DNA of 64,000 nucleotides from Haliclystus octoradiatus. Lineage: Eukaryota > Cnidaria > Staurozoa > Stauromedusae > Haliclystidae. The notes under the pieces were generated by a model. The model worked only from the letters and a program-made list of their open reading frames with translations. It did no database searches and was not told the DNA's origin. Location: positions 2,672,724 to 2,736,723 of the forward strand of contig OU744453.1 of NCBI GenBank assembly GCA_916610825.1, written 5' to 3'. The position numbers and the translations under genes are program-made. Of this stretch, positions 1 to 64,000 are shown one piece after another; the first letter of the stretch is position 1, and each line of letters begins with the position of its first letter.

Positions 1-953
<953 letters not shown>

Positions 954-1500
954 GATTTTTTAGCACGTGTTGAAAATATAGTTTTAATTGTCATCAAGAA
1001 ATTAGCATTGGAAATTTAATTGCCTTGCTCGTTGTTATTTCGTAACCACCAATCTATTTTTCAAGAAACCCTCACTAAAACTTGTTTGTAAATTTAGAGA
1101 TAGGATTTAATATTATAGCTTGTTGTATAGTAAGGATATTATATAGTTTATGTTATAGTTATTTTAATTGTGTCATTTGTAAATTTTACAAAACTGTGTT
1201 TAGGATGATAAAATTATTTATTAAAAACTTACCGACCTAGCAAGCAAACTGTTAAATGAAATAGCACTAGCCTGGCATATTATTTAACATACTAATTCAT
1301 TACAATTCACCAAGCAAGATACAAATCATTTTTTTCGATACGATACTTTATTCTTGTTAATATATTTTAAAACTGACATTTCCTTCATTTCTTCTTTTAT
1401 ACTATATCGTATACCACATCTAATTTTGTATAATTGATTTGATATATTCTTTTTAATTAAATCAAAATTTTTATTTGGTCTTTGATGTTCGAAATTTTAG
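954..1500. other. AT-rich non-coding stretch
   Basis: No reading frame, RNA gene or repeat unit is visible. The last bases form a polypyrimidine tract and AG in front of the mini-exon at 1501, so this is probably the 3' part of an intron of gene copy A. Confidence 0.5.
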
Positions 1501-1525
1501 ATGCGATGTGGACTAGACTCGACAG
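1501..1525 (+). CDS. Copy A: 25-nt mini-exon, probable end of the PAN/apple domain
   Basis: A 25-base open stretch lies between an AG acceptor (…ttttag) and a strong GTAAGT-type donor. Read in phase 0 it gives MRCGLDST plus one base, so it enters in phase 0 and leaves in phase 1. That is what is needed to join a PAN exon ending in phase 0 (as at 45522 in copy C) to phase-1 TSP1 exons (as at 2871). It would also supply the late cysteine that PAN/apple domains pair with their first cysteine; the copy C PAN exon has five. The sequence just downstream (from about 1560) aligns with copy C intron 1 near 45940, which supports the placement. Too short to be certain without transcripts. Confidence 0.5.
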
Positions 1526-2870
1526 GTAAGTCTGGAAAGAAATATTAAAGTCATTAGTGTTATTTGAGATTTCAAACTCCATTATGATTTTAATCAAGAA
1601 AGCCAAAGACATTTCTAAATATTCGAAAGAAAACACAATATTTCGATCTAAAACGTGTCATACATTGAGATGTTGATTTTGTCGGCATATTACTTTTGAT
1701 CCAGAAAAATTAGATACCTCCTGTATGCTGAAATTTTGCTTGAGTTTCACGTAAAAATGAAATCCTTATCATGTAAAGTAAATTTAAGCTAAGGATCAAA
1801 AGGATCAACTAAGGATTGTAGTACAACGTACTGATCCACATTATCGATGATTTTTATTATAAGTACATTTTTCTCAGCTAGAACACAAAATGTTCGAGTT
1901 AAGTATGGTTAGTCTGACCAATCAAAATCTATTTAAATTGAGAATTAATTATCATTTGCTATAATTATTACTATAATAATAATAGGGCTAGATGGTATAG
2001 TTGTATATTTTATTCATTTAACTACTGGCAACACTGCCTGATGGCCAAATAAATCATACTTGTCTATATCAGCTCAGTCGTTCCGTGAAAAGTACATATC
2101 CATAACAATATCAATTAATATAAACATGCATCATGTTAGGTTTCGCCTTTAAAATAATTTGGATGCATTTTACACTGAGTTGGTTAGCCCACCAGTTTTC
2201 CGTTTTTGCCTTAAAATAATTGGAAACCTTTTTGCTCTGGATTGTTTGAGTTTTACCTTTGAAATATCTGAAAGCATTTTTCACTGAGTTGGTTGGCCCA
2301 TGACTATAATAATGATCGGAAAAAATTTATATAACGATAATAAACTATAATAGTTACGCTAGATTTAAAAGGATTAGGAAAACGTAATTTCAGTGATAAT
2401 CTTATTGTTGCCACAACGATGATCAGTTCACAAGAAGATGAATCAACACAAATGCAAGAATATCAGAAGTTCTTCTGTATACAAATGCAGTATCAAAATA
2501 AAAATTATCAATATGATACCTTACTATGTATAACTATAGATACCAGTTTCACTAATAAGTCGTTATAGTGCGATCAAATATTGGGTTCTATTGAATAAAG
2601 CTTTTTAGCACTTATTTTAGTCAATAGAACAGGGCAAATCGTCCTGGACAAAAGATATTTTGGATCGGTATAAGATACGTGTTTATAAAGTTAAGTTCCG
2701 TATAAAGTATGCTATGGTATCCAGAGCTGGGTGATATAGATTTTATACAGTTTATAAAAGGCAATCCAAACTAGTATAAAGAACACGTTTTTTCATAGAC
2801 AATTTTTCTGAATGTAATATATTGTTTAAAGCCATTGTCATTTCATTGATTATGTTTTGTTTTTGACAAG
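1526..2870. other. Copy A intron between mini-exon and first TSP1 exon
   Basis: AT-rich and without a convincing reading frame. Positions 1565-1600 resemble copy C near 45940. It contains the three-unit repeat at 2139-2300 and ends in a pyrimidine-rich tract and AAG acceptor before 2871. Confidence 0.5.
2139..2300. repeat. Three imperfect ~50-60 bp direct repeats
   Basis: Three diverged units follow each other. Each starts with a tttNcctttaaaat-like stretch; the first and third end in cactgagttggtt(a/g)gccca. The middle unit is the most diverged. Intronic minisatellite of no known function. Confidence 0.6.
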
Positions 2871-3041
2871 TGAATGGTAATTGGTCTGAATCCAATGTAA
2901 GTATTGGATGTAATGTTACCTGTGGTGGTGGTGTCATGGAATTGGAACGAAAATGTGATAACCCGAAACCCGATTGTAATGGTTCTCCGTGTATTGGTCC
3001 GTCTCGAATAACATCTGTTTGTGGCGTAATTCCGTGTCCAG
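2871..3041 (+). CDS. Copy A: TSP1-repeat exon a
   Basis: A 171-bp phase 1-1 exon between an AAG acceptor and a G|GTAATG donor, encoding one thrombospondin type 1 repeat of about 57 residues. The frame opens VNGNWSESN, contains CNVTCGGG (the CSxTCGxG core of TSP1), then four further cysteines, and ends IPCPG. TSP1 repeats are extracellular, disulphide-bonded adhesion modules that often carry C-mannosyl and O-fucosyl sugars. Only one of the usual two or three tryptophans remains. It has the same length as the first TSP1 exon of copy C (48313-48483), but the sequences are well diverged, so these two may not be products of the recent duplication. Confidence 0.8.
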
Positions 3042-3709
3042 GTAATGCATGCTTCAAGACTAAGATCATCATCAAACTTTCAACATCAATCATTTATTAA
3101 GAGACTGATAAGTTTTAGAATACATTTTTTTCACAGAACTGGTTTACGTAACAAACAAATTCATACATATAATACAATTCATTACAATAAAACGGTCAAA
3201 TATGTATCTACAATTACAACGTTGATTAGATATACTCAACTGTTAAGATTCATTCCTTTTAATCGTATGTAGATGCTTATGCTTCTCTAGGGGACTTTAT
3301 AAACTTTTTATTTTGAAACCTCGATCATTGTAGACGTTAAATAATTCCACTTGTGAGCACCATAACGTTGAAATGAATGGCAATGGCATGAATTGATGTC
3401 GTTATGGGTGGAGGGGGTTTGTTTTGGAGTTCTGCTGTTGTTGAAATCTGGAAAGCAGAGGAGATCCTAGATGGAATTTAAGTTTTTGAGTGAGCATTAC
3501 GTAGTTTGAGGATCTTTGAATGGAATAATTGAAAACTGTAGTTAACCAATCAAATCATTAAGACGCATTTGAAAATATGTCAAGTTTCATAAGAAGAACT
3601 AATATACTTATTGAACAGTAATATATTACTCCCGATTTTATAATGAATATTGATTCATTAATTAATTGATCTTCATACAAAGTCAAAATACGTTAATATT
3701 TTTTTGTAA
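3042..3709. other. Intron sequence without visible features
   Basis: Start of the very long copy A intron between exon a (2871) and exon b (12425). I see no reading frame, RNA gene or repeat here. The mobile DNA that follows accounts for most of the intron. Confidence 0.5.
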
Positions 3710-4855
3710 TGTTCTCGCTCTAAACCTATAGTTTTCCCACCTTCGGTGGTGACAGACGTGTTTTAATGAACTCCTGAACACAAACAAAATTGTTGAAATT
3801 AATTTCTAAATTTTATCTTCTTTTACTTATACCTTTTACATTTCTTTAATACTACTACATATTTATTTTATTATAACGAGTTCTGTTTTATACATATGCT
3901 TTGATTAAAGTCTTTCTCTATGTCTTTCATACTCTGGAGTATGATTTACTAATTATTTTATATTACACCAAACTATTGTTTCAATTACGTACAGAAGGGA
4001 TCAAGTGTTACAATTTCGGACGGCTACTGCTAAAGCAACATCGATTTTCAATATCAACAACTCGTTTAGAAAGAAGTAGCGGAAAAGAGTGAGAAGAGGA
4101 GGTAGATTGAGCACCAACTATTCATCAATTAAAAAACCGTTGTCTGATCACAATAACTCTATCACCCCCATTTGACTCTTCACTAGCTCATAGTATCAAT
4201 TCGGCGGTCCAGGTTTGTTTACTAAATACTCGATCAATTAGAAACAAAACACATATGATCAAGGATTTCATAGTTTAAAATCTTATTGAAATTTTTGCGA
4301 TCATTGCTTGATGAAGATTATTCTAATCGCCGTAAACAACTAATGTCTTACCGGTTACAATTTTCATCATAATCCTTGCATAGAAAATAGAGGTGGTGGC
4401 GTTGACTTAATTGTGAAAAATCGTTACAAAGTCAAAAATCTGGCACCCAATATTTTTGACAACTCTTTATAGAGTTTACTGACCATCTACTATCATTCTC
4501 ATCGACCAGTCTTCGATTTGTAATTGTGTATAGACCAGCATCATCCCAAAAATGGCCGAAATGGTTTTACTTTCATCAATGAAATCAGCGGCTTTCCTGA
4601 AAACATAATCACGTCAACAACACCCCTTTTAAAATAGACCCATTCAATTTCCAACTTATAAATGAGTCATCCTCTACACGGTTTGTTGATCTTCTCAAAT
4701 CATTCAACTTACAGCAACATGTGAAGGAGTTCACTCATACAGGTGGTAATATACTAGATTTAATAATATCAAGAAGCAACGATAACACTGTAAAAAATGT
4801 GAAACTGTAGCAGCCTATGATATCGAGACCATCATGCAATATTTTTTGAAGTACT

Positions 4856-5677
4856 TTGCCTATGAAGAAGACGTACTTTCAAAGAAAACGCATAATCTAT
4901 CACAAACTAAAATCCATAGATAAAAAAGTTTCCTTCGCCAAAGATATTGAACAATATGGGAACATATTGAAAAACAACAAACTCAGTAGTGTCTGTGATT
5001 ACTCTGAATGCTATGATCAAACTTTGAATGACCTGCTAGATACCCATTCTCCTGATAAAAGCAAAACAGTAACATTTAAGCCTGCTGCTCCTTGTTACAC
5101 TGTCGAGATTAGACTAGAAAAAGCGAAAAGGAGAAAGCTCGAGCGTATATGGCGAAAAAGTAGAATTTCAATTGTTAAACAGAATTACACTGACCAAGGT
5201 AAAAATGTCAATAGGTTGATTTATGAATCAATGATGCATTTTTATCAAGGTTCTATTGATTCTAACAAAAACAACCAATACCAATTATTCCAATCAATGA
5301 GCAAAATGTTAATCACAAAGCGTGATATAAAGCTACCATCATACGACAATTCGTTACAACTTACTGAAATATTTTCAGATTTTTTCAATGGCAAGATCCA
5401 GCTAATACCTGAAAATTTCAATCTTCAAGCGTCATCCTACGTACTTGACACTCACGAATGCAGTGTTACAAGTGAACTTGAAGAACTTGCTATGACTATA
5501 CTGATAGAGTTAGCTTCCCTACTTTGTTCATTGTCTGCAAAATCATGTAGATTAGATCAACTGCCAGGTTCACTCATGAAACATTGTTATCGATCATTAC
5601 TACCTATATTAACTGACATCGTCAACTTCTCCTCTGACACCTTATCCGTACCTACTAATTTCAAAAAAGCATACTAA
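4856..5677 (+). pseudogene. LINE A: EN-RT linker part of ORF2
   Basis: An open frame of up to 273 residues encodes the region between endonuclease and polymerase of an L2/CR1-type ORF2. Signature stretches are LLDTHSPDKSKTVTFKPAAP, the basic KAKRRKLERIWRKS, and the later IFSDFFNGKI. It ends VPTNFKKAY just before the expected start of the polymerase fingers. The SINE at 5702 splits the coding region immediately after it. Upstream endonuclease sequence is present only in broken frames. Confidence 0.75.
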
Positions 5678-5701
5678 ACCCAATCACTGATAAAGTAAAA
5701 G

Positions 5702-6053
5702 TAATGTCGACGGTGTCGCCCTACCGAAGGTACCCGTACCACTCCTCAAATTCTAGAGGAGTGGCTCTTTTCGCAATGATGTTAAACGCTCCTTAGATCT
5801 CAGCCGCGACACTGCAGATCAATTTCAACAAATTTCATGGCAGATAGGCCTTGATTGTCAATGCGCAACGATGCACCGCAGCTACTCACAATGCAATTCC
5901 TTTCGAACCATTCCATCCGCCATCCTTAGATGGTACTCCTTTGATTTTCAGATAAAGTCAAGGCCGAGTTGACCTGAGGATGATTTGAACCACAGTCGAT
6001 CAGTTATGATACGATCTGAAGTTCGGTTGCTCTGCCAACTGAGCTAATCACCC
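5702..6053 (-). mobile_element. tRNA-derived SINE inserted in LINE A
   Basis: On the minus strand the element starts with a tRNA-like head. An A box lies at 6029-6047 (TTAGCTCAGTTGGCAGAGC) and a B box at 5981-5991 (GGTTCAAATCA), the internal promoter of RNA polymerase III. A unique body and a tail follow. It is flanked by imperfect direct repeats, atcactgataaagtaaaag at 5683-5701 and a close match at 6054-6076. The LINE reading frame resumes after it (NYRPI…), proving insertion into the older LINE. Its tail is shared with the insertion at 58969. Confidence 0.85.
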
Positions 6054-6085
6054 ATCACTGATGAAAAGTAAAAAGATCAAGAAGC

Positions 6086-7263
6086 CTTACTAATTATCGA
6101 CCAATTTTAAATCTATCGTTTATTGCCAAAGCAGCAGGAAAAGTAGTAGTGGTTCGTCTCAATGATCATCTTTAAAATGACAAATGTTGCAAGAGATATT
6201 TCAATCTGCATACAAGCAGTTCCGTAGCACAGAGACCGCACTAACAGGAATATTCAAAATGACATTCTTTGTCCAATAGAAAACAGCCAAAGCGTAATTC
6301 TAACACTACAGTACTTGACCTATAGGCAGCATTCGAAACTGTCGATCACAAAATATTACTCGACTAACTGGAGAATCGCTATAATGGAGTAACAGGTAGA
6401 GCTTTGAATTGGTTTAAATCGTATTTATCAAATCGCATACAGACTGTCGAAGTAGAATAAAATCGTCATCTCCTCGTCCTATGACCTGTGGTGTACCTCA
6501 AGGCTCTGTACATGGACCATTGACATGGCAAATGACACGGAGATGTATATGTCATTCAGTTCTAATTTCCATTTCCAGCCATTTCCGAGTCAAGAATGAA
6601 GTGCTGCATCAATGATATTGAGATATGGATGATACTAAATCGATTAAAATTGAACAATGAGAAACCAGAAGCTCTTGTCTTTAACGCCTCACATCGACCA
6701 ATACCATCTGTAGACACAATCAAAATTGGGCATAATGAAATCCCTGCATCGAAAAAAACAAAGACCATTGCAAGAACAGTGCATGACTAGACAAAAAAAT
6801 GTCAATGAATACACAAGCCAATAGCATTTGTGCTTCAGCTTCCTACCGCCTCAAAAACATTAACAAAATCAAAAAATACACTTCATTCGATCATTGTGCA
6901 ATATTAATACATGCCTTCATTACATCAAAACTTTACTACTGTAATTTACTTCTAGGGGGCATAAATAATAACCAATTATGCAAACTACAACGCTGTCAAA
7001 ATGCTGCAGCAGTTGTACTGACGTCAACCAAAGTTCGAGATCATATTATACCTGCTCTCAGTGACTTGCACTGGCTCAATGTCGAACATCGCATTATTTT
7101 TAAAATTCTTATCACAACGTACAAAGTCTTAAACAACGTGGCACCAATCTACCTGAAAAATCTTAAATTCCATACAAATTTCCATCAAATCAAGAACTGC
7201 TATGCATTGAATGAATTTAAGTCAAAAGCAAAAAAACAATTATTCATAATGCCAAATTTATGA
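6086..7263 (+). pseudogene. LINE A: reverse transcriptase and C-terminal domain, broken
   Basis: After the SINE the frame continues with NYRPILNLSF (fingers), AAFETVDHKILL (palm region A), a degenerate VPQGS segment and MANDTEMYMSF in place of the YADDTQLYLSF active-site motif; the first catalytic Asp has become Asn. Two further open pieces (6596-6790 and 6799-7263) hold the usual L2 C-terminal motifs, such as ILIHAFITSKLYYCN, LQRCQNAAA and LHWLNVEHRIIFKI. Several stops separate the pieces, so it is non-functional. Confidence 0.8.
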
Positions 7264-7405
7264 TCTTTATTTTATTTCAATCCATAGTTCCTAAGAAAAA
7301 AAAGAAAAAAAATTATGCAGTATTAACAAATAAGTATTGTACACTTTTACATAATATTGTAAAGCGCTTTTGGATTAATACTAGAAAGAACGCTACAGAA
7401 ATGTA

Positions 7406-7443
<38 letters not shown>

Positions 7444-7536
7444 AATCAGTCAAATACTTTGCACCATCACGATGCCCCTCTAAACGAAATCTTTTGACGA
7501 CTACACAAAAGTATTGCGTCAATTATTTCTGTTAAA

Positions 7537-7660
7537 CAACCATTTATCTCTCACATAGTTTCAAATAAAAATGCTTTGTCAAAGCTTAAGCAGTCCACAC
7601 TTTTTGATTCTTTTGCTAAAAAGGTATGCCCAGAATCAAAGTGTAGTAGTCATTTAGACG
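7537..7660. repeat. Inverted duplicate of the 8305-8436 segment
   Basis: About 120 bp, from ctgttaaacaaccatttatc to gacgatgcaa, recur almost exactly in reverse orientation at 8305-8436. There they cover the junction between the OTU-like frame and the start of the hAT-type frame. The arm at 7537 lies just past the truncated end of the hAT-type frame, so the pair forms a foldback with a loop of about 640 bp. Confidence 0.8.
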
Positions 7661-8388
7661 ATGCAAATAAGCCGGGCCTTGTTTTTTTCAAGATGTTGCT
7701 GTTTAGTGGTACTATTCTTGACGCTAATACCTAATCTTTTCTGTTCAATGAATCTCCGGAATTCTATTGCCCGAGCAGTGGCAATTGAATGGACTGGAGA
7801 TTTTAAATCATGGTCTTGAAAGTAGGGTATTGCTTTTTGCCAATTCTTGAATGGCAACGAAAGAAGCCGCTCAATTCTGCATCCATTGAAAGAAGAATCA
7901 CTGCGGTTCCCAGAAAGAACACAGTTGATGCAAAAAGCACCATCTAGGAGAGCAGAATATGCCAGCCATAAAAATGAAAATAACCATACATATCTAAAAC
8001 GTCTACGCTGGCCAGTTAAGGGGAATACATAATTCTGCTCTGGTTTCCAATGATTGCAGAGAAGATCATATCGTTGCTCATCATAAATATTATCGTTTGA
8101 AATAAATCGACTTATGTCATTAGGGAACTCACAAACAAGAGGAACAGAATAATAGTGAGAAACATTTTGTGACGCAACAGATTTAAAACTAGGCTGAATA
8201 ACATCAGGAGTATCAAGAATATTAGGAGTACTAGTATAAGGTTTAACACATGCAATAACATGGTCCACAACCTGAGGAATTTCAATTGAAGATGACATTG
8301 CATCGTCTAAATGACTACTACGCTTTGATTCTGGGCATACCTTTTTAGCAAAAGAATCAAAAAGTGTGGACTGCTTACGCTTTGACAA
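7654..8388 (-). pseudogene. N-terminal fragment of a hAT-type transposase with TTF-type zinc finger
   Basis: The frame begins LSKRKQSTLFDSFAKK with no good ATG. It contains WKPEQNYVFPLTGQRRRF, then a WL…FLWLAYSALLDGAFCINC stretch. A W-x-P…G-x-RRF block followed by WL-x-YS…DGAFC-x-x-C is characteristic of the TTF/ZMYM1-like zinc-finger region of hAT-superfamily transposases. Only about 240 of the expected 600-800 residues are present, and the catalytic RNase H-like core is missing. It ends in an inverted duplicate of its own start (7537-7660). Function lost. Confidence 0.65.
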
Positions 8389-8439
8389 AGCATTTTTTAT
8401 TTGAAACTATATGAGAGATAAATGGTTGTTTAACAGAAT

Positions 8440-9768
8440 TAATCTCAGTAGAATCATCATGTTTCTCTACCGAAATAGCCCAAGGATTGTGGGGAAAGTA
8501 AGTGGAAATCCAATCTATTACTGCTTTATCAGGCATGCCGGAAGTAAAGCACACAGGAACAAAGTGATTTTTACGTTAAGGAATTTTAAATGAGTCTATG
8601 TAATCCAGAGGAATTGCAGCACATCTAAAAAAGTGGAGACGTCCATCACATGCATCCAGTTTAAGATCAGGGAATATTGTGCAATTAAACATTACTGAAA
8701 GCGAATTATCAATGGGGTCTTTTGGGAAAGAGGACTCTACAGGTATTCGAAGGGCATTTGACAGAGCTAAAACACACATAAATGAGGACCACTGGTGGCT
8801 ACTTGAATTGTGAATTGATCCATCTGCTTAGGTCATTTTTGTCAAAAGTTGAAAGAGCAAGATCTGACAAGCACTTGGAGAAAGCATTATGAAAATTACG
8901 TATAGCACCTTTTCCATGTTACTCAACAATTGTTGGATGGTTCACATAAAAGTTTGCATTGCAAAATAATTCTATACTTGTTACAGCACGAAGATAAGGG
9001 GCCAGTTTTTCAGTTTTGCAAAGTGCAATTGAACATGCATTGTTAAGGCAATTTCCATCAGCAGAGGTCCTAAAAAGAGAAAATTAGCCAAACCTATGAG
9101 CTCAGCAAATTGAATTTGCTAATGTAACTTCTGAAATGCCAGAAGAAAATTTGAGAAAAATCAATTAATTATTTTCAACAGAGCAAAAGAAAAAGAAAAA
9201 TTTAAGTCCATGGAAATCTCATTGATTTTTGTTTATAAACTTGAAATTTGTTCAAGTGCTACATATGTTACAAATTCACTAAACCTTTTCAATTTGAGAA
9301 GGAAAATTAGGCCTATGAAATCAGTTTGGCTTGGCCCTAACTATATATTGGATGAAAAAGATAAGAAGTGCTCAACACAATGTGTTGTTAAATTATCTTG
9401 ATAACAATAACAAAAATTCATATTCAGCAACAGATAAATTCCTACCAGACAGGATCGCGATTTGCTGCACGTGCACGCTCTGATGATGGAAATTGTAACT
9501 CTGGGAAATCACATATTTCCAAATCTTCTGGCACATCGCGAATTTTTCCTTTTCTTTCAAAATACTTCAAAATCTCAACTCCACAAATTATTTGGAACCC
9601 TTTCATCTTCGTAACTTTCTCATCAAAGGAAAGATCGTCATTTGAAAGAATGCTTTCAATGTCTAACAAAAGGGGTAATCCTTTGATAGTCGCCATTGTG
9701 AATCTGTGAATTTTGATCAAGTAATCAAAAGGAGGCTTACTCATATTGTATTGTTTCTCGTTTCGCAT
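8440..9768 (-). pseudogene. OTU-like domain gene of transposon type, decayed
   Basis: The minus strand gives a spliced frame. Residues from MSKPPFDYLIKIHRF to AANRDPVW lie at 9442-9768. A GTAGG donor near 9438 and a TTTTTAG acceptor near 9072 then join TG|G into TSADGNCLNNACSIALCK, the catalytic Asp-Gly-x-Cys block of OTU-like cysteine proteases. About 40 residues later comes an NANFYVNHP motif, and NHFVPVC near 8570 would be the OTU histidine block. At least one stop (after NHPTIVE) and one frameshift near 8800 break it. OTU-like frames of this kind are common in invertebrate transposon-associated genes. The frame runs up to the hAT-type frame on the same strand. Confidence 0.55.
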
Positions 9769-10075
9769 GACGACATCACGAAGCTCGATTTTATTACTAA
9801 CATGTTTTTAGGGGTGCAAACTGGTGCGAAAGATGCTAGGAATGTGAGATAGAGCACTCTGATTGGTTTCTTATCGAGTACTCTGCTCGGAATGCAGCAG
9901 AAACGTCATCCTACTGGTGCAAAATCGAGCCAAACTATTGGATGAGAAATCAGACTGGATCGAAAATATGATCATTGATTGGCAGAAATAGGAAAAAGTA
10001 CTGTGCATAGACAGACCAATCAGACAACGCTTTTAAACAATTTCGATGCTACTTTCAAGCTACTACGAGCAAACA
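9750..10075. repeat. Left arm of a diverged inverted repeat (partner 11690-12040)
   Basis: The block containing ggggtgcaaactggtgcg, agagcact, gaaatcagactggat and attggcagaaata recurs in reverse complement at about 11690-12040. The match is imperfect but collinear over about 300 bp. The arms enclose the PLE fragments at 10.2-11.5 kb. The left arm covers the 5' flank of the OTU-like frame, so an inverted duplication of that element is likely. Confidence 0.65.
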
Positions 10076-10249
10076 TGAGTCCATTACGTAAACAAAACTT
10101 TCTAAACAGAATATTTAACCATGATTTAACAAAAAGCGTTGTTTTCAGAAAGGAGAAGTTATGAAAGAGAGATATTAAAAAGGGAAGCGGCGCCATCAAA
10201 GCTTTAATTTCTTGACTGGTGCGAGCGCTCCTTTTGCACCAGCCTGGAT

Positions 10250-10415
10250 CCGACCCTGATCAAAGCAATTTTTGCATTTTTCAATTATACTAGAAGAGAA
10301 TGTCGAAGATACGATGCAATAGCTGATCCGCAATGTCCGTCAATGCGTTGACGTAATTGTTGGCAAGTGAAGCCAACGTAACATGCATCACACAAGTCAC
10401 ATTGAAATCAATAGT
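10250..10415 (-). pseudogene. PLE fragment: GIY-YIG region, minus strand
   Basis: The reverse complement reads FQCDLCDACYVGFTCQQLRQ and continues IDGHCGSAIASYLRHS, nearly identical to the plus-strand copy at 10849. This is the start of a C-terminal GIY-YIG endonuclease domain of a Penelope-like element. It is truncated at both ends and carries a stop after RHSLLV. It sits head-to-head with the longer fragment that follows. Confidence 0.7.
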
Positions 10416-10479
10416 CAAAGCAGGAGTTTACAAATAATATAATTGAAACTAGTCTTTATCACACAGCTACTTGTAACAG

Positions 10480-11175
10480 TCTGTTAAATTTTCAGAGTCA
10501 TGTAGATTCTAGTTATAAAAATGCATTATTGATTACCATGCTTGATCGTGCTCATCGGCTCTTATCAACCGATAAAAACTTTGATGAAGAATGTGTAATA
10601 ATACGTAGTAGATGTTTAGCTTTTAGAGTCAATTCATTGAGTTTTATATCAACAAATTTGAAAAGCAGTTTGTTGAAGGTACGGTTGATCTGCCAGTCGA
10701 AAGCAGGAGTAAAAATGATATTAACATAACTTTACCCTCTAAGGAACAAGTTTCAGCAAATACATCGAAAAAACAATTATCAAATTTAAGTGGTAATATC
10801 GGCCAAGTTGTAAGACCGATTTTTAATACTAAAAAACTAGTCGATGATTTGCGATTACGTGAGCCCAAGCCACCACTCTGGTCTCGTCAATGCGTTTTCT
10901 ATTGTATTCAATGTGACTTGTGTGATGCAAGTTATGTTGGCTTCACTTGCCAACAATTACGTCAACATATTGACGGACATAGCGGATCAGCTATTGGATC
11001 GCATCTTCGACATTCTCATAGTATCACTGTCCGTGATTGCCATAAAAATTACAGAGGAATTAAAAAATGCAAAATTCGCTTTGATTGCCTTATTTATGAA
11101 ATGCTTGCGGTTCGGCCGATCAAGCCTACACTCAACACACAATTAGATTCTGTGAAATCCCGGCTCTTTGTTTAA
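10480..11175 (+). pseudogene. PLE fragment: polymerase thumb and GIY-YIG endonuclease
   Basis: The frame contains ITMLDRAHRLLSTDKNFDEE (end of the reverse transcriptase) and, after frame breaks, VRPIFNTKKLVDDLRLREPK. The endonuclease follows with CDLCDASYVGFTCQQLRQHI and SAIGSHLRHSHS, ending KPTLNTQLDSVKSRLFV. The order RT thumb, CxxC, YVG-type GIY-YIG, HLR…H and NTQ-rich end is that of canonical endonuclease-bearing PLEs. It is a different, more decayed family than the PLE at 21555. 5' truncated. Confidence 0.75.
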
Positions 11176-11334
11176 TAATTAGCACTCTTTTGTTATAATT
11201 TTCGCTGTATTTAGATTCACTATAAATATAAAAATAATGTATATAGTAATAATATTAGATATATTAAAACTTAATATTGGCAATTGGATAGTGCTCAATG
11301 CTAGTGAATATCAGAGCGTAAATAGTAAAAATAA

Positions 11335-11505
11335 TGAGAAGGTCAAGAAAGACACATTCTTTCGTTGTAACTCCAAGTTTCACGTTATTAAACGATCATC
11401 AGACACCAAATACTTGTCAACGATTATTTGTCGTCTGATGATCGCTTAATAACATGAAACTTGGAGTTACAACCAAAGAATATGTCTTTCTTGACTTTCT
11501 CATTA
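11335..11505. repeat. 70-bp foldback with hammerhead-like cores in both arms (PLE terminal sequence)
   Basis: Arms 11335-11404 and 11433-11505 are near-perfect inverted repeats around a 28-bp spacer. Each arm, read toward the outside, starts GTCTGATGATCG, has a short potential helix (CGTT…AACG in the left arm), then GAAAC, and ends near AAAGAAT(G/A)TGTC. This matches the hammerhead segment of the PLE at 21311-21373 position for position. A related CTGACGA…GCGAAA string follows at about 11560-11595. These are probably the ends of two PLE copies joined in opposite orientation. Confidence 0.6.
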
Positions 11506-11689
11506 TTATTACTTTAGATTCACTATATATATTTTGTAAATTTCCTTTATCACTCTCTTGCCTGACGATGAAATTATGAAGATAGCGAAATATTGAGAAG
11601 AAATCTAATTAGATTCAATTTATTTTGGAAATGATATGTAGTCATATTGAAAACCGCGTCATTGTGACGAGGTTATGTCTAGTTTATGT

Positions 11690-12040
11690 CAAAATAGTCT
11701 TAATTACTAATACAACTTGGGAATAGCATTAATATTGTCTTCGGCATCGTGTAATTGGTCTGCTTTTGAACAATTTGGTTTCATATTTCTGCCAATTGGT
11801 GTTTATAACTTCGCTCCAGTCTGATTGCTCGTCCAATAGATTAGTTCGATTTCGCAACAGGCGGATGACCTATCTGTAGCATTCCACTCTCCACTAGTAA
11901 TCAATTAAAGTGCTCTATCTATAGCATTCCCATCATTTTTCGCACCAGTCTTCACCCCTAGAAAAATTTTGGTAATAAAAAGCATAGCATGATCTTTATT
12001 TTTGTGATGTCGGCATTTAAAACGAGAAACATTAAAGTTT
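11690..12040. repeat. Right arm of diverged inverted repeat (partner 9750-10075)
   Basis: The reverse complement contains taggggtgaagactggtgcg, atagagcact, caatcagactgga and attggcagaaata in the same order as the left arm. No coding capacity is visible. Sequence homologous to copy C resumes at about 12117. Confidence 0.6.
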
Positions 12041-12424
12041 GAGTTCAACTTCTTATGACTACCTATCAAACACATAATAACCGACAATCGAAGGTGTTTT
12101 GTAATTATTTCAAATATTAAGAAAGAAAAACATGTTTTCAGGGTATGTCAGATTAGTTATATAAATATGCTATATCATTTTTGTAACTGCAACAATTTCT
12201 GGTTGCCTGGACAGTTTGACAAAATCATTTGATTGATTGTGTGAATGTGTGTGTATATTACTGCATTAGGGCTATATAGATGACACATATTTGTGTCATA
12301 ATTACCATATCAATGATATTATATTTTTTGCATGAAATATCCGGCTTGATGTTATAACAACAGAAATCCATTCAAATATCATAAGCATTCATAAGGTGCA
12401 ATCACAATGTATAATTTTTTACAG

Positions 12425-12604
12425 TCAATGGTGTTTGGAGTGATTGGACAGCTATTGGATTATGCTCAGTGTCTTGTGGTGAAGGCACTCAAACCCTGCA
12501 TCGATCTTGCAATAATCCTCAACCGGAAAATGGTGGTTCAGATTGTGATTCCAGTGGAGAAGGTGATGAAAAGACAGATTCCTGCATCGGGAGTCCTTGT
12601 CCAG
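12425..12604 (+). CDS. Copy A: TSP1-repeat exon b
   Basis: A 180-bp phase 1-1 exon flanked by TTTTTTACAG and CCAG|GTATTA, encoding about 60 residues: VNGVWSDWTAIGLCSVSCGE, then TQTLHRSC, and finally SCIGSPCP. This is a textbook TSP1 repeat with the WSDW tryptophan ladder, CSVSCGEG core, arginine before the third cysteine and six cysteines. It differs from its copy C partner (48801-48980) by a single silent base, although the introns around both have drifted by several percent. Its role would be structural or adhesive in a secreted protein. Confidence 0.92.
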
Positions 12605-14000
12605 GTATTATTTCAAGCATATTTTATCTTTTGTAATATGTAACTTCATACTTTTCTTGATAATACCACTCATTTTCTTATAACAATTTTTTCACATCTG
12701 TGGAAGGCCCAGATATTGTGCCATATTTTGCGGTTGTGTGAAATTTTTGAAAATCGAGAGGAAACGTAGAGTCACAATGAAAACTAAAAGAGATACTAAA
12801 ATATTTCAAAATACTGAGGTAGGGAAATGAATGAAAGTGATACAATAACTTTTAAGGGTCGATTGATGCCGTTATTGATAGGATTTGAATTTTTTTGAAA
12901 TTTATTTCCTGCTTAACTTAGTGAATTTTCGATGATAATATTTCTTCAGTTAACTTGTTTGACCATTGTAACATTCTGCACTGTCGTAAAACGTGACATA
13001 TTTTCATGAACCAAAGTATATTGCGACCATGCACATGGAATATTTGTTAATTCTATAATCAAAGACTAATTCGAACATAGATAAATCTACAAAGTCATAT
13101 CTGATATTTTACACTGTTCAAAGATCAAAATACCACCTCAATATTCACTATACTTTCCGATTTAATTGTATTCAAGCGAGCATGCTAATAATTTGTAGTG
13201 TATTAGTGATAAGTTATAGTAATTTTAGGCAATTGAATAGTCAGACATTACTCAAGATAGATCTTGAGTATCGCATAATTATCTGTTTCAAATATTTATC
13301 GTAAGATGACATGGATTGTGCCTTTATATTGTGCATACTAAATTCTCCCTTTATAGCCATATCCCTATGGACATAGAAAAAAATGAATAAACGTTTCCAG
13401 TTGCGTAAACTCACCAATGTCAGAGATGCATACATTTGGCATAATGAATAACAGGTCATCCCTGAAATATAAATAATCAAGAAGAGAACTTAACTGAGTT
13501 AGTCAACTTCGAAAACTCTCCTTTATGACCCTATTCTGTCCTGAAACACATTTTAGGTATATTAGATACGGTTAATTAATTGTTTTATGAAGTCTCAGAT
13601 CTGCGATGGCTGGTTCATGATCAAGATCTGCCAAGAGGTATATTTCAAGAGGTGCACAAAAGTGCATGGCAGCATGCTATGGCAATAACTCACATTGTTA
13701 GTAAATCAACATTTTAAACCATACATGTTACTTTTGTATAGTATAAGTTCAGTGTCTAACCGGTACAAAATTAACCCACTCGGATGGTTAACCGGTATAG
13801 TGTAATCCCAATTTTGTAGTGTGGAATTAAGCAATAATTTGTCAAAAATTAGCTCCCAATGATCATCAATTCCAAGAGAATTCTTAACATCATTAAAGTT
13901 TGGCAAGATGTGTCTAAAGCATAAACGCATGTAGATTTTAACTATCATGATTTAGTTTATCTTGGAAATGACATGTACTCGTTTTCATTATTTCTTTAAG
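12605..14000. other. Copy A intron b-c
   Basis: Collinear with copy C 48981-50413. No reading frame or mobile element of its own is seen. Copy C has about 40 extra bases near 49605-49645. Confidence 0.8.
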
Positions 14001-14162
14001 AATCTTATAGTGGATGGACATTTACTGAATGCACCGTGGGATGTGGTAGTGGAACTAAAAATGATACACGGTATTGTACAAGCGGGACATGCAGTGGAAA
14101 TCTGCAAGAGACTCAATCTTGCAATACTCACGGATGTACATACAGCGTAACTACTGTATTCG
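14001..14162 (+). CDS. Copy A: TSP1-repeat exon c
   Basis: A 162-bp phase 1-1 exon. I place the start after TTTCTTTAAG rather than after the AG ten bases later, because only this choice joins exon b in phase 1. The frame reads ESYSGWTFTECTVGCGSGTK, then RYCTSGTC, and ends SCNTHGCTYSVTTVF. It has the TSP1 tryptophan and CTVGCGSG core. The donor is G|GTAAAT. Compared with copy C it has nine amino-acid changes and six silent ones, concentrated at the C-terminal edge. Confidence 0.85.
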
Positions 14163-15831
14163 GTAAATCGTATATCATTCTCTTGATTTTATGTTTATTT
14201 TTGGAATTTCAATTCGGTTTTTAAACCACAAACGCTCACATTGATATGATTCTATTTTTAAATCCATTCGCATTGTGTTGTCTTGACAAGCAATGTAGAT
14301 AAGCGTGAGATACTTAATTGCACTATCTTCACCCTCTAGGTTTCAGATCCAAATGATGACGACGATAATAGGCATCACGTGCTTTCGTATGTAACCGCTT
14401 TGTACCGCCAGCGTGTCGTCATTTAATTTGAATAGCTTTAAATTTGAATCATCACTACGATTGATTGAGGCAATTTGTCACTAAGTTTAAAATGACATGA
14501 AGAGCTGAAAAGAAGCAATCATAGTTTTTGCTGTGTTGTGAAGATGTTTTCGATAAACTTTAGAAGACAAGAATTATTGCTTTGCTTAGAAGCCCTTTTG
14601 AAACAGGCATTCACATAATACTATATATACTTTTTCAAACATATTTTAAATTATAAACAGCAACATATGCTACATAGCCACAAAATCAAAATCAAAGAGT
14701 AAAACAAATTAACAAACCATGTGGTTATATAAATATAAATCTAGTCCTGCTTGTGTACTGAAGTCAATTTATGAATCTTTTTACAAATGAAGCCTCTCCT
14801 TTGAACAAGATTTGTAGACACACGGCTCTTCACCCAGGCTTTTTCATATATATTTGAAATATTTTTGTTATTTAGATTAGCTATATCCTCCATTATATCT
14901 CCCATTCAGTTTCATATAAGAATATCAGAAAAATAAAGGGTGATAATATATCAAGGAAAAAATATAAATTATCGATCAATTATATTTAGATAAGATTGAT
15001 CGTCACACTCTGTCATGAGAAATCTATTTTTTCGAAAGACAGTGGTTTATCAATGACTAACGATGGTGAACTCAATGGAGGATTCTCAGCAAAGAAGCAG
15101 AAAAGCATCGCTCATCCAAATAACTTAACCGAAACTCAAAAACATCGAATCACACTTTTGTTGCATCAAAAATAACTCCCTATATACCGTCAAATGCCAT
15201 TATGTATTTCCAAATTTAAACCCTTCCTTAGCTCAATTTCACTTTTTCAAGATTTATATAAAATGGTCATAATGTTATCTGATATTTAGAGTTTGTCGTT
15301 TATATGCAAAAAAAAAACAAAATGCTAAAAACAAGTGCATAAAAAACACAACTACTCTTCACTTGTTCTGAAGAATTTGTTTCAACTTAAAAGACATCCT
15401 GATGAACAATATGAACAAAATATATGTATGGCACTTTTCATTTAATTTTCACAGCTACATCTAAAATAGTTTGACAGGCTTGTTTTACATGATAAAACAA
15501 TTCAAACGCAATGGCTCGTGTATTTCTGGAGTTTTCTCATGTATCTCGTCATCCTTCATTTTGGTATTAAGACCCAAACACGTTTGCGGTATATTATTTT
15601 CTGTTATTTAATGTCTGATTTCCTTGGGACCACGACAAGATGCGTTACAGAAAACCCAGACAGAAGAATGAAATAGCCATGTATCTTTGTAGAGTTTATG
15701 AGAGAGTGTTGTTGCAAATATATGGTATCCTTATGTTATTACATAATACACATGGATGTGTAATATTTCTTGTGCAATATAATTAACAATTACGCAAATA
15801 TCTAATCAATTTACTTGAATTGTATTTCCAG
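14163..15831. other. Copy A intron c-d
   Basis: AT-rich and collinear with copy C 50576-52232. I see no gene, RNA or recognisable element. It ends in a good acceptor tract (TTGTATTTCCAG). Confidence 0.8.
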
Positions 15832-15998
15832 GGGCACATGAAGACGCAAAACTTGAATGTCCAGAATCCCCTCATACACAACACAGATATCTGGCTAAAG
15901 TGAACCCTGATTCTATGCCTACTTTATTGAAAAATCAAATGATGGCAGGATATTATTATTGGGCAGATTGTGATAATGCCTATCAAACTATTCATGGG
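15832..15998 (+). CDS. Copy A: exon d, fast-evolving extracellular segment
   Basis: A 167-bp exon entering in phase 1 and leaving in phase 0, with donor GGG|GTAAGA. It encodes about 56 residues opening AHEDAKLECPESPHTQHRYL and including ADCDNAYQTIHG at the end. Two cysteines are present. I do not recognise the domain. The phase-0 exit fits the phase-0 terminal exon at 25758, across a 9.8-kb intron filled by a LINE, (TTA)n and PLE array. Compared with copy C there are nine amino-acid changes and one silent change. Confidence 0.85.
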
Positions 15999-16633
15999 GT
16001 AAGAAACCACATATTTATTTATTTGTTTCAAGTCTTAATTTGTACGATTAAAATTGATTTCAGGTAGATGTTTTCATGCCCGTTTTGATGACGGTGTGCT
16101 ATTTGGTTTGCTAGATTGGAAACAGTGCAATATGTTTAATATTTTTGAACTGATGATAGCCAGAGATTTACCCATAGGCGATTCTTTGTGACGCCTTTGT
16201 GGGCGACGGACGTGCATTTTGCCGTTAATCCAAAAATCTCATTTTATTGTACATATTCTGTTTTTATACCGTTATTATAGTTGGATTTTTATCATTTTAC
16301 ATAGTCTTTCAAGTTTATTATTAGTTTCTAGTTAAAGTTGATTTTATTTCATTGTATTTTATTCACTGCGGGGTTTTTGCTTACTTTTTCGGAGATAGTG
16401 TTAATGTACAGCCGTGGTGAAATCCTTACCTTTTGCCACTACGATATCCCAGTGTTGTACACTTTCGCTCGTGATTTTGCTTCTTATTACCAACGGAAAG
16501 AACGAAAAATCAGAAGAAGACAACCGAGAGGGGGCAAAAAGATAAGAATTTTAAATTACCTAAAGAACATCAGGATTAATCACAGTGAAAAACTACCAAC
16601 AACAAGAATGATATCATTGAAATACATCCACAA

Positions 16634-17470
16634 ATGTCTACAGAAAACGGGACTCAATCATGCATAAATCATGTAAACTTAACAACGGTATCCTGTGTTA
16701 ATGCAATAGAAAGAAAGCATCTGACCATGGCTGTTGTTAATGCACGATCATTACGAAACAAAACTCCACTGATTGTTGATTATGTCATCAATTTTAATTT
16801 AGATATTTGTGTTTTCACTGAGACTTGGCTAACTGAGAGTGATACCTTCTATAGAAGTGAACTTAAAATTGACGGATATACCTTCTTAGATCACAAGAGA
16901 GACAATCAAACTGGTGGTGGTAGTTGTGTTCTCTGTAGATCAACTTTGTGCCTTAAGAGATCTCTGGTGGTCAGAAAAGATATTTTGAATATTCAGAGAA
17001 TAGTATAAAATTTAATAATCGTATTTGCCATCTTCATGCTATTTACAGACCTCCATACTCAGATAAACATCCTGTTGGTATTACTATCTTCTTGGAAGAA
17101 TTTTCAGATTACGTGGAGAATGTTACAATATCAACTCATCCAATCATTATATCTGGTGATTTTAATATCCATGTTGAAGTACGCAATGATCCAAATGCTA
17201 TTAAATTTCTGAACATTCTTGAATGCATGGGATTGCAAAATCGTGTATCCATCCCAACCCATTAATCAGGTCATACATTAAATCTAATTATTTCAAGAAA
17301 GGACGGTGATTTCTTATCTAGTACACCAATTGCTGAATACTATCTATCAGACCATTCGTTTGTTTTATATCATTTGTTTGTCTCTAAACCTGAGCTCGAA
17401 GTTAAATAAATTAACTATCGAAATTACAAAGCCATAAATATTGATGAATTTAATAATGATTTGATGTTAT
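16634..17470 (+). pseudogene. LINE copy A: apurinic-type endonuclease domain, broken
   Basis: Motifs in order are VVNARSLRNKTPLIVDYV, VFTETWLTESD, FLDHKRDNQTGGG, then after a frameshift near 16920 AIYRPPYSD, IISGDFNIHVE, HTLNLIISRKDG and YLSDHSFVLYHLF. These are the conserved blocks of the APE-like endonuclease of L2/CR1 LINEs, which nicks target DNA to prime reverse transcription. A stop lies in the THESG segment (a TAA near 17263), and the frame is disrupted again near 17408. Confidence 0.85.
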
Positions 17471-17475
17471 AGCCG

Positions 17476-19455
17476 TTGTGCAATGGGAATCATTTACATG
17501 CTGATTTAGCTGAAAGAGTCAACTGTTACCATGAAACTTTATCTTATTTTCTTGACAAACATGCTCCATTAAAATCAAGGACAGTAGTCATACAACCTAG
17601 ACAACCATCGTTTGATGAAAAAGTAGTTAAGCTAAAGAGAATTCGGAGAAAACATTAAAGAAAATGGCTTAATACCAGGGCATAAGAGGATCATATGGAC
17701 TTTAAGAAAGCGAGGAATGTATTCACAAATCCTCTTAAATCTGAAAAGTGTAGAAATTTATCTCTTATTATAGACAAAGTGACCGGAGATCAAAAGAAAT
17801 TAATTAAAATTATCTCAGATGTAACAGGTGTTAAAAAGTGTCATCCCTTGCCTGATTATAGCAGTCCAACAGCATTGGCTAATGATTTCGGCAAATTCTT
17901 TATACGTAAGATTGATACCATACAAGAGAAGATTGATCTCATCTGTGAGAATGAATCCATTAATCACTCCCAATACTCGATCACAAATCAACAAAATGTA
18001 TTACTATCTAACTTCAAACCATTGACAGAAGAGGAAGTCAAGACAATAATATGTAATTACCCAGGTAAAAGCTGCTGGTTTGACCAAGTTCAAACATGGT
18101 TAGTTATCAAATCCTTGGATATACTACTTCCAACCATCACAGCATAGATCAACCTATCTCTAACAAATGGATGTTTTCCTGATGACTGGAAATGCCCCAT
18201 CATTGCACCCAATCTGAAGAAACCAGGACTTGATTTAATATTTAACAATTTTCATCCCATTAGCAATTTATCATTCATCTCGAAGCTAACGGAAAGTGCT
18301 GCTGCCTCGCAATTATCAATTCACAATGAATCCAACAAGTTGCTTCTACCATATGCATCTGCTTACCGGAGATTCCACAGTACGGAAACTGTACTTTTGA
18401 AGGTACAACCTGATTTGGTTCAAGCTATGGACAGTCAGAATATAACTTTGTTAGTAATGCTAGATCTGAGTGCTGCATTTGATACAGTCTCGCAAGAGAT
18501 ATTATCTTTATCTTTAGAAAATCAATTTGGAATGTATGGAAGCGTTCTCACGTGTATTACATCTTACATCCATAACCGACGACAGAAAGTATATGTCGAT
18601 GAAAATTTTTGGGAGTCAATCAAAGTTAAATGTGGTGTGCCTCAAGGTAGCTGTCTCGGCCAACTGCTTTTCATTATGTATATCAGCTCTTTGTATGATG
18701 TGATTAACAAACACCTTCCATCTGTACATGGCTATGCAGACGACCATCAATTATATTTGTCATTCAAACCTGACAATGACTTTACTACAACCAGTGTCAA
18801 ATTGATGGAGGATTGTGTTAGAGACATAAGAGCTAGGATGCTCTCAAAACGACTCATGGTAAACGACAAAAAAACTGAGATTAGGTTGGTTGGCACTCAT
18901 AATCAGCTATCAAAGGTATCTTCTATAGATGGAATAAAAATTGGCTGCGATGTGATTGCACCTATCAGCTCTGTAAAGAACTTGGGTGTTCAACAAGATA
19001 ATAACCTGAAACTACGTAAGCACGCTTCATCGATTTGCTGCAAGTCATATTATCAATTGTATAAGATAAAGGGTATCAGGAAATATCTAACTTCAAAAAC
19101 AACAAACATTTTAATCCATGCGTTTATAAGATCTAATCTGGACCACTGTAACTCTCTCCTGCATGGCATACCAAATCATCTAATTCATAAATTACAGCAC
19201 GTACAGAATGCTGCCGCACGACTAATTACAAACTCTCAAAAATTTGAACATATTACTTCGGTGTGGATAGAGCTTCATTTGCTGCCAGTGAAGTTCAGAA
19301 TTATGTTCAAAATTGCAAATCTAACTTATAAATGCCTAACAGATGTGGCACCTACATATTTGCAAGATATGATAAGCTACTATAAGCCGAAAAGAGCACT
19401 TAGATCCAATGCATCTTTGTTATTGAACATCCCCCAGTTAACTGCAAAATATTAG
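17476..19455 (+). pseudogene. LINE copy A: linker and reverse transcriptase, broken
   Basis: The linker has LDKHAPLKSRTVVIQPRQPS and a basic stretch. The polymerase carries LDLSAAFDTVSQEILS (palm A), CGVPQGSCLGQLLF (palm B) and HGYADDHQLYLSF with the catalytic YADD intact. The C-terminal domain has LIHAFIRSNLDHCNSLLHG and LQHVQNAAARLIT. Stops at about 17656 and 18147 break the frame, but the polymerase part is uninterrupted for 371 residues. Compared with copy C, palm B carries Q in place of P after SCLG. Confidence 0.88.
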
Positions 19456-19657
19456 GAACTCGCTCATTTAATTTTTCTGATCCATGTATATGGAATGATT
19501 CACCGTTAGTTATAAAGCGTTCAAATAATCTTGAGCAATTTAAAGCATTGCTCAAGACTCATTATTATAGGTTAGCATACAGCATGTAGTTAACTGTTTT
19601 TTAAACATTGTAAAGTCCGTGGAATATTATATTGATATAGTAAAGGACTCAAATAAA

Positions 19658-20666
<1,009 letters not shown>

Positions 20667-20779
20667 ATAAAATAATGTTATCTGATAGCAGTTGAGATAG
20701 TGCTCAATGTCATTTGACAGAGCGGTGAATAATAATAATGAAATGAAGTCAAAGACTAAACATTCTTTTACTGTTACTA

Positions 20780-21150
20780 AAGTTTCTTGTTTTATCTGCG
20801 GGTAGAAATGCCTTCGATGATGTTTTGATTTTATTAATGTCCTTCTTTAACTGGCGTTGGAATTGGTCATTTACGTACCTAAATTGGATGTTCTTTGTCA
20901 TCTTCATTAAGTCAGATTCGAAGCCTTCCAGTTCGCTGATTTGCGGCGGGCAATTTCTTGATTTGAATCCGAAATCCTCCTTAATTGGATTTTCTTCTTC
21001 TCCGTCTGTTTCGCTCTTCTGAAAGAAAAATGCTTTCCATCGCATCCTTTTGATAACGCTTTCTATTTTAGCAATAAGTTGAATTAAATATGTCTTCCTA
21101 GGTGGTACTGGTATATTTTTCATTGAATAGTTGAATGTTGTTTTTTCCAT
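20780..21150 (-). pseudogene. PLE: N-terminal ORF fragment
   Basis: It starts MEKTTFNYSMKNIPVPPRK like the full copy and follows it to ADKTRNF, about 120 residues. The sequence then jumps directly into the terminal repeat at a shared agtttct heptamer. One conspicuous difference from the full copy is T for A after PPRK. Non-functional remnant of the downstream unit of the array. Confidence 0.9.
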
Positions 21151-21310
21151 GTTTTTCTGCAGTGAGATTATAGTGCTCTACCGGGTTGAAGCAGGAGCGT
21201 TTATATAATAAAATAATAAAATAAAATAATGTTATCTGATAGCAGTTGAGATAGTGCTCAATGTCATTTGACAGAGCGGTGAATAATAATAATGAAATGA
21301 AGTCAAAGAC

Positions 21311-21373
21311 TAAACATTCTTTTACTGTTACTTAAAGTTTCTCGCTTTATGCGATCATCAGACAGAATATACT
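21311..21373 (-). ncRNA. Predicted type-I hammerhead ribozyme in PLE terminal repeat (downstream copy)
   Basis: On the minus strand: stem I strand ending ATTCTGT; core CTGATGA (21355-21361); helix II TCGC-ATAAA-GCGA (21342-21354), perfectly paired; core GAAA (21338-21341); a short helix III closed by ACT…AGT with a 9-base loop; cleavage triplet GTA with the predicted cut after 21323; and stem I return AAAGAATG, which pairs with the opening strand except one G·A. All invariant hammerhead bases are present. Hammerhead motifs are known in PLE terminal repeats of many animals and are thought to process element RNA. Confidence 0.75.
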
Positions 21374-21554
21374 ATTAATGAAAAATACACCAGTTTATCC
21401 TAATTAGACATATTAATTAAATGTGTGAAAAAGATGTGTGAAAAAAATATATAACTATTGTTCTAGATACAATGCTATTATCTTTACAATATTCGAATAA
21501 CATTGTTTATGGTTTCCTTGACTTTATCGGTATTTTGGTCAATTAATTAAATTG

Positions 21555-23699
21555 TTAAGTTTTTGTCTCTTTAAAATTTGTTAAATAATATTTTTTTTCG
21601 TGCCTACACTTTGAAATAAGTTCAGATCTTTTGTTTAACAGGTCTTTATCCGCACATATGATATGGTATTTCTCTACCAAACATAGGTGGCATCTTTTGG
21701 ATGTGTTGCTGTACGCTCTGCCGGTTGCCAAAGGTGTCCATTTTATTGTATAATCTATTTCTTTGCCTTTCAGTTCCCAGATATACTTTGATAGTTGTGT
21801 ATTCGATTTACTTTTTTCGTGTCTAAACGTCGAGGTGTGCTGCGTGTAGCGTGTTTTGAATGTTCCCTCTGTGACGCCGATATAATTTTTTCCTTCTGCG
21901 TCATTTGCTGTAGTGACGTTTGCATTGTAAATAAGGCTTGTTGCTAGGCAGTTGTTGTTGAATGGGCAAGCTTCCTTTTTTCTACAGTTACATAATGAAG
22001 TGGTGTTAGTGGTGTTGTTTTCGAAGTTGTTGGTTATTTTTTTATTGTGATTTTTTATTATTGTGTCCATGTTGCTGGTGCAGCTGTAGCTTACTTTGAT
22101 GAAGTTGAAATTAAATATTTTATGAAGTTGATGACTTTTAGGGAAATGTTTTCTGATAAGATTTAGGAATGTTCGCCCAACATTAGTTCTGACGCTTTTG
22201 TTATAAGGCGGGTTAAACCAAATAGTCTTTCTGCCTCGCTTTCTTTTGTTCTTGTTAGATCGAGGGAGGCGTGGCTTGAATGATAAGTTGGCTTGGTGGC
22301 CGCTTGCTTTCAGAGCGTCTTCATACAATTGTTTCGATTTTTCGAAAATCGAACTGTTAGTTGATAGATCGGAGATGCGTTGGTTGATTGCAGTAGGTAT
22401 TTGTTTTAATATTATGGGTGGATGGTTGGATTTTGTGTTAATGTAGAGGGGCTGGTCGTTTGGTTTTCTGTATGGTTGGTAAGAGTTATTAGTCAAATTG
22501 AAAGTTATATCCAGGTAGTCGACTGTCTTTAGATTGGTTTTTGTGGTGATTTTGAGGTCAAATTCTTTGAACAATTTAATCAGTTTTTTCCTGCATCTTT
22601 CTACTTGTGGGCCTGACTTGTTTTTCATTACTGCTAGACCGTCGTCTCGATAAAGGCCTACACCATTTTCGCCATAAATTTTATTCAATTTTTCTAGAAT
22701 AAATAGGCCAACCAATTCACATACTTCCGCCCCGTTATGGCTCCCCATTGTCACGTCGAATAGATTCTCGTTGTCTTTCTTTGTCCACGCAGAACCCGAA
22801 TTGAAAAGGACAGACTTCCTTGCGTGCATGATAATTTTTACGTCATTTTCTGTGATCGGTGTGAAACTTTTGGCGAAATTAATGGCTTGCGTTAATAATT
22901 TTTCAGATATTGTGGGATAAAAATTTACAATGTCAAAAACCATAAAAGATAACATATGTTTGTTCTCCAATGATTTAAACCAATCTATGACGGATGAGGA
23001 ATTTCTCCATTGGTTGACTCTTATTTGTTGCTTAACCTTAACAATGATTTTTTCTATAATATTTTTACTTACAATGCCCATTTCACTTTTTGCCGGATTT
23101 ATTAATCGGCATGTAGGATTTTGTTGAAAGTTCTCTTTGTGATCCTTAATGGTAATAAATGCTTCTTGCTGTGCTATAATTTCTGTTCTGTTATCAATTT
23201 TTAGTTGCTTGGCGATATCTCTCGCTTCCTTATTTATCCTATTTACTGTGTTCTTATTTGCCTTCTTGTATGTAGCGGTCACATTATCGTGTAATAGCTT
23301 TTCATGTTGTTGTGTGCCTACCTCGTAGAAGTTTCTTGTTTTATCTGCGGGTATAAATGCCTTCGATGATGTTTTGATTTTATTAATGTCCTTCTTTAAC
23401 TGGCGTTGGAATTGGTCATTTACGTACCTAAATTGGATGTTCTTTGTCATCTTCATTAAGTCAGATTCGAAGCCTTCCAGTTCGCTGATTTGCGGCGGGC
23501 AATTTCTTGATTTGAATCCGAAATCCTCCTTAATTGGATTTTCTTCTTCTCCGTCTGTTTCGCTCTTCTGAAAGAAAAATGCTTTCCATCGCATCCTTTT
23601 GATAACGCTTTCTAGTTTAGCAATAAGTTGAATTAAATATGCCTTCCTAGGTGGTACTGGTATATTTTTCATTGAATAGTTGAATGTTGTTTTTTCCAT
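21555..23699 (-). CDS. PLE polyprotein: reverse transcriptase with C-terminal GIY-YIG endonuclease
   Basis: An uninterrupted 714-residue ORF with ATG at 23699, the full length expected for an endonuclease-bearing PLE. Around residues 250-262 lies the palm motif FDIVNFYPTIS. The active-site motif LYRDDGLAV is near residue 350, the YRDDG form seen in PLE polymerases. A Cys motif CNCRKKEACPFNNNC is near 567-582, and the GIY-YIG block KNYIGVTEGTFKTRY near 600, followed by H-rich and YIWELKG segments. The GIY-YIG part nicks target DNA; the polymerase copies element RNA there. No stop or frameshift is seen, so it may be active. It lacks host-like codon patterns and sits antisense to gene A in its last intron. 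Confidence 0.93.
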   Translation of the reverse strand: MEKTTFNYSMKNIPVPPRKAYLIQLIAKLESVIKRMRWKAFFFQKSETDGEEENPIKEDFGFKSRNCPPQISELEGFESDLMKMTKNIQFRYVNDQFQRQLKKDINKIKTSSKAFIPADKTRNFYEVGTQQHEKLLHDNVTATYKKANKNTVNRINKEARDIAKQLKIDNRTEIIAQQEAFITIKDHKENFQQNPTCRLINPAKSEMGIVSKNIIEKIIVKVKQQIRVNQWRNSSSVIDWFKSLENKHMLSFMVFDIVNFYPTISEKLLTQAINFAKSFTPITENDVKIIMHARKSVLFNSGSAWTKKDNENLFDVTMGSHNGAEVCELVGLFILEKLNKIYGENGVGLYRDDGLAVMKNKSGPQVERCRKKLIKLFKEFDLKITTKTNLKTVDYLDITFNLTNNSYQPYRKPNDQPLYINTKSNHPPIILKQIPTAINQRISDLSTNSSIFEKSKQLYEDALKASGHQANLSFKPRLPRSNKNKRKRGRKTIWFNPPYNKSVRTNVGRTFLNLIRKHFPKSHQLHKIFNFNFIKVSYSCTSNMDTIIKNHNKKITNNFENNTTNTTSLCNCRKKEACPFNNNCLATSLIYNANVTTANDAEGKNYIGVTEGTFKTRYTQHTSTFRHEKSKSNTQLSKYIWELKGKEIDYTIKWTPLATGRAYSNTSKRCHLCLVEKYHIICADKDLLNKRSELISKCRHEKKYYLTNFKETKT

Positions 23700-23859
23700 G
23701 TTTTTCTGCAGTGAGATTATAGTGCTCTACCGGGTTGAAGCAGGAGCGTTTATATAATAAAATAATAAAATAAAATAATGTTATCTGATAGCAGTTGAGA
23801 TAGTGCTCAATGTCATTTGACAGAGCGGTGAATAATAATAATGAAATGAAGTCAAAGAC

Positions 23860-23922
23860 TAAACATTCTTTTACTGTTACTTAAAGTTTCTCGCTTTATG
23901 CGATCATCAGACAGAATATACT
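23860..23922 (-). ncRNA. Predicted hammerhead ribozyme in PLE terminal repeat (upstream copy)
   Basis: Identical in sequence to the predicted ribozyme at 21311-21373, with core CTGATGA at 23904-23910 and the same helix II. It lies about 160 bp upstream of the ATG of the full ORF. Cleavage at both copies would release an RNA unit bounded by ribozyme sites. Confidence 0.75.
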
Positions 23923-24103
23923 ATTAATGAAAAATACACCAGTTTATCCTAATTAGACATATTAATTAAATGTGTGAAAAAGATGTGTGAAAAAAATATA
24001 TAACTATTGTTCTAGATACAATGCTATTATCTTTACAATATTCGAATAACATTGTTTATGGTTTCCTTGACTTTATCGGTATTTTAGTCAATTAATTAAA
24101 TTG

Positions 24104-24485
24104 TTAAGTTTTTGTCTCTTTAAAATTTGTTAAATAATATTTGTTTTCGTGCCTACACTTTGAAATAAGTTCAGATCTTTTGTTTAACAGGTCTTTATCC
24201 GCACATATGATATGGTATTTCTCTACCAAACATAGGTGGCATCTTTTGGATGTGTTGCTGTACGCTCTACCGGTTGCCAAAGGTGTCCATTTTATTGTAT
24301 AATCTATTTCTTTGCCTTTCAGTTCCCAGATATACTTTGATAGTTGTGTATTCGATTTACTTTTTTCGTGTCTAAACGTCGAGGTGTGCTGCGTGTAGCG
24401 TGTTTTGAATGTTCCCTCTGTGACGCCGATATAATTTTTTCCTTCTGCGTCATTTGCTGTAGTGACGTTTGCATTGTAAATAAGG
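24104..24485 (-). pseudogene. PLE: 5'-truncated GIY-YIG fragment
   Basis: The last about 125 residues of the PLE protein, from LIYNANVTTANDAEGKNYIG to the same stop as the full copy. Homology stops at about 24485, and a few bases later the (TTA)n array resumes. Such 5' truncation of the leading unit is usual for PLE insertions. Confidence 0.92.
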
Positions 24486-24506
24486 CATTGCATTGTAATT
24501 TGCATG

Positions 24507-25166
<660 letters not shown>

Positions 25167-25757
25167 ACGATTCAGACTTTTCAGAAACCAAATGCAGAAT
25201 AATATAAAAATGATTGACTCCGAAATCGGAATTGTGAGTCAAATACAATCATTCTCCGGATCCAGAATAACCTCAGACAAACTCATGCTAAAAGGTCCGA
25301 TAGAGGGTTAGTTTATCAATCCAAAATTAAAGAAACATTGAAAGACGAAAAAGAAAAATAACATCATCAAAAATACCCAGCCAGCCAAACTTTCTATTAA
25401 AATGTCCAGACAATCTTCAACTTTGGTATGCTTGTTAAAAAATTGCCAGGATTTCCTTCTTTGTAGTTCATCTCCTTTTGAAATTTGGATAATCTTTCTA
25501 GTTTGACTCCGAAATTTTAGCATCCTATATTGACAATAATGGTACCCAGGGAGTCACACGGAAATCGTTAAAATTTACTAGCCAATTCGCAAAGTGGTTT
25601 ATTTTTTGCTTCCCTCACAGTAACTTTGATGTTAATAGAATGCTATACAGTCCGCATTAATAAGTTCAGTATATCGCATTTTTCAAATAACATACCTTTA
25701 AATTAACTAAAACAATTTAAATTGTTAATAATATCTTTTATTTTGTCGTATATATAG

Positions 25758-25874
25758 GAACAATGTGGTTGTGGTACAATGCGGGCATTTTACATTTACT
25801 GTAATTACGGAGGTGGATGCGCAGCTGGATGTGCTTCAAAGAGTAGTAATATTCGTTCTATTTGTGAATATTAG
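25758..25874 (+). CDS. Copy A: terminal exon, Cys-rich C-terminal module
   Basis: A phase-0 exon of 39 codons including the stop, after a TATATATAG acceptor. It starts EQCGCGTMRAFYIYC and ends RSICEY plus TAG. Six cysteines occur in 38 residues, suggesting a small disulphide-tied tail. The Cys, the EQCGCG start, GGC, SKS and SICEY are shared with copies B and C, while most other positions differ, always by amino-acid-changing substitutions. One extra Gly codon is present relative to B and C. It joins exon d (15998) in phase 0. No known domain recognised. Confidence 0.85.
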   Translation, partial: EQCGCGTMRAFYIYCNYGGGCAAGCASKSSNIRSICEY

Positions 25875-27270
25875 TTAAATTTGTTTGCATGCACAGTATC
25901 ATAACGTACATTATACAGGCATTCATAGATATTCGATTCTATAGTATTACTTGTGAGCATTAAATAATATATTGACGAAAACTGCCATTCAGAATAATTT
26001 CACAGTCTAATGAAGTTCAATCTATAATGCATTTCTGCAAACATTGTAAATATCTCATTGGAAATATTACACGATTTCTTGGTACTGTGATGACATATTC
26101 CATTTTTACCTGCGTAATTATATAATGGATGATTTATGAATTTGGGTACATACTTTGCACTTGGAATAATATACCAATATTATACATTGCTTAAGTTATA
26201 TATTATATCACGATAGACAACAATTATACTTGATTAGTGCAATGTATAATAAGCAGTATAATATCTTATCATGTATATATGCCTTTTAATAATTGTCATT
26301 TTAAAGTAAATTTTTGGGGAATTAATTAACAACTTTGATGTTTTTGTGACCCTAGTCAGCTACAATGATTCTTCATTAAGGAAGGAAGTATATGCCTCGT
26401 ATTTAATTCATTTGACATGAATCAAACCAATAAACAACATTTGCTGCTCTTCTATAAGTACATGAGAGGGACAGAGAGTTGAGAACAATTGAAACGCTGT
26501 AGGCTGTAAAACAACTTTAGAAATTACTCCATCTCTCTTCGGGATATTTATAGAATCTCGTAAACTATACGATATTGGAATTCTATTATGATAGAAGAAA
26601 TATCTCTGGAACACAATTGATGATTTAACTCGACTTTGTTGTTTTAAGGAGCAGCATATGCCCACTTTTGATATGAGATCTACTTGAATTAAGCTTAGCA
26701 TAAATTCAATAATCAATTTCAGTCATGGCTTCGACAATGATTCAAGTGTGAATTTTCAGCATTATGTTAGGCTCAGAAACAATACGAACGATAAACACAC
26801 ACGTGCTACAAAAGGGTAGAGCCCGGCCATCGGTCAATATTGTCCTTTAAATACAGTCATTTTATTTTTGAAAGTATTTTAATTTACATATTTCTCAAAA
26901 TTTACACTACAGTAAACTACAGGGGTTGTGTAATAGGTGAAACTATCCCATGGTCAGGGAAAGTTATAGGGGGCACAATATTTTCCTGCTACATTTTGAA
27001 TGTAAATTTGAATGTAAACATTCCAAAACAGAAAATTAATGTTAACTTTCCTTTACTTCCCATCAATCTAGTAAAGATTTCTTTAATCAAATCAAAACGA
27101 AATCATGGTAAGTGGAATTTCAGGAAAGCAGATAATTATACTATTTCAATGATTTTGAAAGATATAAACTGGATACATTAATCGAAAAGTTGCCATGGTG
27201 ATATTAAATCTTAATGGAGTATAATTTCTGAAATATTTGATTACTGTATTCATAACTTTGTTTCTTTGAC
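25875..27270. other. 3' flank of copy A, homologous to copies B and C
   Basis: The likely 3' UTR and downstream sequence aligns with 41260-43020 and 57157-58968. Conserved blocks include the segment after the stop (cgtacattatacaggcattc) and a 26400-26650 block. No reading frame is shared between the three copies, so the short open frames here are not genes. Confidence 0.7.
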
Positions 27271-29340
27271 TTAGAATAGAAAATTTAAGTATCCAAAGAC
27301 AATTCGCTCTCTTGTTCTAAGAAAACGCCTGGCTTACAGGAATTCTGTCGTATCTAATACCGATTTTAAAAATGCACCGAAAGAGTATGAGAAGGCAGTA
27401 AAAGAATTCAATATTCAACGTGAAAAAAGTCTTCTGGAGGAAGTTTCTCTATCCCGAATTTATTTATTTGTAAAACATAAACTACAATCTCATCCTTCGG
27501 TACCTGCTGTACAAAATGGAATAGGAGAAATGGTAACTGAGATCAGTCATAAAGTTGAAATTTTAATAAATATTTTGCTACTTTCTTTACCCAGGATGAT
27601 GGGAACAATCCTGAATTTTTGCAACAGGTCAATATTAGTACTACATCTTTGTCATATATCAATTTCTCTCTAAAGGATATTCTTAAGGAGTTACTTGCCT
27701 TACCAAATACAGCGTCTGAATCTCCTGAGATAACCAGCTATCTTTCTCAAGTCTATTGCAAACCATATTACTTTACCTTTATCCATATTATTTGAATCGT
27801 CTATGCACTCTGGTCATTTGCCGTCTATATCTAAAACAGCATTTGTAATACCAATCTTTAAAACAGGTAAATCGTCATTATGTCAAAATTATCGCCCGGT
27901 TGCGTTAACTTGTGTAACATGCAAGGTGATGGAATCGATTATCTCAAAACGAATGATTATGTATTTCTTGAAGCATGGCCTTCTCACCAGAGAGCAGCAC
28001 GAATTTTTAGAACATCGCTCGACGTGCACACAGCTGTTATCTACTCTCAACATTTGGTCTAAAGCAATAAACAATAAATTATTAACGGATACCATCTATT
28101 TGGACTTTAGTAAAGCTTTTCATATCGTGTCGCACAATAAGCTAGCTATCAAGCTCAACGCATATGGTATACAATTCGAGTTCATCAAATGGGTATCTTC
28201 CTTTTTATCTGGACGCACTCGATCTGTTTGTATTGATGAAAATGTCTATTCCAAATCTATAATTATTGACAGGGGTGTATACCAAGGCTCCGTACTTGGC
28301 CCTCTCTTGTTTATTATATTTATCAATGACATTTTAAGTTGCCTTGAAGACGAATGCCATATCAAATTGTTCGCAAACGACGCACAAATCATTTCTACAA
28401 GATCTGAGTCAAATCTAAATCTACAGGGATCATTAGATAAAGTAGTTATATGGGCGCAAACATGGCAGATACGTCTAGGTTTTCACAAATATTGCTTATT
28501 TTCCTTTGGAAATGTCAACGTTCAGCAACAGATTTACAACTTGGAAGAAAAAGATCTGAGATCAGTAAATAGAATGAAAGACATGGGAGTTGTATTCACT
28601 ACCGACCTCAAGCCTTCAGCTCATTTCGCCATGATTACTGCAAAGGCCTAGTCTAGGTCATCCCTAATAATAAAGTGTTACTCAAGTAGAGATGATGATG
28701 TTTTAAAGAAAGCATACAGTGTGTCGTGAGACCACTTTTAGAATCAGTGTCTCCTGTATGGTCACTATATTTAATTAAAAATATTATTAGCATTGAAAGG
28801 TTCAAAGAACATTTATCAGGCATGTATGCCACACCAAATAAATTTACCGTCAAACATTTCAAACTCGTTTGAAGTATCTTATTATTGATTCTTTGGAATT
28901 GAAGAGAATCAAAAGCGATCTGATAATGATGTTAAAATGATTAATAATATAATAGATTTACATTTAAATGAATTTTGTAAATTCAATAAAACAAAATAAT
29001 CAATGCGGGGTAACTCAATAATGTTACAACTGACAAATGTGTCTGGTAGGCTAAATATCAGCAAATACCAAATTATCAATCGAGTATTTCCATCGTGGAA
29101 CAGCTTACCAGAGAGTGTGGTAACCTCCGAATCATTAATTTCCTTCAAATCAAAATTGAACACTGTTGATCTAAATGCCTTATGCAAAGTTAATTAACAA
29201 TCTGTATGAACTACTAATAGTTAACACAATAAACACATTTTAATTTATGCTTCCTTTATGTATTTGAAAGATATATGTAAGTTGAAATTTTAATTTCCTA
29301 TATAATCCGGTCAGTAATTATGATAAATAAACAAAAATAA
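27270..29340 (+). mobile_element. 5'-truncated LINE of the CR1/jockey group
   Basis: It begins with an EN-RT linker (KYPKTIRSLVLRKRLAYRNS), continues through a reverse transcriptase at 27700-28651, and ends with the typical C-terminal stretch RVFPSWNSLPESVVTSESLI at 29085-29150. It interrupts sequence that is continuous in copies B and C, so it inserted into the copy A flank after the duplication. Multiple stops; no target duplication could be fixed. Confidence 0.75.
27803..28651 (+). pseudogene. Reverse transcriptase fragment of the LINE at 27.3 kb
   Basis: An open frame of 282 residues with IPIFKTGKSSLCQNYRPVAL (fingers), IYLDFSKAFHIVSHNKL (palm A, with H in place of the usual D), YQGSVLGPLLFIIFINDI (palm B) and LFANDAQII. 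In this last motif the first of the two catalytic aspartates (normally YADD) is Asn. Loss of a catalytic Asp means the enzyme would be dead even where the frame is open. Later domains are out of frame. Confidence 0.8.
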
Positions 29341-29399
29341 CAAAATTAGGAACATTTAGTTATTCTTTATGTTGGTATTATAATTATTTTAAGATTTTC

Positions 29400-29935
29400 T
29401 TGCAAATGGTAATCGGCTTAAGTAATATAACATGTGCAACATTTTCATAAGAAATTGTAAATATATCTTAATTCAAGGAAATATGTTCTTGTTTCAAGAA
29501 TCTTGTAACATTATTTGATCTGTAATTGCAGAAGTTCTAGCAAAAAATGTCTTATTTCAAGAAAATATGTTCTTGTTACAAGAATCTGGTGAGAATATTT
29601 CATCGGAAGCTCGAGATGCGCTAGCAAATATTATCTTAAATCAAGAAAATGTATGCTTAATTCAAGAATATATATGCTTATTTGAAGAATCCAATAACTT
29701 TGACTGTGCACTATCTTCAGAAATGAAAGCAAAAAGGGTCTTGTTCCAAGCAAAAAGTTCCTCATTTCAAGAAAATTATTCTGGAAAAGAGAATAATATG
29801 TCAAGTAAATTTGTGCTTAAAATGAGAAAATATAACAAGCAAATTTGTTCCAGGGTAGGGATATTTGTTTCCTATGTGGACAAGTACATTTATTCTTATT
29901 TCAAGAATTTATTTTCTTGATTTAAGCACATGGAT
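29400..29935. repeat. Imperfect TTCAAGAAAATATGT-type repeat cluster
   Basis: Variants of atttcaagaa(aatatgt) and tcttgtttcaagaatc recur about a dozen times on both strands' sense. They create an apparent Gln/Glu/Phe-rich frame (29567-29920) with no family resemblance. I read it as a degenerate minisatellite, possibly the sub-repeat end of a DNA element. Confidence 0.55.
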
Positions 29936-29944
29936 TTTCCTGTG

Positions 29945-30327
29945 TATATATACAATCGATGAACAGAAGGATATAAGGAAGTACATGATGATAATGAGCT
30001 CGCATTAAAATGCGATATTTATTATATACAACAAAACAAGAAAATTGTTGAAATTGAAATGGACATCATTGAAAAATACAAACACTGAATAATATCTACT
30101 CTATACTTTTAAGGGTTCCGTTACGTCAAATGGTTTTTCATTGTCAATCAAATCATGAATTTAGTTTTAATCATATATGTTGAAATTTATGTTGTAATAA
30201 ATTTATATAATTCTTAAATAACAGTGACATCAGGGGCAATCCAAAGTACTTATTCAGCTGAGGTATCATATACCGATATCGTACAGCTGCTTACAAGGCG
30301 GATGGGAATGTCAAACATCTAAGTAAG
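29945..30327. other. Copy A downstream flank, homologous to 43030-43440 and 60600-61000
   Basis: Sequence shared with copies B and C resumes after the LINE and repeat cluster. It includes the open, exon-like block at about 30230-30300 (compare 60885-60963), but here no splice donor follows it. Confidence 0.6.
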
Positions 30328-30485
30328 TGTTGTGTTTGATTATAACAAGGTAAAGAACTAAGACAACGACTACACTCTTTGAGTAACAAATAAGTATTGA
30401 GTATATTTAATATTAGCATACAGGATATGTGCATAAGCAATGTTGCCTAGCAACTGATTATAATACGTATTGTTAGAATACAACA
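30328..30485 (-). repeat. 3' LTR of the Ty3/gypsy element
   Basis: 158 bp, starting tgttgtgtttgattataaca and ending gttagaatacaaca on the + strand. It matches 34770-34927 except for an A/G difference in gagta(a/g)caaa. Very short for an LTR, and recent given the near identity. Confidence 0.95.
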
Positions 30486-30610
30486 TACACCCGCTCTGAT
30501 TAACGTTATATTTATGAATAAATGTATTGTATTTTATTGTATTGTGATTGAATAATAAGATTATAAGATTACTAAAGATAACTTGAAATTAACGTTAATC
30601 ACTAAATATA

Positions 30611-33600
30611 CTATTTATGATATACAATAAAGTCCTTTAAATGAGATGGTATGTTGTTTCTAGAAGCTCGAGTTGGTCTTTTTTGTTTTGCTTCATTGGC
30701 TTCAGGCTGTACAGTAGGGTAAATAATATGTTCCTCTGGTGGTGAATAGTAAGGTCGAATGTCTCGTGGATGCCGACGAATAATTCCGAAGTTTTTTGTT
30801 CTAATGTCATAACAATGATTACCAACATATTGTTGAACGATGACTGGTTTTTTTGACCAAGGAGACATTCCCTTTCGTGGATTGAATATTCTGGTAAGTA
30901 CTTGTTGTCCTTTTGTGTATGATTTCTTATTTGAATTTGATGATGTCGGAGTAGTATAGTTGTTTGTAGAATCATCGATAATGCTTGTATTATTCTTTTG
31001 AGTAGATGTAGTTGATGATGTAAGTGTTGAGCTTCTGTTAACAATGACTTCATGTGGTGAACGAAAATTACGATTAAACTGTCGTTGGCCAGGTGATTTT
31101 CCGTCATTGCCGTTAGGCGTAGCTAAATAATTGATCAAAAGTGAGCGGATTCCTTCTTTCCAAGGTTTCTTGGCTCGTGTAAATGCTTGAATGCCGTTCT
31201 TTAAATATCTATTGAATCTCTCAATTAACCCGTTGCTCTCTGGATGGTACGGTATTGTATGAATATGACATATGTCATGCGATTGCAGATAATGTTCAAA
31301 AACATCTGAAATAAACTGCGGTCCGTTATCGCTTACCAAGTCTTGTGGTAGACCAAAGATTGAAAATGTCTCATCCAACCAATTTATAACTGTGTTGCTA
31401 TTAATGTTTGTTGTTGGTAGTAGACTTACATATTTAGTGGTGTAGTCAATTAGAGCTATGATGTATTGCTCAGATTTCGGTGCTACGAAGAATGGACCAG
31501 TAATGTCAATTGCTAGTTTTGTCCAAGGCGTGACTGGTGGAGGTACTTTTTTGTCGGCTGTAATGTTTCGTTTTGGGAGGCTTTTTGATGTTCCTTGACA
31601 TCCATCACAGTGCTTGACGTATGTTTCTGTGTCTTTGTCCATGCCAGGCCACCAGTATGTTGATCGTAATTTCTGTTTCAAACGGACGATGCCAGGATGA
31701 CCAGTGTGTGCTAGACTAAGAATGTGTCTTTGGAGTGATGATGGTATTACTACTTTATTATCTCGTAGGATGATGTTTGTGCCGTGTTGAGTGCGTACAT
31801 CTAGCTCGTCTCGTATACGATGTAGACTTGATGAGAATGGATTATCTTTTATCTGGCGTAGTGAAGGCCATTGTGTAGTAATGTAGTTTGAGATAACTTG
31901 ATAGCTGTCATCGTTTTTGGCGCTGGCTGCAATGTCTTCGAGACTGATACCTTCTGTGATGTACATAATGTCGATTGATGTAGCTGAATATGACGTAGTT
32001 GCTATGGTAGCGTCCGATATTTTTGTTGTTGGTAGTCTTGAAAAACCATCTGCAGGATTTTCCTTGCCAGGCTTGTATTGAAACGTATAGTTAAAACACT
32101 GTAGACGCTCAGACCATCGAATGAATTTTGATGATTTTCGTTTGTTTGATGGCATAAGTAATGTCTTGAGTGGCTGATGATCAGATTGTAATGTAAATTT
32201 ATGCCCAAGTAAATATTTTTCAAAATGTTCACATGCCCATAATACTCCTAGTGCTTCCCTCTCATTAGTAGCATAATTTCGTTCACTAGTGCTAAGAGCA
32301 TGAGAAGCAAATGCAATTGGTACTTCTTTTGAATTTTGAATTTGTGTGAGAACTGCACCAAGACCAATGTCGGATGCATCTGTAGTGAGTATTGTAGCTG
32401 CATACGGGTCGAATAAACGAAGACTAACCATTGAAGATAGAGCTTTTCTAATATCGTTAGTAGCAGTTTGTTGATCATCTGTCCATATCCATTTGACATC
32501 TTTGCGTAGTAATTTGTAAAGAGATTCTAGTCTAGTAGCAGCGTTTGGTATATATTCTCTAAAGTAGTTCACTACACCCAAAAATGATTGTAATTGTTTT
32601 TTATTTTCAGGATCAGGCATGTTTGAAATTGCAGTATAGCGTTCTGGATCTGGTTGAATGCTGTTGTTTGAGATCCGACGTCCAAGAAATGAAATAGATT
32701 GCTGATTAAAGATGCACTTCTTTGGATTGAGTCTGAAATCGTTATCATTAAGTGCTTTTAATACTTGATGTAAAATGTTATCATGCTCTTGAATATTCTT
32801 TGCATAGATTAGAATGTCGTCAATATAAGATACACAACCTGGAATATTTGCCAAAGCTCTTTCAACACATGCTTGGAATGCTGATGCTGCATCTTTTAAC
32901 CCCATAGGCAAACGTTTGTATTGATATAAGCCAAGTGGTGTGATAGATGCAGTGAGTGGACGACTTTCTTCGGCTAACTCGATGTGATAATATGCTTTAG
33001 ATAAGTCTAGCTTTGTGAAGTGAGTAGAATCTTTTAATTTATGACATAAATCGCTCATGTTAGGTAAAGGATGGCGTGTTGGGATGATTTGTTCATTTAG
33101 ACTTGTTAAATCTGCAGTTATTCTTACAGATCCGTCAGGCTTCCAGACAGGAACTATACAATGTGCCCATTCTGATTTGTCGATTTTCTCCCATATCCCT
33201 GTTTTTACCATGTTGTTGATTTCTTGTTTTACTAATTCTTCTTTAGCCAGTGGAATTGTTCTTAATTTGTTTGCATTTGGTTTGTAATTGTCTCTTAGAA
33301 GAATAGTATGTCTGTACTCAGGAAATTTACCAATTTCAGTCTTTTGTAAATTTGAGAATGGCTTTAGAAATTTTTCTGAGTCTTTGATTGAGTTTATAGT
33401 GCCGGTCTTTCCGTCTAGACAAAGACCTAATGCTCGAATGGCATTTTGACCAATAATTGAATGTTGCTTATTGTCAATTATGTAAATGTCAATGTTGTTT
33501 TTATGTCCTGCAATAGTAATTGGACAATTTATTATTCCTTTTATACCAATGATCGGTGTACCATCATAATTGAGTAGATTGGCTTTTGGTTTTTGCAATG

Positions 33601-34648
33601 GTATCTGATCTTGTAGGAATTTGCAGTAGATGTCATGGCTGATTATTGTAGCACATGCACCAGTGTCGATCATAGCTGTGATTTGCGTTGATTTATTGCC
33701 ATGGTGAATTTCCATTGTAGTATTCCATGAATAAATGTTGTTTACAGTCTGAGAGACATCATCAATGGCTGATTCTTGCTGTGTAGTAGATGACTCCTTT
33801 GTAGTTTCGGTGAATTTGATGATACTTACCTTTTTATCATTCTTGTTTGATTTTTTGCAGACTTTGGCAAAATGTCCTGTTGATCCACAGCTATTGCATA
33901 TTGCCTCTTTGGCTGGGCAATCATTTCGGCCGTTTTCGTGACGTTTGTAGCCACAAAACCAACAATTGTCTGTTGTAGTCGATTGTTTCTGTGATTGATT
34001 GTTCTTTGTTTTGGATGCGAATACCTTCTTTGTTTGCTTCACCGCTTGTATATTGCTTGCGTGATTTGTATTTGTGGCTTGTAGTTTTACCTGTTCTTTA
34101 CGTGCTGCTTCTTCAGATTGCGATATATTTAAAAAGGATTCAAATTCAATTTTGGTTTCCCGTAGAAGTCTTGTTTGTGTAGATTTTGAATGAACTCCTG
34201 CTGCTAATAATATCGCTAACACATAGTCCTCTTTTTCTTCCAACTTTATTTTTCGACAGAAATTTCTAAGTTCTGAAACAAATTCAGCAATAGTTTCTGA
34301 TTTGTGTTGCTTTCGTGTGAATAATTCTGTTGCTGATCGAATTTCACAGCCTTTTTCTTCGAATATAGATGCTGCTGCTTTCTTTATAGAATCAAAACTC
34401 TGTCCTTGTATATTTGATAAGGTTGAATTGCCTTCTGCCAATCGCATACCTTCGGTACCTAGCAAACTTCTAAAAAATTGATTTTGAACATCTCCAAATA
34501 GTTGCTTGTTTTCTGACAAACCGTGGTTATATATTGCGATGTAGTCCTCGACTTGTCGTAGCCAACGTTCCCAGTTTGGTCTTTCATCTGTTGGATGTTC
34601 TAGATATGGTGGTGGTAATCTGATTGGTATACTTTTTAACTCTGCCAT
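30611..34648 (-). CDS. Gag-pol polyprotein of the Ty3/gypsy element
   Basis: About 1345 residues from ATG at 34648 (MAELKSIPIRLPPPYL); the frame is open further upstream into the LTR, but this Met begins the gag-like sequence. Domains in order: gag; two zinc knuckles near residues 230-262 (the second CNSCGSTGHFAKVC); aspartic protease DTGACATII near 325; reverse transcriptase with LDLSKAYYHIEL and YIDDILIYA near 605; RNase H with TDASDIGLGAVL near 753; integrase with an HHCC finger near 980-1016 and the D,D-x-E residues in IDITGPF, VSDNGPQF and ESNGLIERF. No stops are seen, so it may be autonomous. Confidence 0.93.
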   Translation of the reverse strand: MAELKSIPIRLPPPYLEHPTDERPNWERWLRQVEDYIAIYNHGLSENKQLFGDVQNQFFRSLLGTEGMRLAEGNSTLSNIQGQSFDSIKKAAASIFEEKGCEIRSATELFTRKQHKSETIAEFVSELRNFCRKIKLEEKEDYVLAILLAAGVHSKSTQTRLLRETKIEFESFLNISQSEEAARKEQVKLQATNTNHASNIQAVKQTKKVFASKTKNNQSQKQSTTTDNCWFCGYKRHENGRNDCPAKEAICNSCGSTGHFAKVCKKSNKNDKKVSIIKFTETTKESSTTQQESAIDDVSQTVNNIYSWNTTMEIHHGNKSTQITAMIDTGACATIISHDIYCKFLQDQIPLQKPKANLLNYDGTPIIGIKGIINCPITIAGHKNNIDIYIIDNKQHSIIGQNAIRALGLCLDGKTGTINSIKDSEKFLKPFSNLQKTEIGKFPEYRHTILLRDNYKPNANKLRTIPLAKEELVKQEINNMVKTGIWEKIDKSEWAHCIVPVWKPDGSVRITADLTSLNEQIIPTRHPLPNMSDLCHKLKDSTHFTKLDLSKAYYHIELAEESRPLTASITPLGLYQYKRLPMGLKDAASAFQACVERALANIPGCVSYIDDILIYAKNIQEHDNILHQVLKALNDNDFRLNPKKCIFNQQSISFLGRRISNNSIQPDPERYTAISNMPDPENKKQLQSFLGVVNYFREYIPNAATRLESLYKLLRKDVKWIWTDDQQTATNDIRKALSSMVSLRLFDPYAATILTTDASDIGLGAVLTQIQNSKEVPIAFASHALSTSERNYATNEREALGVLWACEHFEKYLLGHKFTLQSDHQPLKTLLMPSNKRKSSKFIRWSERLQCFNYTFQYKPGKENPADGFSRLPTTKISDATIATTSYSATSIDIMYITEGISLEDIAASAKNDDSYQVISNYITTQWPSLRQIKDNPFSSSLHRIRDELDVRTQHGTNIILRDNKVVIPSSLQRHILSLAHTGHPGIVRLKQKLRSTYWWPGMDKDTETYVKHCDGCQGTSKSLPKRNITADKKVPPPVTPWTKLAIDITGPFFVAPKSEQYIIALIDYTTKYVSLLPTTNINSNTVINWLDETFSIFGLPQDLVSDNGPQFISDVFEHYLQSHDICHIHTIPYHPESNGLIERFNRYLKNGIQAFTRAKKPWKEGIRSLLINYLATPNGNDGKSPGQRQFNRNFRSPHEVIVNRSSTLTSSTTSTQKNNTSIIDDSTNNYTTPTSSNSNKKSYTKGQQVLTRIFNPRKGMSPWSKKPVIVQQYVGNHCYDIRTKNFGIIRRHPRDIRPYYSPPEEHIIYPTVQPEANEAKQKRPTRASRNNIPSHLKDFIVYHK

Positions 34649-34755
34649 GACGTGTGACGAATAAAGAGTTAAGAAGAAAAATTTAATGAATGTATATGTA
34701 TCATTAAATAATTGAATGTATATATGTATAATATGAATAAAATAATAAAATTTAT

Positions 34756-34769
34756 CCTCGTCGCCAATT
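34756..34769 (-). other. Putative tRNA primer-binding site
   Basis: Directly inside the 5' LTR the minus strand reads aattggcgacgagg. The TGGCGACGAGG string is a common primer-binding sequence in metazoan Mag-like gypsy elements, where a host tRNA 3' end primes minus-strand DNA. Confidence 0.6.
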
Positions 34770-34927
34770 TGTTGTGTTTGATTATAACAAGGTAAAGAAC
34801 TAAGACAACGACTACACTCTTTGAGTAGCAAATAAGTATTGAGTATATTTAATATTAGCATACAGGATATGTGCATAAGCAATGTTGCCTAGCAACTGAT
34901 TATAATACGTATTGTTAGAATACAACA
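34770..34927 (-). repeat. 5' LTR of the Ty3/gypsy element
   Basis: 158 bp, identical to the 3' LTR apart from one base. It should hold the promoter for the minus-strand element RNA. The flanking bases on the outer side do not repeat those outside the 3' LTR. Confidence 0.95.
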
Positions 34928-36255
34928 ATACATTGATACGAATTTAAAAGTAAGTTATTATAATATTGTAAATTAGTAGAAATAATGATAAGGATAATAG
35001 TATTAATAATATAATATAATTTTTATTTTATTATTTTATTATTATTATTATTATTTTTTTTTTTCGTTTTTTTTCTTCGTTTTTTGAACGAGATAAGTTC
35101 CATAATTATGGTCTCTCAAATGAGAGCGAGACATGCCAATGACTAGTAGTATCACTGAATGTAAAACCTGGACGTGTATGAATACAAATTAAAAAGTTTT
35201 CATGAAAATGAAACCAGTTTTGATAAGTTAGAAGCAACCTTTCAAATTGACTAATTATGGTTGACTAACTTTCCAACCACCGGTGATCATTTTACATTTT
35301 TCATTTTTCAAGTCTAGATTTATCTATTTTGTCTAAATAAAACGCTGTAACTCCAGTATTTCGGTTGAAGTCTCACTTATTTGATGACGGTTTTGATATG
35401 TTGGTAAAGTGACCAACCATCAAAATTCGGCAAATCAGAGTAAGCGGGACTTGGAGCTAGTCAAGTATTTCGGTTATTATCGGTTTTTCGTTGAAATTGG
35501 ATTTTTCTACTCCTTCGACTCTGTTTCTCCAGATCGATTTGCTCTTTTGTTCTTTATATCTAAATAAATTGCACGTGAATTAACACTGCTTTTGTAAATA
35601 ATACATTAGTTGAGAAATACGAAATTATATGCGCTAAAGAATCACTGCTCAACAATCAGAGAACATAGCAATCAGAGATCAGGACTCATCAGCAAGTTAG
35701 TGCCAGCACGAAAATAAATCTTATTTGTCTAATTTCCATAAACAGAGAACATAGCAATATCAACTACGGCATAGCGGAACAACAATCATACTGCAGAATA
35801 ACGCAAATAGAAATAATAACAGCGCAGCATTGGTTTTGACAAATTTAACTATATTAAACTATGAATTATATAAAACCCTAAATGTATATTGGAGACAAAT
35901 TGTATTGCTTGAGATAATAATTTCAAATAGATATACGTTTTGAATGATACACCTCGATTGTAATTAACGTTTTCGTTAAGTTAGAATGTTAAAGATGTTA
36001 ACGTTAAAATGCTCATGTTTAGAATAAACGTTGTTTCAAAATATATTAACTTGATGTTGTTTTCTGCCGCTGAACGCGAGTTAACCAGACGCGGGAGCAG
36101 AAGTGTGAAATAAGAAAGAACAATGGAATTTTATCTGTGTTTTTTATCCGGCATTTTACCTGTGTCCGGGTTTTAGATCTGCCGGAAGGAAAGACAGTTA
36201 GAAAGACCAAGCCAAAGAATAAAGAATCGATAAAACAATGATTTAAAAAACTTAC
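34928..36255. other. AT-rich spacer with a T-rich low-complexity run
   Basis: 35020-35080 holds short (TTA)n and T-runs. No gene, RNA or recognisable element is seen in the rest. Confidence 0.6.
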
Positions 36256-36492
36256 CAGTGGACATTCCACTTTCCAATGTCCCCCAACAAACAATTCGTA
36301 GATGAATCCCGAACCATATACCCATGAACTAATAACAAAGTAATCCCAATTCCCAAGTAATTTAAGTTTAATAATACTCCATAAATACAATTCAGCTCTA
36401 CCATTTTGGATCCTATATTTAGGAATGTTCTGAATCCAATAAACCCGATCGGATCTAGCTAACGAACCTCTTTCTCGGAGCAGAGCCTCCTC
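36256..36492 (-). CDS. Unidentified exon-like open segment
   Basis: 79 codons on the minus strand between a CTCAG acceptor (36493-36497) and a strong G|GTAAGT donor, open in phase 0-0. It starts EEALLRERGSLARSDRVYWI and ends GGHWKVECPL, and is rich in aromatic residues (LGNWDYFVISSWVYGSGF). The frame is open beyond both splice sites, so it could also be a transposon ORF remnant. No family recognised. Confidence 0.25.
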
Positions 36493-36779
36493 CTGAGCCA
36501 AAGGATTTATAATCCTCCACCCAATAAATAACCATGACTACAACCAATGAACGAAGGGCAAATAAAATCAATAAGTACCTCGTGCTTGGCCTTAAAATTT
36601 CTCTTCCCGATTTATCATCACTACAGTTAGTCAAAAGACACAAATCAAAAATTATTATCAAAATATCAATCCAAGGTACACTTATTAATCTACACCTATT
36701 ACAAAATAAAACTGTAGGACTATGATAATTTATCAACAAGGCAATTGATATCATAAGACGGATGCAGGGCATGCTCCAA

Positions 36780-38044
36780 TAACTAGGTTTTCAGAAGACG
36801 CACCATCACGCCACCACGTGCTCAATCATGGACCATTTGATGAAATCATTGAACATTTGCCAATTGATATGAAACACAGTTCAGCATATTTTGTCCTCAA
36901 TGAATTATCAACATATATAGGCACTGTTATATCTAACTATTAGATATTTTTATTGCAAGTATACTATGTTTTCGTTATCTTTTATTTTATTATTGATTTT
37001 ATTTTAACCCTTGATCGAATTATGAACACTGAAACAAACATCTCGCCAAAAAATTCAAACTTTTTTATATGAAAAAGACGCTCCAAAACACATCTCCGAG
37101 TAGGGATACCTACGGTGAGTTTTTCGGCATTTATATGATAGAAAATTCTTGCAAACAATTTGAGAAAACTTAACAGTTTTGAACTGATTGATGAACACTT
37201 TCAAATATTTTCAAAACTCTGAATTAAAGAGGAAACCCTTTCTTTTCCAATCAAGGCTTGCTTTTTCGATACTGACTCGGATCCCCGTGTCTCCGGACAT
37301 ACCCTCTCGGTGTGTCGCTCTGATGATTTTGCTTTAGCCAACGGGTTTTAACCTGGGCTCTCGACAAACGAAACGCGTCAGCCTGATTTTATGCGCGCCG
37401 AACTCCAAACTGCCTTGCTCAGTATCAAGCGCGAAAATGTAGAATCAGTGGGGGACACACAAGATGGTGTCCACCCTAAAACTATGAACTATACAAGAAA
37501 CACCAAAACAACTCCTATAGCCCCAGTCATGTCATGGGATGGGCGGATATCACTTCTAACCAACTGGTCCTATCTCACATCACTCTAAATCAGACATAAC
37601 AAATGTAAAACAATTAAATCGTCCATTGACTCAATGGAACCTGATAACGAGATATGAGCACCTCAAACAGAGACCACCTGTCTACAACGACTAATATGGT
37701 TCTCCAAAGGCAAGATATAATAAATCAACACATCATTACAAAATCACGAACAGAATATTATCTTTCAGGACAGTGAAAGGCAAATGAAGCTAACTCCCAG
37801 AGGATCACAACAGACATCATACCAAGGTAATAATAGTAATAATTAATAATTAAAATAAATATACACAGGATGTATTAACAATATAAATATGTAACAGCAC
37901 ACAGAACAGCAGCGGATCAGCATAACCCAACCAATTAAATCTACACCAAAGGCCGTAGCTGGATCCAGACAAATTGAGAACATCAACTGACTTCTCTAAA
38001 ACCAAGTAAAGACCCTAAAACATAAATTAGAAATTAAGAGTGAT
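36780..38044. other. Spacer with a more GC-rich patch
   Basis: No supported gene. Positions 37230-37400 are less AT-rich and include gttttaacctgggctctcga, weakly like an antisense Pol III box, perhaps an old SINE. The stretch ends where the truncated LINE of copy B begins. Confidence 0.4.
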
Positions 38045-40500
<2,456 letters not shown>

Positions 40501-41145
40501 ACGATTCAGACTTTTCAGAAACCAAATGTGGAAAAATATAACAATGGTTGACTCCGAAACCGGAATTGTGAATCAAATACAATCATTCTCTGGATCCAGA
40601 ATAGCTTCAGACAATCTCATGCTAAAAGGTCCGATAGAGGGTTATTTTATCAATCCAAAATTAAAGAAACATTGAAAGACGAAAAAGAAAATTAACATCA
40701 TCAAAAATACCCATCCAGCCAAACTTTCTATTAAATGTCCAGACAATCTTCAACTTTCGTATGCTTGTTAAAAAATTTCCAGGACTGCCTTCTTCGTAGT
40801 TCACCTCCTCTTGAAATTTCGATAATCTTTCTAGTTTGGCTCCGAAATTCTATATAGCATCCTATATTGACAATAATGGTACCCAGGAAGTCACACGAAT
40901 AGCGTTAAAAATTTATTAGCCAAGTGGCAAGGTGATTAATTTTTTGCTCCACTCTCAGTAACTTTGATGTTAATAGAATGCTATACAGCCCATATTAATA
41001 AGTTCAGTATATGGCGTTTATCAATTAGCATAGACCTTTAAATTAACTAAAGCAATTTAACTTGTTAATATTTAAACTGTGTTACGTGTGTTTATAGATC
41101 CCTGAACAATTGTTCATAATATCTTTTAATTTCTCGTATATATAG

Positions 41146-41259
41146 GAACAATGTGGTTGTGGTATGAATAGCGCATTTGTCGTTTTCTGTTCTACTGGAG
41201 GATGCGGAGGTACATGTCGTTCAAAGAGTGGACTCTATTATTCTATTTGTGAATATTAG
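41146..41259 (+). CDS. Copy B: terminal exon, Cys-rich C-terminal module
   Basis: 38 codons including TAG after a TATATATAG acceptor, phase 0. It starts EQCGCGMNSAFVVFC and ends YYSICEY. The splice acceptor and frame are intact, but no exons d or TSP1 belong to copy B, so it is either an orphan exon or an alternative last exon for the upstream gene A. It differs from copy C at 10 of 37 codons, all by replacement. Confidence 0.75.
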   Translation, partial: EQCGCGMNSAFVVFCSTGGCGGTCRSKSGLYYSICEY

Positions 41260-43440
41260 TAAAAATTCTTCGCATGCACTGTATCATAACGTACATTATA
41301 CAGGCATTCATAGACATTCGTTGATATAGTATTACTTGTGAGCATTAAATGATATATTGACGATCACTGCCATTCAGAATAATTTCACAGTTTAACGAAG
41401 TTCAATCTATAATGCACTTCTGCAAACATTATAAATAACTCATTGGATTTATTGCACGATTTCTGGGGTGGTAACATATTCCATTTTTACCTGCGTAATT
41501 ATATAATGGATGAATTATGAATCTGGGTACATATTTTGCACTTGGAATAATATACCAATATTATGCATTGCTTAAGTTATATATTATATCACGATAGACA
41601 ACAATTATACTTGATTAGTGCAATGTATAATAAGCAGTATAATATCTTATCATGTATATATGCCTTTTAATAATTGTCATTTTAAAGTAAATTTTTGGGG
41701 AATTAATTAACAACTTTGATGTTTTTGTGACCCTAGTCAGCTACAATGATTCTTCATTAAGGAAGGAAGTATATGCCTCGTATTTAATTCATTTGACATG
41801 AATCAAACCAATAAACAACATTTGCTGCTCTTCTATAAGTACATGAGAGGGACAGAGAGTTGAGAACAATTGAAACGCTGTAGGCTGTAAAACAACTTTA
41901 AAAATTACCCCATCGCTATTTAAGATATTTATAGAGTGTCGTACACTATACAATATTGGAATTCTATTTTTATAGAAAAAATATCTCTGGAACACAATTG
42001 ATGATTTAACTCGACTTTGTTGTTTTAAGGAGCAGCATCTTGGCTAACTTTCGATACGACATCAACTTAAATTAAGCTTAGCATAAAATTAACCATCAAT
42101 TCCTGTCATGCCTTCGACAGGCTTCAAATGTCAGGTTTCAGCATTGTGTCAGGCACAGAAACAACACGAAAGATAAACTTGCACGTGCTTTAATGGTTAG
42201 AGCTCATCGGTCAATATTGCCCTTTCAATACAATCAATCTATTTTGGAAAATAATGCAATTTAAATATTTTACACTACAGTACATGAGTCAAACCAATAA
42301 CCTACATTCCCTTCTCTTCTCGTTAAGGGGGTTGAGTAACAGGTGATACTACCCTAGAGCATGGGAAAGTTGAAGGGGGCAAAAGATTTTCCTATTAAAT
42401 TTTGAGTCAAATTTACTAAAGGTTTCATTGGATTTATCTGGGTAATTCGTTAACAATATTTTCAGTGCTATATTTGGGAAAATACCAATATTTCAAAATT
42501 TCTGTCGAATTTGTTATACGAGTCAATTTTATAGAGGGTCGCCTGTCTATAGTGGTCACTCTATGTTGTCCTAAGATGAAAAGAATAGGCTATGTAACGA
42601 CTGTCTGTATACCAAGTAGGCTTGCAATAGGAACAATGAAGACAGAATGATATATATTCGTATCTCCATTCACAGGAAATCAAAACAGAAATGGAGTCCC
42701 TAGCTTGTAAGCATGGCTGACATGAACGTTAGAGACTTTTAGGTTTCGCAATGAAGAAAATACGAGGTTTTAAAGTTAATCAAATTTAATTTTATCGCAA
42801 TTCATTAGGTCCATGATTCGAAGATGGGTCTTCTTTACGTTAGGTTTAAAAAATCATAAAAATAGTTCAAATTAAAGCATGAAAGAAATCTCATTTTAAA
42901 AGACTAACTGGATATTTAACATGGTTCAAAGTACTAATAATACTCTTACATTTTAAAACAGAAAATTGATATCAACTTTCATTTACTTCACCTCAAACTA
43001 GTAAGATTTCTTTAATCAAAATCAAAAGTAGGAACACAAGTTATTCTTGATGTTTGTAATATGATAATGAGCTAGAAATAGTATTCAATGTTTATTATAT
43101 TCAATAAAAACAACCAATTTTTATTGAAATTGAAATTGACATCAAGCAAAAATAAAAACATTAGTAATAATATTACGCTATACTTTTAAGTTTTCTTTTC
43201 GTCCAGTATTTCATTGTCAAATAAATCAAGAATTTTGTTTTCATCTTGAAATGAAGAAATCATTTACGTTGTAATTTATGCTGTAATAAATGTATATAAT
43301 TATGGAATAACAGTGGCATCATCAGCCATCCAAAGTACTTTTCCAGAAGAGATGTCACATACCGATATCGTGCAGCTGCTTACAAGGGGTAGGGGAGTGT
43401 CAATCATACACATCTAACATATTATTTGCATTTCCCGTTA
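41260..43440. other. 3' flank of copy B
   Basis: Homologous to 25875-27110 plus 29945-30320 (copy A) and to 57157-58968 plus 60592-60990 (copy C). Here the homology is continuous, without LINE or SINE insertions, so it shows the original arrangement. No conserved reading frame except the short exon-like block near 43318-43395. Confidence 0.75.
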
Positions 43441-45174
43441 AAGTTTATGCTGCATTTTGACTGGAAAATACCACCAGTATGAACACTAAAGTAATAACTA
43501 GGAGCAATCTTTCTCCCATATGATAGCGGTTTTATTAATATACAATTGTAAAAAAACAAAATTATAACATTAATATACATGGACAATAATTAAGTTAATA
43601 TAAATTAAAACAATAATTCAGAAAATACCTTGATGTGTCGTTCATACAAAACTTTAGCAAATAATATTTATAGATTGTTGCTTGACCTTGCTTCCAAAAT
43701 GAAGACTTACTTTAACGATTAATGATAAATTTCACATCTACAAATTGTTATAAGAAACTAAACAGATCAGCTATACACAGTATCTGCTAACCAACTAGAT
43801 TGCAAAACACAGTTGAACTAATTACGTAATATTCACGTCAGGAGGAGAATAATTATAATGACCTCGTTTTAATGGCCTCGTTTCTATAGCCTACGCATGT
43901 TCAAAAGAAGTTAATATAATTTCGTTTACAACTCATATTGACTATCTCTGTACCATTTCAGCAAAATTTATAAAGCTAGTAATAATTTTTTATTGATTAA
44001 CTCGATTTTTTTTGCAAAAAAGGTAAAAACAAATTCTTTACCTAGTTGTCTATAAAAAAAGGCATCGACTGTAAGCATTCATAAAATACTAATACAAAAG
44101 ATATAAAAATGTCGGAGTTACAAAATTTTGAAAATAGAGAACTGTGTGTAATCTAGAAGTGTACATAAGCGTACAGTGACAGGAACCGTCATTGTGGGAG
44201 GGGGACCCTATATCTAAGAGTATTAACTGAGTACTTAGTTTATAGATGGCCCGTTACTCTATATCTATATCTACAAATTGTATGATCTAGTCTCATACGA
44301 CTCACTTCAAAGTTTTCCATATATAAAATATCAGTCGATTAAATTAGGTTACATTTTCATATTATCACAATAAAAATAATTATTATTATTCCTTCAATCC
44401 GCGTGAGTTCATCAATTTATCTTACTGAATTTTAAGGACATTTTTAGGAGTACTTATAACAGAGGAAATATTATTACAACAAATGTTTAAGGTCGTTTAT
44501 TTCTAGTTAACAGGTCTATTTCATAAGTCTGACCTAGTTGAATGTTGCTTAATTATTATATTCATTTAATTTTCTAACTCCATGAAAGCTGTGTTCTTAG
44601 ATTGATTTTTCTTTGTTTCAGATTTGCAGGTTGCACTGAAATCAGAGTTCATTGGTTTTATATATGTCCGATTATATATTAATCTCAAAGTCAAGATCTC
44701 TTCAAATGAAAATGATAAAACTACATAGCTATTACTTATTAACATGATGTTGAATTATTTGTTAACCCTGTTATTTCTTTTTTTTCAGTATGGCTTTTGC
44801 TTTAACCGTTTCATATCATTATTATAACGGGTAAAATTTATGCTGCTAACAATATTGATTTTACATAAAACAAATGTGAATTAGGAATCACTTACAATAA
44901 TAGTTAATTTTAAAATCACTAGATTAATTATTTTCAGACATGCGTAGCGTAGTGAAATAGTGTATAATTAATCACAGACCAATTACTTCGATTTTTTCTG
45001 CTTACGCAGAACAAAGAAATGTCAATCATAGATCAGTGTATAGTTCGTAAATCCTTTTTATAGTTATTAGCAACGGGTTGACAGCTGCATAACACAAGCT
45101 TTGATTGCGGATCTCTATAGTGCAATTATGTAGCTCCTTTCATTTGTTTGAAAATACTTTTTAAAGAGGTAGAA
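43441..45174. other. Upstream region of gene copy C
   Basis: AT-rich with no reading frame. It should contain the promoter of the gene starting at 45175; TATA-like strings are too frequent in this base composition to choose one. Confidence 0.5.
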
Positions 45175-45522
45175 ATGGATCTGACCATGATTGGAAAGAT
45201 TATTTCTATTATAATTGTATTTTGTGTTGCACAAAATGGCAGCATTTCCGATCAATGTGATGATAATCTATTATCTTATAGAGGGAGAATGCTGAATGGA
45301 TCAGTTGCAACAGATGTAAATCCAATGGCCGTGCATAACGCGTCTAACATTTTCCTTTGCGATTTTATTTGTAAAAGTACTGATGGTTGTGTTTCAATCA
45401 ATTTCAATTCATCTGGAATTGGCATCGGTGTCTGCAAACTGTTCAACATGACTTCAACAAGAAAATTTCTGAAAGACGGACTAATTCAGAATATCAACTC
45501 AAGCGTTATCCTAAAACTACCG
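45175..45522 (+). CDS. Copy C: first exon, signal peptide and PAN/apple-like domain
   Basis: The ATG at 45175 (context gaaATGG) gives MDLTMIGKIISIIIVFCVAQ, a clear hydrophobic signal peptide, then a mature domain from about ISDQC. The spacing DQC … LCDFICKSTDGCVSINF … GVCKLF fits a PAN/apple domain: helix with two Cys, then CVSINF-type strand and a fifth Cys; N-glycosylation sites (NGS, NAS, NMT) support secretion. The donor is CCG|GTAAGA at 45522, phase 0. A sixth Cys would come from a following exon (compare 1501-1525). An in-frame TTG lies upstream, but ATG at 45175 is preferred. Confidence 0.82.
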
Positions 45523-48312
45523 GTAAGAACAAATCATAGTTTCAATTGTATTTTAAATAATACTTTAGAGTTTATTATGGGTATTCCTAATTTGATATGT
45601 TTTATGGTATAAAACATAATTATTTCCATGTGAAAAAGATTTCTTCAGTATCAGACACTTTTCACATTTTTCTCATGACGCAGCAAGAATAAAATATTCA
45701 CTCATGGTTACACAAAGAAGATAAACAACAAAAAATGTTTCATAATTAATTTATGAAATGAAAAATTCGAAGTTTTTATTTTTCTGTAAATTTAATGTCG
45801 TGTATTAAAATAGCAATGAGGAGTAAAATAATTTGATTTCGACATTCTATATTTTCAAACGTAAAACAAATCTTCGAATTTTGATGATATGACATTACGT
45901 AAACTCGAATTTCTTGTGCGTTAAATTAGATTATTATTAAAAGAGATTTCGAACTCTGTTATGATCTTAACTAATATAGAATGTTTATAATTCCTAATGA
46001 TTGATATTGTAAAGAAGTAACTCGAGAATAAATAAAAGACTCGATATGAGGTCATGATGTGAGAATAGTTTCTATCAGACCTATTATCCTTACCAATTAC
46101 GTTGCATAAACGTTGCGTTTCCTACGGTAGACATCTAATTGTAATCTTTGGATTTGCTTACTACCATGAAGAATGAAGATAGCCGAATCAAAAACATGAA
46201 ATATTTGCTACTTTATCTGATGAATATAAGATAATTTTGGATAAGGGAGGAATACAAAAACAACAATACGGATATCTAAACAATCTAATGCAGCGTTTAA
46301 CCTATATAGCTCTATAACTTGTCGAGGAGAAAATGGAACAGATACGAAAGAGGAACTCTTAAATGAGTTGTTCTACCTCTTAATATTTTTCTTGAATATA
46401 ACTAATGTGATGAATAACCAAATAACCATCAAACATATTATTTTACATGACATTGCAAATTATCAGAAATTAAAGTTCTATTATCTACCTCAGCCAACGA
46501 CTTCCGTAAGTAAATTTAAAAATTAAAAATAGGAGTTTGAATCAAGATCGAAATGGAGTAAATAGGCTATTTTCTCAGGATTTCTGTATTGTATTTGAGA
46601 CATAAAGCCACGAAGACAGCACTCTGACGTAAGCGCTGATTTAAAAGAGCTTCTCGTTTTCAGGTGTATATGTCCTTCTAAAAATACTGTTTGAGTATCG
46701 TCTTGATTAGATTTAACACATCTTCGTTGTCATCCCCCAAAGCTCTATTGGGACAACCTCCATCGAAATGTAGTGGAAGTTAACCCCACAATGATGTATT
46801 TACACAAGATGAATATTTTAATGTCAAAATCAATGCTTTATTTTCTAGATCGTTTGCAATCTAACTTCAATAAGTAAGTTAACAAATTTGAGCTCTGACA
46901 TCATTATCACTATCATCATCATAATTTTAACTTAAAAGGAGAATACTGACCGGGGACCATTGCGCGCTCTACCAACCAATTTGTAAGTCTTCAACCCAAA
47001 AGAAAGCCTTGAAAAGGCTGCCATGCGTATATATACAGACAAATTTTACAGACAGCTATATATTATGTAATTTGGTCCCATTATTTTATCAAGTTCTGGA
47101 ATAAAATGTGTTGTTTATACTATGTGATCAAGGGAATAGAATTTTATATGCAGAAACGGTTTTTGACTGACTTCGTTGAAGCTAAAAGGTTTTGCATGCA
47201 GTAGCATATCTAAATTAAAAACACATTAAATCAGATTGCTTTCAATATTACAGTTTGCTGGAGGTTATTTTTTGGCGATGCAGAAATAATCACGTTGCTT
47301 TAACAATGTAGGCTCATGTCGCAATTCACAGGGGAATTAATAACGAAGTTTAAGGATTGTTCCATACTTCGATTCTGATTATCAAGAAAAATTGGTGTGT
47401 TTCTCGCAAATCAAGAAACCTTTTTATTTAATCCCTGTCCATCCCAACACACACTGTGCTATAAAACAATTCCAATCCTTATTCCTGTTTTTGCGTGACG
47501 GTAATTCCATCAAAACTTGATAGCTAACAGAGCAACGACAGTTAATATTTAAGGACACCAAGGTTTAACGATAAATAATACCAAAATTATACTACATTGA
47601 TAATTCTAGAACTATGCGAATCGGAGTTTCTGTAAGGTATAAATCATGATTCCAGAAAATTGATTAGTGAATAAGTTACGGGCGACGGATTTTCGATTGT
47701 TCTTCTTGTGAATAATAACTTGTCACATATTTTGGATTAACTCCTTCAAAACAATAGATTTAAGGCGAGGCCAAGCAACGTCTGGAAAAGAGTGTTTGAA
47801 AATATTAATCAATTTTCAAAGTTCACGCTCAATGTTTCCTGGTCTGTATTCTCAAGTTAAGAATCTATCAAACTGCAAACTTTGCAAAAAGTTCAGACTA
47901 AATCACAAACCTGATACAGTGCCAGTAAGAAAACTTATGATATTATTAGATTTCAGTTTTATTCCATATTGAGACGAATTGAAGGAAAATAATGCCTAAA
48001 TATATATTCAGTATTATTTATTTATTCCTTCTATTCAATAGATTTCAATTGATCTGATTCTAAAAGGTATAATTCTAAAGGTATAATTCTACAGCCATAA
48101 TATTTTTTTTCCTGTAGAATCTATATTTTGGAATAACTTTCTGTTTTTGATCAGTATTCAAGAAATGTAATTAATGTAATGAATGTCCAATCGTGAAAAT
48201 TTATATAGAATATTCTGGATATTCTAATATTTTATTTCTCACTGCTCAACTCTTTTCTGAAATATAAAATTAAAGAGGAGTAGGATATTTATAATTTTCT
48301 TTACTTCTGTAG
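45523..48312. other. Copy C intron 1
   Basis: 2.8 kb. The segment near 45880-45980 aligns with the copy A mini-exon region, but the acceptor AG and much of the mini-exon are missing. 46560-46660 resembles 62690-62800, a dispersed repeat. At 46949-46985 there is a tRNA-like string on the minus strand. No other exon could be identified. Confidence 0.6.
46949..46985 (-). mobile_element. tRNA-like fragment, possible SINE head
   Basis: The minus strand reads attggttggtagagcgcgca and then atggtccccggt, like a tRNA A-box region (TTGGTAGAGCGC). No complete tRNA can be folded and no clear B box follows. Probably a SINE remnant. Confidence 0.3.
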
Positions 48313-48483
48313 CTGAAGGTTTTTGGTCAAATTGGATAAATTCAACAAATGACTGTAGCACCACATGTGGTTTTGGTTTTAAGACTCAAACAAGAACATG
48401 TTTGATGCCAGAATGCAATGGAGGAATCTGTACAGGAATAAGTGAAAAATCAGTTAGCTGTAATTACGGTGATTGCCCAGCAG
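48313..48483 (+). CDS. Copy C: TSP1-repeat exon a'
   Basis: A 171-bp phase 1-1 exon (acceptor CTTCTGTAG, donor CAG|GTATAG). It reads AEGFWSNWINSTNDCSTTCG, then KTQTRTC, and ends SCNYGDCPA. It has WSNW, CSTTCGFG and the R before the third Cys, all diagnostic of TSP1, plus an NST glycosylation site and a seventh cysteine. Only 317 bp separate it from exon b. The recent duplication shared with copy A starts right after it. Confidence 0.88.
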
Positions 48484-48800
48484 GTATAGTTGAAAGGAAT
48501 AAAAATCATTTTTTTCAGGGTATGTCACATTATTTCTATGAATATGCTATGTCATTTTTGTAACTGCAACAATTTCTGGTTGTCTGGACAGTTTGACAAC
48601 GTCATTTGAATGATAATGTGAATGTGTATGTATATGTTTCATTGGGGATATATAGATGACACATATTTCTGACATAGTTACAATATCATTGATATTATTT
48701 TTTGGCATGAAATATCCCGTGTGATCTTATAACAACAGAAATTCATTCAAATATTGTAAGGATTCATAAGGTGCAATCACGATGTTTAATTTTCTTACAG

Positions 48801-48980
48801 TTAATGGTGTTTGGAGTGATTGGACAGCTATTGGATTATGCTCAGTGTCTTGTGGTGAAGGCACTCAAACCCTGCATCGATCTTGCAATAATCCTCAACC
48901 GGAAAATGGTGGTTCAGATTGTGATTCCAGTGGAGAAGGTGATGAAAAGACAGATTCCTGCATCGGGAGTCCTTGTCCAG
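48801..48980 (+). CDS. Copy C: TSP1-repeat exon b
   Basis: 180 bp, phase 1-1, acceptor TTTCTTACAG, donor CCAG|GTATTA. It encodes VNGVWSDWTAIGLCSVSCGE through SCIGSPCP. The only difference from copy A exon b is a silent third-position change in the first codon. This freeze contrasts with exons c, d and the terminal exon and points to strong constraint or gene conversion. Confidence 0.93.
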
Positions 48981-50413
48981 GTATTATTTGAAGCATATTT
49001 TATCTTTTGTAATATGTAACTTCATACTTTTCTTGATAATACCACTCATTTTCTTATAACAATTTTTTCACATCTGTGAAAGGCCCAGATATTGTGCCAT
49101 ATTTTGCGGTTGTGTGAAATTTTTGAAAATAGAAAGGAAACGTAGAGTCACAATGAAAACTAAAAGAGATACTAAAATATTTCAAAATACTGAGGTAGGG
49201 AAATGAATGATAGTGATACAATAACTTTTAAGGGTCGATTGATGCCGTTATTGATAGGATTTGAATTTTTTTGAAATTTATTTCCTGCTTAATTTAGTGA
49301 ATTTTCGATGATAATATTTCTTCAGTTAACTTGTTTGACCATTGTAACATTCTGCACTGTCGTAAAACGTGACATATTTTCATGAGCCAAAGTATATTGC
49401 GACCATGCACATGGAATATTTGTTATTTCTATAATCAAAGGCTAATTCGAACATAGATAAATCTACAAAGTCATATCTGATATTTTACACTGTTCAAAGA
49501 GCAAAATACCACCTCAATATTCACTATACTTTCCGATTTAATTGTATTCAAGCGAGCTTGATATTAATTTGTAGTGTATTAGTGATAAGTTATAGTAATT
49601 TTAGGCAATGACTTGAAACAAGAATATGCATTTCTTATACCTTGAATAGTCAGACATTATTTCTCAAGATAGATCTTGAGTATTGCATATTTATCTGTTT
49701 AAAATATTTATCTTAAGTTGACATGGATTGTGCCTTTATATTGTGCATATTAAATTCTCCCTTTATAGCCATATCCCTATGGACATAGAAAAAAATGAAT
49801 AAACGTTTTCAGTTGCGTAAACTCGCCAATGTCAGAGATGCATACATTTGGCATAATGAATGACAGGTCATCCCTGAAATATAAATAATCAAGCAGAGAA
49901 CTTAACTGAGTTAGTCAACTTCGAAAACTCTCCTTTATGACCCTATTCTGTCCTGAAACACATTTTAGGTATATTAGATACGGTCAATTGATTGTTTTAT
50001 GAAGTCTCAGATCTGCGATGGCTGGTTCATGATCAAGATCTGCCAAGAGGTATATTTCAAGAGGTGCAAAAAAGTGCATGGCAGCATGTTATGGCAATAA
50101 CTTACATTGTTAGTAAATCAACATTTTAAACCATACCTGTTTCGTTTGTATAGTATAAGTTAAGTGTCTAACCGGTACAAAATTAACCCACTCGGATGGT
50201 TAACCGGTATAGTGTAATCCCAATTTTGTAGTGTGGAATTAAGTAATAATTTGTCAAAAATTAGCTCCCAATGATCATCAATTCCAAGAGAATTCTTAAC
50301 ATCATTAAAGTTTGGCAAGATGTGTCTAAAGCATAAACGTATGTAGATTTTAACTATCATGATTTAGTTTATCTTGCAAAATGATATGTAGTCATATTCA
50401 TTATTTCTTTAAG
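48981..50413. other. Copy C intron b-c
   Basis: Collinear with copy A 12605-14000. No separate features. Confidence 0.8.
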
Positions 50414-50575
50414 AATCTTACAGTGAATGGACCTTTACTGAATGCACCGTGAGATGTGGGAGTGGAACTAAAAATGGTACACGGTATTGTACAAGCAGGA
50501 CTTGCAGTGGAAATCTACAAGAGACTGAATCTTGCAATATTCACGGATGCACATACAGCTTTACTACTTCAGGAG
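50414..50575 (+). CDS. Copy C: TSP1-repeat exon c
   Basis: 162 bp, phase 1-1, starting after TTTCTTTAAG. It reads ESYSEWTFTECTVRCGSGTK, RYCTSRTC and ends HGCTYSFTTSG. The donor GGAG|GTAAGT is stronger than in copy A. The SEWT and CTVRCGSG motifs are those of TSP1. Relative to copy A, changes include G to E beside the tryptophan and G to R in the CTVxCG core. Confidence 0.88.
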
Positions 50576-52232
50576 GTAAGTTTTATATCATTCTCTAAAA
50601 TTGTTGTTATTATTGGAATTTCAATCTGGTGGTTAACCGGCAAACACTTATATTGACATGATTCTATTTTTAAATCCATTCGCATTGTGTTGTCTTGACA
50701 AGCAATGTAGATAAGCGTGAGATACTTAATTGCACTATCTTCGCCTTCTTGGTTTCAGATACAAATGATGACGACGATAATAGGCATCACGTGCTTTCGT
50801 ATGTAACCGCTTTGTACCGCCATCGTGTCGTCATTTAATTTGAATAGCTTCACATCTGAATTATGACTGCGATTGATTGAGGCAATTTGTCACTAAGTTT
50901 AAAATGACATGAAGAGCTGAAAAGAAGCAATCATAGTTTTTGCTGTATTGTGAAGATGTTTTCGATAAACTTTAGAAGACAAGAATTATTGCTTTGCTTA
51001 GAAGCCCTTTTGAAACAGGCATTCACATAATACTATATATACTTTTTCAAACATATTTTAAATTATAAACAGCAACATAGGCTACATAGCCACAAAATCA
51101 AAATCAAAGAGTAAAACAAATTAACAAACGATGTGGTTATATAAATATAAATCTAGTCCTGCTTGTGTACTGAAGTCAATTTATGAATTTTTTTACAAAT
51201 GAAGCCTCTCCATTGAACAAGGTTTGTAGACACACGGCTCTTCACCCAGGCTTTTTCATATATATTTGAAATATTTTTGTTATTTAGATTAGCTCTATCC
51301 TCCATTATATCTCCCATTCAGTTTCATATAAGAATATCAGATAAATAAAGGGTGATAATATATCAATGCAAAATTATAATTTTATCGATAATTTATAATC
51401 CCATGTTGGTCACACTCTGTACATGAGAAATCTATTTTTTGGAAAGACGGTCGTTTATCAATGACTGACGAGGCTGAACTCAATGTAGGATTCTCAGCAA
51501 AGAAGCAGAAAAGTATCGCTCATCCACATACCTTAATCGAAACTCAAAAACATCGAATCACACTTTTGTTGCATGAAACATAACTCCCTACCGTCAAGTG
51601 CCATTATGTATTTCCAAATTTAAATCCTTCCTTAACTCTATTTCGCTTTCTCAAGATTTATAAAATGGTCATAATGTGATCTTATATTTAGATTTTGTCG
51701 TTTCTATGCAAAAAAAAACAACATGTTGAAGACAAGTGCATAAAAACACAATTACTCTTCACTTGTTCTGAATAATCTGTTTCAACTTAAAAGACATCCT
51801 GATGAACAATTTAAACAAAATATATGTAAGACACTTTTCATTTAATTTTCCCAGCTACATCTAAAATAGTTTGACAGGCTTGTTTGACATAATAAAACAA
51901 TTCAAACGCAATGGGCTCGTGTATTTCTGAAGTTTTCTCATGTATTCCGACATCCTTCATTTTGGTATTAACACCCGAACACGTTTGCGGTATATTATTT
52001 TCTGTTATTTAATGTCTGATTTCCTTGGGACCACGACAAGATGCGTTACAGAAAACCCAGACAGAAGCATGATATAGCCATGTATCATTGTAGAGTTTAT
52101 GAGAGAGTGTTGTTGCAAATATATGTTATCCTTATGTTATTATATAATACATATGGATGCGTAATATTTCTTGTCCAATTTAAATAACAATTATACCAAT
52201 ATCTAATCAATTTACTCGAATTGTATTTCCAG
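50576..52232. other. Copy C intron c-d
   Basis: Collinear with copy A 14163-15831. No gene or element of its own is seen. Confidence 0.8.
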
Positions 52233-52399
52233 CGGTACATGAAGGAGCAAAACTTGGATGTCCAGTATCCCCTCATACACAACACAGATACCTGGCTAGA
52301 GTGAACCCTGATTCTATGCCTACTTTATTGAAAAATCAAATGGCGCCAGGATATTTTTATTGGGCAGATTGTGATAATGCCTATCAAACTATTCATGGG
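52233..52399 (+). CDS. Copy C: exon d, fast-evolving extracellular segment
   Basis: 167 bp, phase 1 in and phase 0 out, donor GGG|GTAAGA. It reads AVHEGAKLGCPVSPHTQHRY and ends ADCDNAYQTIHG. Nine of about 56 residues differ from copy A, with only one silent change, while the intron just downstream differs by about 4 percent. The unchanged centre (VNPDSMPTLLKNQM) suggests a conserved core with variable edges. Domain unknown. Confidence 0.87.
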
Positions 52400-53034
52400 G
52401 TAAGAAACCTCACATTTATTTATTTGTTTCAAGTCTTAATTTGTCCGATTAAAATTGATTTCAGGTAGATGTTTTCATGCCCGTTTTGATAACGGTGTGC
52501 TATTTGGTTTGCTAGATTGGAAACAATGCAATATGTTTAATATTTTTGAATTGATGATAGCTAGAGATTTACACATAGGCGATTCTTTGTGACCCCTTTG
52601 GGGGCGACGGAAGTGCATTTTGCCGTTAATCCGAAAATCTCATTTTATTGTACATATTCTGTTTTTATACTGTTATTATAGTTGGATTTTTATCATTTTA
52701 CATAGTCTTTCAAGTTTATTATTAGTTTCTAGTTAAAGTTGATTTTATTTCATTGTATTTTATTCACTGCGGGGTTTTTGCTTACTTTTTCGGAGATGGT
52801 GTTAATGTACAGCCGTGGTGAAATCCTTACCTTACGCCACTATGATATGCCAGTGTTGTGCCCTTTCGCTCGTGATTTTGCTTCTTATTACCAACGGAAA
52901 AAACGAAAAAACAGAAGAAGACAACCGAGAGGGGGCAAAAAGATAAGAATTTTAAATTACCTAAAGAACATCAGGATTCATCACAGTGAAAAACTACCAA
53001 CAACAAGAATGATATCATTGAAATACATCCACAA

Positions 53035-53910
53035 ATGTCTACAGAAAACTGGACTCAATCATGCATAAATCATGTAAACTTAACAACGGTATCCTGTGTT
53101 AATGCAATAGAAAGAAAGCATCTGACCATGGCTGTTGTTAATGCACGATCATTACGAAACAAAGCTCCACTGATTGTTGATTATGTCATCAATTGTAATT
53201 TAGATATTTGTGTTTTCACTGAGACTTGGCTAACTGAGAGTGATACCTTCTATAGAAGTGAACTTAAAATTGACGGATATACCTTCTTAGATCACAAGAG
53301 AGACAATCAAACTGGTGGTGGTACTTGACGTGTTCTCTGTAGATCAACTTTGTGCCTTAAAGAAATCTCTGGTGGTCAGACAAGATATGTTGAAAATTCA
53401 GGGAACAGTGTGAAATTTAATAATCGTATTTGCCATCTTCATGCTATTTACAGACCTCGATACTCAGAAAAACATCTAGTTGGTATTACTATCTTCTTGG
53501 AAGAATTTTCAGATTACGTGGAGAATGTAACAATATCAACTCATCAATTCATTATATCTGGTGATTTTAATATCCATGTTGAAGTACGCAATGATCAAAA
53601 TGCTATTAAATTTCTGAACATTCTTGAATGCATGGGATTGCAAAATCGTGTATCCATCCCAACCCATGAATCAGGTCATACTTTAAATCTAATTATTTCA
53701 AAAAAGGACGGTGATTTCTTATCTAGTACACCAATTGCTGAATACTATCTATCAGACCATTCGTTTGTTTTATATCATTTGTTTGTCTCTAAACCTGAGC
53801 TCGAAGTTAAAAAAATTAACTATCGAAATTACAAAGCCATAAATATTGATGAATTTAATAATGATTTGAAATTTATAGCCGTTGTGCAATGGGAATCATT
53901 TACATGCTGA
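53035..53910 (+). pseudogene. LINE copy C: endonuclease domain, one frame break
   Basis: VVNARSLRNKAPLIVDYV, VFTETWLTESD, then a break at GGGT (53328), then AIYRPRYSEKH, IISGDFNIHVE, PTHESGHTLNLIISKKDG and YLSDHSFVLYHLF. Better preserved than copy A, where the THESG segment has a stop. Confidence 0.85.
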
Positions 53911-54644
53911 TTTAGCTGAAAGAGTCAACTGTAACCATGAAACTTTATCTTATTTTCTTGACAAACATGCTCCATTAAAATCAAGGACAGTAGTCATACA
54001 ACCTAGACAACCATCGTTTGATGAAAAAGTAGTTAAGCTAAAGAGAATTCGGAGAAAGCATTAAAGAAAATGGCTTAATACCAGGGCATAAGAGGATCAT
54101 ATGGACTTCAATAAAGCAAGGAATGTATTCACAAATCCTCTTAAATCTGTCTGAAAAGTGTAGATATTTATCTCTTATTATAGACAAAGTGGCCGGAGAT
54201 CAAAAGAAATTAATCAAAATTATCTCAGATCTAACAGGTGTTAAAAATTGTCATCCCTTGCCTGATTATAGCAGTCCAACAGCATTGGCTATTGATTTCG
54301 GCAAATCCTTTATACGTAAGATTGATACCATACAAGAGAAGATTGATCTCATCTGTGAGAATGAATCCATTAATCACTCCCAATACTCGATCACAAATCA
54401 ACAAAATGTATTACTATCTAGCTTCAAACCATTGACAGAAGAGGAAGTCAAGAAAATAATATGTAATTACCCAGGTAAAAGCTGCTGGTTTGACCCAGTT
54501 CCAACATGGTTAGTTATCAAATCCTTGGATATACTACTTAAAACCATCACAGCATAGATCAACCTATCTCTAACAAATGGATGTTTTCCTGATAACTGGA
54601 AATGCCCCATCATTGCACCCAATCTGAAGAAACCAGGACTTGAT

Positions 54645-55850
54645 TTGATATTTTACAATTTTCGTCCCATTAGCAATTTATCATTCATCTCGAAGCTAAC
54701 GGAAAGTGCTGCTGTTTTGCAATTATCAATTCACAATGAATCCAACAAGTTGCTTCTACCGTATGCATCTGCTTACAGGAGATTCCACAGTACGGAAACT
54801 GCACTTTTGAAGGTACAAACTGATTTGGTTCAAGCTATGGACAGTCAGAATATAACTTTGTTAGTAATGCTAGATCTGAGTGCTGCATTTGATACAGTCT
54901 CGCAAGAGATATTATCTTTATCTTTAGAATATCCTTTTTTAATGTATGGAAGCGTTCTCACGTGGATTAAATCTTACATCCATAACCGACGACAGAAAGT
55001 ATATGTTGATGAACATTTTTCGGAGTCAATCAAAGTTAAATGTGGTGTGCCTCAAGGTAGCTGTCTCGGCCCACTGCTTTTCATTATGTATATCAGCTCT
55101 TTGTATGATGTGATTAAGAAACACATTCCATCTGTACATGGCTATGCAGACGACCATCAATTATATTTGTCATTCAAACCTGACAATGACTTTACTACAA
55201 CCAGTGTCAAATTGATGGAGGATTGTGTTAGAGACATAAGAGCTTGGATGCTCTCAAAACGACTCATGGTAAACGACAAAAAAACTGAGATTAGGTTGGT
55301 TGGCACTCATAATCAGCTATCAAAGGTATCTTCTATAGATGGAATAAAAATTGACTGTGATGTGATTGCACCTATCAGCCCTGTAAAGAACTTGGGTGTT
55401 CAACAAGATAATAACCTGAAACTACGTAAGCACGTTTCATCGATTTGCTACAAGTCATATTATCAATTGTATAAGATAAAGTGTATCAGGAAATATCTAA
55501 CTTCAAAAACAACAAACATTTTAATCCATGCATTTATAAGATCTAGTCTGGACCACTGTAACTCTCTCCTGCATGGCATACCAAATCATCTAATTCATAA
55601 ATTACAGCACGTACAGAATGCTGCCGCACGACTAATTACAAACTCTCAAAAATTTGAACATATTACTCCGGTGTGGATAGAGCTTCATTGGCCGTCAGTG
55701 AAGTTCAGAATTATGTTCAAAATTGCAGTTCTAACTTCTAAATGCCTAACAGATGAGCCACCTACATATTTGCAAGATTTGATAAGCTACTATAAGCCGA
55801 AAAGACGCGTAGATCCAATGCATCTTTGCTATTGGACATCCCCAAGTTAA
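54645..55850 (+). pseudogene. LINE copy C: reverse transcriptase and C-terminal domain
   Basis: 401 open residues: FRPISNLSFISKLTESAAVL (fingers), LDLSAAFDTVSQEILS, CGVPQGSCLGPLLF, HGYADDHQLYLSF (catalytic YADD intact), LIHAFIRSSLDHCNSLLHG and LQHVQNAAARLIT. The upstream linker is separated by a stop at 54557, so no full ORF2 is made. Confidence 0.88.
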
Positions 55851-56054
55851 CTGCAAAACATTAAGAATTCGCTCATTTAATTTTCCTGTTCCATGTATAA
55901 GGAATGATTCACCGTTAGGTATAAAAAACGTTAAATTAATCTTGAGCAATTTAAAGCATTGCTCAAGACTCATTAATATACGTTAGCATACAGCATGTAG
56001 TTAACTGTTTTTTAAACATTTTAAAGTCCCTGGAATATTGTATTTATATTGTAA

Positions 56055-56461
<407 letters not shown>

Positions 56462-57042
56462 TTGGAATTGTGAGTCAAATACAATCATTCTCCGCATCCA
56501 GAATAACTTCAGACAAACTCATGCAAAAAGGTCCGAAAAAAGGCTAGTTTATCAATCCAAAATTAAAGAAACATTGAAAGACGAAAAAGAAAATTAACAT
56601 CATCAAAAATACCAAGCCAGCCAAACTTTCTATTAGAATGTCCAGACAATCTTCAACTTTGGTGTGATTGTTAAAAAATTGCCAGGATTGCATTCTTTGT
56701 AGTTCACCTCCTCTTGATCTTTGGATAATCTTTCTAGTTTGACTCCGAAATTATAGCATCCTATATTGACAATAGTGGTATCCAGGGATTCACACGAAAA
56801 GCGTTAAACATTTAAGAGCCAAGTGGCAAGGTGATTAATTTTTTGCTCCACTCTCAGTAACTTTTGTCTTAATAGAATGTTATACAGCCCATATTAATAA
56901 GTTCAGTATATGGCGTTTATCAAATAGCATATCTTTACATAAACTAAAGCAATATAAATTGTTAATATTTAAACTGTGTTATGTGTGTTTATAGATCCCT
57001 GTACAATTGTTCATAATATCTTTTAATTTCTTGTATATATAG

Positions 57043-57156
57043 GAACAATGTGGTTGTGGTATGAATGACGCATTTGTCGTTTACTGTTATACTGGAGGAT
57101 GCGCAGCTATGTGTAGTTCAAAGAGTGCAACTTCGTATTCTATTTGTGAATATTAG
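57043..57156 (+). CDS. Copy C: terminal exon, Cys-rich C-terminal module
   Basis: 38 codons including TAG, phase 0, after TATATATAG. It starts EQCGCGMNDAFVVYC and ends ATSYSICEY. Six cysteines. Joined to exon d it completes a secreted protein of roughly 380 residues: signal peptide, PAN, three TSP1 repeats, exon d segment and this tail. Every codon difference from copies A and B is amino-acid changing. Confidence 0.85.
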   Translation, partial: EQCGCGMNDAFVVYCYTGGCAAMCSSKSATSYSICEY

Positions 57157-58968
57157 TTAAATTTGTTTGCATGCACTGTATCATAACGTACATTATACAG
57201 GCATTCATAGACATTCGTTGCTATAGTATTACTTGTGAGCATTAAATAATATATTGACCAAAACTGACATTCAGAATAAATTAACCCACCCAGAGTAACG
57301 AAGTTCAATCTATAATGCAATTCTGCAAACATTGTAAATAACTCATTGGATTTATTGCCGATTTCTGGGTACTGTGGTGACATATTCCATTTTTACCTAC
57401 GTAATTATATAATGGATGATTTATGAATATGGGTACATATTTTGCACTTGGAATAATAATTCAATATTATACATTGCTTAAGTTATATATTATATCACGA
57501 TAGACAACAATTATACTTGATTAGTGCAATGTATAAGAAGCAGTATAATATCTTATCATGTATATATGCCTTTTAATAATTGCCATTTTAAAGTAAATTT
57601 TTGGGGAATTAATTAACAACGTTGATGTTTTTGTGACCCTGGTCAGGTACAATAATTCTTCATTAAGGAAGGAAGTATATGCCTCGTATTTTATTCATGC
57701 GACATGAATCAAACCAATAACCAACATTCGCTTCTCATCTATAAGTACATGAGAGGGACAGAGAGTTTAATTTTCTGAAATAACATAAGATAATTGAGAA
57801 CAATTGAAACGCTGCAGGCTGTAAAACAACTTTAAAAATTACCCCATCGCTATTTAAGATATTTATAGAGTGTCGTGCACTATACAATATTGGAATTCTA
57901 TTTTTATAGAAAAATATCTCTGGAACACAATTGACGATTTAACTCGACTTTGTTGTTTAAGGAGCAGCATATTAGTCAACTTTCGATACGACATCAACTT
58001 GAATTAAGCTTAGCATAAAATTAACCATCAATTTCTGTCATGCCTTCGACAGGCTTCAAATGTCAGGTTTCAGCATTGTGTCAGGCACAGAAACAATACG
58101 AAAGATAAACTTGCTCGTGCTTTAATGGTTAGAGCTCATCTGTCAATATTGCACTTTAAATGCAATCAATCTATTTTTGAAAGTAATGCAAGTTAAATAT
58201 TTTACACTACATTACATGAGTCAAACCAATAACCTACATTAGCTTCTCTTCTCATTAAAGGGGTCGAGTAACAGGTGAAACTACCCTAGAGCATGGGAAA
58301 GTTAAAGGGGGCAAAAGATTTTCCTATTACATTTTGATTCAAATTTACTAAAGGTTATATTGGATATATCTGGGTAGTTCGTTAACATAGAAAATATTTT
58401 CAGTGCTATAGTTGGGAAAATCCCAATATTTCAAAATTTCTGTCGAATTTGTTATACGATTCAATTTTATAGAGGGTCGCCTGTCTATAGTGGTCACTCT
58501 ACGTAGTCCTAAGATAGAAAGAATAGGCTATTTAATGACTGTCTGTATGTCAAGTAGTCTCTCAATAGGAACAATGAAGACAGAATGATATATATTCGTA
58601 TCTCCATTCACAGGAAATCAAAACAGAAATGGTGTCCCTAGCTTGTAAGCATGGCTGACATGAACGTTAGAGACTTTTAGGTTTCGCACTGAAGAAAATA
58701 CGATGTTTTAAAGTTAATCAAATTCAATTTATCGCAAGTTATTTAGGTCCATGATTCGAAGATGGGTCCTCTTTACGTTAGGTTTAAAAAATCATAAAAA
58801 TAGTTCAAATTAAAGCATGCAAGGAATCTCATTTTAAAAGACTAACCGGATATTTAACATGGTTCAAAGTACTAATAATACTCTTACATTCTAAAACAGA
58901 AAATTGATATCAACTTTTGTTTACTTCACCTCAAACTAGTAAGATTTCTTTAATCAAATCAAAAGTAG
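57157..58968. other. 3' flank of copy C
   Basis: Likely 3' UTR and downstream sequence, homologous to copies A and B. No conserved reading frame. It is interrupted at 58969 by an insertion. Confidence 0.7.
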
Positions 58969-60591
58969 TAAAAATAGTAATGTAGACGGTGCCGCCTTAT
59001 CGAAGGCAACCGTACCACTCCTCTATTTCTATATGAGTGACTTTTCTATAACCGTACCACCCTTGTGTTCTAAGTTGGTACACAGCATGCTGATGTTGAC
59101 CATGTTGAATTATGCGTCCATATAACAGGTATAAGCATATGGTACATAGCAGGTGTTCGATCGAATGCCAAACTCAGAGAAATTATTTGTCCACTAATTG
59201 TCCATGAGTCCATTTGATCATGTGGCCTTGATACCCTTCCCTATGAATGAACAGATATATTTCATTACCATATTTGCTAGCATCGTATATTAAATTATAG
59301 TGTTTAAATAATTTAGGTAACCTAATTGTTCAAATTCGTTTATAGCCACTATTGGTCTAGAATATTTATTCAATATCTAAAGTAGTAGCTAAAAAAGTTC
59401 CAATCTTATAAATGGAACAATAAAATAATTCTGCAAATATACTATTCAAAAGTCTGTACTATATCCTACAATTGAACCAGAATTTTTACAGTACATTAAT
59501 GTATTGCTACTAAGGGGTCTTTTTGCAATATTAGATGAACTTGCAGAGGCCTATAGTATGAATTTGAAGGGCATAATTGACAACTGATTTAAAATGTATG
59601 CAGCATTTAGATATATCATGAAAGTAATCACAATCCCTGTTAAAGTTCTATAACTGCTGAAGCTTATATCTTGAAGCTTATATCAAGCTTATATCTTATA
59701 TATATGTAGCCTATACCATGTGATTGTGCATGTTTAAAGATGAATTATTTTGTATAAGTAGGTCTAAAAACACATGTATGTAGCCTAATCAAAATCATTA
59801 AATGGAATGTAAGGTCTATTGACGAGAATGTTTAGACTTTACACTGCATTATAAATCACAATTAGATTTCAATGATTGATGACATTCAAAACACAGTCAC
59901 AAGCTTGCATGATTCCTGTTTAGTCTACAATTAATGATGAGAACTGTATTCATTCGTAGTCTATCATTTTATTTATAAACAAGAATAACTGTCAACTTTG
60001 TCAAGTGCTAAGCTAAATGGTAATTGCCAATAAATTGAGTGGAATTTTATCATATCTTATTCATAAGCATGCCATATATAATATTTACCTCGGGTTCACG
60101 CCCAGTGAGACATTTTTTTCTCGAAAGTGTTGCTTCAGCATCAATAAAATTGTGAAAGGAAAGTGTATCAAACAATTTCGCTTGCTTCACTTCACTGTTC
60201 AGGAAATTGAGCTCAGCTCAGCAAGTTGAAAAACAACTCACTCGTAGACTTCTTCATCCGCATCAATGAAAAAAATGTAGCACAAGCAGCTCATTGTATG
60301 TATGGTATTTCATTTGTTATTTACTAAATATATCCACTAAAGAAAATATATAAACTTCCTTAAAAATCGCCATGTTGAAATTGTTCAACATTCAATCAGA
60401 GACTGGGTTCTAACTGCTGTTGCTAGGCAATTGGGTCCGTCTCAAAAGTTTGGTCTATCTCAATTCGTCGGTGTTTCAGAACCTCACGCAACTACATGAA
60501 TAAGAGATCGGACGGACCAAACTTGAGTTGGACGTAAAGATCTGGACGCACTAAACTCTACCACACGAGCTAATCCTCCTTCGAAATCAAA
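58969..60591 (-). mobile_element. 1.6-kb insertion with SINE-related tail and tRNA-like head
   Basis: Copy B shows the empty site. The insertion is flanked by direct repeats atcaaaagtag at 58958-58968 and 60592-60602. Its left end (58969-59045) matches the tail of the SINE at 5702 (accgtaccactcct and neighbours). On the minus strand its right end starts ggattagctcgtgtggtaga, like a tRNA A box. The 1.5 kb between holds no convincing ORF. It is either a long composite non-autonomous retroelement or a SINE carrying other insertions. Confidence 0.7.
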
Positions 60592-61729
60592 ATCAAAAGT
60601 AGGAACACAAGTTATTCTTGATGTTTGTAATATGATAATGAGCTAGAAATAGTATTCAATGTTTATTATATTCAATAAAAACAACCAATTTTTATTGAAA
60701 TTGAAATTGACATCAAGCAAAAATAAAAACATTAGTAATAATATTACGCTATACTTTTAAGTTTTCTTTTCGTCCAGTATTTCATTGTCAAATAAATCAA
60801 GAATTTTGTTTTCATCTTGAAATGAAGAAATCATTTACGTTGTAATTTATGCTGTAATAAATGTATATAATTATGGAATAACAGTGGCATCATCAGCCAT
60901 CCAAAGTACTTTTCCAGAAGAGATGTCACATACCGATATCGTACAGCTGCTTACAATGGGCAGGTGAGTGTCAATCATACACATGTAACATATTATTTGC
61001 ATTTAGACTTTTCAGAATTCAAACGCGGAAAAAACATAAACATGGTTAACTCCGAAACCGGAATTATGAGTCAAATGCAATCCTACTCCGGATCTAGAAT
61101 AATTTCATACAAACTCATCTACAAATTCTGAAAAAGGGTTAGTTTATCAATCCAAAATTAAAGACCATAGAATGACCAGCAGTCTTTGCATTTTCATGAT
61201 ACACAGCCCGCCTTTGCGTCTCCTTTGCACACACACTCGATTTTGAAAAATATTTCGTAAAAAGAACTTGGAAGCATCTCTGCCAAGTTATTTATCAACG
61301 AGCTGGTTTGGAAAGTTACAAGAGCAATAGAGGTGGACAAGGAAGGGCTTTTGACGCTTGAATAAATGTGTACCACGAAAATCAATTCACTTGCTACTAG
61401 CGTCATCAGGTGAATTCGTTTTTTAATACGGATACTTTGATCATTGACTCCAAATTATGTAACTTGTAAATACGTAGGCTTCATCTAAAATATTTAATTA
61501 GTTACATACCTATGTATGTTTTATATTGCATTGTTTTCTGTAGTATTTATGCACGTAGAATGTAAAATTTAGAATCATATGAATTTAATTAGTGTTGATT
61601 TGAAAGTACGTTTTATCCAAGTTATTTTGATTTGCGTCAAATTTTTCATACAGTGACTCCCATTCCGCTATTTATTTGTGAGCCATATACATTTGTTTGC
61701 TATCTATAGCCACAGACTTTGCGTTTCGA
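60592..61729. other. Continuation of copy C downstream flank, then unique sequence
   Basis: 60600-61000 matches 43030-43440 (copy B) and 29945-30320 (copy A). An open 79-nt block at 60885-60963 lies between an AACAG acceptor and a CAG|GTGAGT donor, but its frame is not decided. 61010-61140 again resembles the sequence after the (TTA)n arrays (cagactttt…aaaccggaatt). No gene supported. Confidence 0.5.
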
Positions 61730-62658
61730 CCATAGACATAATAGATATAGACTGCTGATGGCGTTCGAAAAGGGCTTAAAACGTAGCACCTATGGGGATC
61801 CATAATGGCTGACCCATGCTCCCAAAGTGGAGGGGAAAGCAGTGTTTTGACCCAATATTGTTGTTAGAAAATAAAAGAATAGATGAGCCAGATTATTTCG
61901 AGCTACTTTTAAAGCAATTAAATATGATTGAAATTAACAGTTTTGTTGTGTATCACTCAATTTCGAATCAAATCCGCTAAATTATTTTATCAAATTTTCA
62001 CTGAAATATCCCAATTTTGTAAGTAGGAATATCGCTGCTTTTGTAACAATAAGACATCAAAATTTCAGAGTTTGCTCAGATTTAACATGTATTAATCATC
62101 CAAGCTGTATTTACCGGACAAGGTTCATGTTTACTGCTGGTTACAGCAAAGCACAGGACGCAGAATGAGCGTAGAAAAGTTGATATTGAAACAATAACAA
62201 ACAAATTCCAATAATGCTACAAAAATTTTCAAATTTAATTCACCAAATATCCAAATATTTTACACCCCATAGTGATAATAGTTATAGAGCCTAAGATTGA
62301 GGAAGATAGCCACAAATTAAGCCTCATAACCAGCGGTACCATCGCAAAACAAGCGTAGCGGATAGATACCAATTAATATCAAAATATGCAATTTTTTATT
62401 ATAATCAATGTTTCCGTAGCATTAAAACCATATTAAAAATGTTCAAAAGCAAGAGAAATAGATATATGCAGCGATTTAAATCAATCCAAACACTTTGTGC
62501 TAACTTCAAATACCAAATTGTATTGGAATTTAGACTTTTGCGGTCAGTTTACAACATACAACTGTAACTTTTGGGCGCATGTGTCTACCATTTTGGCTGC
62601 CCATGAGTGCCACGCGTCACGTGACCTCATCAGCGGTCTATATCTATTATGTCTATGG
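61730..62658. mobile_element. Non-autonomous DNA transposon with terminal inverted repeats
   Basis: The left end ccatagacataatagatata and the right end (its reverse complement at 62627-62658) pair almost perfectly for about 33 bp and continue imperfectly for about 100 bp. A direct repeat TTTCGA lies immediately outside both ends (61724-61729 and 62659-62664), fitting a 6-bp target duplication. There is no coding capacity. Superfamily not determined. Confidence 0.75.
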
Positions 62659-62939
62659 TTTCGACAAATAAGAATTAAGATTTATCCAAAATTGAAATTG
62701 ATAAACCAGACTATTTTCTCGAGCTTTCTGCCGTGTCTTTCCGTAGCAACAGCCACGAGGACAATCCTCTGACGAGGGCGCTGATGTCACTTTCCAGAGG
62801 ATTAGCCTCGTTTCTTATAGAATCAAAACAACAAAACAGAGCAAAGGTTGCTGGTCATTCGAAACTCTTTAAAATGTATATCCCGGATAATGGGAGATTG
62901 CTTTTTTAGATAGAGAAACATCTTCTATTTGTACATGAT

Positions 62940-63110
62940 CTTCTTTTGTTTTTACTTTTCGCGATCATTTCTCCTTCCAAAATGCAGTCAAAGTGACGAT
63001 TCTCCTTCGGTCATGGTCTCCTTCGCTAAGGCGTCAGAAATGAGATGTGCGCATGCGTGCATGTCTAATCAGTGTAAAGTGTGTTTTGTCACTACCAGTC
63101 ACGTGCAGAA
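62940..63110 (+). CDS. Possible apple/PAN-like exon remnant
   Basis: In one frame the sequence reads KCSQSDDSPSVMVSFAKASE, then MRCAHACMSNQCKVCFV. The RCAHACMSNQCKVCFV stretch has the CxxxCxxxxCxxF spacing of a PAN/apple domain helix and strand. The base composition is less AT-rich than the surroundings. No reliable splice sites were fixed and similarity to the 45175 exon is only in pattern. Low confidence. Confidence 0.25.
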
Positions 63111-63244
63111 TTTGCACTACAGTAAAAGACGGAAAATCGATGTATTATTGGTATATCTGTCTTCAAATCCACCTATATATTATGGGGAAAAGTCGTAGAC
63201 TATATTATATCGAATACTTTTTAATATTATAGCGAATCCCTTAA

Positions 63245-64000
63245 AAACATTATACTAATTATAACAAAATTTATAATAAATTGCTTCGGAAATCCAAAAC
63301 TTTGTACTGGACTTCTTTTTACCAATGTTACAAATCAGACGCAAAGAAAATGTGGCAAGCCACCAATCAATTATTAAATCGGGAGCAAAAATGCAATCGA
63401 TACCCTTCTTTCTTCAACATTGATAATAGAATAATTGCTGACAAATCAACCATTGCTAATAGTTTTAACTCTTTTTTCGCTACAATAGGACAAAATCTTA
63501 TTAATCAACATCAAGCAAATACCGACTTTTCTCAACATCTGCCGGTGGGAGTAAACTGTAAATTCAGTTTTAAGTTTGTAACAGCTAATTCTGTAGATAA
63601 AATTATTTCAAGAATGCAGAACAAAAGCAGCACTGGCCTTGATCATATCTCCAATAAATGTTTAAAGTCAATCAAAGATCCTTTGATTTTTCCATTAACC
63701 TACCTGATCAATCTGTCAATTAAATCCAGTTACGTACCTCATTTATATAAATGTGCTAAAGTATTACCATTATTTAAAGCAGGAGATAAACACAACTTTT
63801 CAAATTACAGGCCGATTTCAATCCTTCCCACTTTTTCAAAGGTCCTAGAACGTGTTATATACAATCAGCTCTATACATATTTTTCAGATAATTTTTTATC
63901 CAAATTCAATTTGGTTTCCGCAAATTCCACAATCCAGTTCATTTTATTTCGACTTTTCTAAACAATCATTTCAAAACTTCTAATGAAACATATCATGTTG
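63245..64000 (+). mobile_element. LINE fragment running off the window (jockey/CR1-type)
   Basis: A third LINE family. An open frame from about 63281 to 63961 has a linker (WTSFYQCYKSDAKKMW, FNSFFATIGQNL) and RT fingers (SSTGLDHISNKCLKSI, KVLPLFKAGDKHNFSNYRPI, LPTFSKVLERVIYNQL). Near 63905 a frameshift separates it from the continuation FGFRKFHNPVHFISTFLNN. The palm and everything 3' lie outside the window. The absence of an endonuclease within 63245 suggests 5' truncation. Confidence 0.8.

Follow-up and report, generated by a model that had tools for sequence, protein, structure and literature searches.

Evidence for diversifying selection and sequence exchange at the cysteine-rich terminal exon of a predicted PAN–TSP1 gene family in Haliclystus octoradiatus

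The genome of the staurozoan Haliclystus octoradiatus (assembly jrHalOcto1.1) carries on chromosome 8 (C10) a short terminal exon, here called the tail, whose three copies A, B and C within the window, the stretch of 64,000 nucleotides that was analysed (C10:2672724-2736723), raise the question of why their codons differ only in ways that change the protein. COX1 of this genome is 99% identical to a Myostaurida entry with the mnemonic HALAN, presumably Haliclystus antarcticus. A sequence-only reading of the window proposed that strong diversifying selection acts on a disulphide-stabilised tail. A recount agrees exactly with its figures for B and C, which differ at 10 codons (15 bases), and with those for A and C, which differ at 13 codons plus one codon indel; neither pair shows a silent difference, nor do A and B, which differ at 16 codons. 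The sequence after the stop codon, said to have drifted by about 8% between B and C, differs at 16 of 194 sites (8.2%). The B–C pair is weak evidence when taken alone: codons altered at more than one base entail about 2.5 silent steps, and the NG86 values are 0.157 for dN and 0.118 for dS (calculated with copy 2428731, which has the same tail as C). Once all copies and their flanks are used, the pattern exceeds chance.

The tail C exon is predicted to be the last coding exon of a PAN–TSP1 gene that belongs to a tandem family. The model of gene C has seven frame-compatible exons joined by predicted splicing (1167 bases, 388 residues, 34 cysteines). The first encodes a signal and PAN-like region and the second is a micro-exon of 25 bp; one exon for each of three TSP1 domains, a linking exon and finally the tail come after it (Table 1). 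Exon 1 is an open frame with the donor gtaaga; its hydrophobic N-terminus is a probable signal peptide, and the family proteins are probably secreted and look adhesive. PAN_1 (PF00024) matches exon 1 alone with an E value of 0.002 and 18.4 bits, under the cut-off of 21.4, and the PAN model is unlisted at E 0.1 against the full gene C protein, in which TSP_1 (PF00090) is found in three stretches with 56.5 bits against a cut-off of 21.6. The micro-exon is the top frame-compatible candidate by a crude splice-site score, is also open in a paralogue near C10:2.417 Mb and may contribute the last PAN cysteine. The linking exon of gene C encodes the opening part of a cysteine-rich domain at the C-terminus. 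It has a hotspot of five codons preceding YW, and its region is identical to that of gene A at 275 of 298 bases. Exon searches detected no linking, TSP1 or PAN exon between tails A and B, and tail B may serve gene A as an alternative last exon.

Table 1. Predicted family exons in the window (positions counted from the first nucleotide of the window).
Feature	Position	Strand	Basis and remarks
Gene A upstream TSP1-like exon	2871..3041	+	open frame, splice sites
Gene A TSP1 domain b	12425..12604	+	open frame, splice sites
Gene A TSP1 domain c	14001..14162	+	open frame, splice sites
Gene A linking exon	15832..15998	+	splice sites, alignment to gene C region
Tail A, gene A terminal exon	25758..25874	+	one codon extra
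Tail B terminal exon	41146..41259	+	intact, conserved acceptor
Gene C exon 1	45175..45522	+	start codon, hydrophobic N-terminus, PAN-like; ends in phase 0
Gene C micro-exon	46849..46873	+	25 bp, phase 0 to 1, peptide IVCNLTSI; prediction
Gene C TSP1 domain a	48313..48483	+	splice sites, frame, TSP_1 match
Gene C TSP1 domain b	48801..48980	+	splice sites, frame; TSP_1 E 3.1e-15
Gene C TSP1 domain c	50414..50575	+	open frame, splice sites
Gene C linking exon	52233..52399	+	phase 1 to 0; splice sites, alignment to gene A
Tail C terminal exon	57043..57156	+	37 codons + stop

Protein searches of the host genome find at least 20 tail copies, 17 on C10, two on C4 and one on C2, and the C10 cluster extends over 0.63 Mb from 2.43 to 3.06 Mb. 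An earlier protein search had found 17 of the 20 tails and a weak match at C10 17.5 Mb, which is excluded from the family count. Linking-exon matches on C10 number 12, one of them partial. Judged by position, no linking exon was detected for five of the 17 cluster tails, which brings alternative terminal exons into consideration. The 17 tail sequences compared comprise 12 distinct ones, and 11 distinct ones were taken into the selection tests, from which tail 2741354 was left out owing to its stop codon; the 41-residue tail variants at C10:2665129, 2750250 and 2893792 were left out of the comparisons. The linking-exon sequences used are seven of 13 matches, from two windows plus the studied window and one further region. 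At C10:2664623-2665251, 2749744-2750372 and 2893286-2893914, a second, divergent type of linking exon is followed by a 41-residue tail variant. Some family copies may be non-functional, namely 2741354, the C2 copy, the C4 pair and the gene of tail 2642234, which has a partial linking exon immediately after TSP1b and may be defective. The C2 copy (C2:25095443) is an orphan with no acceptor and no upstream exons detected. Its exon and 3' sequence match C10 copies with as much as 95.8% identity, a similarity that begins at about the exon edge and stops near +885; in view of this, and as neither poly-A nor an upstream exon was seen, a retrocopy origin is rejected.

In the larger set, two of the regularities of the window hold in part. 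The six cysteines, EQCGCG, SKS and SICEY, reported as preserved, are all present in the three window copies but not across the whole set: both C4 copies have lost Cys15 and Cys20 together, Cys20 is replaced by Trp in the C2 orphan, and EQCGCD and SKI or PKS occur in some copies. Even so, five of the six tail cysteines are kept in at least nine of the 11 copies. Similarly, the absence of silent change does not extend to every copy; among the 11 distinct copies, silent differences occur in 18 of 1232 same-amino-acid codon pairs.

The exon diverges much faster than its surroundings. In seven close copies, the thirds of the exon differ on average by 16.9, 27.9 and 14.2%, whereas 12 flanking windows differ by 2.9–9.2%, and individual flank regions only 0.5–1% different lie next to exons that differ by 18–25%. 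Of the 111 exon sites, 43 are variable, and in the 200-base flanks 62 of 346 ungapped columns are (Fisher p 1.4e-5). The stop codon in 2741354 and the missing acceptor of the C2 copy could be taken to point to duplicates that decay under relaxed constraint. This explanation is very improbable, since relaxation cannot make an exon evolve faster than its own flanks, and 13 of the 37 tail codons are invariant in every copy with data there.

Site models locate the excess in a subset of codons. For the 11 distinct tails, M2a is favoured over M1a with a 2dL of 57.0 (p 4e-13), an omega of 15 for 30% of codons and 11 codons with P of 0.99 or more; the selected codons are 9, 12, 14, 16, 17, 21, 23, 25, 29, 30 and 31. 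Seven further runs give a 2dL of 45.0–90.1: one on the subset of seven copies, one with a star tree, two on the subset with trees from its 5' and its 3' flanks, and three with random trees. These models are our own implementation, calibrated by simulation under the fitted null, in which 2dL has a median of 0.67, a 95% point of 6.1 and a maximum of 9.5 (n=32 completed runs, with slower ones missing). The proposed test by dN/dS in a larger set thus gives a divided answer: the ratio is above 1 at the selected sites, whereas the whole-exon omega of 1.36 is not significantly above 1 (p 0.33).

The signal extends past the tail, to which it had been ascribed, since the linking exon shares a hotspot of this kind. 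Six distinct linking sequences give a 2dL of 29.6 for M2a over M1a (p 3.8e-7), with codons 36-40, the hotspot, plus 3 and 47 selected; the divergent link 2664623 is excluded from this ML test and retained in pairwise sums. The replacement-to-silent ratio from pairwise NG86 sums is 1.88 for the tail (55 pairs) and 1.31 for the linking exon, and it is 0.59, 0.64, 0.54 and 0.43 for TSP1a, TSP1b, TSP1c and PAN, respectively. The ML omega values of these control exons are 0.27, 0.51, 0.56 and 0.39 in the same order, and the gain of M2a is not significant in any of them (three TSP1a sequences, a weak control, 13 TSP1b, seven TSP1c and seven PAN; for TSP1a, TSP1b and PAN, the ML tests exclude sequences of unequal length). 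Purifying selection acts on the TSP1 and PAN exons.

With branch lengths fixed from the flanks, the whole-exon omega is 4.7–6.2, and it drops to 1.3–1.8 when the silent rate of the exon is freed. With a single codon class on this flank clock, a pure increase in rate fits about as well as selection, but the single-class model is poor, as two codon classes improve lnL by 54 to 79. At the variable codons (40%), silent change runs at 4.8–6.5 times and replacement at 28–57 times the flank rate; on three flank trees, the silent excess has a 2dL of 5.8, 5.3 and 8.4, and the excess of replacement over silent change has a 2dL of 12.0, 17.3 and 6.2. Exon-wide hypermutation is rejected by this replacement excess. 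The raised silent rate at the variable codons implies that, besides selection, whole codons have been replaced through multi-base change, older codon variants or exchange.

Exchange between copies is clear. Over the final 200 bases of the intron, copy B and copy 2870658 differ at one of 202 sites, but after the stop they differ by 10.8%; flank trees conflict among copies, and none of 1000 shuffles is as low as the PHI value for exon plus flanks. Within the exon, PHI on codon columns is not significant (p 0.10–0.15, 20 informative columns), and exchange is therefore shown for the exon with its flanks and not for the exon alone. Adjacent differences number 205 per 458 in the exon against 102 per 1130 in the flanks; generic multi-base mutation is set aside, given the few adjacent differences of the flanks, and multi-base change restricted to the exon remains compatible.

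A change of the tail with no positive selection or very little of it, brought about by hypermutation local to certain codons, by mutation of several bases at once or by conversion from divergent donors, would account for the silent excess, the adjacent differences and the exchange described above, and models in which the silent rate rises at variable codons are ahead of uniform-silent selection by about 15 AIC units (1241.8 against 1257.0 for 11 copies, 887.5 against 902.2 for seven). In these rising-silent models, omega is still 3.6 for 11 copies and 2.5 for seven (above 1 only at p about 0.05), and a common omega above 1 is supported for the 11 copies (lnL -617.89 against -623.52, 1 df). The replacement excess on all three flank trees, the retention of the cysteines and the confinement of selected sites to one face of the predicted hairpin (see below) also speak against it, as do the identical tails of five near-identical duplicate pairs with flanks 0–0.5% different, a weak test at that age. 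Change of this kind without selection is thus quite unlikely. The C4 pair does not diversify in the tail, with two of 114 tail sites different, both replacements, against 47 of 939 flank sites (5.0%). Diversifying selection on the tail, supported by the 11 distinct copies, the flank clock, the control exons and the null simulations, is very likely; the original reading stands in this respect and has to be widened by exchange and whole-codon replacement, which also shape the pattern.

The linking exon and the tail are predicted to form a small C-terminal cysteine-rich domain with eight cysteines in copy C. AlphaFold models the tail alone as a hairpin with strands 9-16 and 19-26 (pLDDT 77, pTM 0.39), in which Cys15 and Cys20, the cysteines that the C4 copies lost jointly, are cross-strand neighbours and a predicted disulphide pair. 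Six of eight positions on one hairpin face are selected against one of eight on the other (p 0.04), and none of the six inner positions of that other face is (p 0.0097). The selected residues thus appear to alternate along the predicted hairpin, as if one face were changing, which is only a lead, given the low pTM and a model that omits the linking exon. No named relative of the linking and tail domain was found in Pfam, where the best match is RPAP3_C (E 0.009, under the cut-off, in five of six members), in the PDB (best E 0.13) or in the protein database, where two candidates arose and none reached E 10; the latter search requires shared 5-residue words, and distant relatives may escape it.

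How animals without adaptive immunity maintain molecular diversity is a long-standing question, and the genes of Staurozoa have received little study. A role of the tail in recognition or defence would be consistent with its variability, and selection together with a recognition function is, with modest confidence, the best explanation as a whole. The family has expanded by repeated duplication with exchange between copies, and selection has then very likely favoured amino-acid change at about one-third of the codons of the C-terminal domain. The favoured changes lie in the loops between cysteines and on one predicted hairpin face, whereas constraint has persisted on most cysteines, on SICEY at the C-terminus and on the PAN and TSP1 parts. 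The constant PAN–TSP1 arm might dock to matrix, mucus or a cell surface and the variable face might bind partners that themselves change quickly, most likely microbial or other non-self surfaces, so that the cluster would be a germline-encoded recognition repertoire. Non-self recognition is judged the most likely of the functions. A tentative extension, in which a fixed PAN–TSP1 arm carries a variable hairpin face and exchange and alternative terminal exons widen the diversity of such a cnidarian repertoire, is possible; if true, alternative terminal exons would let one gene display more than one tail. The outcome is a concrete gene cluster in which individual codons and a predicted binding face are singled out, all testable.

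Selection may also be real and serve another function. Gamete and self recognition within a species are known to involve surface or secreted proteins that are diversified and encoded in clusters, but no membrane anchor is seen by eye in the predicted product, and such a role is unlikely. Similarly unlikely would be a venom or nematocyst component driven by an arms race against prey or predators. Cnidarians are venomous according to literature abstracts, and conotoxin precursors, as described in the available text of PMC3823881, come from duplicated genes under positive selection and have a small cysteine scaffold with site-specific cysteine codons and hypervariable loops. The tails recall them in all these respects, their cysteine codons being conserved and the loops hypervariable. 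The tail is, however, the end of a long predicted multi-domain PAN–TSP1 protein of 388 residues, not a small released peptide with a signal–propeptide–mature toxin layout; it follows AYQTIHG with no adjoining basic cleavage site and no evident cleavage to a free peptide, and Pfam and PDB searches show no sequence relation of the tail domain to conotoxins.

The nearest likeness of the whole protein is to cnidarian TSR (TSP1) proteins, which have been proposed as pattern-recognition molecules in the available text of PMC5446238 and include properdin-like TSR-only members; several TSP1 domains and many members are shared features. The Haliclystus protein differs in its additional PAN-like N-terminal exon and its C-terminal linking and tail domain, an architecture that does not appear in the accessible part of that survey of anthozoans. 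In the protein database, the whole gene C protein has two matches only, both TSP1 proteins, one of them named properdin-like and from fish. The diversity of the sea urchin Sp185/333 genes consists of mosaics of elements, whereas that of the Haliclystus tails arises mostly codon by codon. The available text of PMC5103432 describes these genes as clustered, duplicated and rapidly diversified immune genes amid repeats, and the likeness concerns genome layout only, the sequences being no part of the comparison. A literature search in sources without most subscription journals and bioRxiv preprints found no published account of the Haliclystus tail family.

The window is also rich in repeats. Between 163-base repeats at 30328-30489 and 34770-34932 (98.8% identical) lies an intact 1425-residue open frame (30611-34888, minus strand), which by eye we take to be a Gypsy-type gag-pol, and a 723-residue frame at 21555-23726 (minus strand), with a partial copy adjoining at 20749-21177, presumably represents a Penelope-type element. 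Upstream of each of the three tails lies one reverse-transcriptase-like frame (plus strand; 18148-19455, 38731-39663 and 54558-55850), and the regions that hold them are 93–95% alike, so that each duplication probably took the element with it. Long arrays of ATT repeats lie near the tails at about 19650-20670, 24500-25200, 40130-40500 and 56055-56450, and it is possible that they aid unequal exchange. Outside the window, C4:19929120-19948535 contains 20 TSP1-like matches at a spacing of roughly 1 kb, 14 of them with equal score.
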